Of a stretch of DNA of 64,000 bases, positions 1 to 64,000 are shown in pieces. Positions within the stretch are counted from its first letter, which is position 1, and the number at the start of each line of letters is the position of its first letter. The notes beneath the pieces were generated by a model. The model ran no database searches. It had not been told where the DNA came from and saw nothing but the letters and a program-made list of their open reading frames with translations. A program made the position numbers and the translations under genes. The stretch comes from Bifidobacterium scardovii JCM 12489 = DSM 13734 (GTDB lineage: Bacteria > Actinomycetota > Actinomycetes > Actinomycetales > Bifidobacteriaceae), in contig NZ_AP012331.1 of assembly GCF_001042635.1 (NCBI RefSeq), forward strand, positions 1,116,001 to 1,180,000, read 5' to 3'.

Positions 1-1
1 G

Positions 2-739
2 CTTGAGAAACTCAAGGACGCCGGGATCGCCCCATATGTAACTCCGGTCGATCAGACCCCGCACGAGTTCCAGGCCATGTTGGGGGCACACTATGCCGCT
101 ACGGGCGACAAGGCGGGTGAGCGTAAGGTGTTCGACGGCAAGTCGACTTTCGAAAAGGAATACACGCCGTACCTGACCAAGTGGAACGATTTGTTCGACA
201 AGGGATTGGTCAGCCGAGACATGGTCGGTGCCAACGGTGACGATCTGTTCGCGATGTTCACCGCCGGCAAGGTTGCGGTGTACAAGTCCGGCACGTGGGA
301 TCTGGACCGATTGAAGCAGTCGGGCGTGAAGTTCGGTCTTGCGCCAAACCCTTCCGTAAATGGGGAAGGACAGTATCTGTCCGGCAATGCCTCACAGGGT
401 ATCGCAATCGCGGCCACTGCCAAGGGTGCCAAGCTCGAGGCTGCCAAGAAGCTCCTGACATTCCTCACCAGTGAAAAGGGTCTGGCTCTTCTGGAGAAGA
501 ATACGGCGACGGTGATCACTGCGAAGAACTACAAGACCGATGTCATTCCCGAATACAAGGATCTGTATGACAATTACCTGATGAAGGGCAAGTACTATCT
601 GTCGGTGAACAACTGGCCGAGGGGTACGGATGTGCTGCAGGCCGAGATGTACGCTCAGGTGCAGCGTATGGTTCAGGGTGAGATCACTCCGGCTGAGGTC
701 GGCAAGGCGATGGATGAGAAACTCGCTACTGTCGGCTGA
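2..739 (+). CDS. Sugar ABC transporter solute-binding protein, C-terminal part
   Basis: The reading frame is open from the left edge of the window, so the N-terminus, lipobox and true start are missing. The remaining 245 residues have the typical C-terminal lobe of family 1 extracellular solute-binding proteins: a stretch reading DLFAMFTAGKVAVYKSGTWD (the usual 'M..GkaAM...G.W' motif), then a KKLLTFLTSEKGLALL helix and a final helix ending at EKLATVG. By family knowledge it would be a membrane-anchored lipoprotein that hands a carbohydrate to an ABC importer. The substrate cannot be read from this part. A terminator hairpin follows directly, so this is the last gene of its transcript. Confidence 0.85.
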   Translation, partial: LEKLKDAGIAPYVTPVDQTPHEFQAMLGAHYAATGDKAGERKVFDGKSTFEKEYTPYLTKWNDLFDKGLVSRDMVGANGDDLFAMFTAGKVAVYKSGTWDLDRLKQSGVKFGLAPNPSVNGEGQYLSGNASQGIAIAATAKGAKLEAAKKLLTFLTSEKGLALLEKNTATVITAKNYKTDVIPEYKDLYDNYLMKGKYYLSVNNWPRGTDVLQAEMYAQVQRMVQGEITPAEVGKAMDEKLATVG

Positions 740-767
740 TCTACGGCGACGTGTCTGAACGTGTTGC

Positions 768-810
768 AAAGGTCGTGTGCGCAATGCTTGCATCGCGCAC
801 ACGACCTTTT
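768..810 (+). terminator. Rho-independent terminator after the binding-protein gene
   Basis: Arms AAAGGTCGTGTGCG and CGCACACGACCTTTT pair over about 13 bp around a short loop and end in a T run. It sits 30 bases after the stop codon of the solute-binding protein gene. Confidence 0.85.
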
Positions 811-948
811 GACGACTGATGATGCCGCATGCGAATTTCAGGATGACGTTTTGAAAAAAGGCATAAAGACCATTGCGCAATGTCGTCGGGCGGCTCTTTC
901 GGCGTACAATTCACATTGATTGCATCGCCACCATGCAAAGGAGCCGTT

Positions 949-2055
949 ATGGCACAGTCGCCGTCGTTGGAATCATCGTTGGAATCATCGGCCACGTCGG
1001 CCGCTGTGCCGTCCGAACGGCCCGATGGGCCGTCGGTGGTCTTCTCGTTCCGTCCGGCCGATCTGATCGGGAAAATCATGGGGGCAGATGCGTGGCGGAC
1101 GCTTGCTTCCGTCGCCGCGTTCGACCACGACTCGAACGGCGGCATCCCGGTGGTGGAGGATTTCCATGACCCCGTGCACGCGGAACGCATCGCCGCCGCC
1201 AGTTACATCATCACCGGGTGGGGCGCCGAGGGACTGCTCGACGCGGCGGCGCTGGACGCCATGCCGAAGCTGCGGGGCATCTTCGCGGCCAGCGGCGCCG
1301 CCGATCGCATCTTCGCCGATGACCGGGCCAAGGAGACGGCGAGGGAGCGCGGCGTTGCGCTGTCGAACTCCGGGTACCTCAACGGATTGCCGGTGGCGGA
1401 GTACTGTTTCGCGAACATCTTGCTGGCCAACAAGTCGTTCTTCCGGGCCGAGCGCATGTACCATGAGCAACGCGGTTGGGGAGCGTGGGTAGACGTGCAG
1501 AGCGTGTTCGCCAACGTCGGCAACTATGAGAAGACGGTCGGACTCGTCTGCGCGTCCTCGCGCATCGGACGCCGGCTCATGACCATGCTGCAGATGACCC
1601 GTCTGGACGTGCTGGCCTACGCCATCGACATGTCCGCCGATGAGACCGCGTCGTACGGCGCGACCAAGGCCAGTCTCGACGAGGTCATGGGCCGCGGCGA
1701 TATCGTCTCCCTTCATGCGCCGGATATTCCGCCGTTGCGTGGCATGATCGGCGCTCGCGAGCTGGGGCTCATGAAGGACGGCGCCACGCTGCTCAATTCG
1801 GCGCGCGGCCGTGTGGTGGACCACGACGCCCTGATCGCGGAACTCAGGACCGGCAGAATCAACGCGATCCTCGACGTCACCTGGCCCGAGCCGCTGCCGG
1901 GCGATTCGCCGCTGTGGGACATGCCCAACGTGATCCTCACCCCGCATATCGCCGGATCCACCGGCAGCGAACTGCATGCGATGGGACTCAACGTGGCCGA
2001 GGAGCTGGCGCGCCACACCGCCGGCAAGCCGCTGAAATACCGCGAGGAATACTGA
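949..2055 (+). CDS. D-2-hydroxyacid dehydrogenase family protein
   Basis: A 368-residue protein of the NAD-dependent D-isomer 2-hydroxyacid dehydrogenase family. The C-terminal half carries LLNSARGRVVDHDAL (substrate-binding Arg region), DVTWPEPLPGDSPLW (Glu region) and the catalytic His in TPHIAGS. The dinucleotide loop is unusual: VGLVCASSRIGRR replaces the common GxGxxG, a form related to GASRIGR loops of an actinobacterial subfamily. Substrate is unknown, so a phosphoglycerate dehydrogenase role should not be assumed. The ATG at 949 is chosen because AAAGGAG (937-943) lies at proper distance; an in-frame ATG at 880 has no such site. A TACAAT hexamer at 905-910 could be the -10 element. 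It appears monocistronic. Confidence 0.85.
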   Translation: MAQSPSLESSLESSATSAAVPSERPDGPSVVFSFRPADLIGKIMGADAWRTLASVAAFDHDSNGGIPVVEDFHDPVHAERIAAASYIITGWGAEGLLDAAALDAMPKLRGIFAASGAADRIFADDRAKETARERGVALSNSGYLNGLPVAEYCFANILLANKSFFRAERMYHEQRGWGAWVDVQSVFANVGNYEKTVGLVCASSRIGRRLMTMLQMTRLDVLAYAIDMSADETASYGATKASLDEVMGRGDIVSLHAPDIPPLRGMIGARELGLMKDGATLLNSARGRVVDHDALIAELRTGRINAILDVTWPEPLPGDSPLWDMPNVILTPHIAGSTGSELHAMGLNVAEELARHTAGKPLKYREEY

Positions 2056-2571
2056 GCGATTTTTGAGGGACGCGCGGATGGCCGTCGTGGGTAGATCGAA
2101 TAGCGTATTGCACCCGATACATGCCGCACGATGCGTTGCTTAACCCGTTACTGTGTTATTGGGACGGTGACATGCTGCCTTGCACAAGGGCATGCCTGAA
2201 ATATCTCCTGCCCCGGTAACGACGCATGTCGGAGGTGCGGCGCGGGTAAGCTGAAGGCGACAAAAACGGCCGCCCCACATGTGAGCGGCCCTGAATGCAT
2301 TTTCCATGCTATATGTAGGGAATCGACAACGCAAGAAGGTGTTGCCTCAAGCCGGATACTCAGCGAGGCAAGATTCTGCAGTTCGTACTGGGGGCAATGG
2401 GGCTGAGTATGTTCGGTGGGCGTTTCCGGATAATGCGATGCCCCTGAAGATGTTGTTCCGCACAATGTGCTGGAGCAGCATGGTCTTCGGTAAAACTCTG
2501 CGAGAGCATGTATAAGGCAGGGTCCTTCCGTATCCGCAAAGGTGACGGATGCAACAAATTGAGACAGGCCT
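2056..2571. other. Gene-free region between dehydrogenase and 96-bp repeat
   Basis: No convincing gene is visible in these 516 bases on either strand. Short open frames exist but show no recognisable domain, ribosome binding site or codon bias. The region contains a probable minus-strand terminator (2262-2290). Base composition is more A/T-rich than in the flanking core genes, so it may hold decayed sequence of unknown origin. Confidence 0.5.
2262..2290 (-). terminator. Possible terminator for leftward transcription
   Basis: On the minus strand GGCCGC and GCGGCC pair around an 11-base loop and are followed by GTTTTTG. It would stop transcripts coming leftward from the mazEF operon. The stem is only 6 bp, so confidence is modest. 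Confidence 0.45.
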
Positions 2572-2667
2572 CTAGTATCCTGCGTCGTAAGTTCGTGTAC
2601 TATGTCTGGCTCAGCCTCCGAGAGGGGAGCCAGAATTATTAAACGAATTAACGACGCAGGATACTAG
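2572..2667. repeat. 96-bp inverted-repeat element, copy 1
   Basis: The element starts CTAGTATCCTGCGTCG and ends with the reverse complement CGACGCAGGATACTAG, giving 16-bp perfect terminal inverted repeats around a smaller central hairpin (GGCTC...GAGGGGAGCC). A second copy of exactly the same length lies at 6975-7070 and a diverged one near 59729-59795. The right end CTAG supplies the TAG stop codon of mazF (minus strand, 2664-2666). It has no coding capacity. It could be a MITE-like element or a bidirectional terminator-like module. Confidence 0.85.
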
Positions 2668-3038
2668 TAGATGCGCTCTATGCGCATCGAGGGGCGCATC
2701 AGTCCGCTGAGCAGCATTACGGTGATGCGTTCCATGGTCTCCTCTTCTAGGGATGCGACCTTGCTGGCGTTGCGCGCATCGAGATCCAGGCTTTTCGCCT
2801 GCTCGATCTCGGCCCAGCCGTATACCTCGCCGCCATCCTCGGTTGGAATGAGGCCTACGTTGATATGGAGCGGGTACTCGTGATTGCTGGTGATGGGGAC
2901 GGTCATGACGAGGTTGTTGTACCGGTTGTATTCGTCGTTGCTGACCACGATGAGCGGGCGTCGCTTATTCTGTTCATGGCCCGCGGCCGGATCGAGATCG
3001 GCCCAGACGACATCGCCATAGTGATGCCTTCGTATCAT
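2664..3038 (-). CDS. mazF: MazF/PemK-family mRNA interferase toxin
   Basis: A 124-residue protein with the MazF/PemK fold signature: GDVVWADLDPAAGHEQNKRRP near the N-terminus, IVVSNDEYNR, and a VPITSN strand. Members cleave mRNA at short sequence motifs and are neutralised by the partner antitoxin. Its ATG (3038) overlaps the stop of the upstream antitoxin gene by 4 nt (ATGA), so the two are translationally coupled. Its TAG stop lies inside the right arm of the adjacent 96-bp repeat, so the last codon context comes from that element. Target specificity cannot be predicted here. Confidence 0.9.
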   Translation of the reverse strand: MIRRHHYGDVVWADLDPAAGHEQNKRRPLIVVSNDEYNRYNNLVMTVPITSNHEYPLHINVGLIPTEDGGEVYGWAEIEQAKSLDLDARNASKVASLEEETMERITVMLLSGLMRPSMRIERIY

Positions 3039-3286
3039 GCGAGCTCCTGACCGACGGGCCGGGCGAAGCCGTCTTCTTCGGGAGCCGGACCATCATAGTC
3101 CCGAAACAGTGCCTGGTAGTCGAGGACATCGATATAGCGTTTTTTGGCCGCCAGAAGGGTGATTTTCCCGTTTTCCGTATGTATTTCCAGTGAATCGCCT
3201 ACATGCAGACCGGCTTTTTCCATCGTGTCCTTGGACAAGCGAACGCCTTGTCCGTTGCCCCATTTCGTCAATGTGGTGGTGTTCAT
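3035..3286 (-). CDS. mazE: MazE-like AbrB-fold antitoxin
   Basis: An 83-residue protein with an N-terminal SpoVT/AbrB swapped-hairpin domain: TTLTKWGNGQGVRLSKDTME and LHVGDSLEIHTENGKITL. The C-terminal tail (YQALFRDYDGPAPEEDGF) is acidic and is likely the part that binds and blocks the toxin. A strong ribosome binding site AAGGAGGT (3298-3291) precedes the ATG. A palindrome immediately upstream (3299-3321) fits autorepression by the antitoxin or the complex. It is the first gene of a two-gene operon with mazF. Confidence 0.88.
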   Translation of the reverse strand: MNTTTLTKWGNGQGVRLSKDTMEKAGLHVGDSLEIHTENGKITLLAAKKRYIDVLDYQALFRDYDGPAPEEDGFARPVGQELA

Positions 3287-3298
3287 GGCAACCTCCTT

Positions 3299-3321
3299 AG
3301 TGTATATACATAGTATACACT
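3299..3321. promoter_or_regulatory. Probable MazE operator palindrome
   Basis: AGTGTATA and TATACACT form perfect 8-bp arms around a 7-base spacer, directly upstream of the mazE ribosome binding site. Antitoxins of the AbrB type usually bind such palindromes to repress their own operon. The arms also contain TATAC sequences that could form the -10 region, so binding would block transcription. Confidence 0.6.
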
Positions 3322-3451
3322 CTCGGGAGTCGCACCGTATTCGAGAATCCGCTCTTGGCCGGGTCGCCGTCCCGTCAATCGCAATCGCTTACCGTAATAC
3401 GGCAACTATTCGAAGCGGATGAAACTGGTAACACTCGGCGTTTCTTGTGAT

Positions 3452-3504
3452 TTGCGTCACGGTTCCTGCCGTTGTATACTGCAATTAATGGAAAGCGCTT
3501 ACCA
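3452..3504 (+). promoter_or_regulatory. Promoter plus LacI-type operator of the DUF993 operon
   Basis: A good sigma-70-type promoter is visible: -35 TTGCGT (3452-3457), 17-bp spacer, -10 TATACT (3475-3480). Nine bases later lies TGGAAAGCGCTTACCA (3489-3504), a near-perfect 16-bp palindrome of the LacI/GalR operator type with central AAGCGCTT. A repressor there would block initiation or early elongation. No LacI regulator gene is adjacent in the window, so the regulator may lie to the left or elsewhere. Confidence 0.65.
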
Positions 3505-3580
3505 AAATGGTAAGCTTCAGACCGAGCAAACCAGAAAACTGTAGATGCGACGTCGCAATCAGCGAAAGGAACCGAATACC

Positions 3581-4732
3581 ATGGCAGACAAGACGATCGG
3601 AGTCATTCTCAACGGAGCGACCGGCCGCATGGGCTACCGCCAGCACCTGTGCCGCTCCATCCTGCCCATCATCGAGCAGGGCGGCGTGGAGCTGTCCGAC
3701 GGCTCGCGCGTGCAGCTCGACCCGATCCTGGTCGGCCGCCACGAAGCCAAGCTCAAGGAGGCCTCCGAAAAGCACGGCGGTCTCAAGTACACCACCGATC
3801 TCGACGCGGTGCTCGCCGACCCACACTACTCGCTGTACGCCGACTTCCTCGTCACCTCGGCGCGCGTCGAGGCGATCGAGAAGGCCATCGCCGCCGGCAA
3901 GGACATCTACACCGAAAAGCCGATCGCCGAAACCTACGAGGACGCCTGCGAGCTGGTCCGCCTGGCCGAGGCCAAGGGCGTCAAGACCGGCGTGGTGCAC
4001 GACAAGCTCTTCCTGCCCGGTCTGCTCAAGCTGCGCCGCCTTATCAAGTCCGGCTTCTTCGGCCGCATCCTGTCGGTGCACGGCGAGTTCGGCTACTGGG
4101 TGTTCGAAGGCGATTGGCGCGAATCCCAGCGCCCCAGCTGGAACTACAAGAAGGAACTCGGCGGCGGCATGATCTCCGACATGTTCCCGCACTGGAACTA
4201 CGTGATCGAAGGCCTGTTCGGCAAGATCAAGACCGTCTACGCCGAGGCGAAGACCGAGATCCCCGAGCGCGTGGACGAGAAGGGCAACACGTACCAGGCC
4301 ACCGCCGAGGACGCCGCCTACGCCATCTTCGAGCTGGACAACGGCATCACCGTGCAGATGAACTCCTCGTGGAACACCCGCGTCTACCGCAACGAGCTGC
4401 TCGAGTTCCAGATCGACGGCACCAGGGGCTCCGCGGTCGTCGGCCTGTTCGGCGCTGAGATCCAGGTGCGCGACGTCACCCCGAAGGCCTTCTGGAACCC
4501 GGACGTGCCGGATCCGCACAAGTACATGGACAACTGGCAGGAGATCTGCACCGACGAGACCTTCGAGAACGGTTTCAAGGTGCAGTGGGAGGAGTACCTG
4601 CGCTCCCTGGCCGAAGGCGCCGACTACCCGTACGACTTCGCCTCCGGTGCGCGCGGCGTTCGTCTGGCCGAGCTGGGCTACGAATCCGCTGAAAAGGGCG
4701 CCAAGATTCAGGTCCCCGAAGGCCGGTACTGA
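3581..4732 (+). CDS. Gfo/Idh/MocA family oxidoreductase
   Basis: A 383-residue NAD(P)-dependent oxidoreductase. The N-terminal Rossmann part begins IGVILNGATGRMGYRQH, with a glycine-rich loop, and the family hallmark EKP appears as YTEKPIAETYEDA. The C-terminal part has the mixed beta-sheet typical of sugar/inositol dehydrogenases (GGGMISDMFPHWNYVIEGL). Such enzymes oxidise a hydroxyl of a sugar or polyol. ATG at 3581 is preferred over one at 3545 because GAAAGGA (3564-3570) precedes it. It is the first gene of an operon with a DUF993 protein and a TIM-barrel isomerase/epimerase, which suggests catabolism of an uncommon sugar derivative. Confidence 0.88.
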   Translation: MADKTIGVILNGATGRMGYRQHLCRSILPIIEQGGVELSDGSRVQLDPILVGRHEAKLKEASEKHGGLKYTTDLDAVLADPHYSLYADFLVTSARVEAIEKAIAAGKDIYTEKPIAETYEDACELVRLAEAKGVKTGVVHDKLFLPGLLKLRRLIKSGFFGRILSVHGEFGYWVFEGDWRESQRPSWNYKKELGGGMISDMFPHWNYVIEGLFGKIKTVYAEAKTEIPERVDEKGNTYQATAEDAAYAIFELDNGITVQMNSSWNTRVYRNELLEFQIDGTRGSAVVGLFGAEIQVRDVTPKAFWNPDVPDPHKYMDNWQEICTDETFENGFKVQWEEYLRSLAEGADYPYDFASGARGVRLAELGYESAEKGAKIQVPEGRY

Positions 4733-4745
4733 GTTCGTTGCAATT

Positions 4746-4850
4746 GGCTCACCTCTGAGGGGAGCGGTCGCCGTAGCGGCTGAGGGGAGTTTACCTCGAT
4801 TCCGGAACTTCCCTCAGTCCGCTGACGCAGACAGCCCCGCCGGCGGAAGC
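4746..4850. repeat. Double-hairpin intergenic repeat inside the sugar operon
   Basis: GGCTCACCTCTGAGGGGAGC is followed by GTCGCCGTAGCGGC and another GAGGGGAG, then a reversed, diverged copy (TTCCCTCAGTCCGCTGACG) ends in a GCCCCGCCGGCGG arm. This is the window-wide repeat family. It occupies most of the 133-base gap between the oxidoreductase and the DUF993 gene and could lower downstream expression or stabilise the upstream message. Confidence 0.7.
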
Positions 4851-4865
4851 CAGAAAGAGGAAACA

Positions 4866-6089
4866 ATGTCAACATTCACACTGATCGATAAGAACGGCGC
4901 CACCCGCAAGGTCGAAGCGAATCCGGCGCCGGCCTTCAGCAAGCCGACCGCGCCGCTGAAGTCGCGCATCGCCTACGCCGCCGCGCACGTCGTGCCGGTC
5001 GCCTGGGCCGACAACACGCCGGGCCGTCCCGCTGAAGTCGACTGGGAATCCACGATCGGATTCCGCCGCATGGTCTGGTCCTGGGGACTCGGCGTCGCCG
5101 ACTGCATGGATACCGCGCAGCGCAACCTCGGCATGGATTGGGCCGCCACCGCCGAGCTCATGCGCCGCTCTGGGGCCGCCGCCAAGGAATACGCCGACAA
5201 GGAGGGCTGGGGGCGCTCCGTGGCCGATCTGGTATCGGTCGGCGTCAATACCGATCAGCTGGAGCAGGGCGGCGACTACACGCTCGCGCAGATCGTCGAC
5301 GCCTATCTCGAGCAGCTGAGCGTGTGCGAGGAGGCCGGCGACGGCCCGGTCATCATGTGCTCGCGCCACCTGTGCCGCACCGCGCAGAGCCCGGCCGACT
5401 ACATCAAGGTCTACGACGAGGTGATCGGCGCCGCCAAGAGCCCGGTCATCCTGCACTGGCTCGGCGAGGTCTTCGACGCGCAGCTGCACGGCTACTTCGG
5501 CTCCGCCGACTGGCGCGAGGCCTCCAAGACCGTGCTCGCCATCATCGAGCACAACCCCGGCAAGGTGCGCGGCGTGAAGATGTCGCTGCTCGACGCCGAC
5601 TCCGAACGCTACATGCGCGCCATGCTGCCCGAAGGCACGATGATGCTCACCGGCGACGACTTCCACTACGTGGACCTCATCAAGGACGCCGAGCAGGACG
5701 ATCCGAAGACCGGCAAGCGCGCCGTCATGCACTCCAACGCGCTGCTCGGCGCGTTCTCCGTGCTCGCGCCGCACGCCTCCGCCGCCATCCAGGCGCTAGA
5801 CAGGGGCGACGCGGCCGAGTACCTGCGCATCTTGGAACCGACCCAGGCCCTTGCGCAGCAGGTGTTCGTGCACCCCACCGAGTTCTACAAGACCTCCGTG
5901 GCGTTCATGAGCTGGCTCAACGGCCACCAGCCCGCCTTCCAGATGGTCGGCGGCCTGCAGTCCGCCCGCAGCCTGCCGAACCTGAGCTGCGTCGTGGAGC
6001 TCGCCAACTCCTGCGGCGCCTTCGAGACGCCCGATCTCGCGGCCAAGCGCTGGAACGCCCTGCTCGCCATCAACGGCATCGCGCGATGA
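4866..6089 (+). CDS. DUF993 (dihydrodipicolinate synthase-like) protein
   Basis: A 407-residue protein that matches the DUF993 family, a TIM-barrel group related to class I aldolases/dihydrodipicolinate synthases. Visible hallmarks are RIAYAAAHVVPVAWADNTP near residue 40, MCSRHLCRTAQSPADYIKVY, ILHWLGEVFDAQLHGYFGS and VRGVKMSLLDADSERYMR, where Lys in VKMS may be the Schiff-base lysine (inference). The start at 4866 has AGAAAGAGGAAA just before it. No activity is established to my knowledge. Position between an oxidoreductase and a sugar isomerase suggests aldol cleavage of the oxidised and isomerised sugar. Confidence 0.82.
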   Translation: MSTFTLIDKNGATRKVEANPAPAFSKPTAPLKSRIAYAAAHVVPVAWADNTPGRPAEVDWESTIGFRRMVWSWGLGVADCMDTAQRNLGMDWAATAELMRRSGAAAKEYADKEGWGRSVADLVSVGVNTDQLEQGGDYTLAQIVDAYLEQLSVCEEAGDGPVIMCSRHLCRTAQSPADYIKVYDEVIGAAKSPVILHWLGEVFDAQLHGYFGSADWREASKTVLAIIEHNPGKVRGVKMSLLDADSERYMRAMLPEGTMMLTGDDFHYVDLIKDAEQDDPKTGKRAVMHSNALLGAFSVLAPHASAAIQALDRGDAAEYLRILEPTQALAQQVFVHPTEFYKTSVAFMSWLNGHQPAFQMVGGLQSARSLPNLSCVVELANSCGAFETPDLAAKRWNALLAINGIAR

Positions 6090-6132
6090 TCCGCGATCGC
6101 CAAGCCGCATCACAACCACAAAGGACCAAGCA

Positions 6133-6978
6133 ATGACCAATCCGATTCTGTCCATGAACCAGGCGACGATCAAGTACGCCGACCTGCGCCAGACCCTCGA
6201 CACGCTCACCGCGGCCGGATACCGGAGCGTCGGCCTGTGGCGCGAGCCCGTCGAGGCCGTGGGCCTCGACACCGCCGTCAAGATGGTGGCCGACTCCGGG
6301 CTGCGCGTCTCCACGATGTGCCGCGGCGGCTTCTTCACCATGCCCGAGGGCGCCGCCCGCCGCGCCTCCATCGACGACAACCGCAAACTCATCGAGGAGA
6401 CCGCCGCCTTCGGCTGCAAGGTGCTCGTGCTCGTCGTCGGTGGTTTGCCGGAAGGTTCCAAGGACCTGATCGGCGCCCGCGCCCGCGTCGCCGACGCCCT
6501 CGCCGAGCTGGAGCAGGACGCGCTTGCGGCCGGCGTGACGCTGGCCATCGAACCGCTGCACCCGATGTACTGCACCGACCGCGCCTGCGTGTCGACGCTC
6601 GGCCAGGCGCTCGACCTCGCCGCGCCCTTCGACCCGAAGGCCGTCGGCGTCACCGTCGACACCTTCCACATCTTCTGGGATCCGCAGGTGCTCGACTCGA
6701 TCGCGCGCGCCGGCCGCGAGGGGCGCATCGCCACGTACCAGGTGTGCGACTACCGCACCCCGTTCGAGAAGGACGTGCTCCTGAGCCGCCACTACATGGG
6801 CGAGGGCGTCATCGACTTCAAGAGCCTCACTGAGGCCGTGGCCGCCACCGGCTGTCGCGGCGACATCGAATGCGAGATCTTCAATCAGGCCGTCTGGGAC
6901 ACCCCGTTCGACCAGGTCGCCGCCAAGGTCGCCGACTCCTTCGACAAGGAAGTCGCGCCGTACTGGCCGGTCCGCTAG
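6133..6978 (+). CDS. TIM-barrel sugar phosphate isomerase/epimerase
   Basis: A 281-residue xylose-isomerase-like TIM barrel (AP endonuclease family 2 fold). Metal-binding residues typical of the family are visible: Glu in LAIEPLHPMY, Asp/His in VTVDTFHIFWDP and Glu in DIECEIFN near the C-terminus. Members include inosose isomerases, dehydratases and keto-sugar epimerases. AAAGGACC precedes the ATG. It is the last intact gene of the operon, 43 bases after the DUF993 gene. Its TAG stop (6976-6978) lies in the left arm of the 96-bp repeat, exactly mirroring what is seen at mazF. Confidence 0.85.
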   Translation: MTNPILSMNQATIKYADLRQTLDTLTAAGYRSVGLWREPVEAVGLDTAVKMVADSGLRVSTMCRGGFFTMPEGAARRASIDDNRKLIEETAAFGCKVLVLVVGGLPEGSKDLIGARARVADALAELEQDALAAGVTLAIEPLHPMYCTDRACVSTLGQALDLAAPFDPKAVGVTVDTFHIFWDPQVLDSIARAGREGRIATYQVCDYRTPFEKDVLLSRHYMGEGVIDFKSLTEAVAATGCRGDIECEIFNQAVWDTPFDQVAAKVADSFDKEVAPYWPVR

Positions 6979-7070
6979 TATCCCGCGCCGTAAGTTCGTG
7001 TCCTATGTCTGACTCCCCTCAGAGAGGGGGAGCCGGAATTACTCAACGAATTAACAACGCGGGATACTAG
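6975..7070. repeat. 96-bp inverted-repeat element, copy 2
   Basis: Same length and order as the copy at 2572-2667: left end CTAGTATCCCGCGCCG, right end CAACGCGGGATACTAG, and a central hairpin (CTCCCCTC / GAGGGGGAG). Relative to copy 1, a T to C change in the left arm (CCTGCG to CCCGCG) is matched by an A to G change in the right arm, so pairing is preserved. Its first bases include the stop codon of the upstream isomerase gene. Confidence 0.85.
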
Positions 7071-7167
7071 CCGAACGGGGGCCGGAGGGAACCTCCGCAC
7101 GGCGGGATCCATAATCGCGGTGCGGAGGCTGACGAGCCGATTCATCCGTATACAGACAAGGAATGCG

Positions 7168-8298
7168 ATGGCAATGATGTACAACGTGCGCGACTACGGC
7201 GCGAAGGCCGACGGTGTGACCAACGACGCCGCCGCCATCCAATCGGCGATCGACGGCAACGCCTAGGCCTTCCCGAACGAGGGCTCCATCTACCGGCCGA
7301 TGATGATCCGCCTGCTGCGCTGCCGCAACGTGCACGTCGAGAACCTGCGCCTGTACGAGGCCGCCGCATGGACCACCGCGTTCCTCGACAGCGAATACAT
7401 CTGGGTGCGCGGCGTCGACATCAAGAACGACAAGCGCTACAACGGCGACGGCCTCGACTTCGACGGCAGCGCCCATGTGTTCGTCTCCGACTGCTACGTG
7501 CGCGGCACCGACGACAACTTCTGCCTGCAGGCCAGCAGCAAGGACCATCCGGTGCACGACGTGCACGTTACCAACTGCGAGTTCACCGGCGTGTGCGCCG
7601 GCTTGCGCTTCGGCCTCAAGTCCATCGGCGACATCTACGACGTGACCGTCTCGAACTGCACGCTCAACCGCGTGTGGCGCGAGGGCATCAAGATCGAATG
7701 CACCGAGGGCGGCGCGATCAGCGACATCTCCTTCGACAACATCGTGATGCGCAACGTCACCCGTCCGGTGTCCGCGATCCTCAACAGCCGTTTCGAGCTT
7801 GACGGCTACGGCACGTCGGTCGAGCTGGACCACATGCCCGAGATCGGCGCGATGTCGCGGATCAGCATCACCAACCTGACCGCCACCGACGATGAGGAGA
7901 TGGCGAACGTCCACCGCCGCTTCACCGACGACGTGATGGGCGAGCCCCGCTTCAACGGCATCCGCTTCGACGCGGCCGAGGGCCACCCGATCGAGGACGT
8001 GGCGCTCGACGGCATCCGCTACACCTTCATCGGCGGCGTGAAGCAGTCCGACATCCCGGCCGAATACCCGCGGCTGGTGGACAAGCTCGCCGAGCCGGGC
8101 GTGAAGTCGAGCGAGAACTACTGGCCCGACTGGTCCCGCGCCGCGTTCATGGACCTGCGCAACGTGCGCGGCCTCGACATGACCCGCATCCGCCTGCACG
8201 CGATCCGCCCGGACGAGCGTCCGGCCGTGCTGCTCGACGGCTGCGCGACCTACGCGCCGGCCGATGTGCGCGTCGACGGCGAACCGCTCGCGCCGTGA
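7168..8298 (+). pseudogene. Glycoside hydrolase family 28 (polygalacturonase-like), broken
   Basis: The frame starts MAMMYNVRDYGAKADGVTND, the classic GH28/pectate-lyase-like N-terminus, continues to IQSAIDGNA and then hits an in-frame TAG (7264-7266). The same frame resumes at once with FPNEGSIYRPMMIRLLRCRN and runs to 8298 with GH28 landmarks (NGDGLDFDGS, GTDDNFCLQ, CAGLRFGLKS, REGIKIE). About 100 or more residues expected between the two parts are missing. The gene therefore has an internal deletion plus a stop. The 3' part might still be translated from an internal ATG (7300) but would lack the N-terminal coils. It probably belonged to the upstream sugar operon. Confidence 0.8.
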
Positions 8299-8384
8299 CG
8301 GCCCGTGTCGTGACCCGTCAATCAGGGCCTCGTTAATACAGGATCAATAATCCGTAAGCAATCGGTCAATGAATTCCCGATAGC

Positions 8385-9293
8385 ATGATTGCCATCAGAC
8401 GAACGAAGCCGACGGATCCCTGTCCGAGTGCAGGGAGCTCGTTGGTTGATCGGGATATCATGATGGAAGGGATGCGGCTGCAGTCCGGCCGCGGGCGAGA
8501 CCATGACCGAACGGGAATGATGGAACGAGAGACTCGGAAGAAAGCGCGCGTGCGGAACAAACGGGAGCCGCGCGCCTTGCGGATGCCGCGCGCGTTGCGG
8601 GGCACCCGCGCGGATCGCGCGTACCGCACCTATCTGCTGATGGAAAACAACGACAAGGTGGCGCTGTCGACCGCCGTCTCCACGGTGATCGGCGGCGCCA
8701 TGGCCATCGTCAAGCTGGCGATGGGCCTGTGGACGATGTCGGTGCTGTTCATCGTGAGCGCGGTGTACTACGCGATGCTGTGTGTCTCCCGCTTCAGCAT
8801 CGTCAAATCCCATACGAGCACGCGGCTGATCACCGACCGGGTGCAGCGCCTGCGCCGGGAGATGGGCGTCTACCACCGTACGGGCGGGCTGCTGTGCTTC
8901 ATCGGGCTGTCGTACGCGGCGTTCTCGCTGACCATGTACTATACGGGCTCGCCCCATCAGTACGGGGTGATCGTCGCCATCACCGTGGCGACGATCACCT
9001 TCACCAAGATCGGCATCGCGATCCGCGGCATGGTCATTTCGCACCGGACGCGCAATCCGATCGACGCGTCGGTGAAGTTCGTGACCTTCATCGACGCGAT
9101 GCTCTCGCTCGTGGTCACGCAGGACGTGCTGCTGGAGGCCGAGGGGGCCAGCCACGCCGCGCAGGTGTCGGGGTTGTTCGGCATCGGGCTCGGCGGCGTC
9201 ACGGTGGTCATCGGTTTGTTCATGCTGCTGCGCCGGCGCTGGACGAACGTGAACGAACGGCCGGATGCGGATGCGCGGCCGGCCGTGGGGTAG
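8385..9293 (+). CDS. Predicted membrane protein, about six TM segments
   Basis: I do not recognise the family. The N-terminal 80-85 residues are very basic (RETRKKARVRNKREPRALRM), then about six hydrophobic segments follow, such as AVSTVIGGAMAIVKLAMGLW, VLFIVSAVYYAMLCV, TGGLLCFIGLSYAAFSL, VIVAITVATITFTKIGIAI and GIGLGGVTVVIGLFMLL, ending in a short charged tail. The start is uncertain: 8385 gives 302 residues but has no clear ribosome binding site, and ATGs at 8460 and 8517 are alternatives. It stands alone between the GH28 relic and the acetyltransferase gene. Location is surely the cytoplasmic membrane; function is unknown. Confidence 0.6.
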   Translation: MIAIRRTKPTDPCPSAGSSLVDRDIMMEGMRLQSGRGRDHDRTGMMERETRKKARVRNKREPRALRMPRALRGTRADRAYRTYLLMENNDKVALSTAVSTVIGGAMAIVKLAMGLWTMSVLFIVSAVYYAMLCVSRFSIVKSHTSTRLITDRVQRLRREMGVYHRTGGLLCFIGLSYAAFSLTMYYTGSPHQYGVIVAITVATITFTKIGIAIRGMVISHRTRNPIDASVKFVTFIDAMLSLVVTQDVLLEAEGASHAAQVSGLFGIGLGGVTVVIGLFMLLRRRWTNVNERPDADARPAVG

Positions 9294-9356
9294 CCGGGAG
9301 TGGGACAGACGGCGGAGCTCGAGCCCTCCGGGCGGTGAGATGGACGGCGGCGGTAC

Positions 9357-9362
9357 TACAGT
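9357..9362 (+). promoter_or_regulatory. -10 hexamer of a leaderless gene
   Basis: TACAGT lies 7 nt before the ATG of the acetyltransferase gene, and no Shine-Dalgarno sequence is present between them. This spacing puts the transcription start at or next to the start codon. Confidence 0.55.
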
Positions 9363-9369
9363 TGGGCGC

Positions 9370-9852
9370 ATGATGATCAGACATGCGACGTTGGAGGACG
9401 CGCCCGCGATCGCGGCGCTTGAGGCGGAGTGCTTCCCGGCCGCGGAGGCCGCCACGCGGGCCGATATCGAGGACCGTCTGCGCGTGTATCCGGATCATTT
9501 CTGGCTGCTGTTCGACGGCGACGAGCTGGTGTCGTTCGTCAACGGCATGGTCACCGATCTGCCCGACCTGACCGACGACATGTACGAGGACGCCTCGATG
9601 CACGACGGGCACGGCGCGTGGCAGATGGTCTTTGGCGTCGACACCGCGCCGGCGAGGCAGGGGAGCGGCTGCGCGAGCCGCACGATGCGCGCCGCCATCG
9701 ACGAATCGCGGGCGGCCGGCCGCAAGGGCATGGTACTGACCTGCAAGGAGCGGCTCATCGGCTTCTACGAGCATTTCGGCTACGTGGATGAGGGCGTCTC
9801 CTCCTCCGAGCACGGCGGCGTGGTCTGGCACCAGATGCGCCTGACGTTCTAG
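9370..9852 (+). CDS. GNAT family N-acetyltransferase
   Basis: A 160-residue single-domain GNAT protein. The N-terminal MMIRHATLEDAPAIAALE is a standard opening, ESF-like beta strands follow (LLFDGDELVSFVNGMV), and the acetyl-CoA loop reads VDTAPARQGSGCASRTM. The C-terminal strand FYEHFGYVDEG is also typical. It transfers an acetyl group from acetyl-CoA to an unknown amine. The first ATG of the pair at 9370 is chosen because a TACAGT hexamer stands 7 nt upstream, consistent with a leaderless message. It appears to be a single-gene unit. Confidence 0.85.
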   Translation: MMIRHATLEDAPAIAALEAECFPAAEAATRADIEDRLRVYPDHFWLLFDGDELVSFVNGMVTDLPDLTDDMYEDASMHDGHGAWQMVFGVDTAPARQGSGCASRTMRAAIDESRAAGRKGMVLTCKERLIGFYEHFGYVDEGVSSSEHGGVVWHQMRLTF

Positions 9853-10029
9853 CGGTCCCCGGCGAATACCGGACTCGTGACGGCGGGAATGCCCAGTTTT
9901 GCCCGATAGTGGGGTGCCATGACGCTCAGAGCGAAGACCAGGAGCGATGCCCCGAGGTAGTTCGGGGGTGTGACGATACAGTAGGCAGCAGCATGCCGTC
10001 AGTCAGCGTCAGTCAGGAATGAGGTATCC

Positions 10030-12849
10030 ATGCTGCAGATCAAATCGATCTCCAAGCGTTACAAGACCGGTGATTTCGTCCAACAGGCACTCGACAAGGT
10101 CAGCCTGAACCTGCGCGACAGCGAGTTCGTCGCGATCCTCGGCCCCTCCGGGTCGGGCAAGACCACGCTGCTCAACATCATCGGCGGCCTCGACCGCTAC
10201 GATGACGGCGATCTGGTGATCAACGGCATCTCCACCAAGCAGTACAAGGACCGCGACTGGGATTCGTACCGCAACCACACGGTCGGCTTCGTGTTCCAGA
10301 GCTACAACCTGATCCCGCACCAGACGATCCTGTCGAATGTCGAGCTCGCGCTCACGATCTCCGGCATCGGCAAGGCCGACCGCCGCGAGCGGGCGCGCAA
10401 GGCGCTGGAGCGGGTCGGCCTCGGCGACCACATCAACAAGAAGCCGAACCAGCTCTCCGGCGGCCAGATGCAGCGCGTGGCCATCGCCCGCGCGCTGGTC
10501 AACGACCCGGACATCGTGCTGGCCGACGAGCCGACCGGCGCGCTCGACTCCGACACCTCCGTGCAGATCATGAACCTGCTCAAGGAGGTCGCCAAGGACC
10601 GCCTGGTCGTCATGGTCACCCACAACCCCGAGCTCGCCGAACAGTACGCGACGCGCATCGTCAACCTGCGCGACGGCGTGATCCGCTCCGACTCGGCCCC
10701 GTTCGAGATCGACGAGGCGAGCGCAAGCCCAGCCGTGCACAAGACGATGGGCAAGGCGTCGATGTCGTTCGCCACCTCGCTGGCGCTGAGCTTCAACAAC
10801 CTGAAGACCAAGAAGGCGCGCACGCTCCTCACCTCATTCGCCGGGTCGATCGGCATCATCGGCATCGCGCTGATCCTGTCGGTGTCCACGGGCGTGAACG
10901 CGTACATCGACAACATCCAGCGCGACACGATGACCGCCTACCCGATCACCATCGACGAGCAGACCTTCGATATGTCGAGCATCATGGGCAGCCAGATGGG
11001 CGGCGACGACGGCTACGGCGGCAAGACGCACAAGTCCGACGGCATCTACCCGGACGACCGCAGCATCAAGCAGGCGTCGAGCCTGACCAGCTCGATCACC
11101 GAGAACAACCTGACCAGCTTCAAGAAATACCTGGACGACCAGAACAGCGAGATCCACCAGTACGTGGGCTCCACCGGCATCCAGTACACGTACGACGTGA
11201 AGTTCTCCGTGTTCGACCGCGATCCGGACGGAACGCTGGTCAACGCGAACGGCGTGACCATCGGCTCGGACGGCTCCGCCTCGATGGCCTCGCAGATGGC
11301 CTCCACCAGCTCGACCGGCATGTCGGGCTCCTCGTCGATCACCTCGAAGCAGATGTCGATGCTGACCGGCAAGACCGACGAGAACGCCGCGCCCGACTCG
11401 TTCAGCGAGATCATGCCGGGTTCCGACGACAGCCAGCTCGTGGGCAAGGTCATCACCGACAACTACCGGGTGGTCGACGGCTCGTGGCCGACGTCCAAGG
11501 ACGAGGTGGTGCTGGTGCTCGACGACAACAACAGCGTGCCGCTGACCACGCTGTACGAGCTCGGCCTGCTGCCCGCCTCCGACTACAACGAGATGATGTC
11601 CAAGCTCAACGCCGGCGACAAGGTCAGCACCCCGCAGGGCAAGATCGACTATGCGAAGGCGCTCGACCAGACGCTGTACCTGATCCCGGCGTCCGACCAG
11701 TACGTCAAGGGCGATGACGGCCACTACCGGTTCATCGGCGACGACAAGGACGCGATCGAGCAGCGGCTCGATTCGGCCACCAAACTCAAGGTGGTCGGCG
11801 TCGTCAAGGCGAAGAAGGACGCCTCGGCCACGCCGCTGGCGGCGGGCGTGGGCTACACGCGCGCCCTAACCAACGACCTGATCGACCGTGCGGCCTCCAG
11901 CGCGATCGTCACCGACCAGAAGGCCGATCCGAACGTGAACGTGCTCAACGGCATGACGTTCTCGCCCTCCGACGATGCCACCAAGGCCGCCGATGCACGC
12001 ACCTACGTGGCATCGCTCGGCGTGACGCAGAAGGCGAACATGGCCAAGTCGATGATGGGAGCGGGGCAGCAGTCCGGCGCCTCGGGCGCCGCTGGTGCGG
12101 CTGGTGCGGCCGGTGACCAGGCCACCGCGATGGCCGCGATGAGCGAGCAGCAGCTCGCCGACAGCTTCGACGCCTACATCGCCACCGCGTCGGACGACGT
12201 GCTCGTCGCGATCTACGACCAGTACGTGTCGACGGGCACCTACGACGACAACCTCGCCGCGTTCGGCGTGGTGAGCCGCGACGCGCCCAGCTCGATCAAC
12301 ATCTACGCCGACAGCTTCGAGGACAAGGACCACATCGCCGACGCGATCACCGACTACAACAAGACCGTGTCGAAGAAGGACAAGATCACCTACACGGATT
12401 ACGTCGGGCTCATGATGAGTTCGGTGACCACGATCGTCAACGTGATCTCCTACGTGCTCATCGCGTTCGTGTCGGTGTCGCTCATCGTCTCGTCGATCAT
12501 GATCGGCATCATCACCTACATCTCGGTGCTCGAGCGCACCAAGGAGATCGGCATCCTGCGCGCGATGGGCGCCTCGAAGCACAATGTTTCACAGGTGTTC
12601 AACGCGGAGACCGGCATTATCGGCCTGTGCTCCGGCCTGCTGGGCGTCGGCCTGACCGTGCTGCTCAACTTCCCGATCAACGCGGTGCTGCACCACTTCA
12701 TCGGCAATGCGGACGTCAATGCGGCCCTGCCCGTGACCGGCGGCGTGGTGCTGGTGATCCTGAGCGTCGTGCTCACGCTGATCGGCGGTCTGATCCCCTC
12801 GCGCAAGGCCGCCAAGCAGGACCCGGCCACCGCCCTGCGCACCGAGTAG
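10030..12849 (+). CDS. Fused ABC transporter, MacB-like ATPase plus FtsX-type permease
   Basis: A 939-residue fusion. Residues 1-225 are an ABC ATPase: Walker A GPSGSGKTTL, Q-loop VFQSYN, signature LSGGQMQRVAIAR and Walker B IVLADEPTGALDSD. A membrane segment follows near 270-290 (SIGIIGIALILSV), then a large extracytoplasmic region with a Ser/Met-rich stretch and a Gly/Ala-rich stretch, and three C-terminal TM segments (about 795-930) with the FtsX motif LERTKEIGILRAMGAS. Such exporters act on peptides, antibiotics or lipoproteins. GAATGAGG lies upstream of the ATG. It stands alone with no separate adaptor gene. Confidence 0.9.
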   Translation: MLQIKSISKRYKTGDFVQQALDKVSLNLRDSEFVAILGPSGSGKTTLLNIIGGLDRYDDGDLVINGISTKQYKDRDWDSYRNHTVGFVFQSYNLIPHQTILSNVELALTISGIGKADRRERARKALERVGLGDHINKKPNQLSGGQMQRVAIARALVNDPDIVLADEPTGALDSDTSVQIMNLLKEVAKDRLVVMVTHNPELAEQYATRIVNLRDGVIRSDSAPFEIDEASASPAVHKTMGKASMSFATSLALSFNNLKTKKARTLLTSFAGSIGIIGIALILSVSTGVNAYIDNIQRDTMTAYPITIDEQTFDMSSIMGSQMGGDDGYGGKTHKSDGIYPDDRSIKQASSLTSSITENNLTSFKKYLDDQNSEIHQYVGSTGIQYTYDVKFSVFDRDPDGTLVNANGVTIGSDGSASMASQMASTSSTGMSGSSSITSKQMSMLTGKTDENAAPDSFSEIMPGSDDSQLVGKVITDNYRVVDGSWPTSKDEVVLVLDDNNSVPLTTLYELGLLPASDYNEMMSKLNAGDKVSTPQGKIDYAKALDQTLYLIPASDQYVKGDDGHYRFIGDDKDAIEQRLDSATKLKVVGVVKAKKDASATPLAAGVGYTRALTNDLIDRAASSAIVTDQKADPNVNVLNGMTFSPSDDATKAADARTYVASLGVTQKANMAKSMMGAGQQSGASGAAGAAGAAGDQATAMAAMSEQQLADSFDAYIATASDDVLVAIYDQYVSTGTYDDNLAAFGVVSRDAPSSINIYADSFEDKDHIADAITDYNKTVSKKDKITYTDYVGLMMSSVTTIVNVISYVLIAFVSVSLIVSSIMIGIITYISVLERTKEIGILRAMGASKHNVSQVFNAETGIIGLCSGLLGVGLTVLLNFPINAVLHHFIGNADVNAALPVTGGVVLVILSVVLTLIGGLIPSRKAAKQDPATALRTE

Positions 12850-13055
12850 TTCTGCCGTCTCGCCGCGGGCGATGCCGAATGTTCGGGGAACCGGCATCCT
12901 GCGCGCGCTCGCGGCGGAAGGGCGTCCGATAGCACCCCATAAGAAAGCCATATAGCCACGCCGTGGCCATACGGCCGCGCGTCATGTAGGCTCTCAACTA
13001 GTCGCACGGGGAACGACTCCGCGCGAAGCGCCAATCACACGCAAGGGGGTGCGCA

Positions 13056-14306
13056 ATGACGAGGTTCAACACTCAGCTGGTCCACGGGCTGCCGATCGAT
13101 GACAACATCACCGGAGCCGTGAACCCGCCCATCTACAACTCATCCACGTATGCTTTCGAATCGGTCGACGCCATGCCCCGCTATGACTACGCGCGCAGCG
13201 GCAACCCGACCCGCGAGTTCCTCGAGCGCCAGATCGCGCAGCTGGAGCACGGCACGCGAGGATTCGCGTTCGCATCCGGCCTGGCGGCGATCCACGCCGT
13301 GCTGAGCGTGTTCTCCGCCGGGGACCGCATCGTCGTCGGCCGCAACATCTACGGCGGCACTTACTCGTTGTTCAACGAGTTCTTCTCCCGTTGGGGACTG
13401 ACGGTGGAGGCCGCCGACACCCATGATCCCGAAGCCCTCAGGGCCGCAGTCGCAGGGGATCGCGAGAACGGCATCTCGCCTGCGCAAGCCGTCTACTTCG
13501 AAACCATCACCAACCCGCTGCTCGACGTCAACGACGTGCGCGAGATCTCCTCGATCGCCCACGAGTACGGCGCGCTGTCGATCGTCGACAACACCTTCGT
13601 CACGCCGTACCTGCAGCAGCCGCTCGATCTTGGCGCCGACGTGGTGATCCACTCCGCCACCAAGTACCTGGCCGGACACTCCGAGGTGAACGCCGGTCTG
13701 GTAGTCGTGTCCCGCGACGATCTCGCGGAAAAGGTGTATTTCGCGCAGAACCGACTGGGCGGCGTGCTCGCCCCGGTCGAGTGCGACGCGGTGCGCCGCG
13801 GCATCCAGACGCTCGCGCTGCGCATGGACCGGCAGCAGGAGAACGCAGCCGCGGTCGCGCGCTACCTGCTGGCGCACCCGCTGGTCAAGGTCGTGCACTA
13901 CCCGGGGTTGCCCGGGCACGATGTGACCGGCCTGAGCAGCGCCGAGGCGCTTGCGGCCAAGGGGCTCAAGGGCGGTGGCGGCGTGCTGAGCTTCGAGGTG
14001 ATCCCCGGTGTGGACCCCTCGGTGATCCTCGACAATCTCAACGTGTTCCGTCTGGCGGTGAGCCTCGGCGCGGTGGAAAGCCTCGCCGAACTGCCGTGCC
14101 GCATGACCCATTTCGAACTGCCCCGCGAGGAGCGGCTGAAGGTCGGCATCACCGACGAGCTGATCCGACTGTCGATCGGCATCGAGGACAAGAGCGATCT
14201 GATCGAGGATCTCGGTCAGGCGCTCGACAAGGCGTACGGGGCGTTCATCAGCACGCACGCCGAGGCCGACGTACTCGGCCAGCTGTCCGCCGGCGTATTC
14301 GCGTGA
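13056..14306 (+). CDS. Cys/Met metabolism PLP enzyme (cystathionine synthase/lyase type)
   Basis: A 416-residue trans-sulfuration enzyme. The fold type I landmarks are clear: YDYARSGNPTREFLE (phosphate-binding Tyr/Arg), FASGLAAIHAVL, VDNTFVTPYLQQPLDLGAD and the PLP lysine in HSATKYLAGHSEV. The C-terminal SLGAVESLAELPCRMTH and RLSIGIEDKSDLIEDL are also typical. It could be cystathionine gamma-synthase, beta-lyase or gamma-lyase; the sequence alone does not settle which. AAGGGGGTG precedes the ATG. A second family member (16136-17467) and an M20 amidohydrolase follow, suggesting a sulfur amino acid neighbourhood. Confidence 0.88.
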   Translation: MTRFNTQLVHGLPIDDNITGAVNPPIYNSSTYAFESVDAMPRYDYARSGNPTREFLERQIAQLEHGTRGFAFASGLAAIHAVLSVFSAGDRIVVGRNIYGGTYSLFNEFFSRWGLTVEAADTHDPEALRAAVAGDRENGISPAQAVYFETITNPLLDVNDVREISSIAHEYGALSIVDNTFVTPYLQQPLDLGADVVIHSATKYLAGHSEVNAGLVVVSRDDLAEKVYFAQNRLGGVLAPVECDAVRRGIQTLALRMDRQQENAAAVARYLLAHPLVKVVHYPGLPGHDVTGLSSAEALAAKGLKGGGGVLSFEVIPGVDPSVILDNLNVFRLAVSLGAVESLAELPCRMTHFELPREERLKVGITDELIRLSIGIEDKSDLIEDLGQALDKAYGAFISTHAEADVLGQLSAGVFA

Positions 14307-14770
14307 CCGGGCGGCCGGCTGCGGGGTACGTGCCGGCTGGCATGAGCGTTCCTGTGCTGCTGCTGTGACCGTGCGGTCATGGGCATGTGCCCGGCATGTA
14401 TCGGCAAGGCATGGCTGGATTAATGCTGTGTATCCGTATTCATTAATTCGATGATCGGGTATGCGTTATTTGATGATGCACATCAGGATAAAGAGATATC
14501 TCGATTCCGGTAATTCGCCCCGCTGTAGTACAGCATATTCGGTACCAATGGGAGCGTAACGCACGGATGCAATGCATTCGGTTCCGTTAGCCGATTGCGG
14601 CATGCTCCCGCTGGCGGGAGCTGGCTTGCGAAGCGAGACTGAGGGTGGTTGTTCACTACAGGTCGGGCCGCCCCAGTCGGCTGCGACAACAGCCTCTTCA
14701 GCTTCTTCCGGCGTGGGTATGCCGGTTCCGATACAGCGAATCATACATTTTTTAGGGAGGAAATATCGTT
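14307..14770. other. 464-base gap with hairpin repeat and M20 gene promoter
   Basis: No gene is supported here. The left part is A/T-rich and has no recognisable feature. 14602-14700 holds a copy of the double-hairpin repeat family. TACATT at 14744-14749, followed by AGGGAGGA, provides a likely -10 element and ribosome binding site for the next gene. I looked for a riboswitch-like fold before the sulfur genes and could not identify one by eye. Confidence 0.5.
14602..14700. repeat. Double-hairpin intergenic repeat (GCGGGAG type)
   Basis: GCTCCCGCTGGCGGGAGC is a perfect hairpin, followed by TGGCTTGCGAAGCGAGACTG with an inner stem, GAGGGTGGTTG, and a short reversed part (CCCCAGTCGGCTGCGACAAC). 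This matches the hairpin - small stem - arm order of the other family members. Confidence 0.65.
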
Positions 14771-15964
14771 ATGAGCGGGCAAACGCGTGCCGCCGTGCAC
14801 GTCGGGCGGGAAATCAGCGACGAGGCGATCGAGGCCCGCCACCATCTGCACGAATGGCCGGAACGATCGCATGAGGAATACGACACGACGGCCTATCTGA
14901 CCGAATTCCTGACCCGGCACGGCATCGAAGTTGTGCCGACGCCGCTCAAAACGGGTGTGATCGGCGTGATCCGCGGCACCGACGATCCGGTCAACGTGCT
15001 GCTGCGGGCCGATATCGACGGTTTGCCCGTTGCCGAGCACAGCGCATACGGGTTCCATTCGCACCGCGAGGGGGTGATGCATGCCTGCGGTCACGATACG
15101 CATATGGCGGCATTGCTTGGAGCGGCGCTGTATCTGCAGCGGCACCGTGATCTGATCATCGGGCGGGTGACGCTGCTGTTCCAGCCGGCGGAGGAGTACG
15201 GCGGCGCCGAGGTGGTCGCCAAGGCGCATCTCATCGACGATGCGGATGCGCTGGTCGGATTCCACAATGATCCGAGAACGGCGCCCGGCACCGTCGGCAT
15301 CAGCAAGAAGCCGATCATGGCCGACGCCGGTATTTTCACCGTGACGCTGCACGGTCACGGCTGCCACGCGGCGTATCCGCACAAGGGACGCAGCCCCATC
15401 GAAGCGGCGGCCACGCTGGTCGGAGCGCTGCAGACGATCGTCAGCCGCAACCTGTCGCCGCTGGACTCCGCCGTGGTGAGCGTCACCCAGATCCATGCGG
15501 GAGACGTGTACAACGTCATTCCTTCGGAAGCGATGATCGACGGCACGATCCGCGAATTCAGCCCGCAGGTGCTGGCACTGATCAAGACGCGGTTCTACGA
15601 ACTGGTCGACCATGTGGCGAAGGCGTATGGCATCACGGCAAGCGTGGACCGGTGGCTGTTCACGGGCGCCGCCGTGGTGTCCGACCCGCGGTTCGTGGAC
15701 GCGGTGTCCGGCCATGTCAATGACTACGCGCAGCTTATCGAACCCGAACCGTCGTTCGGAGGGGAGGATTTCAGCTATTATCTCAAGACCAAGCCCGGCC
15801 TGTTCGCGCTGATCGGATCGAACGGGGACGCCGATGCCGCCGCATGGCACAGTCCCGATTTCGTGGCCAAGGACGAGACGATCCCCGTGGCGATCGACTA
15901 TTTCGTCAACGGCGCGTTCGACCTGGCCGACTGGCTCATCCGGCATCCGCACGCGGATGCATAG
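14771..15964 (+). CDS. M20 family amidohydrolase (hippurate/N-acyl-amino acid hydrolase type)
   Basis: A 397-residue metal-dependent aminoacylase-like enzyme. Metal ligands are visible in MHACGHDTHMAALLG and in the catalytic PAEEYGGAE. The substrate-lid domain lies in the middle (ADAGIFTVTLHGHGCHAAYP) and the last metal His in AAWHSPDF. Family members remove N-acyl or amide groups from amino acids. TTAGGGAGGAAAT stands before the ATG. It sits between two Cys/Met PLP enzymes, so an acylated sulfur amino acid or acyl-cysteine conjugate is a possible substrate (inference). Confidence 0.88.
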   Translation: MSGQTRAAVHVGREISDEAIEARHHLHEWPERSHEEYDTTAYLTEFLTRHGIEVVPTPLKTGVIGVIRGTDDPVNVLLRADIDGLPVAEHSAYGFHSHREGVMHACGHDTHMAALLGAALYLQRHRDLIIGRVTLLFQPAEEYGGAEVVAKAHLIDDADALVGFHNDPRTAPGTVGISKKPIMADAGIFTVTLHGHGCHAAYPHKGRSPIEAAATLVGALQTIVSRNLSPLDSAVVSVTQIHAGDVYNVIPSEAMIDGTIREFSPQVLALIKTRFYELVDHVAKAYGITASVDRWLFTGAAVVSDPRFVDAVSGHVNDYAQLIEPEPSFGGEDFSYYLKTKPGLFALIGSNGDADAAAWHSPDFVAKDETIPVAIDYFVNGAFDLADWLIRHPHADA

Positions 15965-16135
15965 ATGGCGTAGTGGGCGGAATGCTCGCATGCAAGGCGA
16001 TGAATGCCGCTGATAACGGCTCATAACCATTGCCTGTAATCGGGGCACCGTGTTGCGCCGTCGGAGCGGTTAATGTGGGCTGATGATATCAAAGTCGGTC
16101 GGTGGAACGACAGGAACCGGTTGGGAGAGCAACGT

Positions 16136-17467
16136 ATGTGTAATAGCGGGGATACGCGGAACGAGCAGAGTGCTGCGGCGGGTTTCGCCACGCGGGCCGT
16201 CCGCGCGGGGCACGATCCGAGCGCAAACGGACATGCGGTGAGCACTCCGATCTACGCTTCGGCCGCATTCGATCTGGAGAACGCGGTCCGAGGCGACGCT
16301 CTGGCATCCGGTGAACTGAGCGGTTTCGAATATTCCCGTGTGGCCAACCCCACCGTCGATGTGCTCGAGAAAAGGATCGCCTCGCTCGAGGGCGGCATCG
16401 GCGCGGTGGCGGTGTCCTCGGGCATGGCCGCGGTCTCCTATGCGCTGATGTGCGTGGGGGAGGGCGGCGGCCGCATCATTGCGCCCACCAATCTGTATGG
16501 CGCTTCGGTCGATGCGCTTGGCGACTTTCTGCCGCAGTTCGGCATCCATGTCGATTTCGTGCGGGACATCAACGATCTCGATGAGGTCGCGGCCGTGATC
16601 GGTCCGGACACGCGGGCGATCTTCGCCGAGACCGTAGCCAATCCAAGCACGGCAATCACCGACATCGAACCGCTGGCCGATCTGGCTCATCGGCATGGCA
16701 TCGCGTTGATCGTCGACAACACGATCCCGACGCCTTACCTGCTGAGGCCCATCGAATTCGGTGCCGACATCGTCGTGCATTCCACCACCAAGGGCATCAC
16801 CGGGCATGGCAACGCCATCGGCGGCGTGATCGTTGATGCGGGTCGCTTCGACTGGACCAACGGACGATTCCCGCAGTTCACCGAGCGTCAGCAGGTCATC
16901 AGCAATGATCGAACGGGCGAATGGCACAGCTTCTCCGAACGATTCGGCAACGAGGCTTTCATTAAGCGCATCCGCATCAAATACCTGCGCACCTTCGGTG
17001 CCGTTCAGAGCCCATTCAACGCCTACCTGTCGCTGATCGGACTGGAGACGCTGCCCCAGCGCGTCAGCCAGGAAGTGCATACCGCGACCGCGATCGCCGG
17101 GCATCTGCTGCATGCGCCGCACGTCGTCAAGGTCAACTATTCCGGTCTCGGCAACACGCCGCAGTACGATCTGGTGGCCAAATACTTCCCGCAAGGCGTC
17201 GGCACGGTGCTGTCGTTCCTGGTCGACGGCGACGAATCGAACGTGTACCGCATCATCGATGGCGTCCGGCTGTTTTCCTGTGTGCCGAATATCGGCGATT
17301 CCCGTTCTCTGATCGTCAACCCGGCCAGGGTCACCCATCGCGAGGTGCCGGCCGGATACCGGCTCGACGCCGGCGTGAGCGACAACCTGATCCGCCTGTC
17401 CATTGGTTTGGAGGACGTGCACGACCTGATCGCCGATCTCGATCAGGCCATCGCCGGGGCGTACTGA
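16136..17467 (+). CDS. metY: O-acetylhomoserine sulfhydrylase-type PLP enzyme
   Basis: A 443-residue Cys/Met metabolism enzyme. It has FEYSRVANPTVDVLEKRIA, VSSGMAAVSYAL, VDNTIPTPYLLRP and the PLP lysine in HSTTKGITGHGNAIGGVIVD. The GHGNAIGG loop followed by a longer insertion (FDWTNGRFPQFTE) is characteristic of O-acetylhomoserine sulfhydrylases rather than cystathionine lyases. It would make homocysteine from O-acetylhomoserine and sulfide in the cytoplasm. ATG at 16136 is preferred because TTGGGAGAG precedes it; 16073 has no such site. Substrate preference is inferred from sequence only. Confidence 0.82.
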   Translation: MCNSGDTRNEQSAAAGFATRAVRAGHDPSANGHAVSTPIYASAAFDLENAVRGDALASGELSGFEYSRVANPTVDVLEKRIASLEGGIGAVAVSSGMAAVSYALMCVGEGGGRIIAPTNLYGASVDALGDFLPQFGIHVDFVRDINDLDEVAAVIGPDTRAIFAETVANPSTAITDIEPLADLAHRHGIALIVDNTIPTPYLLRPIEFGADIVVHSTTKGITGHGNAIGGVIVDAGRFDWTNGRFPQFTERQQVISNDRTGEWHSFSERFGNEAFIKRIRIKYLRTFGAVQSPFNAYLSLIGLETLPQRVSQEVHTATAIAGHLLHAPHVVKVNYSGLGNTPQYDLVAKYFPQGVGTVLSFLVDGDESNVYRIIDGVRLFSCVPNIGDSRSLIVNPARVTHREVPAGYRLDAGVSDNLIRLSIGLEDVHDLIADLDQAIAGAY

Positions 17468-17881
17468 TTGCATTTCGCGTGTTCGGCAGTGGTTTTTGTA
17501 GCGTAGTGGCGAGTTGTCGGTGCGCGAGCATCGAGCAACGACGGTTTGTAACGTTCTAATGAAGGTTTACGACGTTGGAATGCGCCTGTTATGAAGGTTG
17601 GTGCACCGACAACTCGAGGTTGCGCCGCAAAAGGTGTCCTTGATTGCCAAGCAGAGCGGCGAAAACGCTGTGATGCATGCGTGAAGGCTTGGCCGTGCGC
17701 CAGGATCGCACGGTCGTTATTGTTGAGGCGCCTGCCGTAGCGGCCGTGCGCCGTCGATCTTTCCGTCCACACGCGTGTACGTGCGATTCGGGCATCGAGC
17801 GTGCCGAATCCGATCCTGATAGGATGGGCATCACTGAGCCAAATGGCCAATAAGTGGCCATGGCCTGAGACAAAAGGGGGA
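17468..17881. other. 414-base gap before the SPFH gene
   Basis: No gene is supported. The main feature is a widely spaced inverted repeat at 17510-17616. The final 10 bases (AAAAGGGGGA) are the ribosome binding site of the SPFH gene. No clear terminator for metY was found. Confidence 0.5.
17510..17616. repeat. 107-bp segment bounded by 14-bp inverted repeats
   Basis: CGAGTTGTCGGTGC (17510-17523) and GCACCGACAACTCG (17603-17616) are perfect inverted repeats 79 bases apart. The inside holds two related stretches, GGTTTGTAACGTT and GGTTTACGACGTT. Only one copy is present in the window, so a mobile origin is not shown. Confidence 0.5.
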
Positions 17882-18778
17882 ATGATGGGACTGGTTGTTG
17901 CCGCTATCATTCTGGTCATCATCATATTGCTGCTGAGCGCGTCGGTGTTCGTGGTTCCTCAGCAGCAGGCGTACATCATCGAGCGATTCGGCAAATTCCA
18001 CAAGGTGCAGTTCGCCGGCATCCACGCGCGCATCCCGTTCGTGGACCGCATCGCCACCAAGACGAACATGCGCGTCTCGCAGCTCAACGTGCAGCTGGAG
18101 ACCAAGACGCTCGACAACGTGTTCGTCACGGTCGTCGCCTCCACGCAGTTCCGCGTGAATTCCGAGAACGTGGCCACCGCCTACTACGAGCTGCGCGATC
18201 CCGCCGGCCAGCTGCGGTCCTACATGGAGGACGCGCTGCGTTCCGCCATCCCGGGGCTGTCGCTCGACGATGCGTTCGCGCGCAAGGACGACGTGGCCTT
18301 CGACGTGCAGAAGACCGTTGGCAATGAGATGAGTCGCTTCGGCTTCACCGTGGTCAAGACGCTGATCACCGCCATCGATCCCTCCCCGCAGGTCAAGAGC
18401 GCGATGGACTCGATCAACGCTGCGCAGCGCGAGAAGGAAGCCACCCGCCAGCGTGCCGAGGCCCAGCGCATCCAGATCGAGACGCAGGCCGCCGCCGACG
18501 CCGAAAAGACGAGGTTGCAGGGCGAGGGCCAGGCCAACTACCGCCGCGAGATCGCCAACGGCATCGTCGATCAGATCAAGAGCCTGCAGGCCGTGGGCAT
18601 GAACATCAACGATGTGAACAATGTGGTGCTGTTCAACCAGTATCTCGATGTGATGCGCTCGCTGTCCGAGTCGAGCAACGCCAAGACCGTGGTGTTGCCG
18701 GCGTCCACCCCGGGTGGCTATGAGGACCTGTACCAGCAGATCACCAAGGCGATGCTCACCACCACCGAGACCAAGTAG
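17882..18778 (+). CDS. SPFH/band 7 domain membrane protein (QmcA/stomatin-like)
   Basis: A 298-residue protein with an N-terminal membrane anchor (LVVAAIILVIIILLLSASVF), then the SPFH domain beginning VVPQQQAYIIERFGKFHKV, and a coiled-coil region around AAQREKEATRQRAEAQRIQI. Stomatin-like proteins form ring scaffolds in the membrane and associate with FtsH-type proteases or lipid domains. No NfeD-like partner gene is adjacent. The tandem ATGs at 17882/17885 follow AAAAGGGGGA; an upstream in-frame ATG at 17801 would add an unlikely hydrophilic extension. A strong terminator follows. Confidence 0.88.
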   Translation: MMGLVVAAIILVIIILLLSASVFVVPQQQAYIIERFGKFHKVQFAGIHARIPFVDRIATKTNMRVSQLNVQLETKTLDNVFVTVVASTQFRVNSENVATAYYELRDPAGQLRSYMEDALRSAIPGLSLDDAFARKDDVAFDVQKTVGNEMSRFGFTVVKTLITAIDPSPQVKSAMDSINAAQREKEATRQRAEAQRIQIETQAAADAEKTRLQGEGQANYRREIANGIVDQIKSLQAVGMNINDVNNVVLFNQYLDVMRSLSESSNAKTVVLPASTPGGYEDLYQQITKAMLTTTETK

Positions 18779-18838
18779 GTTTTGATCCGGTGCGGTCATG
18801 GCTGGTGCTGTGACGCGGCCTGATCCGATATCCTGCTG

Positions 18839-18875
18839 AAGTCCTCCTGAACGGTTTCGTTCAGGAGGACTTTTG
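18839..18875 (+). terminator. Strong terminator of the SPFH gene
   Basis: AAGTCCTCCTGAACG and CGTTCAGGAGGACTT form a perfect 15-bp stem with a 4-base loop (GTTT), followed by TT. It lies 61 bases after the stop codon. Confidence 0.9.
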
Positions 18876-18962
18876 CTGTGGGGCGAGTATCGGTTATTGA
18901 CCGTGTTGTTATTGATGCTTCGAGTATTGCGCGGGAGGATCCATCCGGTTGGTGGTGAATTT

Positions 18963-19483
18963 GGCTCGCTGAGCATGTGCTGAGTAAGAGATTGTCGCTG
19001 TTTAGTGGCTGTCATGGCTTGCTGGATCTTATTGGCGGGATTGCCTCGCCGGTTGATGGCTGGTTCGTCTCGGTGGGATCTGCTTAGCGAGAGCGTTTCG
19101 CCGGGAAGTGGCTGATCAGGCTCGCTGAGGTCTATTTGGTAAGAATGTTTTGCCGGGGAGTGGTTGACGTGGCTCGGTGAGGTTCGCTTAGCGGGAGTGT
19201 CTTGCCGGGGAATGGCTGCTTCGGCTCGGTGAGGTCTGCTTGGTGGGAGCGTCTTGCCGGGGAATGGCTGGTCCGGCTCAGTGAGATTCGCTTGATGAGA
19301 GCATTCTGCCGGGAAGTGGCTGCTTCGGCTCGCTGAGTTGTAGGCGCGGGAGATTTCAGCCAATAGGTGGATGCTTTGACTTGCCGAACGCATACCTAAT
19401 GAGAGGCTTTATCCGCCTGCTGGCTGTTTTGGCTTGGCGAATGCATGCGCAGCGAGAGTATTGTGCCAGGAGATGGCGTTTGC
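18963..19483. repeat. Tandem array of about ten 52-bp units
   Basis: Units begin GGCTCGCTGAG or GGCTCGGTGAG and contain TTGCCGGGGAATGGCTG. Unit starts at 19067, 19119, 19171, 19223, 19275, 19327, 19379 and 19431 are exactly 52 bases apart; the first two (18963, 19016) drift by one base. The central units (19119-19326) are most alike; outer ones decay. There are no unique spacers, so it is not a CRISPR array. Confidence 0.9.
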
Positions 19484-19493
19484 GGCACATCAA

Positions 19494-19640
19494 GAATGCC
19501 GAGATGCCGAAGGGGTTCTTGGGAATGCCGAGATGCCGAAGGGGTTCCTGCGAATGCTGAGGGATCGAAGGGGTCCTTGGGAATGTCGAGGGACCGAAGA
19601 AGCTCCCGAGAATGCCGAGCAACCAGAGACCGAGGAGGCT
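19494..19640. repeat. Tandem array of 29-bp units
   Basis: Units of the type GAATGCCGAGATGCCGAAGG plus nine bases start at 19494, 19523, 19552, 19581 and 19610, an exact 29-base period. The last unit is enlarged by an internal insertion. It begins a few bases after the end of the 52-bp array. Confidence 0.88.
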
Positions 19641-19685
19641 CCTGAAAACGCTTCTCCTTTCCTCACCGATTTGGCCGCATCGCGC

Positions 19686-19691
19686 TATAGT
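19686..19691 (+). promoter_or_regulatory. -10 hexamer of a leaderless gene
   Basis: TATAGT lies 8 nt before the ATG at 19700. The layout (TATAGTTGGGG..ATG) is nearly the same as that before the acetyltransferase gene at 9370. Confidence 0.55.
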
Positions 19692-19699
19692 TGGGGGCT

Positions 19700-20686
19700 A
19701 TGAGCGAGAACACGGATCGATTGATTGTCAATTATCTGCCTCTGACCGATCAGGAGCGGCAGGTGTTTGCCGAGGCGGCCGGTGACGTGCCGCAGGAATT
19801 CGTCGGTGACTCGAAGCAGCGGGGCATGATGGTGTGGAATGCCGGTGTGCCAGCGCCGGCAAGCATGTGCGAACGGGCCACGGCGGTGATCGGCAACATC
19901 CCGCCATTCGAATGCTCGCGGTATCCCCGTCTTGAGTGGCTGCAGACCTGGAGCGCCGGCGTCGACCGGTATGTGGCCGACGGGGTGCTGCCCGAGCGCA
20001 CGATGGTGACGAACGCGACCGGTGCGTACGGCCAAAGCGTCGCCGAGCACCTGTTCGCGATGATGTGGTCGCTGATGAAGAACATTCCGGTGTATGCTCG
20101 TCAGCAGAACGAACGCCGTTGGCATGACGTCGGTGCGGCGTTCTCCCCGCAAGACGCCACCGTGCTGGTGATCGGCACCGGTGATATCGGTTCGCATTTC
20201 GCCGGACTGTGCAAGGCCGTCGGATCCCGTACGGTCGGCGTCCGCCGTGATCCGTCGAAGTCGGCGAACGGCATCGACGAGATGCACGGCTTCGATGATC
20301 TGGATGCGCTGCTGCCCGAGGCCGACGTGGTGGCGCTGGTCGTGCCGGCCGCCGCGGACACGTACCATCTGATCGATGCGCGGCGCCTGTCCTCGATGAA
20401 ATCCACAGCGGTGCTGCTCAACGCGGGCCGTGGCACGGCCATCGACCCGGTGGCGCTGACCTTCGCGCTGCGTGAGGATCAGCTGCAGGGGGCCGGCATC
20501 GACGTGACCGAGCCCGAACCGCTGCCGGCCGACAGCCCGCTGTGGGATGAGCCCCACTGCCTGATCACCCCGCATGTGGCTGGAGGCAATCATCTGGCCT
20601 CGACTGAGCGCCGGATCATCGCCATCGCGCTCGACAACGTGCGCCGGTATGCGGCGGGGGAACCCCTGGCGAACCGCCGCCGTTGA
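19700..20686 (+). CDS. D-2-hydroxyacid dehydrogenase family protein
   Basis: A 328-residue NAD-dependent 2-hydroxyacid dehydrogenase. It has the Rossmann loop VLVIGTGDIGSHFA (a good GxGxxG), LLNAGRGTAIDPVAL with the substrate-binding Arg, DVTEPEPLPADSPLWDE and the catalytic His in LITPHVAGGN. It is distinct from the protein at 949-2055, which has a degenerate loop. Substrate is unknown; glyoxylate, lactate-like or other 2-keto acids are possible. The ATG at 19700 has no ribosome binding site but a -10 hexamer 8 nt upstream. The upstream tandem arrays end only about 60 bases away. Confidence 0.88.
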   Translation: MSENTDRLIVNYLPLTDQERQVFAEAAGDVPQEFVGDSKQRGMMVWNAGVPAPASMCERATAVIGNIPPFECSRYPRLEWLQTWSAGVDRYVADGVLPERTMVTNATGAYGQSVAEHLFAMMWSLMKNIPVYARQQNERRWHDVGAAFSPQDATVLVIGTGDIGSHFAGLCKAVGSRTVGVRRDPSKSANGIDEMHGFDDLDALLPEADVVALVVPAAADTYHLIDARRLSSMKSTAVLLNAGRGTAIDPVALTFALREDQLQGAGIDVTEPEPLPADSPLWDEPHCLITPHVAGGNHLASTERRIIAIALDNVRRYAAGEPLANRRR

Positions 20687-20749
20687 CCGTCACGCCGATC
20701 ACGGCGAATACCGCGACGGCGCGAGGCGAATCCAGCGGTGGTGAATCCG

Positions 20750-20825
20750 GCAGGACAAACCGGCAAGACAAAACCGGCAAGACAAACCGGCACAAGACAA
20801 AGCCGGCACAACCACAAAACCGGTG
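20750..20825. repeat. Low-complexity ACCGGCAAGACAAA repeats
   Basis: Imperfect 13-17-base repeats of the type AAACCGGCAAGACAAA occur about five times in the gap before the acylphosphatase start. They are A/C/G-rich with almost no T. Translation in the acylphosphatase frame would give a Lys/Thr/Gln-rich N-terminal extension; I consider it untranslated. Confidence 0.6.
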
Positions 20826-20851
20826 CAGGAAAAACTGGCAGGGAGACCGCG

Positions 20852-21241
20852 ATGCGGCAGACGGCACGGCAGACGAAACGGCAACCGGAACGCGGCGTCA
20901 ACGCCGATTCGCCGGATGATTCGCCGAATGGCGGGAGCGCGGATGACGGGAACGCGGAGATCCGCATCCATGCCACGGTGACCGGCCTGGTGCAGGGCGT
21001 CGGGTTCCGCTATTTCACGGTGATGAACGCCCGAAGGATCGGCGTGCGCGGATGGGTGCGCAACTGCTACGACGGGTCGGTGGAGGTCGAGGCGCAGGGC
21101 ACGCGCGCGGCCGTGGCCCAACTGGTTTCCTGGCTGAAGGTCGGGCCTCAGTGGGCGCGCGTCGAACACGTCGAAGTCCGCTCGATGCCGCTGGAATCCG
21201 AGGGGACGGGCGCGGGTTTCCGCGTGTTTTCGGAGCGATGA
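20852..21241 (+). CDS. acyP: Acylphosphatase
   Basis: The last 90 residues are a clear acylphosphatase domain: HATVTGLVQGVGFRYFTVMN with the phosphate-binding loop and catalytic Arg, and GVRGWVRNCYDGSVEVEAQG with the catalytic Asn. It hydrolyses acyl phosphates such as acetyl phosphate or carbamoyl phosphate. The N-terminal 39 residues are hydrophilic and poorly conserved (Gln/Arg, then Asp/Ser-rich). The ATG at 20852 is chosen because CAGGGAGA precedes it; an in-frame start further up (20738) would read through low-complexity repeats. Total length 129 residues, longer than the usual 90. Confidence 0.85.
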   Translation: MRQTARQTKRQPERGVNADSPDDSPNGGSADDGNAEIRIHATVTGLVQGVGFRYFTVMNARRIGVRGWVRNCYDGSVEVEAQGTRAAVAQLVSWLKVGPQWARVEHVEVRSMPLESEGTGAGFRVFSER

Positions 21242-21280
21242 CGGTGTTGGTGTACCGCGCGTTCATTCCTTGATGAATAA

Positions 21281-21400
21281 TTCCGGCTCCCATCGTTGAG
21301 GGAGATCATACGAAATATCAGGCGTTAGGGTGACCTCCCCTCAGTCCGCTTCGCGGCCAGCTCCCCTCCAGAGGGGAGCCCGACATAGCAGGAGGATGTA
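21281..21400. repeat. Composite intergenic hairpin repeat
   Basis: CTCCCCTCAGTCCGCTTCGC, then GGCCAGCTCCCCTCCAGAGG and GGAGCCCGACATAG. The small stem CCGCTTCGCGG and outer CTCCCCT/AGGGGAG arms fit the family. The left flank (AATAATTCCGGCTCCC) and the right flank (GGGAGCCCGACATAG) resemble, in reverse, the inner part of the 96-bp element, so pieces of both repeat families are joined here. Confidence 0.6.
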
Positions 21401-21486
21401 CGAGGCGGGCCACTGAAACCGGCCATCCTAAGCTGACGCTGACGATGACCGATGCCCGCTTCAGCAGTCGGGCGACCGATGCTCAT

Positions 21487-22344
21487 TCAGCTGGCGAGGA
21501 ACTCCGGAATCGCCTCGGCGTCGGCGTAGCCCTTGCGGTACATGCGCTCCAGTCCTTCGAACGACTTGGACAGCGTGGACAGCCCGTACAGGTCGTCTGG
21601 CGCCAGGATGAGCACCAGCCCCTCCTGTTCGTAGCGCTTGGCCAAGGCCACCTCGTCGTTGTACGTCTTGTACCGTTCCATCAGCCGCTCCGCGGCGGCC
21701 GGATACGTGCGCCGCAGGATCTTCGCGGGCGCGATGTCCTTCTTCTGTTCGCGCAGCACGTCCTTGAGCCGGGTCAGCACCAGCACCACCCGGTCGTAGC
21801 CGTCATCCAGCGCCTTCTGCACGGGCACCGGATCGGCGATGCCGCCGTCATAGTACGGCACCCCGTCGATCATGTACGGCTCGCAGGCCACCGGCACCGC
21901 GGACGAGGCCTTGATGACATTGAAGTCGTCGTAATGCACGTCGGACTTGTCGAAGTACTTGGCGGACCCGTCCTCGGCATTGCACGCGATCACGGTGAAC
22001 CCGGTGGGGTTCTTCTCGAACGCCGCGTAGTCGACCGGGTATTCGCCGTCATGGTTGCTCAGCGTGCCGTAGATGTAATCCAGATTGGCGAAATTGTGGT
22101 GCTTCACATAGCTGTTGAGGCTCGCGTATTCCTTGCGGAACGCGTATTCGGTGTAGAACTTGTGGTTGCGGCCGTGCTGCTCGGCGATGAACGACACCAT
22201 ATTCGCGCTTCCGGCCGAAACGCCGTAGCAGTGGTCGAATGCGATGCCGTCCTCCAGACAGCGGTCCATCACGCCCGCGCCGAAAATCGCGCGGAAACCC
22301 CCGCCCACATCGATCAATGCCGTCCTATGCGCCGCACCGCTCAT
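21487..22344 (-). CDS. Patatin-like phospholipase family protein
   Basis: A 285-residue patatin-type serine hydrolase. The oxyanion loop DVGGGFRAIFGAGVMD, nucleophile elbow GVSAGSANMV (GxSxG) and catalytic Asp in YYDGGIADP are all in place, giving the Ser-Asp dyad. Family members hydrolyse lipid acyl esters. There is no signal peptide or TM segment, so it should be cytoplasmic or peripheral. GGAAAGGGG precedes the ATG on the minus strand. It is convergent with the acylphosphatase gene and separated from it by a composite repeat. Confidence 0.88.
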   Translation of the reverse strand: MSGAAHRTALIDVGGGFRAIFGAGVMDRCLEDGIAFDHCYGVSAGSANMVSFIAEQHGRNHKFYTEYAFRKEYASLNSYVKHHNFANLDYIYGTLSNHDGEYPVDYAAFEKNPTGFTVIACNAEDGSAKYFDKSDVHYDDFNVIKASSAVPVACEPYMIDGVPYYDGGIADPVPVQKALDDGYDRVVLVLTRLKDVLREQKKDIAPAKILRRTYPAAAERLMERYKTYNDEVALAKRYEQEGLVLILAPDDLYGLSTLSKSFEGLERMYRKGYADAEAIPEFLAS

Positions 22345-22507
22345 CGCAACCCCTTTCCTGCTGTGGAATCCGAGCTTACGCGCGCAGTCGGGACAAAGAT
22401 AGGGCGGTGTTCGGCGACCCTCCGAGAAACCGTACAGATATTTCGAAAGTGACCAAAACGGGTCGAGTTCGGCCCCATCACCTCGTCAGATCGTGCCGCG
22501 CAAACTC

Positions 22508-22593
22508 AAGCCCCAGCCCCAGTCCGGAGTCAAGCCCAAGTCCTAAGAGCCCCAAGCATCCCAAGAACCCCAAGCCAAAGCCCCAAGCCCCAA
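22508..22593 (-). repeat. G-run repeat (CTTGGGG) downstream of murI
   Basis: On the minus strand this short stretch has repeated CTTGGGG/CTTGGG motifs with at least five runs of three to four G separated by 3-9 bases. It lies directly after the murI stop codon. Such spacing is compatible with a G-quadruplex in the DNA or in the murI transcript. Confidence 0.6.
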
Positions 22594-22596
22594 AAA

Positions 22597-23388
22597 CTAC
22601 GCCGCAAGCAAGGCGTGCGCGAGCGCGTCGATCCGCGGCTCGGAGGACGAGTTGTCGAGTTCGATGCTACCGGAGGCGGCCTCCGGGGCGAGTTTGCCCA
22701 AGGACTCCAGCACGACGCCCAGATGGCGCACCGTGCCCTCGTTGCCGTCGATGATCGCGGCGGTGGAGGGCAGCAGATCGCGGAAATACTCGCGATAGAA
22801 CACGAAATGCGTGCATCCGAGCACCACCGCGTCGATGGCGTGCAGATCGTACTGGTCGAAGTACCCGTGCAGCGTGCGCATCACCAGATCGCGGTCCGAC
22901 AGCCGCCCATGCTCAACGATTTCGACCAGGCCCGGGCACGGTTCGGGGGAAATCACATTGTCCGCCTTGAACCGGTCCATCAGCGCGGCGAATTTGTGCT
23001 CGCGCAGCGTCAGGGGGGTGGCCGCCACGATCACGCGCTGCGGAACGTGCGTGCCATCGGGCCGGTCGCCCCGGTCGCAGGCCACCTTGAGCGCCGGCTC
23101 CATGCCGATGATCGGGATGTCGTAGTGGTCGCGCAGCTCGTTGACGGCGGCCGAGGTGGCGGTGTTGCAGGCGATCACCACGGCCTTGACCCCCTGGCGC
23201 ACGAACCGTTCGACGATGGCGAACGACAGTTCGCGCACCTGCTCGGGCGGGCGCGTGCCGTACGGTGCGTTCGCGGAATCGCCGAAGTACAGCACCCGTT
23301 CGTGCGGCATGTCCTTCATGATCTGTCGGGCCACCGAGATGCCGCCCAGTCCGGAATCGAATACGCCGATCGGTGCCGTCGAAGCCAT
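22597..23388 (-). CDS. murI: Glutamate racemase
   Basis: A 263-residue enzyme that interconverts L- and D-glutamate for peptidoglycan synthesis. Hallmarks are [13 protein letters not shown] at the N-terminus, the first catalytic Cys in [11 protein letters not shown] and the second in [10 protein letters not shown]. The usual length is 260-290. ATG at 23388 is preceded by AAGGAGA; a longer frame upstream lacks a site. It is divergent from dapF, the two starts being about 160 bases apart, so both cell-wall and lysine-related genes share one control region. Confidence 0.93.
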
Positions 23389-23518
23389 GCCTTCTCCTTG
23401 CTTGCTCCCATGCCCGCCGCGCACATGGATGCACGCGGGTACGCGCGGATGCATGCGGGCGCATGCGTCCGTCCGCCGCTCCCGCGCCGCGCGCGGTGAC
23501 TGGTGGACTCTTCATAGG

Positions 23519-23544
23519 GTACTCCGTATGGTTCGGAGTACAGT
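23519..23544 (+). promoter_or_regulatory. dapF promoter with overlapping palindrome
   Basis: GTACTCCG and CGGAGTAC form perfect 8-bp arms with a 7-base spacer (about 23519-23541). The right arm overlaps the -10 hexamer TACAGT (23539-23544), which lies 7 nt before the dapF ATG. A protein bound to the palindrome would cover the promoter. Confidence 0.55.
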
Positions 23545-23551
23545 GAAGAAC

Positions 23552-24451
23552 ATGAGTATTCCGCAAATCGTGTTCAAAGCGCATGCCACCGGCAACGACT
23601 TCGTCGTGTACGCCGATCCCGATGGCGAATTCGAGCCGACCGCCGACGAGGTCCGCTTCCTGTGTGACCGCCATTTCGGCATCGGCGGCGACGGCCTGAT
23701 CCGCCTGACCCGGCCGCGGGCCGTGTCTGATCTGAGCGAGGACCAGATCGGCGCGTGCGAGGCCGGGGGAGCGCAGTGGTTCATGGACTACCGTAACGCC
23801 GACGGCTCGTTGGCCGAGATGTGCGGCAACGGCACGCGCGCGATCACGCTGTTCGCGCAGCGGCAGGGCTATGCCGAGCCTGTTGGAGGCGAGCCGTTCC
23901 GCCTCGGCACGCGCGCCGGCGTGAAGGTGCTGACCTCGCTCGGCGACGTGGCGCCGTACGGCAAGGATGTGTTCCAGGTGGACATGGGGCCGTGGAAGGC
24001 GGGCGCAACCGACGCGTTCGAAGTGTCCATTCCCGGCACGCCGGGCGCGGCCCGCGGCACCTTCGTGGATATGGGCAACCCGCATGTGGTGGCGGTGATC
24101 GAGGATTCGTTCGCTACGCTGCCCAACGTGGAGGATCTGGATTTGGTGACCAAACCGGTTGTGGCTCCGGCGCTGGAATCCGACCAGAACGTGGAATTCG
24201 TGCGCGTCGACGAGCTCGACGAGACTGCCGACTGCGGCGAGGCGACGATGCGCGTCAATGAGCGCGGATGCGGCGAGACGCTGTCCTGCGGCACCGGATT
24301 GTGTGCCACCGGCGTCACGCTGCGCGCGAAGACCGGCGTCGACCATTGGCAGATCACCGTGCGCGGCGGCACGCTGCGCGTCAACGTGAGCGACCGGGAC
24401 GTGAAGCTCACCGGTTCGGCCACCATCGTCGGGCGCGTGGAGCTGCTGTAA
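23552..24451 (+). CDS. dapF: Diaminopimelate epimerase
   Basis: A 299-residue enzyme that epimerises LL- to meso-diaminopimelate in lysine synthesis. The two active-site cysteines are visible in SLAEMCGNGTRAI and in ETLSCGTGLCATG, and substrate residues in ATGNDFVVY. The ATG at 23552 is chosen because the TACAGT -10 hexamer is 7 nt upstream and no Shine-Dalgarno sequence exists; an ATG at 23528 would lie before this hexamer. A long central insertion (QMDMGPWKAG-type region) is normal for actinobacterial forms. Confidence 0.92.
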   Translation: MSIPQIVFKAHATGNDFVVYADPDGEFEPTADEVRFLCDRHFGIGGDGLIRLTRPRAVSDLSEDQIGACEAGGAQWFMDYRNADGSLAEMCGNGTRAITLFAQRQGYAEPVGGEPFRLGTRAGVKVLTSLGDVAPYGKDVFQVDMGPWKAGATDAFEVSIPGTPGAARGTFVDMGNPHVVAVIEDSFATLPNVEDLDLVTKPVVAPALESDQNVEFVRVDELDETADCGEATMRVNERGCGETLSCGTGLCATGVTLRAKTGVDHWQITVRGGTLRVNVSDRDVKLTGSATIVGRVELL

Positions 24452-24465
24452 TCGCGGGGGCTCTC

Positions 24466-24506
24466 GGCCGCGGTCCAGGTGCCGGCCGAGACCCGGGACC
24501 GCGGCC
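24466..24506. terminator. Hairpin between convergent dapF and VKOR genes
   Basis: GGCCGCGGTCC (24466-24476) and GGACCGCGGCC (24496-24506) form a perfect 11-bp GC-rich stem. It has no T run on either side, so termination is an inference from its position between two converging genes. Confidence 0.4.
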
Positions 24507-24517
24507 CTGAACCGTTC

Positions 24518-25198
24518 CTACGCGAAGAGCGCGGGGCCGTCCTTGACCAGGATCAGCGTGATGATCGCGAGGATCCACACCGCGTCGGCCATAAGGTCGT
24601 AGTTGAGCCGGTAGTAGGTGCGCAGCCCCTTGGCGCTGGCCCGCGGAGGCAGACCCTGCACGGTGACGGTCGCATGGCTCAGGGCCATGAACTGGATGGT
24701 CGTGGAGAACATGAGCGCCAGGCACCACGGGCACAGCGCGTTGATCACGAACAGCGACTGCGAGGTCAGCCAGTACGAGTAGGCCAGCGCGGCGAGCCCG
24801 CCGAACCAGGTGCATGCGGCGAACCAGCGGGGCACCCGCACGCGGGCCAGGCCGATCACCGCGATGGTGACGAACACGGATTCGGCGGCGATGCCGAAGA
24901 AGGCGTTCGGGTAGCTCAGCCCGCCGAATTTGACGATCTCCGCCTGCCATGATTCAGCCACGTCGGAGCAGGAGAGCACGCTGTTGACGTCGCAGCTGAG
25001 GATCTGGTTCGGATGCCGCGCCAGTTGGAGCGTTTCTGCCGAAAGCACGAACGAGACGACCAGCGCCACGGCGGAGACGATCAGCATGACCAGATACGTC
25101 CACGTCGCGCCGTGCCGCCATCCGGCCAATGCCTGCGGCGCCGGGGACGCCGAAGCGTCCGCCGCGCGCGACTGATCCGCTGCCTGTGCTGAGTTCAT
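24518..25198 (-). CDS. Vitamin K epoxide reductase (VKOR) family protein
   Basis: A 226-residue membrane protein with four to five TM segments. It has the paired loop cysteines CDVNSVLSC and the catalytic CPWC motif, so it should reoxidise a periplasm-facing thiol oxidase (DsbA-like) and pass electrons to a quinone-type acceptor. No fused thioredoxin domain is present. ATG at 25198 follows AAGGAGAG on the minus strand. Its DsbA partner is not in the neighbourhood. It converges on dapF and diverges from the PHP gene. Confidence 0.9.
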   Translation of the reverse strand: MNSAQAADQSRAADASASPAPQALAGWRHGATWTYLVMLIVSAVALVVSFVLSAETLQLARHPNQILSCDVNSVLSCSDVAESWQAEIVKFGGLSYPNAFFGIAAESVFVTIAVIGLARVRVPRWFAACTWFGGLAALAYSYWLTSQSLFVINALCPWCLALMFSTTIQFMALSHATVTVQGLPPRASAKGLRTYYRLNYDLMADAVWILAIITLILVKDGPALFA

Positions 25199-25389
25199 GA
25201 TCTCTCCTTGTGCGCGGCGCCGTCCCCGCCATGCGCCGGCAGGCCGGGCTCGTCGGGGACGTGGCCCTTCCTGCTGCGGGAACGGCCGGCGGCCCGTGGT
25301 CCCGGGAAAAGCGGGGCCGGTGCCGGGCGCGCCGACTGGCGATGCCGCGCGATAATCGTCGGCTGGTATGTCTTGGTTGGTTCTCAGAT

Positions 25390-25395
25390 TACGAT
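25390..25395 (+). promoter_or_regulatory. -10 hexamer of a leaderless gene
   Basis: TACGAT lies 6 nt before the ATG of the PHP-domain gene. No ribosome binding site is seen in the 6 bases between. Confidence 0.5.
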
Positions 25396-25401
25396 GGACA
25401 T

Positions 25402-26310
25402 ATGACTCGCGTTGACATTCCTTCCGCTCCGCCGCTGCGCGGATGGGACCTGCACTGCCACACGGCCTTCTCCGACGGCACGGAGACGCCGGCCACGCTG
25501 ATTGGGCAGGCCAAGGATCTGGGGCTGCTCGGGGTCGGCATCGCCGACCACGACACGACCGCCGGATGGCCGCTGGCCGAACAGGCCGCATCGGACGCGG
25601 GGATGCCCCTGCTGCGCGGCACGGAGATCACCGCCGGCGACGAGGACGTATCGGTGCACATGCTCGCCTTCCAATACAATCCGCGCAACCGCCACATCTG
25701 CGAGCTGTTCGCGAGCACGCGGGCCGCCCGCCTCAAGCGCACCAAGCGCATGGTCGAGCTGCTGTCGCGCGATTACCCGATTACATGGGACAGCGTGCTC
25801 GAACAGGTCAGGGAGGGGGAGAAGACCACGATCGGCAGGCCCCACATCGCCGACGCGCTGGTCGCCGCCGGCGTGTACCCGACCCGTTCCGACGCCTTCG
25901 CCGACGTGGTGAGCACGTCCAGCAAGTACTACATCCCCACGCCCTCGCCGAGCACGCACGAGGTGGTGCGCGCGGTCGGCGAGGCCGGCGGCGTGACGAT
26001 CATCGCCCACGCCGGCGATATCAGCCGCAATCGGCGCCTGCTGTCCGACGGGCAGATCCTGCGGCTCGTCGACGAGGGCCTTGACGGGCTGGAGGTGTGG
26101 CACCGCGGCAATCCCCCCGAACAGCGCGAACGGCTGCTGGGCATCGCCCGGAAGCATGATCTGCTGGTCACCGGCGGTTCCGACTGGCACGGGCGGGGCA
26201 AGCCGAACCGGCTTGGCGAAAACCTCACCGACGCCGACACGGTGGCCGAGATCGTGCGCCGTGGCGCGATTCCTCTGTGGGCCGCCAACGGCCCGTCCCG
26301 CAGGCCGTGA
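25402..26310 (+). CDS. PHP-domain phosphoesterase
   Basis: A 302-residue PHP protein. The metal-binding motifs are DLHCHTAFSDG, IADHDTTAGW, LRGTEITAG, TIIAHAGD and GGSDWHGRGK. The order and length match the YciV/RNase AM type, which removes 5' nucleotides from RNA or dephosphorylates 3',5'-nucleoside bisphosphates; exact activity is inferred. It is cytoplasmic. ATG at 25402 is selected because of the TACGAT hexamer 6 nt upstream. The gene is followed by an inverted pair of hairpin repeats. Confidence 0.88.
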   Translation: MTRVDIPSAPPLRGWDLHCHTAFSDGTETPATLIGQAKDLGLLGVGIADHDTTAGWPLAEQAASDAGMPLLRGTEITAGDEDVSVHMLAFQYNPRNRHICELFASTRAARLKRTKRMVELLSRDYPITWDSVLEQVREGEKTTIGRPHIADALVAAGVYPTRSDAFADVVSTSSKYYIPTPSPSTHEVVRAVGEAGGVTIIAHAGDISRNRRLLSDGQILRLVDEGLDGLEVWHRGNPPEQRERLLGIARKHDLLVTGGSDWHGRGKPNRLGENLTDADTVAEIVRRGAIPLWAANGPSRRP

Positions 26311-26326
26311 CGTCAGAGAGAAAAAT

Positions 26327-26460
26327 GGCTCCCCTCTCCGAGGGGAGCTGGCGGCGTAGCCGACTGAGGGGAGATCGCGCGAATCGGCTTGATTCAGACG
26401 TTCTGGTATTTCTCCCCTCAGCCCGCTTCGCGGACAGCTCCCCTCAGAGAGAGGAGCCAG
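26327..26460. repeat. Inverted pair of double-hairpin repeats
   Basis: The left unit (26327-26373) has GGCTCCCCTC/GAGGGGAGCTG, an inner GGCGGCGTAGCC stem and GAGGGGAG. The right unit (26411-26459) is the same in reverse, CTCCCCTCAGCCCGCTTCGC and onwards. The linker contains CGAATCGGCTTGATTCAG, which is found in reverse complement, slightly changed, in the repeat at 33478-33602. It fills the space between the PHP gene and the DUF3107 gene, which converge. Confidence 0.75.
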
Positions 26461-26494
26461 GCGCAAGCGCAATAAACCTTGCGGGCGGCCGCGC

Positions 26495-26719
26495 TCAGAG
26501 CGTGCCGAAGCCGACGGCGTGCTTCGTTTCGGAACCGACGATCGCGTAGCCGAGCGCGTCGGCGGGCACCACGATGTGGCGCCCCTTGTCGTCGGTGAGA
26601 TTGATCGGCGTCTTGGCGGCGATGGCGTCCGCGATCACCGCGTTCACCTCGTCGGCGCTCTGGTCGGTGCTGAAGGTGACGGTGCGCGCCACATTGCGAA
26701 TGCCCAGTTCGATATCCAT
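26495..26719 (-). CDS. DUF3107 small protein
   Basis: A 74-residue protein matching the actinobacterial DUF3107 family: MDIELGIRNVARTVTFSTD, a helix VNAVIADAIAAKTPINLTDD and a C-terminal GYAIVGSETKHAVGFG. No function is known to me. In actinobacteria it is commonly found near UvrD-like helicases and TetR or kinase-like genes, as here (APH-like and UvrD-like genes follow). No membrane segment is present. Confidence 0.85.
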   Translation of the reverse strand: MDIELGIRNVARTVTFSTDQSADEVNAVIADAIAAKTPINLTDDKGRHIVVPADALGYAIVGSETKHAVGFGTL

Positions 26720-26812
26720 GAGTCACTCCTCACATGCGAGTTGTTGGTGGTTGTGTTGTGCTGTGTGCACCTGCTCCCATTGTGCACACAGCCTGTGCAC
26801 ACGGCATGCCGG

Positions 26813-28420
26813 TTACGCCTTCGGCGTGCCGGACGTCTCCGGCGAGTTCGGCACGCCGGATGATTCGGGCGCGTGCCCGTCGGCGTCGTTCCAGCTGTCC
26901 AGCCCGGCCTGCGCGTCGCGCAGCGCGCGTTCCTCCTGTTCGAGCAGGGGGATGACGATCGTCGCGGTGGACATCGGATCGGCCGCGGCGCCTCCGGCGG
27001 GGAAGGATGCGGCGGCCTGCGGCTGCGAGTCGCCGGTCTCGTCGTCCAGTTCCGACGCGATGCCGTCGCGCAGCGTGCTCTGATCCAGCTGCGTGACCAC
27101 GATCGTCGGCGAGGTCGCCGACCGGTGCCCGGCCGTGCCGCCGCCGTTGCCCAGATCGGTCGTCCGCGTGCCGCCCGTCGCGCCGGCCGCCCCGACCACG
27201 GGGCGATCCGCCGTCGAGTCGGTTTCGGCCCGCGCACCGCCGGTCGGATCGGCCGCCGTCACCTGCGCGGAGTCGGTGCGGTCCTGCTCGCCGGTGTCGT
27301 CCTGCGCTCCGGCGATGCCGGCGGCGGGCTCGGTGGCTGCGGGCGCCTGCCGCGCGGCCGCAGCCCGACGGCGTTCGCCCTCGTGCAGCAGCGTGCCGAC
27401 GGTGATGGTCGAAGGCGAACGCTGATCGCCCTTGGCGGCCCGCTGGGCGCCCTCCGCGTGGTCGATGCGCTGCGTGGCCACGCCAAGCTGGTGGGCGAGC
27501 CGGTCGACCTGGGCCTTGAACTGCATGATCTTCACGTTGTCCGCACGGCTCAGCGCCTGGATGAATTCGCCGACCTGCTCCATCTGCAGCCACAGGTTGG
27601 CGCGCAGCATGATCAGGTCGTCGAGCCGGGAGCCCATGATGCGCCCGTAGGCCGAGAGCACGGCATTGCGGTGCTCCTCGTCGAGCTTGGCGAAGATCCA
27701 CGCCAGATCGCGGGCCGGGTCGTTGGTCTGCATGCCCTGCCAGTTGGTGATCGCCGTGATCGTGGAGCCGGAGAACAGCACGTCGCCGTCGGAGAACCCT
27801 CCGTGCACGAAGCAGGTACCGAACGACCACAGCCCCTCGGTTTCGATGATGCGCTCCCAGCTGCCCGTGATTTCGGGCGGGATATGGCCCGCGGAACGCA
27901 GCCGGCGGATCCATGCGGTCAGCTGCGCGTGGATCTGGCCGGTGGAGAACCTCGGGTAGTCGTCGGTGCGCAGCATCGCCGGGTTGAGCCGGTGGATCGC
28001 GCCGATCGCCGTGCCGATGGCGGAACAGTCGTCGAAGGTGAGCAGGTCGAGGTTGCGCGGCGCGCCGTCGTAATGGCCGGTGACCAGCACCGCCGTGGTG
28101 CCGGTCGGGCTGTTCTTGCGCTCGCCGTCCTCGAACGCGAGCACCTGGTCCAAGCCGAAGCCCAGCCCGTTCGGCTCGCGCGCCTCGTCCAGCGCCCGCG
28201 CCGCCCGCACGCGCGCGGACAGGCGCTTGCGGCCCGCGTCGGTGTCGGACACGTACACGTCGTACGGCTTGCCTGCGGCATCCTGCACGATGGCATAGTC
28301 GATGCCGTTGCGGTCGTCGGTGGCGTTGGCCTGGTACCCGCCGCGCACCGCCGCCACGGTGATCTGAGGCATGGCCGCGGAGGCAAGGGCCGCCAACATA
28401 AGATTGCTTCGTTCGCTCAC
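26813..28420 (-). CDS. Aminoglycoside phosphotransferase-fold protein, likely pseudokinase
   Basis: A 535-residue protein. The first 340 residues have the APH/choline-kinase fold: VAAVRGGYQ, a hinge with AVLVTGHYDG, and the loop GTCFVHGGFSDGDVLFSG then AITNWQGMQTNDPARDLAW. Active kinases of the fold have HGD, GN and DW at these spots; here they read HGG, GD and NW, so catalytic residues look lost. A long Ala/Thr/Asp-rich C-terminal tail of about 180 residues appears disordered. Start is GTG at 28420, with TAGTGT 6 nt upstream and no Shine-Dalgarno sequence. It diverges from the UvrD-like helicase gene, as in many actinobacteria. Confidence 0.75.
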   Translation of the reverse strand: MSERSNLMLAALASAAMPQITVAAVRGGYQANATDDRNGIDYAIVQDAAGKPYDVYVSDTDAGRKRLSARVRAARALDEAREPNGLGFGLDQVLAFEDGERKNSPTGTTAVLVTGHYDGAPRNLDLLTFDDCSAIGTAIGAIHRLNPAMLRTDDYPRFSTGQIHAQLTAWIRRLRSAGHIPPEITGSWERIIETEGLWSFGTCFVHGGFSDGDVLFSGSTITAITNWQGMQTNDPARDLAWIFAKLDEEHRNAVLSAYGRIMGSRLDDLIMLRANLWLQMEQVGEFIQALSRADNVKIMQFKAQVDRLAHQLGVATQRIDHAEGAQRAAKGDQRSPSTITVGTLLHEGERRRAAAARQAPAATEPAAGIAGAQDDTGEQDRTDSAQVTAADPTGGARAETDSTADRPVVGAAGATGGTRTTDLGNGGGTAGHRSATSPTIVVTQLDQSTLRDGIASELDDETGDSQPQAAASFPAGGAAADPMSTATIVIPLLEQEERALRDAQAGLDSWNDADGHAPESSGVPNSPETSGTPKA

Positions 28421-28528
28421 AGTTCAACACTAATACATCCTGGGAGAAAAATCGGAGCTGACTCGGCGAAAGCCTCCGGGAAACGCCTGCCGGGGGCCAA
28501 GGGCAGAGCGGCTGACACAATGGAGCCC

Positions 28529-30031
28529 ATGGATGCATCGGCGGAACACATGCTTGAGGGGCTCGACGAGGCGCAGCGCGCCGCGGCGACGACGCTGCAC
28601 GGCCCGGTACGCATCATCGCCGGCGCCGGCGCCGGCAAGACCCGCACGGTCACCCGCCGCATCGCCTATGCCTGCGCCACCGGGCAGTGGGAGGCGAGCG
28701 GCGCGCTGGCCGTCACCTTCTCGGTCAAGGCGGCCGCCGAGATGCGCTCGCGCCTCGCCTCGCTCGGCGTGGGCGACCAGGTGACGGCGGCCACCTTCCA
28801 TTCGGCGGCCCTGCATCAGCTGCGCCGCGTATGGGACGACGTGTGCGACGCCCCGTTTCCCCGGCTCGCCGACGACCCGGAGCCGCGGCGCATCGTCGGC
28901 ATCGCCCTGCGGCACGCGTGCGGGGCCGACGCCGACGACCCGACCGTGCGCGCCGTGCAAGCCGAGATCAACTGGGCGAAGATCTCCCTGGTGGCGCCGG
29001 GCGACTACCCGCGCGTCTGCGCGGCCATGCACCGCCAGCCGCCGGCCGGGCTGGACCCGCAGCGATTCGCCGACGTCTACGACAGCTACGAGCAGGAGAA
29101 GACGTCCCGCGGCCTGATCGACTTCGACGACATCCTGCTCGTCGCCTGCCATGTGCTCGACGATTTCGAGGACGCGGCCGATCGGATCCGCCGCTCGATC
29201 CGGTGGCTGACCGTCGACGAGTACCAGGACGTCTCGCCGCTGCAGCACCGGCTGCTGACCCTGTGGCTGGGCGACAACCGCAACGTGTGCGTGGTCGGCG
29301 ACCCCGCGCAGACGATCTACTCGTTCGCCGGCGCGAGCAGCTACGATCTGCTGGCCTTCGCCGACCAGTTCGGCCCTCTGGCCGCCGACGTCAGCCTCAA
29401 CACCGACTACCGGTCCACGCCGCAGATCGTGCGGTACGCGAACCGCGTGCTCGCCGCCGCGCCGAACCGGCAGGACTATCTCAAGCTCGTCTCCGCCCGC
29501 GAATCCGGCGCCCGCGTGAGCCACACCGTCTACGACACCGACGACGAGGAGGCGCGCGGCGTGGCCGGCCGCATCCTGCGTCTGGCCGCGAACGGCGTCG
29601 ATCCGTCCGACTGCGCGGTGCTGACCCGCATCAACGCGCAGCAGCCGGCGGTGTGCTCGGCCCTGCGCGCGGCCGGCCTGCGCTATCGGGTCCGCCGCGA
29701 CGCCGGGTGGTCGGGCGGCGGCGTGGACGACGACGCCGCGCAGCGCCAGGCGAAGCTGGAGCAGCTGGGCGTTGGGGGCGTGGCCGGCGCGGTGACCGTG
29801 TCCACCATCCATGCCTCCAAGGGCCTCGAATTCAAGCAAGTGTTCCTTATCGGCTGTTCGGAGGGACTCATGCCCTACGGGTCGCCGGCCGGCGGGGAGG
29901 TGCTCGAGGAGGAGCGCCGGCTCATGTACGTGGGCGTCACCCGCGCCGAGGATGGCCTGCACATGTCGTATGCGAGGACCAAGGACGGCACGGCCGGCAG
30001 GGCCCGCGTGCCCAGCCGTTTCCTGACATGA
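28529..30031 (+). CDS. UvrD/Rep-family ATP-dependent DNA helicase (short form)
   Basis: A 500-residue superfamily 1A helicase. Motifs in order: Q-motif DEAQRAAA, Walker A IIAGAGAGKTRTVT, Ia TFSVKAAAEMRSR, II VDEYQDVSPLQ, III VGDPAQTIYSFAGA, IV TDYRSTPQIVRYAN, V VSTIHASKGLEFKQVF and VI EERRLMYVGVTRAED. It lacks the HRDC domain and long 2B region of UvrD2/PcrA (about 700-800 residues). It probably translocates on single-stranded DNA in repair. ATG at 28529 is favoured by the hexamer CACAAT 7 nt upstream; ATG at 28520 lies inside that spacing. Confidence 0.9.
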   Translation: MDASAEHMLEGLDEAQRAAATTLHGPVRIIAGAGAGKTRTVTRRIAYACATGQWEASGALAVTFSVKAAAEMRSRLASLGVGDQVTAATFHSAALHQLRRVWDDVCDAPFPRLADDPEPRRIVGIALRHACGADADDPTVRAVQAEINWAKISLVAPGDYPRVCAAMHRQPPAGLDPQRFADVYDSYEQEKTSRGLIDFDDILLVACHVLDDFEDAADRIRRSIRWLTVDEYQDVSPLQHRLLTLWLGDNRNVCVVGDPAQTIYSFAGASSYDLLAFADQFGPLAADVSLNTDYRSTPQIVRYANRVLAAAPNRQDYLKLVSARESGARVSHTVYDTDDEEARGVAGRILRLAANGVDPSDCAVLTRINAQQPAVCSALRAAGLRYRVRRDAGWSGGGVDDDAAQRQAKLEQLGVGGVAGAVTVSTIHASKGLEFKQVFLIGCSEGLMPYGSPAGGEVLEEERRLMYVGVTRAEDGLHMSYARTKDGTAGRARVPSRFLT

Positions 30032-30098
30032 GCCGGAAGCCGGCCGGCTGGCCGGCTGGCCGGGGCGGCGGTACGCCGGCGCTGACAAGGGGGCGGGG

Positions 30099-30104
30099 TA
30101 TACT
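30099..30104 (+). promoter_or_regulatory. -10 element of rpoZ
   Basis: TATACT at 30099-30104 is a consensus-like -10 hexamer 56 bases before the rpoZ start. No good -35 is visible at 16-18 bp distance. Confidence 0.45.
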
Positions 30105-30160
30105 TAGGAGGCTGGAATAGCTCACATACGCTTTCACGATGATTTTGGAGAACAACTACT

Positions 30161-30445
30161 ATGGCTTTTGGCACTGATCCCCGCCCGCAGGGACTCGCGA
30201 ACCCGCCGATCGACGACCTGATGGAGCACGCCGATTCGAAGTACGCGCTCGCGATCTTCGCCGCCAAGCGCGCCCGTCAGATCAACTCCTACTTCACGCA
30301 GCTCAACGAGGGTCTGCTGCAGAACGTCGGCCCGCTGGTCGAGTACCAGAACCAGGAGAAGCCCCTGTCGATCGCCTTCCGCGAAATCAACGAAGGTCTG
30401 CTCGAGGAGACCCTCGGCGAGGACGATCTGAGCGAAGGCAACTGA
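30161..30445 (+). CDS. rpoZ: RNA polymerase omega subunit
   Basis: A 94-residue protein with the omega helix motifs: [34 protein letters not shown] and [15 protein letters not shown]. Omega binds the beta-prime subunit and helps assemble RNA polymerase. TTGGAGAAC precedes the ATG. In actinobacteria rpoZ is usually just upstream of metK, as here. A terminator lies between the two, so they are separately transcribed at least in part. Confidence 0.92.
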
Positions 30446-30580
30446 TCGCCGGCAGCGCCCGCAATGCCTGTCCCGGAACCCAGGGCATGGCCTGCGCCGG
30501 CGCATCCGGTGCTTGCGGCGCCCTGAGCCGGGCCGATATCTGGGCAGGCTGGCGGGTTCCGTCGCATTGTCGTGTGATAT

Positions 30581-30622
30581 ACGCCCCGCGGAATAGTATC
30601 CGCGGGGCGTGTTATCTTTTTC
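30581..30622 (+). terminator. Terminator of rpoZ
   Basis: ACGCCCCGCGGA and TCCGCGGGGCGT form a perfect 12-bp stem with a 6-base loop, followed by GTTATCTTTTTC. Confidence 0.88.
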
Positions 30623-30704
30623 TTGACCAAAGTTTCACGGTTCCCGCATTCCGTCGGCGGGGATCGGCTGTGGGGAAACCGGACGGGGAATGGTGAGGAG
30701 CGAT

Positions 30705-31928
30705 ATGGAACGACGACTGATTTCCGCCGAATCCGTGACCGAGGGGCATCCCGACAAGATCTGCGATCAGATCTCCGACGCGATCCTCGACGATCTGCTC
30801 AGGCAGGACATCCACTCGCACGTCGCCGTGGAAACGGTGGCCGGCGTCGGGCAGTTCCTGGTGTTCGGCGAGGTGAACAGCGAGGGCTACTGCGAGGTGC
30901 AGCACATCGTACGCAACGTGGTGCGGCGCATCGGCTATACGAGCAGCGAGATCGGCCTCGACGCCGATTCGTGCGGCGTGCTCGTCTCGATCACCGGCCA
31001 GAGCGCCGAGATCAACCAGGGCGTGTCCCGCCTGAGCCTCGACCAGGAGTCCGCCGCCTCGCGCGAGGAGCGCTACGAGGCGCAGGGCGCCGGCGACCAG
31101 GGCGTGATGTTCGGCTATGCGACCGACGAGACCGACGTGATGATGCCGCTGCCGATCCATCTGGCCCACCGTCTGGCCTACCGCCTCGCCCAGGTGCGCA
31201 AGAGCGGCGAGATGCCGCATCTGCGCCCCGACGGCAAGACCCAGGTGACCATCGAGTACGACGAGAACGACAAGGCCGTGCGCCTGGACACCGTGCTCGT
31301 CTCCACCCAGCACGACCCCGAGGCTAGCCACGAGTGGCTCACCGAGCAGCTCACCGAGCACGTCATCAAGCCGGTGCTGGACGAGGTGCTCGGCGACAGG
31401 GTCGAGCACGACGACTACCGCGTGCTGGTCAACCCGACCGGATCCTTCGTGCTGGGTGGCCCGGCGGCCGACTCCGGCCTGACCGGGCGCAAGATCATCG
31501 TCGACACCTACGGCGGCGCGGCCCATCACGGCGGCGGCGCGTTCTCCGGCAAGGACCCGAGCAAGGTCGACCGCTCCGCCGCCTATGCGGCGCGCTGGGT
31601 GGCCAAGAACATCGTGGCCGCCGGCCTGGCGCACAAGGTCGAGGTGCAGGTCGCGTACGCGATCGGCGTGGCCGACCCGGTGTCCGTCAACGTGGAGACG
31701 TACGGCAGCGAGATCGGCGGCGTGACCCGCGAGCAGATCCAGGAGGCGGTGCGCAAGGTGTTCGACCTGCGCCCGGCCGCCATCATCGACGAGCTCGACC
31801 TGCTGCGCCCGATCTATTCGAAGACCGCCGCATACGGCCACTTCGGCCGCGAGGACGACGACTTCACCTGGGAGCGCACCGACAAGGTCGACGAGCTCAA
31901 GGCCGCCGTCGCCGAGGTCGCCGCCTGA
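30705..31928 (+). CDS. metK: S-adenosylmethionine synthetase
   Basis: A 407-residue enzyme that makes S-adenosylmethionine from ATP and methionine. The signature motifs are [34 protein letters not shown], and the P-loop-like [19 protein letters not shown]. Length matches actinobacterial MetK. The ATG at 30705 is chosen because GTGAGGAG stands 4 bases before it; an ATG at 30690 would overlap that site. It feeds methyl transfer, including the cyclopropane synthase gene downstream that also needs S-adenosylmethionine. A terminator follows the gene. Confidence 0.95.
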
Positions 31929-31962
31929 CGCAGGGCGGCGGAGAGACAATCCAGACAGACCG

Positions 31963-32002
31963 AAAGCCTGCCGGGACCACTGTGGTTACGGCAGGCTTTG
32001 CG
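31963..32002 (+). terminator. Terminator of metK
   Basis: AAAGCCTGCCG and CGGCAGGCTTT pair as an 11-bp stem. A second stem, CCGTATGG/CCATACGG (32009-32043), followed by a T run (GAGTTTTTCG), lies just after it and may act as a backup. Confidence 0.8.
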
Positions 32003-32158
32003 TTATCGCCGTATGGGCCGCCATGGCACGGGCCGCCATACGGAAACGAGTTTTTCGCCCCGGGGCGCCGCGCGCGGGCCCGCGAGGGTCCGGGCGATGC
32101 ATCCCGGGCGATGCAGCAATGCATGCGACATGCATATGGAATAGGTAAAGAGGCGAAT

Positions 32159-33463
32159 ATGAGTATTGGCAAGGCAATGACCGTCAGCGACATGGTGGGC
32201 GAATTCATCGAGCCGAACCCGCTGCTGCGCGTCGAGGCGTTCGACGGGTCGGCCTTCGGCCCGGCGTCGGCCGATCTGGTCGTGAAGGTGAAGACCCCCA
32301 ATGCGGTCTACCAGCTGCTGGCGCATCCCAACGAGATCGGCGCGGTGCGCGCCTACGTATTGGGCGATTTCGACATCGAGGGCATCGATTACGCCGATCC
32401 GTACCCCCAGCTGCGCCAGCTGCTGTCGCTGGCGCCGTATGTGAAGAGCCTGTCGCCGCTCTCCGTGGCGAAGGTCGGCTCCGCCGTGCTGAGCCACGGC
32501 ATCCGCAAGCCCCCGGTGCCCGAGACCGAAGGCCCCTCCAAGTTCGCCCGCATCAAGTCCGGCCTGCTGCCGCACACCGAGAAGGCCGACTCCGAGACGG
32601 TGAGCTTCCACTACGATCTGTCGAACAAGTTCTACCGCAACTTCCTCGGCCCCTCGATGACCTACACCTGCGCGGTGTTCGACAACGAGGACATGAGCCT
32701 GGAGGACGCGCAGCTCAACAAGATCCGCTTGGTGCTCGACAAGCTCGACCTCAAGCCGGGCGAGCGCCTGCTCGACATCGGCTGCGGCTGGGGCTCGCTC
32801 GTCATCGAGGCCGCCAAGCGCGGCATCAAGGCGCTCGGCGTCTCCCTGTCCAAGGAGCAGATCGAATACGGCCAGGAGTGGATCAAGCGCGAAGGCCTCG
32901 AGGATCTGGCCGAACTGCGCGTGATGGACTATCGCGACGTGCCCGAGCGCGATTTCGACGGCATCTGCTCGATCGGCATGATGGAGCACGTCGGCGTGAA
33001 GAACTACCAGAGCTACTTCGAGGAGATGTTCAAGCTCCTCAAGCCGATGGGGCACCTGCTCAACCACCAGATCACCATCAGCCACGACAAGCCGCACGGC
33101 AAGCCGGGCACCGACGAGTTCCTCGACCGCTACATCTTCCCCGACGGCGACCTGGGCGCGCCGGGCTTCATCGAGAGCTGCATCCACGATGCCGGCTTCA
33201 ACGTGGTGCACCAGGAGAACCTGCGCCAGCACTACGCGCTCACCCTGCACCACTGGAACCGCAACCTGGCCGAGCATTGGGACGAGGCCGTCAAGGAGGT
33301 CGGTTTCGAACGCGCCAAGGTGTGGGGCCTGTACATGGCGGCCTGCGCGCTCAACTTCGAGATCGACGGCATTCAGGTGCACCAGTTCCTCGCCGTCAAG
33401 CCCGACCGCGTCGGCCACCCCGACGGCCGCTGGTACCCGCTGCGCCAGTGGTGGCGCGCGTAG
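32159..33463 (+). CDS. cfa: Cyclopropane-fatty-acyl-phospholipid synthase
   Basis: A 434-residue S-adenosylmethionine-dependent enzyme that adds a methylene bridge to unsaturated acyl chains of membrane lipids. The N-terminal lipid-binding domain includes VLGDFDIEGIDYADPY. The methyltransferase part starts SFHYDLSNKFYRNFLGPSMT, has the SAM loop ERLLDIGCGWGSLVIEAA and catalytic MMEHVG. ATG at 32159 is preceded by AAAGAGGCG; the open frame extends far upstream but into metK. A short run of ATGCAT motifs lies just before the start. It stands between metK and priA, apparently an insertion into the usual metK-priA-fmt order. Confidence 0.93.
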   Translation: MSIGKAMTVSDMVGEFIEPNPLLRVEAFDGSAFGPASADLVVKVKTPNAVYQLLAHPNEIGAVRAYVLGDFDIEGIDYADPYPQLRQLLSLAPYVKSLSPLSVAKVGSAVLSHGIRKPPVPETEGPSKFARIKSGLLPHTEKADSETVSFHYDLSNKFYRNFLGPSMTYTCAVFDNEDMSLEDAQLNKIRLVLDKLDLKPGERLLDIGCGWGSLVIEAAKRGIKALGVSLSKEQIEYGQEWIKREGLEDLAELRVMDYRDVPERDFDGICSIGMMEHVGVKNYQSYFEEMFKLLKPMGHLLNHQITISHDKPHGKPGTDEFLDRYIFPDGDLGAPGFIESCIHDAGFNVVHQENLRQHYALTLHHWNRNLAEHWDEAVKEVGFERAKVWGLYMAACALNFEIDGIQVHQFLAVKPDRVGHPDGRWYPLRQWWRA

Positions 33464-33477
33464 CCGTGCACTCTGCT

Positions 33478-33602
33478 TGGCTCACCCTCGGTGAGGGGAG
33501 CTGGCCGCGAAGCGGTCTGAGGGGAGGATTCCCGTGAACGCTTGACATTAAGCCGATTCGCATGATCTTGCCCAGCTGGCTCCCTTCTTCAGAGGGGAGC
33601 CG
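33478..33602. repeat. Double-hairpin composite repeat
   Basis: GGCTCACCCTCGGTGAGGGG, AGCTGGCCGCGAAGCGGTCT, GAGGGGAGG, then the linker TTGACATTAAGCCGATTCGC and a closing hairpin GGCTCCCTTCTTCAGAGGGG. The linker is the reverse complement of that in 26327-26460, so the whole is one composite element in opposite orientation. Confidence 0.75.
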
Positions 33603-33631
33603 GATCGCGATCTGTGGTAAAACAGGAAGCT

Positions 33632-35911
33632 ATGACTTCACCGGACGCCGAACAGCTGGCGCTTGACGGGCTGGCCCCGCGCAAGCGCCGCAAGCGCGCG
33701 CCCGCGGCCAAAACCCCGGCCTCGACCGATCCGGTCGTCCAGGTCGTGCTCGACATCCAGGCCACGCACCTGGGTCGCACCTTCGACTATCTCATCGAGG
33801 AAAGCCAGTCCGAGGCCGCGCAGCCCGGCGTCATGGTGCGCGTGCGCTTCGGCGGGCAGCGGGTCGGCGGCATCATCTGGAACCGCGTCGCCGCCGGCGA
33901 GACGCCCATGTCGTCGCTGCGCTACGTCGAGCGCGTGTACGGCCCGCAGCCGATCGTCTCGGCGTCCATGCGCGAGGACATCACCCGTGTGGCCGAGGCC
34001 TACGGCGGCACGCGCGCGAACATCGTGCGGCTGGCGGTGCCGCCCCGCGTGGCGCGCATCGACGAGGAACAGCGGCTGGCCGCCTCATCCGTGTGGCGTG
34101 GCCGCCAGCGGTTCGGCGAGCGGTCCGAACAGGTGGCCGGCGCCGCCGAGCGGGGCGCCGCGCGATTCGCGGCCTCCTACGCCGATGCCGCCCGTCTGCG
34201 CTCCGCGCTGGAGGGCAGCGGATTCTCGCCGTTCGTGGTCGATGCGCTGCCCGGACCCGAACGCTGGGCGCGCGAGCTCGCGTGGATGGCCCTGGAGGCG
34301 ATGCTGGCCGGCAAGGCCGCCGTGCTGGTGCTGCCGACCATGCGCGAGGTGCAGGACATGACGGTGGCGTTGCGTTCCTGCGGGCTCAGGCCCTTCATCC
34401 CAAACCCGGCCTCGAACGGCGGATACAGCGGCGATTTCGCCGTATTGAGCGCCTCGATGCCGCCGGCCGAGCGCTATCGCGCCTACACCTCCATCGCGAA
34501 CGGCCAGGTGCGCTGCGCGATAGGCCCGCGCGCGGCCATGTACGCGCCGGTCGAGGGGCCGGCCCTGTTCGCCATATTCGACGATCTCGCCTACCAGAAC
34601 ATGGACGGGTTCATGCCCTATCCGAACGCGCGCGGCGTGCTGAGGCTGCGCGCCAAGGCGCACGGCGGCGTGTTCGTCGCGATGGCCCACGCGCGCAGCC
34701 CGATCAGCCAGTGGGAGGCGTGCGGCACCGGGGCCTCGGGCGATCCGGCGGCCGGCGCGGCGCGCGAGACGCCGACCTGCGGCTACAGCATGCCGATCCA
34801 CGCGCTGCCCGCCGTCACCAAGGAACGGAGCCCGTGGATCCGCTGGCTCAACCGCGACGAGCTGGCGCGCCTGGCCGACCCGTCGATCGGCGCGCGCGTG
34901 CCGCATACGGCGGTCCGCGTGCTGGCCAAGGCGCTCGAGCAGGGGCCGGTGCTCCTGTCGATCCCCGCGGACGGCGTGGCCGAGGCGCTCAGCTGCGCCA
35001 AATGCCATCGTCAGGCGCGCTGCCGGCGCTGCACTGGCCCGTTGCAGCGCGAACGCGACGACGGCGTGCGCTGCCGTTGGTGCGGCGCGGCCGCCGTGAA
35101 CTGGACCTGTCTCGGGTGCGGCGGCGACCGCCTGCGCGTTGTGCGCGTCGGCGCCGCCGGCACCGCGCAGGAGCTCGCTGGGCTGTTCCGCGGCGTGCCG
35201 ATCGTCGTCTCATCGCGCAACCAGCCGCGCGGCGTCGTCGAATCCATCGAATGCCGGCCGCAGATCGTGATCGCGACGCCCGGCTGCGAGCCGCGCGTCA
35301 GCCCGGTGCCCGGCAACGACGGGCCGCAGGGGCACGAGTACCGCGCGGTCGCGATCCTCGACGCATGGACGAGCCTGTATGCGCTGGGCATGGACGCGCG
35401 GCCCGACACGCTGTGCTCGTGGATGCGCGCCATGGCGATGTGCGCGCCCCGCGCGAGGGGCGGCCAGGGATTGCTGATCGGGGAGACCGATCCGGCGCTG
35501 GCCCAGGCGCTGATGCTGTGGGATGCCCCGCTGCTCGCCGCCAAGGAGATCGCCGAGCGCGCGCAGACCGGATTCCCGCCGGTGCTGGGCGCGGCCTGCG
35601 TGTGGGGTCGCCGCGACGCGGTGATGACGGCCCTCTCGCGCATCGGCGTGACCGGCGAGGGGGACTGGACGCGCGTGGAATCCGACGGCGTGCCGGTGCC
35701 CGCCGTGCTCGGCCCGGTGCCGATCCCGCAGCCGGCCACGATCAACGCTCGCGAGCTGGAGAACACCGCCGACCGGGTCAAGGCGGTCGTGCTCGTCGAT
35801 CTGACCCGCCGCGCCGAGCTGGCGACGAGGCTGCGAGCGGCCGTCGCCAAGCACGTCGCCTCGCGGGAGCCGGGGGAGCTGCGCTTCCGGCTCGATCCCA
35901 AGGATCTGTGA
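33632..35911 (+). CDS. priA: PriA-family primosome protein without helicase motifs
   Basis: A 759-residue actinobacterial PriA. The N-terminal DNA-binding domain is typical (VVLDIQATHLGRTFDYLIEE, VRVRFGGQRVGGIIWNR), and the eight-Cys zinc region reads CAKCHRQARCRRC then CRWCGAAAVNWTCLGC. The helicase core is eroded: where Walker A is expected there is AMLAGKAAVLVLP, and the DEAH box is IFDDLAYQ. It may still bind forks and load the primosome without unwinding. ATG at 33632 follows ACAGGAAGCT. It is followed by a HAD gene and fmt in the conserved order. Confidence 0.85.
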   Translation: MTSPDAEQLALDGLAPRKRRKRAPAAKTPASTDPVVQVVLDIQATHLGRTFDYLIEESQSEAAQPGVMVRVRFGGQRVGGIIWNRVAAGETPMSSLRYVERVYGPQPIVSASMREDITRVAEAYGGTRANIVRLAVPPRVARIDEEQRLAASSVWRGRQRFGERSEQVAGAAERGAARFAASYADAARLRSALEGSGFSPFVVDALPGPERWARELAWMALEAMLAGKAAVLVLPTMREVQDMTVALRSCGLRPFIPNPASNGGYSGDFAVLSASMPPAERYRAYTSIANGQVRCAIGPRAAMYAPVEGPALFAIFDDLAYQNMDGFMPYPNARGVLRLRAKAHGGVFVAMAHARSPISQWEACGTGASGDPAAGAARETPTCGYSMPIHALPAVTKERSPWIRWLNRDELARLADPSIGARVPHTAVRVLAKALEQGPVLLSIPADGVAEALSCAKCHRQARCRRCTGPLQRERDDGVRCRWCGAAAVNWTCLGCGGDRLRVVRVGAAGTAQELAGLFRGVPIVVSSRNQPRGVVESIECRPQIVIATPGCEPRVSPVPGNDGPQGHEYRAVAILDAWTSLYALGMDARPDTLCSWMRAMAMCAPRARGGQGLLIGETDPALAQALMLWDAPLLAAKEIAERAQTGFPPVLGAACVWGRRDAVMTALSRIGVTGEGDWTRVESDGVPVPAVLGPVPIPQPATINARELENTADRVKAVVLVDLTRRAELATRLRAAVAKHVASREPGELRFRLDPKDL

Positions 35912-36032
35912 CGGTCCGCTGCGGCTGGTCGGCGCGGCATGGGACGATAGCCGTAGCGGCGCATGGCGCCGCATGCGCATGACGGGTGTTCCGCGTACGC
36001 AGTGCATGGCTCTGAACGGGAATGGAGGCCTT

Positions 36033-36737
36033 ATGAAGGGTTGGCCGGGCGAACCGGATATGGAACATGACGTGCTCATGGCGGACGGCAACGCCGCTTC
36101 GGCGGCGGGCAAGCCGATCACCGACGTGATCTTCGACTTCGGCAACGTGCTGATCTACTGGGACCCGCAGGCGGTGATGATCCCGCGCTACACGCAGGAG
36201 CACATCGACCAGTTCCTCGACAACGACATCTCGGGCTTCTACGACGGCAACGACATGATGGACGGCGGCGCCACCGTCGACGAGGGCGTGGCGTGGATGC
36301 GCGAGACCCACGGCGACCGGTGGGCCGACATGCTGCGCTACTATCTCGACAACTTCCAGGACTCCCTGACCGGCATCGTGCCGGGCATGCGCGTGCTGAT
36401 CAACGACCTGAAGGCCGCCGGCGTCGGCGTGTGGGGCCTGTCGAACTGGGAGAAGGAGCTGTTCCACGTCGCCGAGGAGAACTGCGCGATCCTGCAGGAG
36501 CTCGACGGCAAGCTCGTCTCCGGATTCGTCAAGCTGCGCAAGCCGCACAAGGAGATCTACGAGGCGGCGCTGGACCGGTTCGGCATCGACCCCGCGACCA
36601 GCGTGTTCATCGACGACAAGGCGATGAACATCGTCGGCGCCAACGAGGCCGGCATTCGAGGCATCCGCTTCTCCGACTCGCGCAAGTTGCGCGAGATCCT
36701 CATCAATCAGGGCGTGGACATCCCCGCGGTGAAGTGA
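36033..36737 (+). CDS. HAD-superfamily phosphatase-like hydrolase
   Basis: A 234-residue HAD protein. Motif I is VIFDFGNVLIYWDP (nucleophile Asp, but Gly replaces the second acid), motif II lies in WGLSNWEKELF, motif III in KLRKPHKEIYEAAL and motif IV in VFIDDKAMNIVGANEAGI. The DFGNV form is shared with the epoxide-hydrolase N-terminal phosphatase and YihX-like alpha-glucose-1-phosphatase group. The helical cap is between motifs I and II. The start at 36033 follows AATGGAGG; shorter starts at 36060 or 36078 are possible. It sits between priA and fmt. Confidence 0.85.
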   Translation: MKGWPGEPDMEHDVLMADGNAASAAGKPITDVIFDFGNVLIYWDPQAVMIPRYTQEHIDQFLDNDISGFYDGNDMMDGGATVDEGVAWMRETHGDRWADMLRYYLDNFQDSLTGIVPGMRVLINDLKAAGVGVWGLSNWEKELFHVAEENCAILQELDGKLVSGFVKLRKPHKEIYEAALDRFGIDPATSVFIDDKAMNIVGANEAGIRGIRFSDSRKLREILINQGVDIPAVK

Positions 36738-36840
36738 GCGCCTTCCATGCCCCGCGGCGCGTTGCCGGCGAGTCCCGCCGGCGCCGGCCGCGGGGCATCC
36801 GCATGGGAGTACGGTAGGGAACATTGACTGAAAGGACCGT

Positions 36841-37821
36841 ATGCTGAAGATTCTGTTTGCCGGCACGCCCGAGGTGGCCGTGCCGTCGTTGCGCGCACTG
36901 GCCGCCGACACCGAGCATTTCGAGATCGTGGCCGTGCTCACCAGGCCGGACGCGCCGACCGGCCGCGGCCGCAGGCTCATGCCGAGCCCCGTCAAGCAGG
37001 CCGCGCAGGAGCTCGACCTGCCGGTGATCGAATCCGACCCGTCCGAGGAAGACTGCTTCGTCAGCCAGCTGGCCGCCACCGGCGCGCAGGCCGCCGCGGT
37101 GGTCGCCTACGGCAAGATCCTCAGGCAGTCGGTGCTGGACGCGCTGCCGCTGGGCTGGTACAACCTGCACTTCTCGATGCTGCCCAAGTGGCGCGGCGCC
37201 GCGCCCGTGCAGCGCGCGATCTGGGCGGGCGACGCCTCGACCGGCGTGAGCGTGTTCCGCATCACGCTGGCGATGGACGAGGGTCCGATCATCGCGCAGT
37301 GCGCCACCGACATCGACAAGCACGAGAACGCCGGCGACCTGCTGAACCGCCTTGCGGTCAGCGGCGCCAGCGTGTTCGTGCGCGCGCTGCAGGCCCTTGA
37401 CGAGGGCCGCGCCGCGGCTGTCGAGCAGCAGCACGGCGACTATCCGATCGCCGACAAGATCCGCGTCGAGGACGCGCACATCCGCTTCGGCGTGCCCGTC
37501 GCCGACGTGGACCGCCAGATTCGCGCGTGCACGCCGAACCCGGGCGCATGGTGCCTTCTGCATGCGGAGGGCGATGGGGACGACGCCGTCGAGCCGACCA
37601 CGCTGCATGTGCTGCGCGCGCAGCCGGCGGACGCCGACGGCCCGAACGTGCCGGCCAATCCGGGCGCCGGGCGGTTCGTCGTCGGCAAGAAGAACGCATG
37701 GGTCGGCACCGCGTCCGGCGTGCTGGAGCTGCTTGAGGTCAAGGCGCAGGGCAAGAAGGCCATGTGCGCCGCCGACTGGGCGCGCGGCGCCCGCCTGGCC
37801 GAATCCGCCTACTGCGACTGA
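36841..37821 (+). CDS. fmt: Methionyl-tRNA formyltransferase
   Basis: A 326-residue enzyme that formylates initiator Met-tRNA with 10-formyl-tetrahydrofolate. The N-terminal LKILFAGTPEVAVPSLRAL, the folate/catalytic motif NLHFSMLPKWRGAAPVQRAI (Asn and His) and MDEGPIIAQ are diagnostic. The C-terminal OB-fold domain is present (RFVVGKKNAWVGTASG). AAAGGACC lies before the ATG. A hairpin repeat (37835-37881) follows the stop, then a relic of the serB 3' end. Confidence 0.95.
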   Translation: MLKILFAGTPEVAVPSLRALAADTEHFEIVAVLTRPDAPTGRGRRLMPSPVKQAAQELDLPVIESDPSEEDCFVSQLAATGAQAAAVVAYGKILRQSVLDALPLGWYNLHFSMLPKWRGAAPVQRAIWAGDASTGVSVFRITLAMDEGPIIAQCATDIDKHENAGDLLNRLAVSGASVFVRALQALDEGRAAAVEQQHGDYPIADKIRVEDAHIRFGVPVADVDRQIRACTPNPGAWCLLHAEGDGDDAVEPTTLHVLRAQPADADGPNVPANPGAGRFVVGKKNAWVGTASGVLELLEVKAQGKKAMCAADWARGARLAESAYCD

Positions 37822-37834
37822 ACGCGGGTGTGGG

Positions 37835-37881
37835 GGCTCCCCTCCATGAGGGGAGCCGTCCGCGTGGCGGATTGAGGGGAG
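37835..37881. repeat. Double-hairpin intergenic repeat after fmt
   Basis: GGCTCCCCTCCATGAGGGGA, GCCGTCCGCGTGGCGGATTG and AGGGGAG: the typical hairpin - small CCGC/GCGG stem - arm order. It lies just after the fmt stop. Confidence 0.75.
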
Positions 37882-37907
37882 CGGCCCCGCTGTTCGTATT
37901 TCGTATT

Positions 37908-37972
37908 GCGCTACCGGCGCAGCAGGTCGAGCACCTTGGTCAGGTCGCGCTCGTTGAGCGCGTAGTCGGCCG
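37908..37972 (-). repeat. Left 65-bp direct repeat: relic of serB 3' end
   Basis: These 65 bases are identical to 43844-43908. On the minus strand they encode the last 19 residues of SerB (ADYALNERDLTKVLDLLRR) plus its TAG stop, but nothing of the gene lies upstream of them here. It is a duplicated gene end, and with the right copy it brackets the 5.9-kb sugar cassette. Confidence 0.92.
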
Positions 37973-38038
37973 TTGCGGAATCTTCCTGCCGTTCGGCCTA
38001 TGTCCGTAGTGGGCGATTCGGGCTCTGCCCAACGCATT

Positions 38039-38085
38039 GGCTCCCTCTATGAGGGGAGCTGTCCGCATAGCGGGCTGAGGGGAGC
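38039..38085. repeat. Double-hairpin intergenic repeat inside island edge
   Basis: GGCTCCCTCTATGAGGGGAG, CTGTCCGCATAGCGGGCTGA and GGGGAG. Together with the one at 37835-37881 it flanks the serB relic in the same orientation. Confidence 0.75.
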
Positions 38086-38340
38086 GCTGGGTGTGACGTT
38101 ATTGATCCTAGTGCCGTCATTGCGGATATGAATGACATGCGGCGATAAAGTGATGGGGCATAGTAAGTATCCGGGAAATGGCTCTTGAATCCCCTCATAA
38201 TTTTGTCTGTGTCCACATTCGTATGAGTGGAACATGCTTGTGTTTCAGTCTTTCGCTAAAGATGTTCCCTGGGGGAAAAACATGGGAGACGACACCTTGC
38301 TTGCTGCTCCCCAAATGCGTTATCTCTGAATCTGCAGCGA

Positions 38341-38383
38341 ATCATCAAACTGTTTTGACGGCATTATCAAACCGGTATAACTT
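38341..38383 (+). promoter_or_regulatory. Promoter and operator of the LacI regulator gene
   Basis: TTGACG (38355-38360) and TAACTT (38378-38383) are separated by 17 bp. The -35 overlaps an imperfect palindrome TCAAACTGTTTTGA (38345-38358). TCATCAAACT at its left is repeated in the promoter of the binding-protein gene (39562-39571), suggesting that one regulator acts at both. Confidence 0.5.
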
Positions 38384-38433
38384 GAAAATACAAACGATTC
38401 GACGATGAGTCCAGGGGAAGGAGGTGAAGTTGA

Positions 38434-39459
38434 ATGAGACCAACGATTGCAGATGTCGCGCGCGAAGCGGGAGTTACCAAAGGCACGGTGTCCCATGTGT
38501 ACAACGGTCATCGTCCCATCTCCGCTCCGACCAAGGAACGGGTGAGGGCCGCGGCTAAGAAGCTCGGGTGGGTTCCCAATGCCAATGCTTCTGCTTTGGC
38601 GGGACACCATACGAATGCAGTTGGTCTGGTATTGCATAAGAATCCGGATGCGTTGGCCGTTGATACCTTCTTTCCGGTGTTCATCTCCGGTATGCAGGCC
38701 GAGCTCTCGCAAAGGCAGGTCATGCTGGCCATGCAGGTGGTGGACAGTCAGTCCGCCGAGGAACGTGCGTATCGGAGTATGGCGCACGGGCGTGCCGACG
38801 GCGTTGTGGTGCTGGACATCCATCGTAAGGATTGGCGTATTCCATTTCTTGCAAAGCTTAGGCTACCGGCCGTGCTCATGGATGTACCTCGTGATTATCC
38901 GGGATTCACCGCGGTTCGCATCGACAGCGGTCGGTCGATGGAGGAACTTGTCGACCATTTGCGAGCGCAGGGGCATACTCGTATCGCGCATGTGTCAGGT
39001 CCGCTGGATTATGTGCATGCTTATGAACGTGCTGCGGCATATGTTCGCACAATCGGCAATAAGGAGCTGTTGCGGCAGGGAGATTTCACCGCGCAGTCAG
39101 GTCGTCGGCTGACATCCGAGCTTCTGTCGCTGTCTTATCCGCCAACGGCTATCATCTATTCGAACAACGTCATGGCTATTGCCGGACAGTCCTATGCACA
39201 GGAACAGGGGCTGCGCATTCCCGAGGATCTGGCTCTTGCGGGATTCGAGGATGATGAGATATGCGCCCATCTTAATCCCCCTCTCACCAGTGTTGATACC
39301 GGGCCGGCGGAACGTGGCCGGCTGGCAGCTCAACAGTTGGTGCAAGTCGTTGCCGAGACGTTCCCCGAAAGCGTTACGGCTCCGGCACCTGTCATCCGGT
39401 ACCGTGGCAGCACGGAGGGCAAGTCTCCGCCCGGAGACTGCGATCCCCGTGATGTTTAG
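38434..39459 (+). CDS. LacI-family transcriptional regulator
   Basis: A 341-residue regulator. The helix-turn-helix is TIADVAREAGVTKGTVSHVY followed by hinge GWVPNANASALAG, and the periplasmic-binding-protein-like core has typical pieces (ADGVVVLDI, LMDVPRDYPG, IYSNNVMAIA, LALAGFEDDEICAHLNPPLT). It should repress the adjacent sugar genes until its sugar effector binds. AAGGAGGTGAAG is an excellent ribosome binding site. Codon use is visibly more A/T-rich than in fmt or serB, in keeping with a transferred island. Confidence 0.92.
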   Translation: MRPTIADVAREAGVTKGTVSHVYNGHRPISAPTKERVRAAAKKLGWVPNANASALAGHHTNAVGLVLHKNPDALAVDTFFPVFISGMQAELSQRQVMLAMQVVDSQSAEERAYRSMAHGRADGVVVLDIHRKDWRIPFLAKLRLPAVLMDVPRDYPGFTAVRIDSGRSMEELVDHLRAQGHTRIAHVSGPLDYVHAYERAAAYVRTIGNKELLRQGDFTAQSGRRLTSELLSLSYPPTAIIYSNNVMAIAGQSYAQEQGLRIPEDLALAGFEDDEICAHLNPPLTSVDTGPAERGRLAAQQLVQVVAETFPESVTAPAPVIRYRGSTEGKSPPGDCDPRDV

Positions 39460-39558
39460 ATTCTCCGTCAGCGTCCAACTGGCTGAATCATTTCGACTTC
39501 ATTCATGACGTGCATGGCGAAGCCATGTCTTGACGGCCTTCTCAAAGCTGCAATCAAC

Positions 39559-39587
39559 TTTTCATCAAACTAGGGTGTGTTTACATT
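39559..39587 (+). promoter_or_regulatory. Probable promoter of the sugar transport operon
   Basis: TTTTCA (39559-39564), 17-bp spacer, TACATT (39582-39587). The spacer starts with TCAAACT, also present at the LacI gene promoter, which may be part of the regulator binding site. Confidence 0.45.
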
Positions 39588-39631
39588 ATTTGAGTTTTGT
39601 AATAAACCAATCCACTCGAAGAGGAGTAATC

Positions 39632-40912
39632 ATGAACAAGCATTTACTGCGTAGGACCGGCTGCACGATTGCGGCGCTTGCGATGACGATATCGATGGGG
39701 GCTTGCGGCGCGAAAATTCAAGGTGATTCGTCCGGCACAGGCCCGATCAAAATATGGCTGTCGAATAACGAGCAGGAGGTCACTTGGGGCAAGGACATGG
39801 TCAAGGCTTGGAATGAGAAGCATCCGGACCAGAAAATCACCGATCAAGAGATTCCGGCCTCCTCATCTTCCGAAGAGGCTATCACTGCCGCTATAACTGC
39901 AGGTACCGCACCGTGTCTGGTATACAACATCTCTGCGGCCGCGGTACCCGGATGGGTACGTCAAGGCGGTCTGGTCGATCTGGGCCAGTTCGATGGCGCG
40001 AACCAGTACATTACAGAACGTTCCGGCGACGGGGTGAACATTTACCAGACGGATGGCAAGTATTATCAGATGCCGTGGAAGTCTAATCCGGTAATGGTCA
40101 TGTATAACAAGGATATCTTTAGTAAAGCTGGCATTGACGCAGACAATCCCAATATCGGTACTTTTGACGGTTTTCTCGATGCAGCGCGCAAGATCGTCAG
40201 TTCCGGTGCCGCGCAAACCGCCATTTGGCCGGCTCCGACCAACGAGTTCTACCAGCCGTGGTTCGATTTTTACCCGACATACCTGGCTGAAACTGATGGA
40301 ACTCCGCTCACTGAAGATGGTAAAGCGACGTTTAATGATGAAGCCGGCAAAAAGGTCGCCACATTCTGGAAGACGATTTATGATGAGAAACTTGCTTTTC
40401 AGGAGAAATCCACTGACGATGCGATGAGCACCGGCAAGACCGCCATGCAGATGGCCGGTCCATGGGCCATCGCTTCATACAAGGACACCGTGAATGTCGG
40501 AGTTGCCCCGGTCCCGACCAGCGACGGTAAAACCGATCCGTACACCTATGCCGATGCCAAGAATGTGTCCATGTTCACCACCTGCGCATACCAGCAGACC
40601 GCTTGGGAATTCCTGAAGTTCACCACCAGCGAGGACGCGGACGGCAAACTTCTCGAGGCTACTGGTCAGATGCCGTTGCGGAAGAATTTGCCCGGCACGT
40701 ATGCGGAATACTTCCAGAAGAATCCGGCATATGAAGTCTTCGCCAAGCAGGCCGAGCATACCAGCGATGTGCCGAGCCTGACGAATTCCACGGAGGTATG
40801 GCAGGAATTCCGGAAGGATTATTCCGCGGCGGTGATTTTCGGTAAGGGAACCGTTGATGAATTCCTCGATACGGCCGCGACCAATGTGGACAAGCTGCTC
40901 AAACAGAACTGA
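39632..40912 (+). CDS. Sugar ABC transporter solute-binding lipoprotein
   Basis: A 426-residue family 1 binding protein. The N-terminus has a signal peptide (LRRTGCTIAALAMTISMGAC) ending in a lipobox-like MGAC, so Cys should be lipidated. Then comes IKIWLSNNEQEVTWGKDMVK and the C-lobe motif MSTGKTAMQMAGPWAIASYK. The sequence TTNEFYQPWFDF-type insertion points to an oligosaccharide ligand (inference). GAAGAGGAGT precedes the ATG. It is the first gene of the transport operon with two permeases and a GH130 enzyme; no ATPase gene is present, so it must share one from elsewhere. Confidence 0.92.
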   Translation: MNKHLLRRTGCTIAALAMTISMGACGAKIQGDSSGTGPIKIWLSNNEQEVTWGKDMVKAWNEKHPDQKITDQEIPASSSSEEAITAAITAGTAPCLVYNISAAAVPGWVRQGGLVDLGQFDGANQYITERSGDGVNIYQTDGKYYQMPWKSNPVMVMYNKDIFSKAGIDADNPNIGTFDGFLDAARKIVSSGAAQTAIWPAPTNEFYQPWFDFYPTYLAETDGTPLTEDGKATFNDEAGKKVATFWKTIYDEKLAFQEKSTDDAMSTGKTAMQMAGPWAIASYKDTVNVGVAPVPTSDGKTDPYTYADAKNVSMFTTCAYQQTAWEFLKFTTSEDADGKLLEATGQMPLRKNLPGTYAEYFQKNPAYEVFAKQAEHTSDVPSLTNSTEVWQEFRKDYSAAVIFGKGTVDEFLDTAATNVDKLLKQN

Positions 40913-40954
40913 CCTGCGCCACATTGTTTTGACCAAGCAAAGGAAACAACTACT

Positions 40955-41893
40955 ATGAAACGTTTGGCTGATCATTCTATGAATGGCAGCGAAAACGACA
41001 GCAACCGTGGGCTGCGTCGTCGTTTGTTCGGCGCGCAGCCTATCGGCACGATATTCGCCTTGCCGTACTTTGTGTTCGTGCTGGTCGTATTCGCATACCC
41101 ATTATGTTTCGCGGTATACATGGCGTTCCACGATTACTTCTTCACAGCTCCCGGGGTCAGCACGCCCAAGCCGTTCGTAGGGATACGGAACTTCCTGACT
41201 GTCCTCGGCGATCCTGACGTGCTGCAGTCCTTCCGCAATATCGCGGTATTCCTGATCATCAATGTACCGTTGACCGTGATCCTGTCCATGGTGCTCGCTT
41301 CGGCATTGAATGCCGGTATCCGGTGGGCGTCGGCATTCAGGGTCGCGTTCTATCTGCCGTATATCACGGCGAGCGTGTCACTGGTCGGTGTGTGGATGCT
41401 GTTGTTTTCCACCCATGGACTGGTGAATGCCGTCCTTGGCAAATTGGCGCCGGACCCTTCCTGGCTGGTAAACGAGCATCTGGCCATGCCGTCGATTGCT
41501 CTGTACGTGACATGGAAGCAACTCGGCTTTTACATTTTGCTGTATCTCGCCGCATTGCAGAATGTGCCGAAAGAACTGCACGAGGCGGCGGAAGTCGATG
41601 GCGCCAACGGGTTGCAGCGATTCCTGAACGTGACGGTGCCCGGCGTGCGATCCACAACCACATTGGTACTGGTACTGGCGATCATCACCGGCGCGAATCT
41701 GTTCACCGAACCGTATCTGCTCACCAACGGCGGCGGTCCGGACGGCGCGTCCGCGACCCCTGTGCTGCTCATCTACCAAAAGGGACTGCAGCAGCAGAAT
41801 CCTGATCAGGCTGCTGCAATCGGCATGATTTTGGTGATCGTTGTCGGCGTGCTGTCGCTAATCGCTAACAAGCTTAACGAGGAGAGGCCATGA
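40955..41893 (+). CDS. Sugar ABC transporter permease 1 (MalF-like)
   Basis: A 312-residue membrane protein with about six TM segments, for example TIFALPYFVFVLVVFAYPLC and FLIINVPLTVILSMVLASAL. The conserved EAA loop that contacts the ATPase is ELHEAAEVDGANGLQRFLNV. The N-terminal 30 residues are polar and cytoplasmic. AAAGGAAAC lies before the ATG. The gene overlaps the second permease gene by 4 nt. Confidence 0.92.
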   Translation: MKRLADHSMNGSENDSNRGLRRRLFGAQPIGTIFALPYFVFVLVVFAYPLCFAVYMAFHDYFFTAPGVSTPKPFVGIRNFLTVLGDPDVLQSFRNIAVFLIINVPLTVILSMVLASALNAGIRWASAFRVAFYLPYITASVSLVGVWMLLFSTHGLVNAVLGKLAPDPSWLVNEHLAMPSIALYVTWKQLGFYILLYLAALQNVPKELHEAAEVDGANGLQRFLNVTVPGVRSTTTLVLVLAIITGANLFTEPYLLTNGGGPDGASATPVLLIYQKGLQQQNPDQAAAIGMILVIVVGVLSLIANKLNEERP

Positions 41894-42729
41894 GAAAATC
41901 GCATCCGATCATCACGATTGTACGTTATGCGTTACTGGTGTTTGCCGCGGTCATTTTCGCCTTTCCGTTTTATTTCATGGTTGTTGGAGCGTTTCAGAGC
42001 AATCCGACGAATACCCCGGACCGTCTATTGCCGTTGTCCGGATGGACGACCGGTAATTTCATCAACATCAATGCCCGTATCGATCTGCTCGGTTCTCTGT
42101 GCAATTCGTTGATCTTCGTGTGCGGCGTGTTGCTCGGAACGGTCGTCTTCGGGCTGCTGGCCGGATATGCGGTCGCACGTATGGATTTTCGCGGTAAGGG
42201 CGTGGTCTGGATACTGATGCTGCTGGTGCAGATGGTCCCGTTCCAACTGCTCATGATTCCGCTGTATGTGCAGGTGACCCGAACCTATGGGCTTGGCGAT
42301 ACGTACCTGGGCATGATTCTGCCGTTTGCGATCAACACCACGGCCGTGTTCATCTTCATCCAATTCTTCAAGTCATTGCCGGCGGACATCTTTGAGGCAG
42401 CTCGTGTGGATGGTGCCGGAGAACTGCGTATCCTGTGGACCATAGCGATTCCAATGGTTCGTCCGGCGTTGGCGACCGTGGTGCTAGTGACGTTCATCGG
42501 TCCGTGGAATGAGTTCCTGTGGCCGTTCCTTATCACCAAAGATGTCTCTATGCAACCGTTGGCGGTATCACTGGCAAATTACATCTCGACGGTCAGTCAG
42601 TCCGTCGCCAACCCGAATGGTGCCATTCTGTCGGGAGCTGCGACATTCGCATTCCCTGTCATTGTGCTGTTCTGCCTGTTCCAGAAATATTTTGTCGCGT
42701 CGGATATCGGTTCCGCGCTGAAAGGATAA
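41890..42729 (+). CDS. Sugar ABC transporter permease 2 (MalG-like)
   Basis: A 279-residue membrane protein with six predicted TM segments. The EAA loop is DIFEAARVDGAGELRILWTI, and PWNEFLWPFLIT is a common C-terminal MalG feature. Its ATG overlaps the stop of permease 1 (ATGA), so the two are coupled and likely form a heterodimer. The ribosome binding site GAGGAGAGG lies within the end of permease 1. Confidence 0.93.
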   Translation: MRKSHPIITIVRYALLVFAAVIFAFPFYFMVVGAFQSNPTNTPDRLLPLSGWTTGNFININARIDLLGSLCNSLIFVCGVLLGTVVFGLLAGYAVARMDFRGKGVVWILMLLVQMVPFQLLMIPLYVQVTRTYGLGDTYLGMILPFAINTTAVFIFIQFFKSLPADIFEAARVDGAGELRILWTIAIPMVRPALATVVLVTFIGPWNEFLWPFLITKDVSMQPLAVSLANYISTVSQSVANPNGAILSGAATFAFPVIVLFCLFQKYFVASDIGSALKG

Positions 42730-42734
42730 CCATT

Positions 42735-43745
42735 ATGATCAACACCAGCTTTTTTACCGGTGCTTCGTTTCCGCTCGGTCCATTCGTACCATATGAGCAC
42801 AATCCGATCCTTCGTCCGTTGGGTGGCTCGTGGGAGTCGGCGAACTTGTATAATCCCGCTGCACTGGTGGTTGATGATGAGGTCGTGTTGCTGTACCGGG
42901 CGCATGCCGAGGATATCGTGTCGCATATCGGTATTGCGCGCAGCAAGGACGGGCTGCATTTTGAGCGTGAGTCCGAGCCGGTTCTGTCTCCAAGCGAGGA
43001 TTACGAACGATATGGCTGCGAGGATCCGCGTGTCAGCGTGATCGATGGTGTGTACTACCTGACCTACACCGGTTGGGATCGTCATAGCGCGCAGCTGTGC
43101 CTTGCGACATCGACCGACCTGCATCATTGGACGAAGCATGGGCCGTTGTTTTCGGATTTCGATACGTTTGCGGCGACGCCAGATGCGCATGGGTTCAATT
43201 GGTCCAAGGCCGGAGTCATCGTGCCGTTCAAAATCCAAGGCAAGTGGTGGATGTACTTTGGAGAAGGCTCGATTTATTGGGCGACCAGTGACGATCTGGT
43301 CCACTGGGTACCGGGAACATCCGATGCCGATCCGATGTATCGGCCCACGCCTGGCACCTTCGATACCGATCTGGTTGAAATAGGCGCGCCTCCCGTGATG
43401 ACCGACAACGGTTTGCTGCTATTCGTGATGAATGGTGCCACTCGTACGCCGCGTGGAGAGAACGCGTGGGATGTGGATTATCGTTGCGGACAGTTCGCCG
43501 TTGATCCTGCTCGTCCGACCAAGGTAATCGCCCGCATGCAGGAACCGTGGCTGAAGCCGCAGACCTTTGAGGATCATAACGGATTGATCCCGAACGTCAC
43601 TTTTGTGGAAGGATTGGTGAAGTTCCATGGCAAATGGTTCGCCTATTACGGACAATCCGATACTACGCTTGCTGTGGCGGTCTGCGACCCGGATTTGCCA
43701 TGGGGAGACGATTTCCGCGTTGAAGTGATGAACAGCGGAATCTGA
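42735..43745 (+). CDS. Glycoside hydrolase family 130 protein
   Basis: A 336-residue five-bladed beta-propeller enzyme of family GH130, which includes beta-1,4- and beta-1,2-mannoside phosphorylases and some hydrolases. Seen motifs are NLYNPAALVVDDEVVLLYRA, YGCEDPRVSVIDGVYYLTYT, WDRHSAQLCLATSTD and GEGSIYWATSDDLVHW. It has no signal peptide, so it would act on the imported oligosaccharide in the cytoplasm. It starts 5 bases after permease 2. This points to a beta-mannoside as the island's substrate. Phosphorylase or hydrolase mode cannot be decided without structure-based comparison. Confidence 0.88.
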   Translation: MINTSFFTGASFPLGPFVPYEHNPILRPLGGSWESANLYNPAALVVDDEVVLLYRAHAEDIVSHIGIARSKDGLHFERESEPVLSPSEDYERYGCEDPRVSVIDGVYYLTYTGWDRHSAQLCLATSTDLHHWTKHGPLFSDFDTFAATPDAHGFNWSKAGVIVPFKIQGKWWMYFGEGSIYWATSDDLVHWVPGTSDADPMYRPTPGTFDTDLVEIGAPPVMTDNGLLLFVMNGATRTPRGENAWDVDYRCGQFAVDPARPTKVIARMQEPWLKPQTFEDHNGLIPNVTFVEGLVKFHGKWFAYYGQSDTTLAVAVCDPDLPWGDDFRVEVMNSGI

Positions 43746-43764
43746 TCTTTTTTGGGATTATTAC

Positions 43765-43798
43765 AAAGCGGAGCCCGGGGAACTGGGCTTCGCTCTTT
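43765..43798 (+). terminator. Terminator at the end of the sugar operon
   Basis: AAAGCGGAGCCC and GGGCTTCGCTCTTT pair with one bulge around an 8-base loop. It lies 19 bases after the GH130 stop and before the right direct repeat. Confidence 0.7.
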
Positions 43799-43843
43799 GC
43801 TCAGACATTAGGGGACGGATGATCGTTCCGTATACCCCGCTAC

Positions 43844-43908
43844 GCGCTACCGGCGCAGCAGGTCGAGCACCTTGGTCAGGTCGCGCTCGTTGAGCGCGTA
43901 GTCGGCCG
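43844..43908 (-). repeat. Right 65-bp direct repeat: intact serB 3' end
   Basis: Identical to 37908-37972. This copy is the real end of serB. Outside the 65 bases the two loci diverge at once on both sides. Confidence 0.92.
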
Positions 43909-44521
43909 CGAGCTGGGTCTTCGGCTTCGCGCAGAACGCGATGCCGAGCCCGGCGGTCTGGATCATCGGGATGTCGTTCGCGCCGTCGCCGACGGCCACG
44001 GTCTGGGCCATATCGACGCCGTCGCGCTTGGCCCACGCCTGCAGGGCGTGCAGCTTGCTCGTCTTGCACACGATGCTGCCGACCACCTGGCCGGTGAGCT
44101 TGCCGTCGGCCAGCTCGAGACGGTTCGCCAGCCAGTAGTCGATCTTCGCCTCCGCCGCCAGACGGTCCACCACCTCGTGGAAGCCGCCCGACACGACGCC
44201 GACCTTCCAGCCGTACGCATGCAGCTCCTCGATCAGTTCGATTGCGCCACGAGTGAAATGCAGCGAGTCGTGCACGGTGTCGAACACCGACACGGGAAGG
44301 CCCTTCAGCAGCGCCACGCGCGCACGGAGCGCCTCACAGAACTCCATCTCGCCGCGCATCGCGCGCTCGGTCACTTTGGCGATCTGCTCGCCGCATCCGG
44401 CGGCCTCTCCCAACTGGTCGATGACCTCCTCGTCGATCAGCGTGGAGTCCACATCCATCATCAGCAGACCGGGCCGGCCCAGCGTGGGTGTGTCAAAGTC
44501 TTGCAATAGTTCCTCAGGCAT
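43847..44521 (-). CDS. serB: Phosphoserine phosphatase
   Basis: A 224-residue HAD-superfamily enzyme that makes serine from O-phosphoserine. Motif I is LMMDVDSTLIDEE, motif II is VGVVSGGFHEVVDRL and motif IV VAVGDGANDIPMIQTAGLGI. The length fits short SerB without the N-terminal ACT domain. The ATG at 44521 is chosen because GACAAT lies exactly 7 nt upstream on the minus strand and no Shine-Dalgarno sequence exists; it is probably leaderless. Its last 62 bases have been duplicated at the far side of the sugar island. Confidence 0.93.
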   Translation of the reverse strand: MPEELLQDFDTPTLGRPGLLMMDVDSTLIDEEVIDQLGEAAGCGEQIAKVTERAMRGEMEFCEALRARVALLKGLPVSVFDTVHDSLHFTRGAIELIEELHAYGWKVGVVSGGFHEVVDRLAAEAKIDYWLANRLELADGKLTGQVVGSIVCKTSKLHALQAWAKRDGVDMAQTVAVGDGANDIPMIQTAGLGIAFCAKPKTQLAADYALNERDLTKVLDLLRR

Positions 44522-44528
44522 ACTTCCG

Positions 44529-44552
44529 ATTGTCTGAAATCGCTGGGACAAT
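44529..44552. promoter_or_regulatory. Divergent overlapping promoters of serB and dedA
   Basis: GACAAT occurs on the minus strand (44534-44529) and on the plus strand (44547-44552), each exactly 7 nt before its ATG. The two start codons are only 38 bases apart, so the upstream promoter parts of each overlap the other. Confidence 0.6.
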
Positions 44553-44559
44553 AGCCCCT

Positions 44560-45261
44560 ATGACTTTTTCCGGACTTGCTCTCGCCGTTGCCGAAACCTC
44601 CGTCTGCACCACCGGGGAAACCGGGCTGATCGGTGCAGTCACCGACTGGCTCGTCGGCCTTATGGAGACGATCGGCGGCGTCGGCGTGGCGCTCGCCATC
44701 GCCCTTGAATCGATTTTCCCTCCGATCCCCAGCGAGGTGATCCTGCCGCTCGCGGGCTTCACCGCGGCGCGCGGCACGCTGAGCCTCGTCGAGGCGGTCG
44801 TCTGGGCCACCGTCGGATCGCTGCTCGGCGCCTGGGCCCTGTACGGCATCTCCCGGTGGGTCGGCCTGCACCGCATCAACCTCGCCGCCGACAAGATCCC
44901 CGGCGTCAGCCGCAAGGACGTGGGCAAGGCCAACGCCTGGTTCACCAAGTACGGCACTTGGTCGGTGCTCATCGGCCGTGTCATTCCGGTCGTGCGCTCG
45001 CTGATCTCCATCCCGGCCGGGTTCAACCGGATGAGCTTCCTGCAGTTCTCGGGCTGGACGCTGCTGGGGTCCGCCATATGGAACACGATCCTCGTGTCCG
45101 CCGGCTACCTGCTCGGCGACCAGTGGTGCTCGATCCAGGGCGCGCTCGGCGTGTTCGAGGATGTGGTGATCGCGGTCTTCATCGTGATCATCGTCGTGCT
45201 CGTCGCGCGCAAAGTACGTAGCATGGTGCTCAGCAAGCGGAATCGGGACACCGACGAGTGA
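44560..45261 (+). CDS. DedA family membrane protein
   Basis: A 233-residue member of the DedA/SNARE-associated (VTT) family. Typical features are ESIFPPIPSEVILPLAGFTA, LLGAWALYGISRWVG, the basic motif IGRVIPVVRSLISIPAGFNR and two C-terminal TM segments. DedA proteins are linked to lipid carrier flipping and membrane homeostasis. ATG at 44560 is used because of GACAAT 7 nt upstream; the message is probably leaderless. It is divergent from serB. The Pup-locus ATPase follows 98 bases later. Confidence 0.9.
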   Translation: MTFSGLALAVAETSVCTTGETGLIGAVTDWLVGLMETIGGVGVALAIALESIFPPIPSEVILPLAGFTAARGTLSLVEAVVWATVGSLLGAWALYGISRWVGLHRINLAADKIPGVSRKDVGKANAWFTKYGTWSVLIGRVIPVVRSLISIPAGFNRMSFLQFSGWTLLGSAIWNTILVSAGYLLGDQWCSIQGALGVFEDVVIAVFIVIIVVLVARKVRSMVLSKRNRDTDE

Positions 45262-45359
45262 CCGGACGGCCGGACGCGGCACACGGCTGCGCGGGACGCG
45301 CGCCCGGCGTGTGCTCGACGTCGTCCGATCCGCCGGATTCGAACAATGGAGGAGCATGC

Positions 45360-46919
45360 ATGGCCGGAGCAACGGTTGACGGGAATGGCGGCACCGCCGA
45401 GGAGCTCGCGGAGCTCAACGACCGCCTCATGGAGAAGAACCATGCGCTCGCCCAGGCGCTGACCCGCGCGAGCAAGGAGCTCGGCAAGGCGAAATCGCAG
45501 CTCGCGCAGCTCGCCCAGCCGCCGCTCACCTTCGCGACGATGGTCAGGGTCGATTCGACCCGTACCGACGAGGACGGCGTGCAGCACGCCAGCGCCGAGG
45601 TGATCGCCGGCACGCGCCGCGTGGTCGTCCCCGTGGCCGCGAACGTGAACGCGGCCCGGCTGAGCGCAGGCAACACGGTGATGCTCAACGAGAACATGGT
45701 GCTGGTCGAGCAGCGCGGCACCGACACGGTCGGCTCGATCCGCACCGTCAAGGAGACGCTGGGCGACGGCCGGCTCATCGTCGCCGACGCCAGCGGCAAC
45801 CCGCAGCTGATCCGCAGGGCGAGCGCGCTGGCGCACGCCGCGATCAACCAGTCGGACCGCGTGGTCGTCGACCCGTCGAACCGCATGGCGATCGAGACGC
45901 TGCCCGAGGAGGCCGACGCCGATCTGGTGCTCGAGGAGACCCCGGACGTGACCTTCGAGGACATCGGCGGCCTCGACGCGCAGATCGAACGCATCCGCGA
46001 CGCCGTGCAGCTGCCGTTCCTGCACCGCGCGCTGTTCGAACGCTACGACCTGAAGCCGCCGAAGGGCGTGCTGCTGTACGGCCCTCCCGGCAACGGCAAG
46101 ACGCTGATCGCCAAGGCCGTGGCCCATGCGCTCGCCGACGGTTCGGCGTCCGGCTCCGGCGTGTTCCTGTCAGTCAAGGGCCCCGAGCTGCTCAACAAGT
46201 TCGTCGGCGAATCCGAGCGGCTCATCCGCATGATCTTCAAGCGCGCCCGCGAGCGCGCCGCCGGCGGCCAGCCGGTCATCGTGTTCATCGACGAGATGGA
46301 CTCGCTGCTCAGAACGCGAGGCTCGGGCGTGTCCTCCGACGTGGAGACCACGATCGTGCCGCAGTTCCTCGCCGAGCTCGACGGCGTGGAGAGCCTCGAC
46401 AACGTGATGGTGATCGGCGCCTCGAACCGCGTGGACATGATCGATCCGGCCGTGCTGCGTCCGGGGCGTCTCGACGTGAAGATCCATGTGGAGCGCCCGG
46501 ACGGCGAGCAGGCCGTATCCATCGTGAACCACTATCTGACCGACGACTTGCCGCTGGCCGAGGGCGTGGACGCGCAGGCGCTCACCCGGGTGCTGGTGCG
46601 CGACATCTACACGCGCTCCGAACGCCGCCACCTGTGCGACGTGTGCAACGATCAGGGCGCATGGTCGGCCGTGTTCCTCGCCGATGTGGCCTCCGGCGCG
46701 ATGCTCAAGAACATCGTGGACCGCGCCAAGACCAAGGCCGTCAAGGCCTCGATCGAATCCGGCTCGCCGGTCGCGCTGAACGTGGAGCTGCTGGGCTCCG
46801 CGGTCGACGACGAGTTCGCCGAAACGCGCGACTCCGTGCTCGACGCCGACCCCGAGCAGTGGAGCCGCATCAACGGCATGGACGCCGGCCGCATCACGCG
46901 CATCCGCGCGGTGGGGTAG
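45360..46919 (+). CDS. arc: Proteasome-type AAA ATPase ARC (Mpa homologue)
   Basis: A 519-residue AAA+ ATPase. An N-terminal coiled coil (AEELAELNDRLMEKNHALAQ) that would bind Pup is followed by OB domains, then the AAA module: VTFEDIGGLDAQIERIRDAV, Walker A LLYGPPGNGKTLIAKAV, Walker B VIVFIDEMDSLL and arginine-finger region. It unfolds pupylated proteins in systems with a proteasome. Here the C-terminus is RITRIRAVG and lacks the GQYL-type tail that opens the 20S gate. GGAGGAG precedes the ATG. It opens the cluster arc-dop-(IMP-like)-pup-pafA. Confidence 0.93.
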   Translation: MAGATVDGNGGTAEELAELNDRLMEKNHALAQALTRASKELGKAKSQLAQLAQPPLTFATMVRVDSTRTDEDGVQHASAEVIAGTRRVVVPVAANVNAARLSAGNTVMLNENMVLVEQRGTDTVGSIRTVKETLGDGRLIVADASGNPQLIRRASALAHAAINQSDRVVVDPSNRMAIETLPEEADADLVLEETPDVTFEDIGGLDAQIERIRDAVQLPFLHRALFERYDLKPPKGVLLYGPPGNGKTLIAKAVAHALADGSASGSGVFLSVKGPELLNKFVGESERLIRMIFKRARERAAGGQPVIVFIDEMDSLLRTRGSGVSSDVETTIVPQFLAELDGVESLDNVMVIGASNRVDMIDPAVLRPGRLDVKIHVERPDGEQAVSIVNHYLTDDLPLAEGVDAQALTRVLVRDIYTRSERRHLCDVCNDQGAWSAVFLADVASGAMLKNIVDRAKTKAVKASIESGSPVALNVELLGSAVDDEFAETRDSVLDADPEQWSRINGMDAGRITRIRAVG

Positions 46920-47038
46920 GGGCGGCGAAGACCCTGGCCGGGCGTTCCATGGAAGACGCCCGATGACGATGCCCCGGCCGGCCGGCGGGGGCGGAAACGG
47001 CGCATGCGTCCGGCATGCGGGGAGGAAAGGAAAACGCC

Positions 47039-48763
47039 ATGAGCGTGCGGCGCGTGATGGGCACGGAAACCGAGTACGCGGTGTCCCGTGCGGATGGGGT
47101 GCGGTTCAATCCGGTGCAGCTGTCGTTCGACGTGGTCGGCGCGGCTTGCACGGAGCGCGCCTCGCACATCCGGTGGGATTATCGGCAGGAGGATCCGGTC
47201 AACGACGCGCGCGGCCACCGACTGGAGCGCGCCGCCGCGCGTCCCGACATGCTCACCGACGCGCCGCAGCTCAACATCACCAACGTGATCGCGGCCAACG
47301 GCGGCCGCGTCTACGTGGACCACGCCCACCCCGAATACTCGGCGCCGGAGACCGTCGACCCCTTCGAGGCGGTGCGCTACGACCACGCCGGCGACCTGAT
47401 CATGCTCGCCGCCGCCCGCAAGGCCGGCGACGTCACCGGCACGCCCATCGTGCTGCACCGCAACAACGTGGACGGCAAGGGCGCCAGCTGGGGCACGCAC
47501 GAGAACTACATGATGCGCCGCAGCGTGCCGTTCGACACGGTGGCGCGCCTGATGACCGCGCACTTCGTCTCCCGCCAGATCTACGCCGGATCCGGGCGCG
47601 TCGGGATCGGCGAGCACGGCGAGACGGCCGGATACCAGTTGAGCCAGCGCGCCGACTACATCCACATGAGGATCGGCCTGCAGACCACCTTCGACCGGCC
47701 GATCATCAACACGCGCGACGAGTCGCACAGCACCGCCGACCAGCGGCGCCTGCACGTGATCGTCGGCGACGCGAACCGCATGGACGTGCCGCAGACGCTC
47801 AAACTCGGCGTCACGTCGATGCTGCTGTGGCTCGCCGAGTATGCCGACGAGGCCGGCTACGACTTGGACGCCCTGCTCGGCGCGCTCGAGCTCGCCGACC
47901 CGGTCGAGTCCCTGCACACGGTATCCCACGATCTGGGCCTCGCCGCACCGCTGCCGCTGGCCAATGGCGGCGCCACCACCGCGTGGCAGATGCAGGTCAC
48001 GCTGCGCGGTGCGGTGTTCGCGGCGGCTGCGGTCCTGTACGGCACCGACACGGCCGGCAACCCGTCGTGGCCGGACAAGCCGACCGCATCGGTGATGGCG
48101 ATGTGGGGGCAGGCGCTCGCCGACACGGCGGCCATCCGCCATGCCGACGACGACGCGAGGCTGGGCATGTCCGACGAGGCGCGGCGCGTCGAATGGCTGT
48201 TCAAATGGCAGCTGCTCGAGAAGGCCCGCCGCAAGGCGCATCCGCTGGCCGCCGCGACCGGCGGCGACGCGGCGCGCACGGACGGGCCGGTCCGCAGCGG
48301 CACCGCGTCCGTGTCCGCCGTGCGCCCGGGCTGGGGCGACCCCCGCCTGGCCGCGCTCGACCTGAGCTGGGCGGCGCTCGATCCGAATACCTCGGTGTTC
48401 GCCCGGCTCCAGCCGCACACCGAACGCATCGACACCCCGGACGACGTTCGGTCCGCCACGGACCATGCCCCCGACGACACGCGCGCCTGGCTGCGCGCGG
48501 CGATCGTCTCGCGGTATCCCGAGCAGGTCGTGGCCGCGTCGTGGTCGCATCTGACCGTGCGCGCCCACCCGGCCGCCGACGAGTACGCCGACGAATACGG
48601 CAACGCCAGCCGCCATGCCGTGCGCCAATCCGACCTGCTCGCGCTGGACATGTCGGATCCGCTGGCGTTCGGCCGGCGGCAATGCGAACGAATCGTGAAC
48701 GAATGCGGTACCGCCGCCGAAACGCTCACCAAGCTTGCAGCAAACATCACGTCTTCTCGGTAA
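47039..48763 (+). CDS. dop: Depupylase/deamidase of Pup
   Basis: A 574-residue Dop, of the glutamine-synthetase-like carboxylate-amine ligase fold. It has VMGTETEYAVSRADG (metal Glu), GGRVYVDHAHPEYSAPE with the catalytic Asp, and GASWGTHENYMMRRSVP. Dop removes Pup from proteins and deamidates Pup-Gln to Pup-Glu where needed. Because the Pup here already ends in Glu, only depupylation is required. The start at 47039 follows GGAGGAAAGG. It is longer than the usual 500 residues owing to a C-terminal-half insertion with Asp/Ala/Arg-rich sequence. Confidence 0.92.
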   Translation: MSVRRVMGTETEYAVSRADGVRFNPVQLSFDVVGAACTERASHIRWDYRQEDPVNDARGHRLERAAARPDMLTDAPQLNITNVIAANGGRVYVDHAHPEYSAPETVDPFEAVRYDHAGDLIMLAAARKAGDVTGTPIVLHRNNVDGKGASWGTHENYMMRRSVPFDTVARLMTAHFVSRQIYAGSGRVGIGEHGETAGYQLSQRADYIHMRIGLQTTFDRPIINTRDESHSTADQRRLHVIVGDANRMDVPQTLKLGVTSMLLWLAEYADEAGYDLDALLGALELADPVESLHTVSHDLGLAAPLPLANGGATTAWQMQVTLRGAVFAAAAVLYGTDTAGNPSWPDKPTASVMAMWGQALADTAAIRHADDDARLGMSDEARRVEWLFKWQLLEKARRKAHPLAAATGGDAARTDGPVRSGTASVSAVRPGWGDPRLAALDLSWAALDPNTSVFARLQPHTERIDTPDDVRSATDHAPDDTRAWLRAAIVSRYPEQVVAASWSHLTVRAHPAADEYADEYGNASRHAVRQSDLLALDMSDPLAFGRRQCERIVNECGTAAETLTKLAANITSSR

Positions 48764-48905
48764 AATCGACTCAGCAATGATCGACGGCCGGATGCGCGGC
48801 GCGAGGCACCCGAGGAACGGGGAGGCAGGCGCCGGGTGCTCCGGTCGCGGGCGCGTGGCCGGATGATCCGGACCCGCGGTACCGACACCATGGATGAGGA
48901 TGACG

Positions 48906-49745
48906 ATGGAATTACGAGAACTGACAATGGAAGTAGCGCGCATCGCGCAGGACGCCGGCCGCCACGCGTTGACCGACCAGACGAACCCCCGCGACCTCAA
49001 GGGGCTGCAGCTGTCCTCGTCGCGGCAGTCGACGCTGGACGTCGACGACCGCCTGTCCCGGTTCATCTCCAACCGCATCTCCTACGTGGAGAGCTTCAAC
49101 GGCCAGTGGCGCGACCGCCCCGAGCAGTGCAAGCCCGGCGAGCGCTACTGGTGCGTCGGCAACATCGACGGCGTGATCAACTACACGCGCAACATGCCCG
49201 AATGGGCCATCACGATCTCGCTGTTCGAGTTCAACGAGGAGGGCTCGGCCCAGCCGATCCTCGGCGTCGTGCATGCCCCGGGCCTGGGCCTGACCTATCT
49301 GGCCGCGAAGGGGCAGGGCGCGATCCGCATCCGCAAGACGCCGATCGGCGACAAGCGCGAGAAGATCATGCCCTCCACCACCGAGCACCTCGACGGGTCG
49401 GTGGTCAGCTACGGCATGTCGTACGTGCCCGAGGAATCGAAGCGCGCGCTGGCCGTGGTGAGCGCGATCGCCGGCCGCCCGGCCGACATCAAGCGCGTCG
49501 GGCCGGCCTCGCTCGACCTGTGCAAGGTCGCGGACGGCACCTACGACGCCTACTTCGAGCCGAACCTGCACAAGTGGGACGTGCCGGCCATGTCCGCCGG
49601 CGCGGTCGTGATCTGGGAGGCGCAGGCCAAGCTGCGTACCTGGAACGGCGGTCTGGTCCACTGGCGCCGCGAGAACGACGTGGTGGCCTCCAACGGCCTG
49701 ATCGTCGGCGAGCTGCGCCCGTATCTGGAGGCGGCGCTCCAGTAG
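48906..49745 (+). CDS. Inositol monophosphatase-fold protein with altered active site
   Basis: A 279-residue protein of the inositol monophosphatase/histidinol-phosphatase superfamily. The helix ELTMEVARIAQDAGRHAL, strand structure and C-terminal HKWDVPAMSAGAVV match. But the metal motif usually WxxDPIDGTxN reads WCVGNIDGVINY, so the first Asp-Pro is Gly-Asn, and the GEE-type glutamate is not evident (SYVESFNG). Activity may be changed or lost. It lies between dop and pup, within the conserved cluster, with GATGAGGA upstream. ATGs at 48894 and 48900 are alternatives. Confidence 0.75.
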   Translation: MELRELTMEVARIAQDAGRHALTDQTNPRDLKGLQLSSSRQSTLDVDDRLSRFISNRISYVESFNGQWRDRPEQCKPGERYWCVGNIDGVINYTRNMPEWAITISLFEFNEEGSAQPILGVVHAPGLGLTYLAAKGQGAIRIRKTPIGDKREKIMPSTTEHLDGSVVSYGMSYVPEESKRALAVVSAIAGRPADIKRVGPASLDLCKVADGTYDAYFEPNLHKWDVPAMSAGAVVIWEAQAKLRTWNGGLVHWRRENDVVASNGLIVGELRPYLEAALQ

Positions 49746-49787
49746 ACGGTCCGGCGATCGGCATCCATCGGTCAGCGGTTTGTGTTG

Positions 49788-49904
49788 TGCCCCCGCTGGC
49801 GGGGGCTGTCAGCGAAGCTGACGGGGGTGGCTGGAAGCATCGGAACACCAAGCATTCGACCACCCCCAGTCGACTGCGTCGACAGCCCCCCGCCAGCGGG
49901 GGCA
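49788..49904. repeat. Inverted pair of GCGGGGG-type hairpin repeats upstream of pup
   Basis: Left unit: GCCCCCGCTGGCGGGGGC, TGTCAGCGAAGCTGACG, GGGGTGG. Right unit is the same in reverse: CCACCCCCAGTCGACTGCGT, then CGACAGCCCCCCGCCAGCGG. The pair fills most of the gap before pup and could form a large cruciform. Confidence 0.75.
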
Positions 49905-49967
49905 TGAGTCGTGCAATCGGGTACGGGACCAACCAGCAAGTAGCCACAAGAGACAAGGGGAGAGGAA

Positions 49968-50159
49968 ATGCCTCAGCAGTTCGAACAGGCCAAGGCCGCG
50001 CAGGAATCCGCAGCCAGCGAGCAGACCGAGCGGGTGGAGGCCACGCAGGCCGAAGCGGCCGGCGACGTGCTCGACTCGGTGCTCGATGACATCGAGTCCG
50101 TGCTGGAGACCAACGCCGAGGCGTATGTGAGCAGCTTCGTGCAAAAAGGCGGCGAGTGA
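49968..50159 (+). CDS. pup: Prokaryotic ubiquitin-like protein Pup
   Basis: A 63-residue, acidic, intrinsically disordered protein that is covalently attached to lysines of target proteins. The middle-to-C-terminal part [20 protein letters not shown] matches the conserved ARC/Mpa-binding region, and the end is SSFVQKGGE. The terminal Glu, not Gln, means that PafA can use it directly. AAGGGGAGAGG precedes the ATG. It overlaps pafA (TGATG), so the two are translationally coupled. Confidence 0.93.
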
Positions 50160-51679
50160 TGCCCCAACTGCGCGACAGCGCCAACAGCGGCGCGGCGGCG
50201 CGGGTGCAGCGTTCCCCGCAGTTTGAGGGATTCGCGCGCATCTTCGGCGTGGAGACCGAGTACGGCGTGGCCGTGACCGGCGCCGACCGGCCGGTGGAGG
50301 CCGGCCAGACGGCGATGATGATGTTCCAGCCGATCGTCTCGCGCGCGCGGTCCACGAACACGTATCTGTCCAACGGGTCGCGGCTCTACCTCGACGTCGG
50401 CTCGCACCCCGAGTACGCGACCGCCGAGGCGCGCGACCCGCATGGGACGCTTGCGCAGGATCTGGCCGGCGAGCGGATCATGGCGCGGCTCGCGCTGCAG
50501 GCGCAGCAGCGGCTGCAGGCCACGCGCGGCGAGCGGGTGCGCGTGCACATGTTCAAGAACAACGCCGATTCGGCCGGGCATTCCTTCGGATGCCACGAGA
50601 ACTACCTGGTGCGGCGCTTCGTATCGCTCGAGCAGGTGGAGCACGAGCTGCTGCCGTTCCTGATCACCCGTCAGCTGTATACCGGCGCAGGGCGCGTGAC
50701 CGACGAGGGATTCGAGATCACGCAGCGGGCCGATTACCTGGACGAGGCGGTGTCCTCGGCCACCACGCGCTCTCGGCCGATGGTCAACACGCGCGACGAG
50801 CCGCATGCCGATCCGGAGGAGTTCCGCCGTCTGCATGTGATCATCGGGGATTCGAACCGGTCGCAGTGGGCAACGTGGATGAAGCTCGCCGTCACGCACT
50901 TGGTGCTGTGCGTGATCGAGGAATGCGCGCGTCTCGGCGTGGCCTCGGGATTCGAGGCATGCGCCTTGGCCGACCCGGGGGAGTCGAATCGGGCGGTCAG
51001 TCGCGATCTGACCGGCCGCTCGGCCCGGCTGGCTCTGGCCGATCCGGACGCGTACCGTGCCGTCGGCCGTACGCTGAGCGGTGGATGCGCCGGCTCGTCA
51101 CAAGCCGCGTGCGAGCCCACCATGCTGGATATCCAGTACCGGTACCTGTCCATCGTGGAACGCTTCATGCGGGACCACGAGCAGGCGCTGGCCGTAGCTT
51201 TGCCGTCCACCGGCGTCGGCCGTATTCTCGGCGAGTGGAGGGCCGTGCTGGATGCCGTGCGCGCCGGCGAGATCGAGTCCCTGTCCGATCGTGTCGACTG
51301 GGTGGCGAAAATGCGCCTGTTCGAGGCGCTGCACGCCCGTAGGGGCGGAGTATCCCAGGCGAAGCTCGAGCAGCTGGACATGGACTACCACGACATCGCC
51401 AACGGCTCGCTCTATGAATCGCTGCTGCGCCGCGGCGCGCTGCGCCGGCTCGTGGATGAAGATGAGATCGAGCGCGCGATGACCGAGGCGCCGCACGATA
51501 CCCGCGCCGCGCTGCGTGGCGCGTTCGTCGCCGCCGCGCTGCGGTCCGGCGCCCAGTTCTCGTGCGACTGGACGCGATTGGTGCTGACCAACCCGGAGCA
51601 CCGCGAGGCGGTGCTGCTCGACCCGTTCAACGCCACCCCCACTGCCGACTGCCAGAGTCTGATGCGGGCGCTGGAATAG
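50159..51679 (+). CDS. pafA: Pup-protein ligase
   Basis: A 506-residue ligase that couples the Pup C-terminal glutamate side chain to protein lysines with ATP. It shows IFGVETEYGVAVTG, NGSRLYLDVGSHPEYATAEA with the catalytic Asp, HSFGCHENYLVRRF and RPMVNTRDEPHAD. It is the paralogue of Dop. Start at ATG 50159 overlaps the pup stop; a GTG at 50156 is an alternative. In actinobacteria with a proteasome prcB and prcA lie between pup and pafA; here they are absent and the two genes touch. Confidence 0.94.
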   Translation: MPQLRDSANSGAAARVQRSPQFEGFARIFGVETEYGVAVTGADRPVEAGQTAMMMFQPIVSRARSTNTYLSNGSRLYLDVGSHPEYATAEARDPHGTLAQDLAGERIMARLALQAQQRLQATRGERVRVHMFKNNADSAGHSFGCHENYLVRRFVSLEQVEHELLPFLITRQLYTGAGRVTDEGFEITQRADYLDEAVSSATTRSRPMVNTRDEPHADPEEFRRLHVIIGDSNRSQWATWMKLAVTHLVLCVIEECARLGVASGFEACALADPGESNRAVSRDLTGRSARLALADPDAYRAVGRTLSGGCAGSSQAACEPTMLDIQYRYLSIVERFMRDHEQALAVALPSTGVGRILGEWRAVLDAVRAGEIESLSDRVDWVAKMRLFEALHARRGGVSQAKLEQLDMDYHDIANGSLYESLLRRGALRRLVDEDEIERAMTEAPHDTRAALRGAFVAAALRSGAQFSCDWTRLVLTNPEHREAVLLDPFNATPTADCQSLMRALE

Positions 51680-51751
51680 GGGAGCAAGTACTGCGTATTG
51701 TTGATGCGCGAAGGATCCAGCCAAGCCCCATTGGCTGGATCTGCGACGGCG

Positions 51752-51915
51752 TTCCCACGGCGCGGTAAAGCTCCCACGGCGCGGTAATACCTCCACCGCG
51801 CGGTTTGTCGTTTTGGGTTATTCGCGGTATTTCAACGTTTTGCTTATTACGCCGTGGAAGGTTTACCGCGCCGTGGAAACAAAACATCGCGGTGGAGGTA
51901 AGACCGCGTGGTGGA
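51752..51915. repeat. Palindromic array of 20-bp CCACGGCGCGGTAA units
   Basis: Three direct units on the left (TTCCCACGGCGCGGTAAAGC, CTCCCACGGCGCGGTAATAC, CTCCACCGCGCGGTTTGTCG) at 51752-51810 and about four inverted ones on the right (for example TTTACCGCGCCGTGGAAAC at 51862-51880), with some 33 bases of A/T-richer DNA between. The unit spacing is 19-20 bases. Confidence 0.75.
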
Positions 51916-52120
51916 ATTCCGCCACGTCGGGAGCGAGCTGATAGCCATCGCGTTTGGCGAGATTGCCGGTGATGATGGTGAGTTCCTCAGACGAATAGTC
52001 GAGGAAATTCAGCCACATGGGCACGTGCGATTTGGTGCCGGCATTGGTGTCGAGGAATTTGGTCATTTCATCCGTGTATCCGGCGAGGATGAAGACGAGT
52101 TCGTCGCGATAGCCCTCCAT
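51863..52120 (-). pseudogene. Relic of a CbbX/SpoVK-like AAA+ ATPase
   Basis: The minus-strand frame reads MEGYRDELVFILAGYTDEMT, then KFLDTNAGTKSHVPMWLNFL and DYSSEELTIITGNLAKRDGYQLAPDVAE. This matches the segment after Walker B in CbbX/SpoVK/EccA-type AAA+ proteins (usually 'RDxLVVIlAGYpdeM..FldsNpGl.SRF...i.F.dYs.eEL'). The normal SRF (arginine finger) is SHV here, and Walker A and B are absent. The 3' end runs into the 20-bp repeat array. It is a truncated, inactive remnant. Confidence 0.7.
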
Positions 52121-52236
52121 TGCCTATCGTGACCGGCGGTACAGCTTAGATGTGGGGCATACAGCGCATGCGATATCGGAAGATATCGGAAATTGCCGGC
52201 GGGCGCGTGCCAGCGGTGCAACCGCCCGATACGGAG

Positions 52237-52270
52237 AAAGCCCCTGACCACCATGGTCAGGGGCTTTCCC
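52237..52270 (-). terminator. Terminator of hup
   Basis: AAAGCCCCTGACC and GGTCAGGGGCTTT form a perfect 13-bp stem around a 5-base loop, 27 bases after the hup stop on the minus strand. Confidence 0.88.
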
Positions 52271-52296
52271 ATTGTGACGCCCAGCGTAACCGACTA

Positions 52297-52578
52297 CTAC
52301 TTGGTCACAGCCTTCTTCAGCAGGGAACCGGCGGAAATGCGCACACCGTAGGTCGCCGGGATCTCGATGGTCTCGCCCGTGCGCGGGTTGCGGCCGGTGC
52401 GAGCGGCGCGCTTGACGCGCTCAGCGGAGAACAGACCGGTGAGCTTCAGGCCTTCGCCGGACTGCATGGCCTCGACGAACACGTCCTGGAAAGCGTTGAC
52501 AGCCGCCTCGGCCTGGGCCTTGGTCAGGTTGGACTTCTGGGCGATCTTCGAGACAAGATCAGACTTGTTGTATGCCAT
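52297..52578 (-). CDS. hup: HU-family DNA-binding protein
   Basis: A 93-residue histone-like protein. It starts MAYNKSDLVSKIAQKSNLTK, has the helix AEAAVNAFQDVFVEAMQSG and the DNA-binding arm RTGRNPRTGETIEIPATYG. It lacks the Lys/Ala-rich C-terminal tail of mycobacterial HupB. HU compacts and bends DNA. AGAAGGATG precedes the ATG. It appears monocistronic with its own terminator. Confidence 0.95.
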   Translation of the reverse strand: MAYNKSDLVSKIAQKSNLTKAQAEAAVNAFQDVFVEAMQSGEGLKLTGLFSAERVKRAARTGRNPRTGETIEIPATYGVRISAGSLLKKAVTK

Positions 52579-52763
52579 AAAGCATCCTTCTTGTGGTTAG
52601 GGAACCGCCTAATTCGGTCGGCCGGTTCACACGTTCATACTGAATATTAGCGCACGTTGCCGTCAATTACCGCATTTTTCAAGGGATTTCACGGGATTTC
52701 ACGGGAAAAAGCCCCGAAGTTCCCCGTTGCGCCGGTCGAGGGGATGGCCGGCGCGGACCGGCC

Positions 52764-55256
52764 CTAGATGAGGTTGCGGCGGTCCAGCCATTTCATGGCC
52801 ATCGCGCCCAGCGGGATGCGCAGCCAGTAGAAGACCACGCGGTACAGCAGGGTGGCCGACAGCGCCACTCCGGCGGGCACGCCGGCGGCGCCGAACGACA
52901 CTGTCAGCGCCGCCTCGACACCGCCCAGGCCGCCGGGCGTGGGCATCGCCGAGCCGATCGCGTTGGCCAGCAGGAAGATGAACACCGTCTCGATCGGGCT
53001 GGTCATGTGGCCGAACGCGAGCAGCGCAACCCAGAAGCCCAGTCCCGTGGCGATGTTGAGTACCAGCATGCCGATGACGCTGAACGCCAGTTCCTTGGGC
53101 CGTCCCAGCACCTCGACCAGCTGCCTGGCGTACGTCTTGACCAGGGGCAGCAGGTGCGAGGTGGCGTAATGGCGCAGCGGGGGTATCATCATCGCGATGG
53201 CCAGCGCCATGAGCACGATGCCGATGACGGTGATCAGCGTGTTCGTCGGGATCATGCCGGAGAGCGCGTCGCTGCCGGTGAACAGGCCGATCAGGATCAT
53301 CATCGCGATGGTGCCGCCGTAATACACGGCCAGCACGGCGGTCATGATCGCCGTCGCCGGCGTATTGCGGTACCCGCTTTTGCGCAGGAACTGCAGGTTC
53401 ACGAAGGCCGGGCCGACGCCGGCCGGCATCGACACCATCGCGAACCCCTGCGCCACCTGAGACATGAGAATGCCGAGGTGGTTGCGCTTGCCGGGCTCGA
53501 TGAACGCGCCGAGCTCCAGCGCGGAGCCCAGCCAGGCGATCACGCTCAGCAGCAGGCAGACGGCCGCCATCTCCGGGTTGGCGTTCCTGACCGCGTCGAT
53601 CACCTCGTCCGGCTTGAGCTGGGTGAAGACCACGGCGACCGCCACGACCAGCAGCGCGATGCCGATGAACGAGCGCAGGCTGAAGCGCGACAGGGACACC
53701 GGCTCGAGCGATTCGGTGACCTCCTGCGGCGCCAGGGCCTGCAGCCGGTCGCGCAGCCGATCCAGCACATGCCGGTCCCAGCCGTCCAGCGCGCGCGTGC
53801 CGGACGGCACGGCGGCCTTCTGCACGAACGGGGCTAATCCGACCAGGGTGTCGTCGCCCCACACCTGCCGTGCGGCGGCGACCGTGCGCTCCGGGCCGAT
53901 CAGCACCGCGAGGAGGGCCAGCAGCTGCACGTGGTCGAGGGCCACGTTGGCTGATGTGCTGGCATCGTCGCCGTTCTGCCATCCGGCGATGATCGGGGTG
54001 CCCGATTCAAGGCGGGCCACGGTGTCGGGCGTGATGCGCCGATGCGTGTACCCGCGCCGGTTCGCCACCGACAGGAAGCGCATGAGCGCGATCGCGTCGT
54101 CGTCGGACAGCGCGTTGAGATTGCACTCGTGCATGATGTCGGTGCCCTGCAGCACCAGAATCGACGATTCGCCGGTATCGGCCATGCCGTAGACCTGCGG
54201 GGTCGGCAGGCCGCTGTTCTTCAGGCCGAGCATCATCGCCATGTGGTGCTGCGTGGCCTCGCGCGGCGAACGGTCGCGGCGCATGGAGACGCCGGTGAAC
54301 CGGATCCACTGCCACAGCTGCTTGAGATAGCCGGCGGCGCGCACCTGGCTGTCGAGCACGGAGACGACGAAGTGCCGGCCGTGGTCGTCCACGGCGTCGT
54401 ACAGGCGCGATCCTTCGACCAGATCGTCGTCCAGCGTCGCGCGCAGCGCGCTGTGCGTCGGCGTCTCGTCCAGACGCCGCACCAGCGAGACGACGCGCAG
54501 GTCGATGCCGGCCAGCGCCTGGACGACGTCGTCGCCCCACGCACCCTGGTTCTTGGTACCGATCAGGAAGCGCACGAGCATGCCGACCAGGCGCCCGGTG
54601 GCGAAGGAGACGAGCACGCCGGCGACCGAATTGACGGACAGCACCACCAGCAGCGCGGCGACGGTGTAGATGATGTTCCAGCCCCATTTGACCGTGGAGC
54701 GGGTGCGCCGAGGGCCGGCCGCGGTGAGCAACGCCGCGGCGCCGGCGTAGAAGTCGGGCAGCAACACGGGGCCGTACCAGGTGCTCGGCGAGCTCAGCGC
54801 GGAGATCAGCGTGATGTTGCCGCTGTGCGATACGAGCATGGACAGGACGCCAGCCAGCGCGTAGCCGCCGAACATGGCCAGGATCGAGATCGCCGACTGC
54901 AGCCATTCGCGGCTGATGAGCAGCTGGGCGAGCACGCCGACCACAATGACCACGATGGCGAGCTGCTGCAGCATCGACGTCGGCAGGTTGACCATCCAGT
55001 CCAGGGCCTTGCCTGCGGTGTGGGCGTCCGATTCGACGCCCCGCGTGATGCCGCTCAGGTAGGTCGCCGACAGCATCACGACGGCGGCGAACAGCACGGC
55101 GCCCCCGGCGCGGAACAGGTCGCCGAAGTCGTGGGTGCGCCTCGGCGGCACGTCGTCGATGCGGGGGGAGGAGGAAACAACGTCTGAAAAACGCGTTTCC
55201 GGCGACGTGACGGTGTCATCGTCGCCGGAAACGGTCGAATGCGTCTGATCGGTCAT
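52764..55256 (-). CDS. Large membrane protein with LPG_synthase_TM (UPF0104) domain
   Basis: An 830-residue protein. The N-terminal third has about six TM segments (AGGAVLFAAVVMLSATYLSG, LLISREWLQSAISILAMFGG). A soluble middle (about 330-560) resembles a degenerate lipid/kinase-like fold (REATQHHMAMMLGLKNSGLP, SSILVLQGTDIMHECNLNAL), without catalytic Asp motifs. The C-terminal part (about 580-830) is the flippase-like UPF0104/LPG_synthase_TM domain: VSMPAGVGPAFVNLQFL, AMPTPGGLGGVEAALTVSFG. This architecture is known in actinobacteria, but the lipid is unknown. ATG at 55256 follows AAGGGTT. Confidence 0.82.
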   Translation of the reverse strand: MTDQTHSTVSGDDDTVTSPETRFSDVVSSSPRIDDVPPRRTHDFGDLFRAGGAVLFAAVVMLSATYLSGITRGVESDAHTAGKALDWMVNLPTSMLQQLAIVVIVVGVLAQLLISREWLQSAISILAMFGGYALAGVLSMLVSHSGNITLISALSSPSTWYGPVLLPDFYAGAAALLTAAGPRRTRSTVKWGWNIIYTVAALLVVLSVNSVAGVLVSFATGRLVGMLVRFLIGTKNQGAWGDDVVQALAGIDLRVVSLVRRLDETPTHSALRATLDDDLVEGSRLYDAVDDHGRHFVVSVLDSQVRAAGYLKQLWQWIRFTGVSMRRDRSPREATQHHMAMMLGLKNSGLPTPQVYGMADTGESSILVLQGTDIMHECNLNALSDDDAIALMRFLSVANRRGYTHRRITPDTVARLESGTPIIAGWQNGDDASTSANVALDHVQLLALLAVLIGPERTVAAARQVWGDDTLVGLAPFVQKAAVPSGTRALDGWDRHVLDRLRDRLQALAPQEVTESLEPVSLSRFSLRSFIGIALLVVAVAVVFTQLKPDEVIDAVRNANPEMAAVCLLLSVIAWLGSALELGAFIEPGKRNHLGILMSQVAQGFAMVSMPAGVGPAFVNLQFLRKSGYRNTPATAIMTAVLAVYYGGTIAMMILIGLFTGSDALSGMIPTNTLITVIGIVLMALAIAMMIPPLRHYATSHLLPLVKTYARQLVEVLGRPKELAFSVIGMLVLNIATGLGFWVALLAFGHMTSPIETVFIFLLANAIGSAMPTPGGLGGVEAALTVSFGAAGVPAGVALSATLLYRVVFYWLRIPLGAMAMKWLDRRNLI

Positions 55257-55311
55257 CAGAACCCTTCGCGATTGGGAATCGTCGCTGGCGGAAGGCTGGC
55301 GCCCCGCACGG

Positions 55312-56748
55312 TCAGCGGTCGAAATCGACCAGCTTGGCCGCCACGCCCGTATAGGTGGCCGGAGTGAGGGCCTTGAGCCGCGCGGCGGTCTCCGCATCGA
55401 AGGCGAGGCCGTCGATGAAGCGTTCCACATCGTCCTGGCTGATCTCATGGCCGCGCATGAGTTCCTTGACCTTCTCGTAGGGTTTGTCCATGCCGGGCAG
55501 ACCCTTGAGCTCGCAGGCGCGCATCGCGGTCTGGATCGGCTCGCCGAGCACCTCCCAGTTCTCGTCGAGCTCGCGCTCGATCACGGCGTCGTTCGGGTGG
55601 ATGGACGTCAGGCCGCCCATAAGGTTGGTCAGGGCCAGCAGCGAGTAGCCGAGCGCCGAGCCGATGTTGCGCTGCGTGGTCGAGTCGGTCAGATCGCGCT
55701 GCCAGCGGGATTCGACCAGCGTGGCCGCAAGGGTGTCGAGCAGCGAGCAGGAGATCTCGAAGTTCGCCTCCGCGTTCTCGAAGCGGATCGGGTTGACCTT
55801 GTGCGGCATCGTGGAGGAGCCGGTCGCGCCCTTGACGGGCACCTGCGCGAACACGCCGCGCGAGATGTACATCCACACGTCCACGCACAGGTTGTGCATG
55901 ATGCGGTTCGCGTGGGCGACGGTGCCGTACAGCTCGGCCTGCCAGTCGTGGCTTTCGATCTGCGTGGTCAGCGGGTTCCACGTCAGGCCCATGCGGTTGG
56001 TGACGAACTCGCGCGAGACGGCGATCCAATCGACGTCGGGGCAGGCGGCCAGATGCGCGCCGAAGGTGCCGGTGGCGCCGTTGATCTTGCCCAGGTACTC
56101 CTGGTTCTCGATGCGCTTGAGCTGGCGGCCCAGGCGGTAGACGTAGACGGCGAGCTCCTTGCCGAGCGTGGTCGGCGTTGCCGGCTGGCCATGGGTGAGG
56201 CTCAGCAGCGACTTGTCGCGGTACTGGTCGGCCTTCTCGGCGAGGTGGTCGATGATCTCCTTGAACGCCGGGGTCCACACGTTCTCCATGGCGTTCTTCA
56301 CGCAGCGGGCGATCGACAGGTTGTTGATGTCCTCGGAGGTGCACGCGAAGTGGACCAGGGTCTTGAGCGCGTCGTTGATGTTGGTCAGCTCGGCCGGGGC
56401 CTTGTCGAGCTGGTCGTCGATGTAGTACTCCACGGCCTTCACGTCGTGGTGGGTGACCGCCTCGTGCGCGGCGTGCTGCTTGATGCCCTCGGCGCCGAAG
56501 TCCTCGGGGATGGCGCGCAGGAACGCGATCTCGGCCTCGGTGAACGGCTTGACGCCCTCGACGACGGGCTGGTTGCCGTTGCCGGAGAAGCCGTTGGCCA
56601 GCAGGATCATCCACTCGACCTCGACGCGCATGCGCTCGCGGTTCAGGGCCGGCTCGCTCAGGTATTCGACGAGCGGGGCGGTGGCTTTGTGGTAGCGGCC
56701 GTCGAGCGGGGTCAGTGCGATTGCGGGGGAAATATCGGTAAGCTTCAT
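55312..56748 (-). CDS. purB: Adenylosuccinate lyase
   Basis: A 478-residue fumarase-superfamily enzyme acting twice in purine synthesis (SAICAR to AICAR and adenylosuccinate to AMP). Landmarks are LTPLDGRYHKATAPLVEYLS, HEAVTHHDVKAVEYYI, LLSLTHGQPATPTTLGKEL and the signature GATGSSTMPHKVNPIRFENA. Length fits the E. coli-type PurB. The ATG at 56748 has TACCCT 7 nt upstream (56761-56756) and AGGAACC between, so it is leaderless or weakly SD-led. Its upstream region beyond the -10 coincides with a 38-bp duplicated segment. Confidence 0.95.
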   Translation of the reverse strand: MKLTDISPAIALTPLDGRYHKATAPLVEYLSEPALNRERMRVEVEWMILLANGFSGNGNQPVVEGVKPFTEAEIAFLRAIPEDFGAEGIKQHAAHEAVTHHDVKAVEYYIDDQLDKAPAELTNINDALKTLVHFACTSEDINNLSIARCVKNAMENVWTPAFKEIIDHLAEKADQYRDKSLLSLTHGQPATPTTLGKELAVYVYRLGRQLKRIENQEYLGKINGATGTFGAHLAACPDVDWIAVSREFVTNRMGLTWNPLTTQIESHDWQAELYGTVAHANRIMHNLCVDVWMYISRGVFAQVPVKGATGSSTMPHKVNPIRFENAEANFEISCSLLDTLAATLVESRWQRDLTDSTTQRNIGSALGYSLLALTNLMGGLTSIHPNDAVIERELDENWEVLGEPIQTAMRACELKGLPGMDKPYEKVKELMRGHEISQDDVERFIDGLAFDAETAARLKALTPATYTGVAAKLVDFDR

Positions 56749-56776
56749 GGTTCCTAGGGTACTTCCAACCGTGAAC

Positions 56777-56814
56777 CGCCATGTGTCGCGGCGCCGGTCA
56801 TTCGTTGTCGTGCG
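56777..56814. repeat. Left 38-bp direct repeat flanking the HigBA module
   Basis: Identical over 38 bases to 57527-57564. It contains the last codons and stop (reverse strand ...CACGACAACGAATGA) of the lipase-like gene, without the rest of that gene. It also forms the DNA upstream of the purB promoter. Confidence 0.9.
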
Positions 56815-56855
56815 GGGTGTCCGGCGCCCGCGTGGGATGCCATCCGCGACGGGCG

Positions 56856-57134
56856 TCACACGAATGCGGTCTGCAGCCGCTTGCCCATGGCGTCGGCGAG
56901 CTTGGTCAGCGTGGCGATGGTGGGCGATGCGTCGCCATGCTCGATGTTGAGGATCGTGGTCTTCGCCACGCCGCTCCGCCGGGCCAGCGCGTCCATGCTC
57001 ATGCCGGAGTCCGCGCGGGCCTCGGCCAGCTGCATGCCGATGGTCATCTGCGCCATGCAGTCATGGATGAGCTCCGCCATCCGGGGATCCTTCACGGCAT
57101 CGTCGAACATATCGTCAAATCGTTCCGTAGGCAT
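56856..57134 (-). CDS. HigA-like XRE-family antitoxin
   Basis: A 92-residue helix-turn-helix protein. The HTH region is ARADSGMSMDALARRSGVAK and TTILNIEHGDASPTIATL, followed by TKLADAMGKRL. It probably neutralises the adjacent toxin and binds the operon operator. It begins inside the end of the toxin gene (20-nt overlap) with GGAGGAGCG as ribosome binding site. The toxin-first order is characteristic of higBA systems. Confidence 0.85.
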   Translation of the reverse strand: MPTERFDDMFDDAVKDPRMAELIHDCMAQMTIGMQLAEARADSGMSMDALARRSGVAKTTILNIEHGDASPTIATLTKLADAMGKRLQTAFV

Positions 57135-57480
57135 CGCGCTCCTCCTTGTACCGTGCCATGATGCGGTGGGCGCGCCGCAGTTCTCGGCGCGGTGTTTTCG
57201 GTGTCTTCTTGCTGAAGCCGTGGGCGATGACGCAGGTATTGCCGCAGACGAAGAAAAACGGCGCGCGTTGGGCATTGCCTCCGAACTGCGCGCGGACCTC
57301 CCAGATGTCGGCGTCGAGCTTCTTCACCCACTCGTTGCGCAAGGCTGTGCCTATCCCGTACCGTTCGACGTTGCGGATGGTTGCATATACCTTTGCCCGC
57401 TCCCGTCGGTCGAGACCGTCCATCCATTCGCGGAACGGCGATGAGCCGTCAGCCGATGCACACACCTCGAATTCCAGCAT
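57115..57480 (-). CDS. HigB-like toxin (RelE/Gp49 superfamily)
   Basis: A 121-residue protein: EFEVCASADGSSPFREWMDG, YGIGTALRNEWVKKLDADIW, EVRAQFGGNAQRAPFFFVCG and HGFSKKTPKTPRREL. This is the RelE-fold/phage Gp49 type, a ribosome-dependent mRNA cleaving toxin. ATG at 57480 is preferred over a GTG at 57489 because GGGAGGTG lies 5 bases before it. It is the first gene of a two-gene operon with the HTH antitoxin. Confidence 0.87.
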   Translation of the reverse strand: MLEFEVCASADGSSPFREWMDGLDRRERAKVYATIRNVERYGIGTALRNEWVKKLDADIWEVRAQFGGNAQRAPFFFVCGNTCVIAHGFSKKTPKTPRRELRRAHRIMARYKEERDAYGTI

Positions 57481-57496
57481 CGAATTCACCTCCCTA

Positions 57497-57516
57497 CGGT
57501 AGTGTTTTAACTACCG
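57497..57516. promoter_or_regulatory. Probable operator of the HigBA operon
   Basis: CGGTAGT and ACTACCG are perfect 7-bp arms around a 6-base spacer (GTTTTA), immediately upstream of the toxin's ribosome binding site. Autoregulation by the HTH antitoxin is the likely use. Confidence 0.6.
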
Positions 57517-57526
57517 ATTGTCAATG

Positions 57527-57564
57527 CGCCATGTGTCGCGGCGCCGGTCATTCGTTGTCGTGCG
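57527..57564. repeat. Right 38-bp direct repeat: intact end of the lipase-like gene
   Basis: Identical to 56777-56814. 57548-57564 is the genuine 3' end of the lipase-like gene, and 57527-57547 is its original downstream sequence. The offset between copies is 750 bases. Confidence 0.9.
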
Positions 57565-59119
57565 ACATGCGGCCTTGGAAGTAGCGCGTCTCCTCGAGCT
57601 CGCCTTCGATGACCTGCCGGAAGTGGCGTTCGTGGTTCGCCACGGCAAGCGAACCGAGGTCGGTGGCGTTCTGGTAGGCCGCCTGATGGTACTTGAGCCA
57701 GTGCGTGAGCTCCTTGCCGTCGGAGGCCCCGGCGACCTCGGCGCCCCGGTAGCCGCGATTCCACGAGGAGGTGGCGTCCCCCGGCGCGCATTCGCCGTTC
57801 GGACCGACCTCCCCGGTCGACGAGGCTCCGGTCGGATAGGCGTAGCCGTGCACTGTCAGCCAGGTGTCGGTGGCGGGATTGGCGGCGCCGTCGAGCGCGG
57901 CGACCAGTTCGTCGCCGATCTCGATGCTCGTCACCCAGGTCGAAGGCGGGATCGGATGGTTCGCCACCGGCGACCCGGCCGTCACCACATGCTCAATGGT
58001 GTACTCCTCGCTCATGTCGGCGGCGATGGCCGCGGCCGTGATGCCGCCCTGCGAGTGACCGATCAGCGCCACCGGATCGTCCTTGCCGATGCCGGCCTGG
58101 CGCATCGCCTCGAGCACCATCATCGCGCTGTCGGCCTTTATCCGCTGCGCCGGATCGTCGCTCATCAGCTCCACATTCTGCGGCCAGCCGAACGGCGAAT
58201 CGGGCTTGCCGTCCGTGCCGGGGATCGTCACCAGCCATGCCGGCGACCCGTCATCCCTCCGATAGCGCTGCACCGCGATCGTCGCATAGCTCAGCCCGCT
58301 GTCGAGATCGACCTTGCCGAGCCGCTCCTCGGCCAGCCGCCGCAGCTGCTCCAGCGCCTGCGCCACCGACGAGGACGCACCGACGACCGGCACGTCCGTG
58401 AACACCTCCGTGACGTGCAGCGTGCCCTGTCTGAGACCGTCAGCCGGTTGGCTGTACTGGGAGATCGCGCCGGCCGCGCCGTTCACCTCGTCGGTGCGCA
58501 ACAGGCCGGTCAGCGGATCGACTTGCTGCGGTCTGGCGGGGTCGATGGTGCCGATGTACGGCGCGATGCCGCTCAGATATCCTTCCTGAAGAGGAGCCGT
58601 AATCGCGCTGCCGTATGACGGCGCGAATTTGCCGTCCATCATCGATCCGCCGAGAATACCGCCAGCGGCCAATATCCCCATGGCGAGGGAGGCCTCCTTC
58701 GGCCGGACGGTGGTGATCAGCTGCATCAGCTCGGTGAACAGCCGCCTGGTCCACAGCTCCGATTTGGCGTACAGCGAATGCGCGCGGATCAGCAGCGACG
58801 CCATCTCGTCTATCGTGGCCGCGATCGCGCCGCATGCGGCGGCATGGTCGGAGAATCGCCGGATCAGCTGGCTGTAGGGGAGCGTGGCATGGCCGCTGAC
58901 CGGCACTCCGGCAAGACCCGCGACGGATGCGGGGCACATCGTCATGCCGGCGCACTGCTGCGCGAGCTGCAGCGAGGCGGCACCCCACGAGATGGAGGCC
59001 GCGCGCCATTCGGCCGCGGCGCCCTCCAGCGCCTTGGCGAGCGCGGTGTACTCCTCGGCGCTCGATGCGGTGTACGACTGGCCGCCGTAGACGTATGAGG
59101 ATACCTCCCAGCCCATCAT
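57548..59119 (-). CDS. Alpha/beta-hydrolase (lipase-like) protein with helical N-terminal domain
   Basis: A 523-residue protein. The N-terminal 140 residues are helical and Ala-rich (EEYTALAKALEGAAAEWRAA, LQLAQQCAGMTMCPASVAGL), similar in style to WXG/ESX-type or LXG-like domains. The C-terminal half has the nucleophile elbow GHSQGGITAA near residue 355, preceded by AWLVTIPGTDG and followed by VTAGSPVANHP. It has no clear signal peptide. It overlaps the upstream WXG-motif gene (ATGA), so both are co-expressed. Possibilities: cell-surface esterase or secreted effector. No T7SS core gene is visible. Confidence 0.72.
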   Translation of the reverse strand: MMGWEVSSYVYGGQSYTASSAEEYTALAKALEGAAAEWRAASISWGAASLQLAQQCAGMTMCPASVAGLAGVPVSGHATLPYSQLIRRFSDHAAACGAIAATIDEMASLLIRAHSLYAKSELWTRRLFTELMQLITTVRPKEASLAMGILAAGGILGGSMMDGKFAPSYGSAITAPLQEGYLSGIAPYIGTIDPARPQQVDPLTGLLRTDEVNGAAGAISQYSQPADGLRQGTLHVTEVFTDVPVVGASSSVAQALEQLRRLAEERLGKVDLDSGLSYATIAVQRYRRDDGSPAWLVTIPGTDGKPDSPFGWPQNVELMSDDPAQRIKADSAMMVLEAMRQAGIGKDDPVALIGHSQGGITAAAIAADMSEEYTIEHVVTAGSPVANHPIPPSTWVTSIEIGDELVAALDGAANPATDTWLTVHGYAYPTGASSTGEVGPNGECAPGDATSSWNRGYRGAEVAGASDGKELTHWLKYHQAAYQNATDLGSLAVANHERHFRQVIEGELEETRYFQGRMSHDNE

Positions 59120-59454
59120 TCGCCCCCGATCCATGCCATGCGCAGCGTGGCCGAGGCCTCGTCGCGCAGGCGCTCGCCGTCGGCGACGCATCGGGCCAGT
59201 TTCTGGCGGAACAGGGTGGCGGCTGCTCCCTGCCAGTCGATCGCGTCGGCCGCGGCGCGGGCGGAGACCGTGTTGTCGGCCGCGATGCCGACCCGTGTGG
59301 CGTTGACGTTGACAAGGTCCCTGCCATGGCCGACGGCGGCATGGCAGCGGCAGCCGGTGAGAGACGGGAATGCGGCGGGTGCGCCGCCGAACGGGGATGG
59401 CAGCGCGCCGAATGGCGGTATCGGCGCAGGTCCGGGTATGTCGTTGGTGTTCAT
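59116..59454 (-). CDS. Small protein with WXG motif
   Basis: A 112-residue protein. The N-terminal 45 residues are Pro/Gly-rich; the rest forms a helical hairpin with W74-Q-G in ADAIDWQGAAATLFRQKL, like the turn of WXG100 proteins, and a following amphipathic helix (RLRDEASATLRMAW). The ATG at 59454 is chosen as the start of the compact unit; the frame is open to 59715 but with repeat DNA. It is coupled to the lipase-like gene by a 4-nt overlap, suggesting that it is a chaperone or partner for its helical N-terminal domain. Confidence 0.6.
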   Translation of the reverse strand: MNTNDIPGPAPIPPFGALPSPFGGAPAAFPSLTGCRCHAAVGHGRDLVNVNATRVGIAADNTVSARAAADAIDWQGAAATLFRQKLARCVADGERLRDEASATLRMAWIGGE

Positions 59455-59641
59455 GGCCCCATTGAAGGAGATGGCGTCGGTGCCCGTCCAGCCGGAACGG
59501 GTGCTGTGGTCGAAGGCTCCCGGGTTATCCACACCCGGCGTGTCGTTCCACATGCGATGTGGATGGAGCGTAGCCCTGTGGCCGGACTGCCCATGGCGGG
59601 GTGCGGAGTGTGTCGGATGCTTGGCGTTGCAGTGGTGTCGA

Positions 59642-59684
59642 CCACCCCCAGTCGGCTTCGCCGACAGCCCCGCCAGCGGGGGCA
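59642..59684. repeat. GCGGGGG-type double-hairpin repeat
   Basis: CCACCCCCAGTCGGCTTCGC, CGACAGCCCCGCCAGCGGGG and GCA. Nearly the same as the right unit of the pair upstream of pup (49860-49904). Confidence 0.75.
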
Positions 59685-59728
59685 TGTACGTCATGCGCTG
59701 CATTCTTTGACGCACTGCGTTGTTCGTG

Positions 59729-59795
59729 TGCTGGCTATGTCGGGCTCCCTCCGAGAGGGCCCGACATAGCGAATGAAATAACGGCGCGGGATACC
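59729..59795. repeat. Diverged copy of the 96-bp element
   Basis: GTTCGTGT, CTATGTCGGGCTC, CCTCCGAGAGGG and CGCGGGATAC appear in the same order as in the copies at 2572-2667 and 6975-7070. The left arm is lost, and the centre is a strong hairpin (TATGTCGGGC..GCCCGACATA). It adjoins the 3' end of the gene at 59803. Confidence 0.6.
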
Positions 59796-59802
59796 GGCGG
59801 CG

Positions 59803-60426
59803 CTACCAGGGTTTGGACGAGTTGCCGGAATTGTTGGTCGTGGTGGATTCGGCGGACTGCCCGCCCTGCTCGGTGGTCGTGGACTCGGCCGGCGTGGACT
59901 GCTCGTTGGCCTTGAGCAGCTCCTCGACCTTCTGCCGCTGCTCGTCGGTCAGTCCGCCGCCGTTCGCGGCGTTCTGCTCCTGCTGCTCCTGCTGCTGGGG
60001 CTGGCTCTGCGCGGCGTCGTTCTGCGCGCCCGAGCCCTCCTGCTGCTCGCTCAGCCGCAGCTTGGCGAGTTCGGTGAGCCGTGCGGACACCGCGGCGTTG
60101 GCTTGGATCGCCGCCTTGACGGACGGCAGCAGCACCGGTTCCATGGATGCGGCCTGTTCGAACTGCGCGTCGGTCTGCTCCTGACGGGTGCGCAGCTTGC
60201 CGTAGTCGACCGTGTCCTTGCCGGAGTCCTCGATGTTCCGCGTCAGGCTCGCCGTGGCTTGGTTGAACGCGTTCACCGCATGCAGGTTCACCGCGGCGAG
60301 CGCCGCGACGGCCAGGCAGGCCACGGCGAGCGCGATGAGGATGATGCGCACGGGCAACCCCGCGCGAGCGGCGCGCGCTGTGCTTGCGGCGCGCCCTGCG
60401 CGGTCGGTACGTGATGCTCGGCTCAT
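59803..60426 (-). CDS. One-TM protein with Gln/Ser/Thr-rich C-terminus
   Basis: A 207-residue protein. A basic N-terminus is followed by one TM segment (ILIALAVACLAVAALAAVNL), a helical extracytoplasmic region (DSGKDTVDYGKLRTRQEQTD) and a low-complexity tail rich in Gln, Ser and Thr (QSQPQQQEQQEQNAANGGG). I recognise no catalytic domain. It is the last gene of the DUF58-vWA operon, overlapping the preceding vWA gene by 4 nt, so it probably belongs to the same membrane complex. Confidence 0.75.
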   Translation of the reverse strand: MSRASRTDRAGRAASTARAARAGLPVRIILIALAVACLAVAALAAVNLHAVNAFNQATASLTRNIEDSGKDTVDYGKLRTRQEQTDAQFEQAASMEPVLLPSVKAAIQANAAVSARLTELAKLRLSEQQEGSGAQNDAAQSQPQQQEQQEQNAANGGGLTDEQRQKVEELLKANEQSTPAESTTTEQGGQSAESTTTNNSGNSSKPW

Positions 60427-61451
60427 AGCAGCCTCCTTGACGTCGAGATCCAGGCGCCGAATTCCCATGCCAGCAGCGCGGCCGCGACCGTCGCCAGCGG
60501 CCAGACCACCGGTATGGCGCGGGTGCGTTTCTTGGCGGAGCGCGTCACCTGCCATTGGCGCGACGCCTGGGCGGACACGCCGTTGGCCATGGTCGAATCG
60601 GGGCCGGTCTTCAGGTATGTGCCGCTCATCTCGTCGGCGATGGCGGACAGATTCGCCTCGTCCATCTTCGAAATGCCGGGCTGGCCGGTGGCCGGGTCGG
60701 TCACCCAGGCGTTGCCGTCGATCTGCCCGACGCCGACGCCGTCGCGCACGATCGGGATGGTGCCGCCCTCGGTGGAGCCGACGCCGACCGTGAATCCGTC
60801 GTTGAGGTACTTGCGCAGCGTGGAGAACGAGCGGCGCGTGGTGGTGCCGGTCTCCTCGCCGTCGGTGATCAGGTACAGGATGATCGCGTCGTCGGGCTTC
60901 GACTCGCGGATCGACTTGAGGCTCAGCAGCAGCTGGTCGAGCGGCGCGTCCAGGCTTGATCCGGCCGATACGGAGGTCGCCTCGACGCTCAGCGTGTCGG
61001 CCCAGGTGCCGATGGCGCGCGCGTCCGGCGTCAGCGGCACGTCCACGGTGCCGGTCGCGCCGAATCGCAGCCCGAGGAAGCTGGCGTCCTGATAGAGCGA
61101 CGTGATGTCCTTGACGGCCTGTTTCGCCGCGTCGATGCGGGTGATCGCGGCGTCGGACCCGTAATGCGCGTCGGACACGGCCATCGAGCCGGTCACGTCG
61201 ACCGCGATCACCACGTCGGTGGCGTTCACCGCGCGGCTGTCGGTGGTCGTGAGCACGCTCGGCGTCAGCATCATCAGCGCGATCGTGGCGCACAGCAGGC
61301 AGCGGCGCACGCAGGCGACCGCCGTCTCGTCGCTGGAACCGCGCCGGCGCACATGCAGCACCACGCAGCACACCGCCAGAGCGGCCATCGCCGCGGCGAG
61401 CGCCGCGCCGGCCGGCCAGCCGAGCGCGGGGGAGAGCGTCAGATCGGTCAT
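60423..61451 (-). CDS. von Willebrand factor A domain membrane protein (second)
   Basis: A 342-residue protein with two N-terminal TM segments, a vWA domain and a C-terminal TM (VVWPLATVAAALLAWEFGAW). The metal-ion-dependent adhesion site reads VVIAVDVTGSMAV, with Thr in place of the usual first Ser (DxSxS to DxTxS), and the later Asp is in LYLITDGEETG. This resembles BatA/BatB-type proteins encoded with MoxR ATPases. ATG at 61451 overlaps the preceding gene end (ATGA). Confidence 0.88.
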   Translation of the reverse strand: MTDLTLSPALGWPAGAALAAAMAALAVCCVVLHVRRRGSSDETAVACVRRCLLCATIALMMLTPSVLTTTDSRAVNATDVVIAVDVTGSMAVSDAHYGSDAAITRIDAAKQAVKDITSLYQDASFLGLRFGATGTVDVPLTPDARAIGTWADTLSVEATSVSAGSSLDAPLDQLLLSLKSIRESKPDDAIILYLITDGEETGTTTRRSFSTLRKYLNDGFTVGVGSTEGGTIPIVRDGVGVGQIDGNAWVTDPATGQPGISKMDEANLSAIADEMSGTYLKTGPDSTMANGVSAQASRQWQVTRSAKKRTRAIPVVWPLATVAAALLAWEFGAWISTSRRLL

Positions 61452-62509
61452 CGTCTCAACCTCCAGGCTCCGATCAGCCACGCGGCGACGATCAGCGCCA
61501 GCGCGAGCGCCCACCATCCCGGCGCGTCGATCACCGCGGCATGGGAATCCTGCTGGCTGACGGCGTTGCGCCGCGTGTTGATCTCGCGCACCAGCTCGTT
61601 GACGCTGGCGCCGTTGGACTGCGTGAGGAACACGCCTCCGTGCGATTCGATCTGGTCCTTCATGTCGGTGGTCGTCGCCTCGCCTTCGCTCGACTTGGGT
61701 CCGGAGAACAGGCCGTCGACCGTGATGCCGGCCTGCTCGGTCAGGGCCAGCGCCTCCGACAGCGTGTAGGTCGGGTCGCCGGACACCACGTTGTCGGTGG
61801 CGAGCACGATCGAGGCCGCGCGCTGGCGGGTCGCGTTCTCCTGATTCGCGGAGCCGTAGGCGAATCCCGGCAGCATCGCCGCGCAGCTGACCACGCCGTC
61901 GCCGATCAGCGAGGTGGCGTTCGTGCGGTTCTGCGTGCCCTCGAGCCAGGTGGAGATCCGCTGGTACTGCGCGTCGCTCATCTTGTCGATGTCGTCCTGC
62001 GTCTCCACGCCCTTGAGCGTCTTCGCCGCGGCCGTGAGCTGGTCGGTGACCAGCGCGTAGTCGTCGGTAAGCGGGAACACCGTGCGCGACGTGGAGTTGA
62101 AGATGCTCAGCCCGATGCGCTCGCCTTGGAAATTGGAGACGAGGCTCAGATAGGTGTCCAGCACCTCGCGGTCATAGGGCAGGGCCGAGCCGGACACGTC
62201 GAGGCACAGGACGATGTCCCTGTTGCTGGAGCGCTCCTCGCCCTGATCGACGAGCGAGGGGCGGGCGACCAGCACGAGCGCGAGCGCCACGGCGGCGGCC
62301 AGTAGCACCGTGCCGAAACGCGACAGCGCACGCCAGCGCCGCAGCATGGCGGACGCATGCTCGGTCGCCAGGTCGTCGTCTAGCGAGAACACGGTGGCGT
62401 CGGCGGCGCCCTTGCGGGGCCGGGTCAGCGCCACGACGAGCACGATGACGGCCAATGCGGCCGCGGCGCCCGTGGCGGCCGCCCACGGCCATTGCCATGA
62501 CAGGGTCAT
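61448..62509 (-). CDS. von Willebrand factor A domain membrane protein (first)
   Basis: A 353-residue protein: N-terminal TM segments (GAAAALAVIVLVVALTRP and TVLLAAAVALALVLVARPSL), then a vWA domain with the metal site RDIVLCLDVSGSALPYD and later ASIVLATDNVV, and a C-terminal TM (WWALALALIVAAWLIGAWRL). The pair of vWA proteins with DUF58 suggests a MoxR-associated envelope complex. It overlaps the preceding gene by 4 nt. Confidence 0.88.
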   Translation of the reverse strand: MTLSWQWPWAAATGAAAALAVIVLVVALTRPRKGAADATVFSLDDDLATEHASAMLRRWRALSRFGTVLLAAAVALALVLVARPSLVDQGEERSSNRDIVLCLDVSGSALPYDREVLDTYLSLVSNFQGERIGLSIFNSTSRTVFPLTDDYALVTDQLTAAAKTLKGVETQDDIDKMSDAQYQRISTWLEGTQNRTNATSLIGDGVVSCAAMLPGFAYGSANQENATRQRAASIVLATDNVVSGDPTYTLSEALALTEQAGITVDGLFSGPKSSEGEATTTDMKDQIESHGGVFLTQSNGASVNELVREINTRRNAVSQQDSHAAVIDAPGWWALALALIVAAWLIGAWRLRR

Positions 62510-63063
62510 CCTCGCCACCTTTCCACAAGATCGGACACCCAGCCGGCCGCCTCCTCGACGCCGACCTGCCCGGCCTGGCGGTTGACGGCGGCATCGGCGA
62601 ACTCGGGCGGGTACAGGGCCTCGACGGTCTGGCGCAGCAGGGACAGCCCCTGCGCCGAACCGGTGGTGCGCGGCATGGCTGCGAGATCGCGCAGCGTGCT
62701 GGCGCTCAGATCGCTGCCGGTCGCCTGCGTGGCGAAGGAACGGGCCACGTCGGCCAGCTCCACGAACGCCTCCTCTCGGCCCAGCGACCCGTCGGCGTGG
62801 CGCGCGACGATGCCGTCGATGCGCTGCTGCCACATGGACAGGGCGCCGGCCGGGACGTGCGCGCCCTGCCTGGAAGGCTTGGCCGGCTTGCGCCGCGGGC
62901 GCGACAGCACCACGGCCACGGCGACCAGCACGATCGCGACGACCAGGCAGCCGCCGGCCACGGCCAGCAGCGGCATCGTCAGATCGATCTGGCCGACCGG
63001 CGTCAGATCGCCGTCGGCAAGCGGCAAGGCGGCATGCCGCGCGGCTTCGGTCACGGCCATCAT
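62506..63063 (-). CDS. One-TM hypothetical protein of the vWA operon
   Basis: A 185-residue protein with one TM segment (LLAVAGGCLVVAIVLVAVAV), a basic stop-transfer stretch (SRPRRKPAKPSRQG) and a cytoplasmic helical part (DGSLGREEAFVELADVARSF). Position and length resemble the DUF4381-type proteins of MoxR-vWA operons, but I cannot confirm the family from sequence alone. GGAGGTG lies within the DUF58 gene end. It overlaps its neighbours on both sides. Confidence 0.72.
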   Translation of the reverse strand: MMAVTEAARHAALPLADGDLTPVGQIDLTMPLLAVAGGCLVVAIVLVAVAVVLSRPRRKPAKPSRQGAHVPAGALSMWQQRIDGIVARHADGSLGREEAFVELADVARSFATQATGSDLSASTLRDLAAMPRTTGSAQGLSLLRQTVEALYPPEFADAAVNRQAGQVGVEEAAGWVSDLVERWRG

Positions 63064-64000
63064 CGCGCACCTCCCCGCGGCGGTTCGGCCGGCCTTCCGG
63101 CCGGCATCGCGTTCGGCATCCCGTTCGGCAGTTCGGGCGCCCGGCGCAGCTGGTTGCGCGTGGTCGGCGCCAGCGACCGGGATACGAGCCGGACGAACGC
63201 GTCGAACATCGCCTCGCTGGAGGCTCCGCGTATCATGCGCGAACCGTAGCGCGCCAGCTCGCGCTCCAAGGCCGTGGCGACGAAGCCGCGGTGCGCGGCC
63301 ACCTGATCGGCGTTGGCCTTCACGCGCAGGAAGGCCGGCACCCGCTTGCCGTCCAGCCCGTCCGCGACGGACGGCGCGGCGCCGGCGTCGAAGGGATTGA
63401 CCGTCGCCACGTCGATGAGCACCACCGGATGCGTGCGCGCGATCCGGCCGATGGCCTTGACGTGGCGTTCGCCCAGCGCGTGCTCGTCGGTGGCGATCAC
63501 GATCAGGGCTCGCCGGTCGCGGATGCGCCGCGCGTAGCCGAGCAGCGCATCGATGTTGCGGTCATGGTCCCACCCGCGCTCCAGCGCCTGGTCCAGCGTG
63601 CGCTCGAACTGGCCGAACCCGCCGTTGAAGGGCATGCGCGTGATGCTCGCCGCGTCGGCGAACACGAGCGAAATGTCGTCGGAGCGGCGCAGCGACAGCG
63701 CGGCGAACATGCGCAGCGCGTTGGCGGCGACCTCGTAGGCCCGCTCGCCGCGCTCGCACGAGCCGGTCATCTGCCGGCCGACGTCCATGAGCATCCATAC
63801 GCGGCTGGTGGCCGGGCGCTCCCGCTGCACCACCATGGGCCGGCCCTGGCGCGCGCTGATCTTCCAGTCGATCAGACGCGCCTCGTCGCCGGGCTCGTAT
63901 GCGCGGATGTCCATCACGTCGTCATTGCCGCCACGGCGCTGCGACGCGTGTTCCCCTTCGAGGATGCCCAGCGCCTTGCGCACCGTCGGCAGGCTCAGCG
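63060..64000 (-). CDS. DUF58 domain protein, N-terminus beyond the window
   Basis: The frame is open to the right edge; a GTG at 63983 is internal and unlikely to be the start. The DUF58 core is clear: MDIRAYEPGDEARLIDWKIS (usually 'lReY.pGDd.R.IdWk'), ARQGRPMVVQRERPATSRVW and MDVGRQMTGSC, then a vWA-like fold. DUF58 proteins act with MoxR AAA+ ATPases and vWA proteins; a moxR gene would be expected just right of the window (inference). Confidence 0.88.
   Translation of the reverse strand, partial: LSLPTVRKALGILEGEHASQRRGGNDDVMDIRAYEPGDEARLIDWKISARQGRPMVVQRERPATSRVWMLMDVGRQMTGSCERGERAYEVAANALRMFAALSLRRSDDISLVFADAASITRMPFNGGFGQFERTLDQALERGWDHDRNIDALLGYARRIRDRRALIVIATDEHALGERHVKAIGRIARTHPVVLIDVATVNPFDAGAAPSVADGLDGKRVPAFLRVKANADQVAAHRGFVATALERELARYGSRMIRGASSEAMFDAFVRLVSRSLAPTTRNQLRRAPELPNGMPNAMPAGRPAEPPRGGAR

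Follow-up and report, generated by a model that had tools for sequence, protein, structure and literature searches.

Gene islands that retain the marks of integration at the 3' end of a host gene have been described before. According to a genome survey of cis-mobilizable elements (CIMEs), these are decayed ICEs or IMEs that retain attL and attR; the CIMEs reported there are 1.2 to 13 kb long and lie in composite islands at gene 3' ends, rpsI and fda being examples of the target genes, and 10 of them carry carbohydrate-metabolism genes (PMC7563491). According to its authors, the signature-gene search of that survey was unable to detect CIMEs that occur singly, and many were probably overlooked (PMC7563491). 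A second relevant example is provided by the vcr islands of Dehalococcoides, where, in the published description, low-GC catabolic cargo lies between ssrA and a direct repeat of the ssrA 3' end (PMC3146451).

Here, we describe a sugar operon that lies between two copies of the 3' end of serB in a 64,000-nucleotide stretch (the window; all island and flanking coordinates refer to it) of the chromosome of Bifidobacterium scardovii JCM 12489 = DSM 13734. B. scardovii is a human-associated bifidobacterium, and bifidobacteria vary widely in the sugars that they use. The insertion scar at this locus is intact, so that the place where the DNA entered, its cargo, and its borders can be given to the exact base.

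Repeat pair and island content

The segments at positions 37908 to 37972 and 43844 to 43908 are direct repeats with 65/65 identical bases and a start-to-start distance of 5,936, and both copies diverge at the very first base outside, on either side. The original prediction had described just such a perfect repeat with divergent flanks, and direct reading of the sequence and a repeat finder gave the same result. The right copy (minus strand) is the working 3' end of serB, comprising the in-frame end of the gene and three bases beyond its stop codon. This gene (43847 to 44551, minus strand; HAD family in Pfam) encodes phosphoserine phosphatase and is intact, aligning to its end with 13 relatives. 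The left copy (minus strand) is an att-like, 5'-truncated serB 3' end that codes for the last serB codons and the stop and nothing more. The reading frames are thus as predicted, with the true serB end on the right and a serB tail with its stop codon on the left. A search of the whole B. scardovii genome with positions 37880 to 38000 as the query returned two full copies of the repeat, the third match being a 25-bp stretch within a gene that, judged by eye, resembles one for an ABC-transporter ATPase. Of the 62 repeat bases that are coding, 15 to 19 (24 to 31%) are mismatched in each of the six relatives compared.

A chance repeat was rejected, given that about 5e-30 exact 65-bp pairs are expected in 6.4 kb, and the repeat census described below also speaks against it. 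The published genome of B. scardovii is finished, and its assembly combined 454 reads with Sanger reads of 2- and 10-kb inserts (PMC4392160); an assembly artefact is unlikely, as Sanger reads are presumably longer than the repeat. The 65 bp include an inverted repeat with 7-bp arms and a GTT loop, which is not unusual, as 58 of 737 control windows score just as well.

The DNA between the repeats (37973 to 43843, 5.87 kb) has a GC content of 54.3%, versus 65.2% for the window, 71.6% for fmt, and 65.5% for serB, in line with the earlier description of this island as A/T-richer than fmt and serB. The third-codon GC is 59 to 71% in the five island genes and 88 to 94% in fmt, serB, and metK. The native left neighbor, fmt (36841 to 37821, plus strand; Pfam Formyl_trans_N/C), encodes methionyl-tRNA formyltransferase. 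All five island genes are on the plus strand, and their Pfam families agree with the cargo proposed originally: a LacI-family regulator (38434 to 39459; LacI and Peripla_BP_3), an ABC sugar-binding protein (39632 to 40912; SBP_bac_8/SBP_bac_1), two ABC sugar permeases (permease 1, 40955 to 41893, and permease 2, 41890 to 42729; both BPD_transp_1), and a GH130 enzyme (42735 to 43745; Glyco_hydro_130). The best PDB matches of the latter are 3qc2, 3r67, and 5a7v, and its closest solved structures are those of the beta-1,2-mannosidase group. A hairpin seen by eye in the GH130-serB spacer (43765 to 43798) is a putative bidirectional terminator.

The segment that adjoins the far repeat (37973 to 38433, 49.9% GC) is noncoding. 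It contains a REP-like repeat (38043 to 38086), which, used as a query, had 57 matches in the genome; an interspersed REP-like repeat with 86% identity to it is found in the spacer on the fmt side (37840 to 37883, plus strand). Recombination between these two REP-like repeats was considered and rejected, as it would delete the left serB copy. Among the matches listed, none in the genus covered this noncoding segment outside its REP-like part and a 48-bp stretch upstream of lacI (38340 to 38387, plus strand). This promoter/operator-like stretch shows 90% identity in three genomes (G005, G024, and G073) and 83% over 40 bp in a fourth (G080), and it may serve as an operator.

The prediction that the island lacks a recombinase was corroborated by two kinds of search. 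Pfam comparison found no recombinase, relaxase, or transfer gene among the five island proteins, and a tblastn search with nine recombinases of the same genome yielded no convincing integrase remnant in the island, including its noncoding segment; the best match (E value of 0.019) fell inside permease 1. Encoding no site-specific recombinase, the island does not qualify as an ICE, an IME, or an integrase-bearing genomic island. Nor is it a composite transposon or IS cassette, there being no transposase family among its five proteins. The repeat finder detected no inverted repeat of at least 18 nt at the island ends.

For the repeat census, we collected exact direct repeats of at least 30 bp located 1 to 40 kb apart, using 30-mers present in 2 to 4 copies, and assigned them to classes by eye. 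A contiguous 464 kb of the chromosome contained four pairs, namely, a tRNA-like pair, the serB-end pair, and two REP-like pairs. The second segment, of 400 kb, contained 14, of which 6 came from one tandem gene duplication, 2 from integrase elements, and 5 from REP-like repeats; the remaining 30-bp pair, at 490673/492441, fell outside all classes. Across these 864 kb, the pairs that are not tandem, tRNA-like, or REP-like are those of the two integrase elements, the serB-end pair, and the 490673/492441 pair. The two tyrosine-integrase elements served as positive controls. One has a 47-bp repeat (391894/399895) of a tRNA-Met 3' end, an integrase match at 392673, and an interior with 51.1% GC; the other has a 39-bp repeat (290069/301387) of a tRNA-Ser 3' end, an integrase match at 290920, and an interior with 54.3% GC.

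The fmt-serB locus and the sugar operon in other genomes

A search for serB detected matches in 99 of 112 genomes, but those in four were too weak to represent serB. Strong matches were present in 94 other genomes; 80 of these loci were counted, that of G080 was added later, and 13 were left out; the gaps between fmt and serB were measured from the edges of the tblastn matches, and the 80 loci were grouped by a script. In 58 loci, fmt and serB are convergent and at most 273 bp apart; they are likewise convergent but farther apart in 7, whereas fmt is on the opposite strand in 9 and is not in reach in 6. The gap exceeds 600 bp in 7 of the 80 loci, including that of G059. The inserted DNA is absent between fmt and serB in all 80 loci, and none of them has a second serB end. 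Eleven short extra matches (18 to 31 bp) to the serB end region were found in nine loci, 10 of them inverted; the sole direct one, in L064, spans 18 bp, and none of the 11 is a second serB end. An empty site with a single repeat copy is thus found in the 58 close convergent loci, all of them from other species, with serB protein identity of no more than 85%. The comparison of related genomes suggested with the original prediction accordingly had, in these other species, the anticipated outcome, a single serB end. The opposite outcomes, two copies of the 65 bp in relatives devoid of the sugar genes or ancestral sugar genes without the left repeat, were sought in these other species, and neither was seen.

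No integrative element was seen at serB in the 80 loci, where the nine B. scardovii recombinases had matches only in L067 and L069, both Xer-like and 9 to 10 kb from serB. Viral contigs, phages, and plasmids contained no convincing match to the serB end; partial matches in 13 plasmid records (E values of 0.004 to 0.05) were taken as chance, and a peptide-pattern search matched 101 stretches, none of which was confirmed. No report of serB as an integration site in Bifidobacterium was found among the titles and beginnings of abstracts listed, a weak kind of evidence.

In G059, the fmt-serB gap is occupied by a lacI-SBP-permease-permease set that differs from that of B. scardovii and has a 675-aa open reading frame behind it. 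This operon is not accompanied by a serB duplication, and a search for an att-like repeat pair at the locus gave one 21-bp pair, outside the G059 island. The presence of a sugar operon in the same gap without a duplicated serB end speaks against entry as a circle, the reading preferred below.

Near-full-length relatives of GH130 (79 to 83% identity) are encoded in 3 of the 111 other genomes, the Bifidobacterium genomes G031, G080, and G050; five further genomes with only short weak pieces (E values of 3e-10 to 4e-4) were excluded. In all three, the GH130 locus is away from serB and the fmt-serB gap is empty (193 bp, about 23 bp, and 26 bp, respectively), and no att-like pair, sought as an exact repeat of at least 18 bp, 1.5 to 20 kb apart, surrounds the GH130 locus. 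The complete lacI-SBP-permease-permease-GH130 set is present in G031 (58 to 83% protein identity) and G080 (70 to 84%), with the same gene order as in B. scardovii but elsewhere in the genome, unlike the island at serB; G031 has an additional open reading frame behind GH130, GH2-like by eye. In G050, GH130 alone is close, the lacI and permease matches being at 25 to 31% identity, and no binding-protein match is among those listed. When the binding protein alone was compared, relatives with 32 to 66% identity were found in 15 named contigs, whose titles point to Actinomycetota (12 contigs), Dormiibacter (2), and Neomarinimicrobiota (1). Protein-database entries, which are clustered and therefore not comparable between genes, include four for serB at 98 to 99% identity (26 contigs in all), one for LacI at 99% (1 contig, 17 members), and none above 91% for GH130; a further LacI match has 90% identity.

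Origin of the insertion

The presence of inserted DNA between fmt and serB is a derived state, and this DNA is of foreign composition and has a perfect gene-end duplication at its two edges. The explanation that we favor, as probable though far from certain, is that a horizontally acquired operon entered by a single reciprocal crossover between the serB 3' end and a copy of it on a circle. A beta-mannoside-type sugar operon would have been gained by horizontal transfer on a molecule, presumably circular, that carried a copy of the serB 3' end; the crossover would have restored the complete serB gene on the right, with a 5'-truncated copy of its end remaining beside fmt and about 5.9 kb of cargo between the two. 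One full and one truncated serB, direct repeats, and the native downstream sequence on the far side are what a single crossover predicts, and the repeat edge 3 bp beyond the serB stop codon is where integration at the 3' end of a gene would be expected to leave it. As to the agent, it is quite conceivable, if somewhat doubtful, that a site-specific recombinase, since lost, carried out the crossover, so that the island would be a decayed CIME-like element with attL and attR; within the same circle reading, RecA could have done so instead. The serB end diverges between species, so a copy brought from another species should not be identical, and the perfect identity over this coding stretch points to a same-species or in-place source of the second copy; an att site from another species is hard to reconcile with it. 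For tyrosine-recombinase elements, repeats of 8 to 60 bp are given in PMC5704250, a range that the 65-bp serB repeat slightly exceeds. In its present state, the island should not excise by itself; a repeat-repeat crossover, by RecA or by a recombinase acting in trans, would restore serB in intact form, with a clean junction between it and fmt. Of the original proposal that an element entered at the serB 3' end and left att-like repeats, what holds is a derived insertion of foreign composition with a second serB end seen only in this genome and a layout analogous to that of the two integrase elements. The identity of the repeats as att sites did not gain such support: neither an integrase nor a remnant of one was found in the island, and no convincing match to the serB end was found in viral contigs, phages, or plasmids.

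The same scar would be expected from RecA integration of a circle or from illegitimate insertion of linear DNA. The latter, homology-facilitated illegitimate recombination with a linear donor and no mobile element, is possible but rather doubtful. One end of the donor would have recombined in serB, and an illegitimate junction would have attached the other at a point 62 bp into the serB 3' end of the recipient. The left side would then retain the recipient's own serB tail, and the serB gene on the right would be that of the donor or a chimera. The island's lack of a detectable recombinase fits this route, the 65/65 identity is compatible with a same-species donor, and the gap does hold other DNA without a serB duplication (in G059 and, more generally, in the loci with gaps above 600 bp). 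Nevertheless, it requires a B. scardovii-like donor with the operon already at the serB stop, of which none was seen, and by itself leaves the resemblance to the two integrase elements unexplained. The serB gene offers no help in this respect: its third-codon GC rises from 76.9% in the first third to 98.7% in the last, the rise is smaller in five of six relatives and nearly absent in the sixth, and, given this similar trend, nothing was drawn from it as a donor signal.

We regard it as unlikely that, in Bifidobacterium, the gap between the convergent fmt and serB genes is a slot in which sugar operons dock and are exchanged, a view under which the lacI-ABC-GH130 cassette of B. scardovii with its serB-end repeats and the different lacI-ABC cassette of G059 would be recombinase-less cassettes moved as circles, via the serB end, either through homologous recombination or by a trans-acting enzyme. 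Still less should be expected of an in-place target-site duplication, in which DNA would have been captured where a long staggered break had cut the serB end, and fill-in or template switching would have generated the 65 bp: it would account for copies that are identical despite the coding divergence from the six relatives, but 65 bp far exceeds the 8-bp duplication of a transposase element described in PMC5704250, and the coincidence with the stop codon is left without explanation. The least credible alternative is that the left copy is a leftover of an older local serB duplication, independent of the arrival of the sugar genes, since an old remnant should not stay identical at all 65 positions, the repeat edges are the island edges on both sides, and no relative's locus has a second serB end.

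Comparison with known mobile islands

The closest parallels to the circle reading come from the same genome. At the tRNA-Met and tRNA-Ser elements, as at serB, a gene 3' end is directly duplicated around low-GC cargo. These elements use tRNA genes and shorter repeats than that at serB, and they carry an integrase, whose Pfam match begins some 0.8 kb away from the far repeat, whereas the serB island has none. The vcr islands, as described, likewise combine low-GC catabolic cargo with a duplicated gene 3' end; they differ in having a 20-bp repeat and an RNA gene as the target, in forming a set of many islands, and in that 16 of them have an integration module with a serine recombinase at its head (PMC3146451). 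Unlike CIMEs, the serB island has no related integrase-bearing element found at serB and no ICE or IME remnant found. It shares with the surveyed CIMEs the placement of cargo between direct repeats, one of which is the intact 3' end of a housekeeping gene, the lack of an integrase or transfer gene, and a size within their range, as well as, with some of them, carbohydrate cargo. In its layout, the serB island resembles known mobile islands whose own integration enzyme has been lost and, if the CIME reading is true, would be one of the single CIMEs that the survey's search was unable to find.

The serB repeat pair and direct repeats in the chromosome

Bifidobacterium scardovii JCM 12489T comes from human blood (PMC4392160), and its genome is a single contig of 3,158,347 bases. 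In the window, positions 37908-37972 and 43844-43908 are identical at 65 of 65 positions and diverge immediately beyond both edges, as found both by reading the sequence and with a repeat finder; a search of the genome returned full copies at these two places only. The right copy is formed by the end of the intact serB gene and the three bases that follow its stop codon. The left copy, a 5'-truncated serB end, begins 86 bases after the fmt stop. The intervening DNA encodes five proteins, all on the plus strand: a LacI regulator, a sugar-binding protein, a pair of permeases, and a GH130 enzyme. There is no recombinase, transposase, or transfer protein among the five. The sharp-edged identity, the true and fragmentary serB ends, the cargo, and the missing recombinase had all been described in the original prediction and are borne out by the sequence and the gene families. 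The pair is more than chance, the expectation for a 65-bp pair in 6.4 kb being about 5e-30.

Exact direct repeats of at least 30 bp, 1-40 kb apart, were sought in 864 kb of the chromosome and classified by eye. The 464 kb around the window contain 4 such pairs (one tRNA-like, the serB-end pair, and two REP-like), and the other 400 kb contain 14: 6 from a single tandem gene duplication, 2 that bound integrase-bearing elements, 5 REP-like, and one 30-bp pair outside these classes. The copies of this last pair (genome coordinates C1:490673 and C1:492441) are separated by 1.8 kb and lie within a few kb of an integrase match at 488221. The series of exact repeats at C1:170562-174400, with its constant 2,912-bp spacing, suggests a tandem gene duplication. 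A REP-like palindromic repeat of ~48 bp is dispersed in the genome, with 57 matches, including window positions 37840-37883 and 38043-38086. Counting by hand, with 40 of 147 candidates scored initially, gave 15 pairs in inverted orientation whose starts are separated by 62-108 bp; they resemble REPIN-type doublets. Relatives of this repeat were found in 28 of 112 Bifidobacterium genomes, that of B. scardovii included.

The fmt-serB junction in other bifidobacteria

The comparison comprised 80 serB loci fetched from relatives and, later, that of genome G080; 13 further serB-bearing genomes lie outside it. The fmt and serB genes are convergent with a gap of up to 273 bp in 58 of the 80 loci; the gap is larger (622 bp to 7 kb) in 7, and fmt is not within reach of serB in 6. 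In 9 loci (L041, L044, L064-L070), the neighbor of the serB end is priA instead, and fmt is encoded on the opposite strand. None of the 80 loci, all from other species, has a second serB end, and the 58 close junctions among them show the empty site anticipated in the original prediction; the G080 junction is likewise empty. The island (37973-43843) is also A/T-richer than its surroundings, as had been claimed: its GC content is 54.3% (window, 65.2%), and GC at third codon positions is 59-71% in its genes versus 88-94% in fmt, serB, and metK. Near-full-length relatives of its GH130 protein are encoded in 3 of 111 other Bifidobacterium genomes (G031, G080, and G050), in each case away from serB and with an empty fmt-serB junction. 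The island gene order recurs in G031 and G080, where the proteins are 58-84% identical. For G050, GH130 alone is close (79%), and the lacI and permease products are at 25-31%. Close relatives of GH130 and the binding protein were also found in other Actinomycetota. The island is therefore a derived insertion, and we infer that it was acquired horizontally.

Genome G059 holds a different sugar operon in the same gap (locus L046, 1998-8962). It has another lacI gene, encoded on the opposite strand, together with genes for a binding protein and two permeases and a 675-aa ORF that by eye looks GH127-like; there is no serB duplication there. Sugar operons are therefore tolerated in the convergent fmt-serB gap of more than one species, whether or not the repeat is present, which supports a permissive place at which the B. 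scardovii scar marks one particular entry route. Gaps of 1.0-1.6 kb are seen in L035 (G040; 6873-8309), L083 (G010), and L080 (G047).

Predicted function of the cargo

The closest solved structures to the GH130 protein are 3qc2, 3r67, 5a7v (presumably BT3780), and 3taw; the phosphorylases 9fj8, 7fip, 5ay9, and 3was are less similar to it. One study describes 3qc2 as BACOVA_03624, a Bacteroides beta-1,2-mannosidase like BT3780, the latter without phosphate-binding residues and with Glu227 and Glu268 proposed as catalytic base (PMC4599007). With alignment positions counted by hand, both glutamates appear to be conserved, within the motifs YFGE and VEIG; the lysine described as determining beta-1,2 specificity has no clear alignment. 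The enzyme is predicted to act on beta-mannosides as a hydrolase, not a phosphorylase, and probably inside the cell, where its substrate would be supplied by the ABC importer under LacI control. A promoter/operator-like 48-bp stretch (38340-38387) is 90% identical in G005, G024, and G073, three species with no GH130 match; in G005 it lies upstream of an ORF that, by eye, appears to encode a GH32-type enzyme.

Route of entry and comparison with known elements

If serB and a circular molecule carrying a serB 3' end underwent a single reciprocal crossover, the result would be full serB on one side, a 5'-truncated end followed by native downstream sequence on the other, and the cargo between them. 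The observed layout is what one such crossover leaves, and the resulting picture is the same for site-specific and RecA crossovers. The repeat pair may have been made by site-specific recombination, as in a cis-mobilizable element (CIME), a decayed ICE/IME that keeps attL and attR: the serB stop codon is 3 bp inside one edge of the repeat, and this architecture is shared by two integrase-bearing elements on the same chromosome. However, no integrase remnant was found, even in the 460-bp GC-poor segment beside the far repeat; nine recombinases of B. scardovii, used as queries, matched in only 2 of the 80 relatives' serB loci (Xer-like, 9-10 kb from serB); and a convincing match to the serB end was not found among viral contigs, phages, and plasmids. 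Moreover, across its 62 coding bases the repeat agrees with the six relatives compared at only 43-47 positions. A tRNA att site is alike between species because tRNAs are; the serB end is not. Since the two copies are identical while this end varies between species, the second copy would seem to have come from the same species or arisen in place. Perfect identity weighs against an element that recently brought its att site in from another species, but not against one circulating within B. scardovii. The original observation is confirmed, and its interpretation, entry at the serB 3' end leaving att-like repeats, is partly supported: the derived insertion flanked by the serB-end duplication stands, whereas no integrase remnant was found in the island and no integrative element was seen at serB in the 80 relatives' loci.

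The two integrase-bearing elements occupy tRNA-Met (C1:391894-399941, 8.0 kb; 47-bp repeat at 391894 and 399895; integrase match at 392673) and tRNA-Ser (C1:290069-301425, 11.3 kb; 39-bp repeat at 290069 and 301387; integrase match at 290920), with the repeats in the tRNA 3' ends. GC content is low inside these elements as well (51.1% and 54.3%, respectively), and both keep the integrase at the far-repeat end, where none was found in the island. A review places tyrosine-recombinase elements with repeats of 8-60 bp at the 3' ends of housekeeping genes (PMC5704250); at 65 bp, the island repeat slightly exceeds that range. The CIMEs described in a survey span 1.2-13 kb and keep att sites after losing recombination genes; ten carry carbohydrate-metabolism genes, and the survey's own method was unable to find single CIMEs (PMC7563491). 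Set beside these systems, the island is a well-marked genomic island of an ordinary kind, probably what remains of a CIME-like element or a scar left by recombination.
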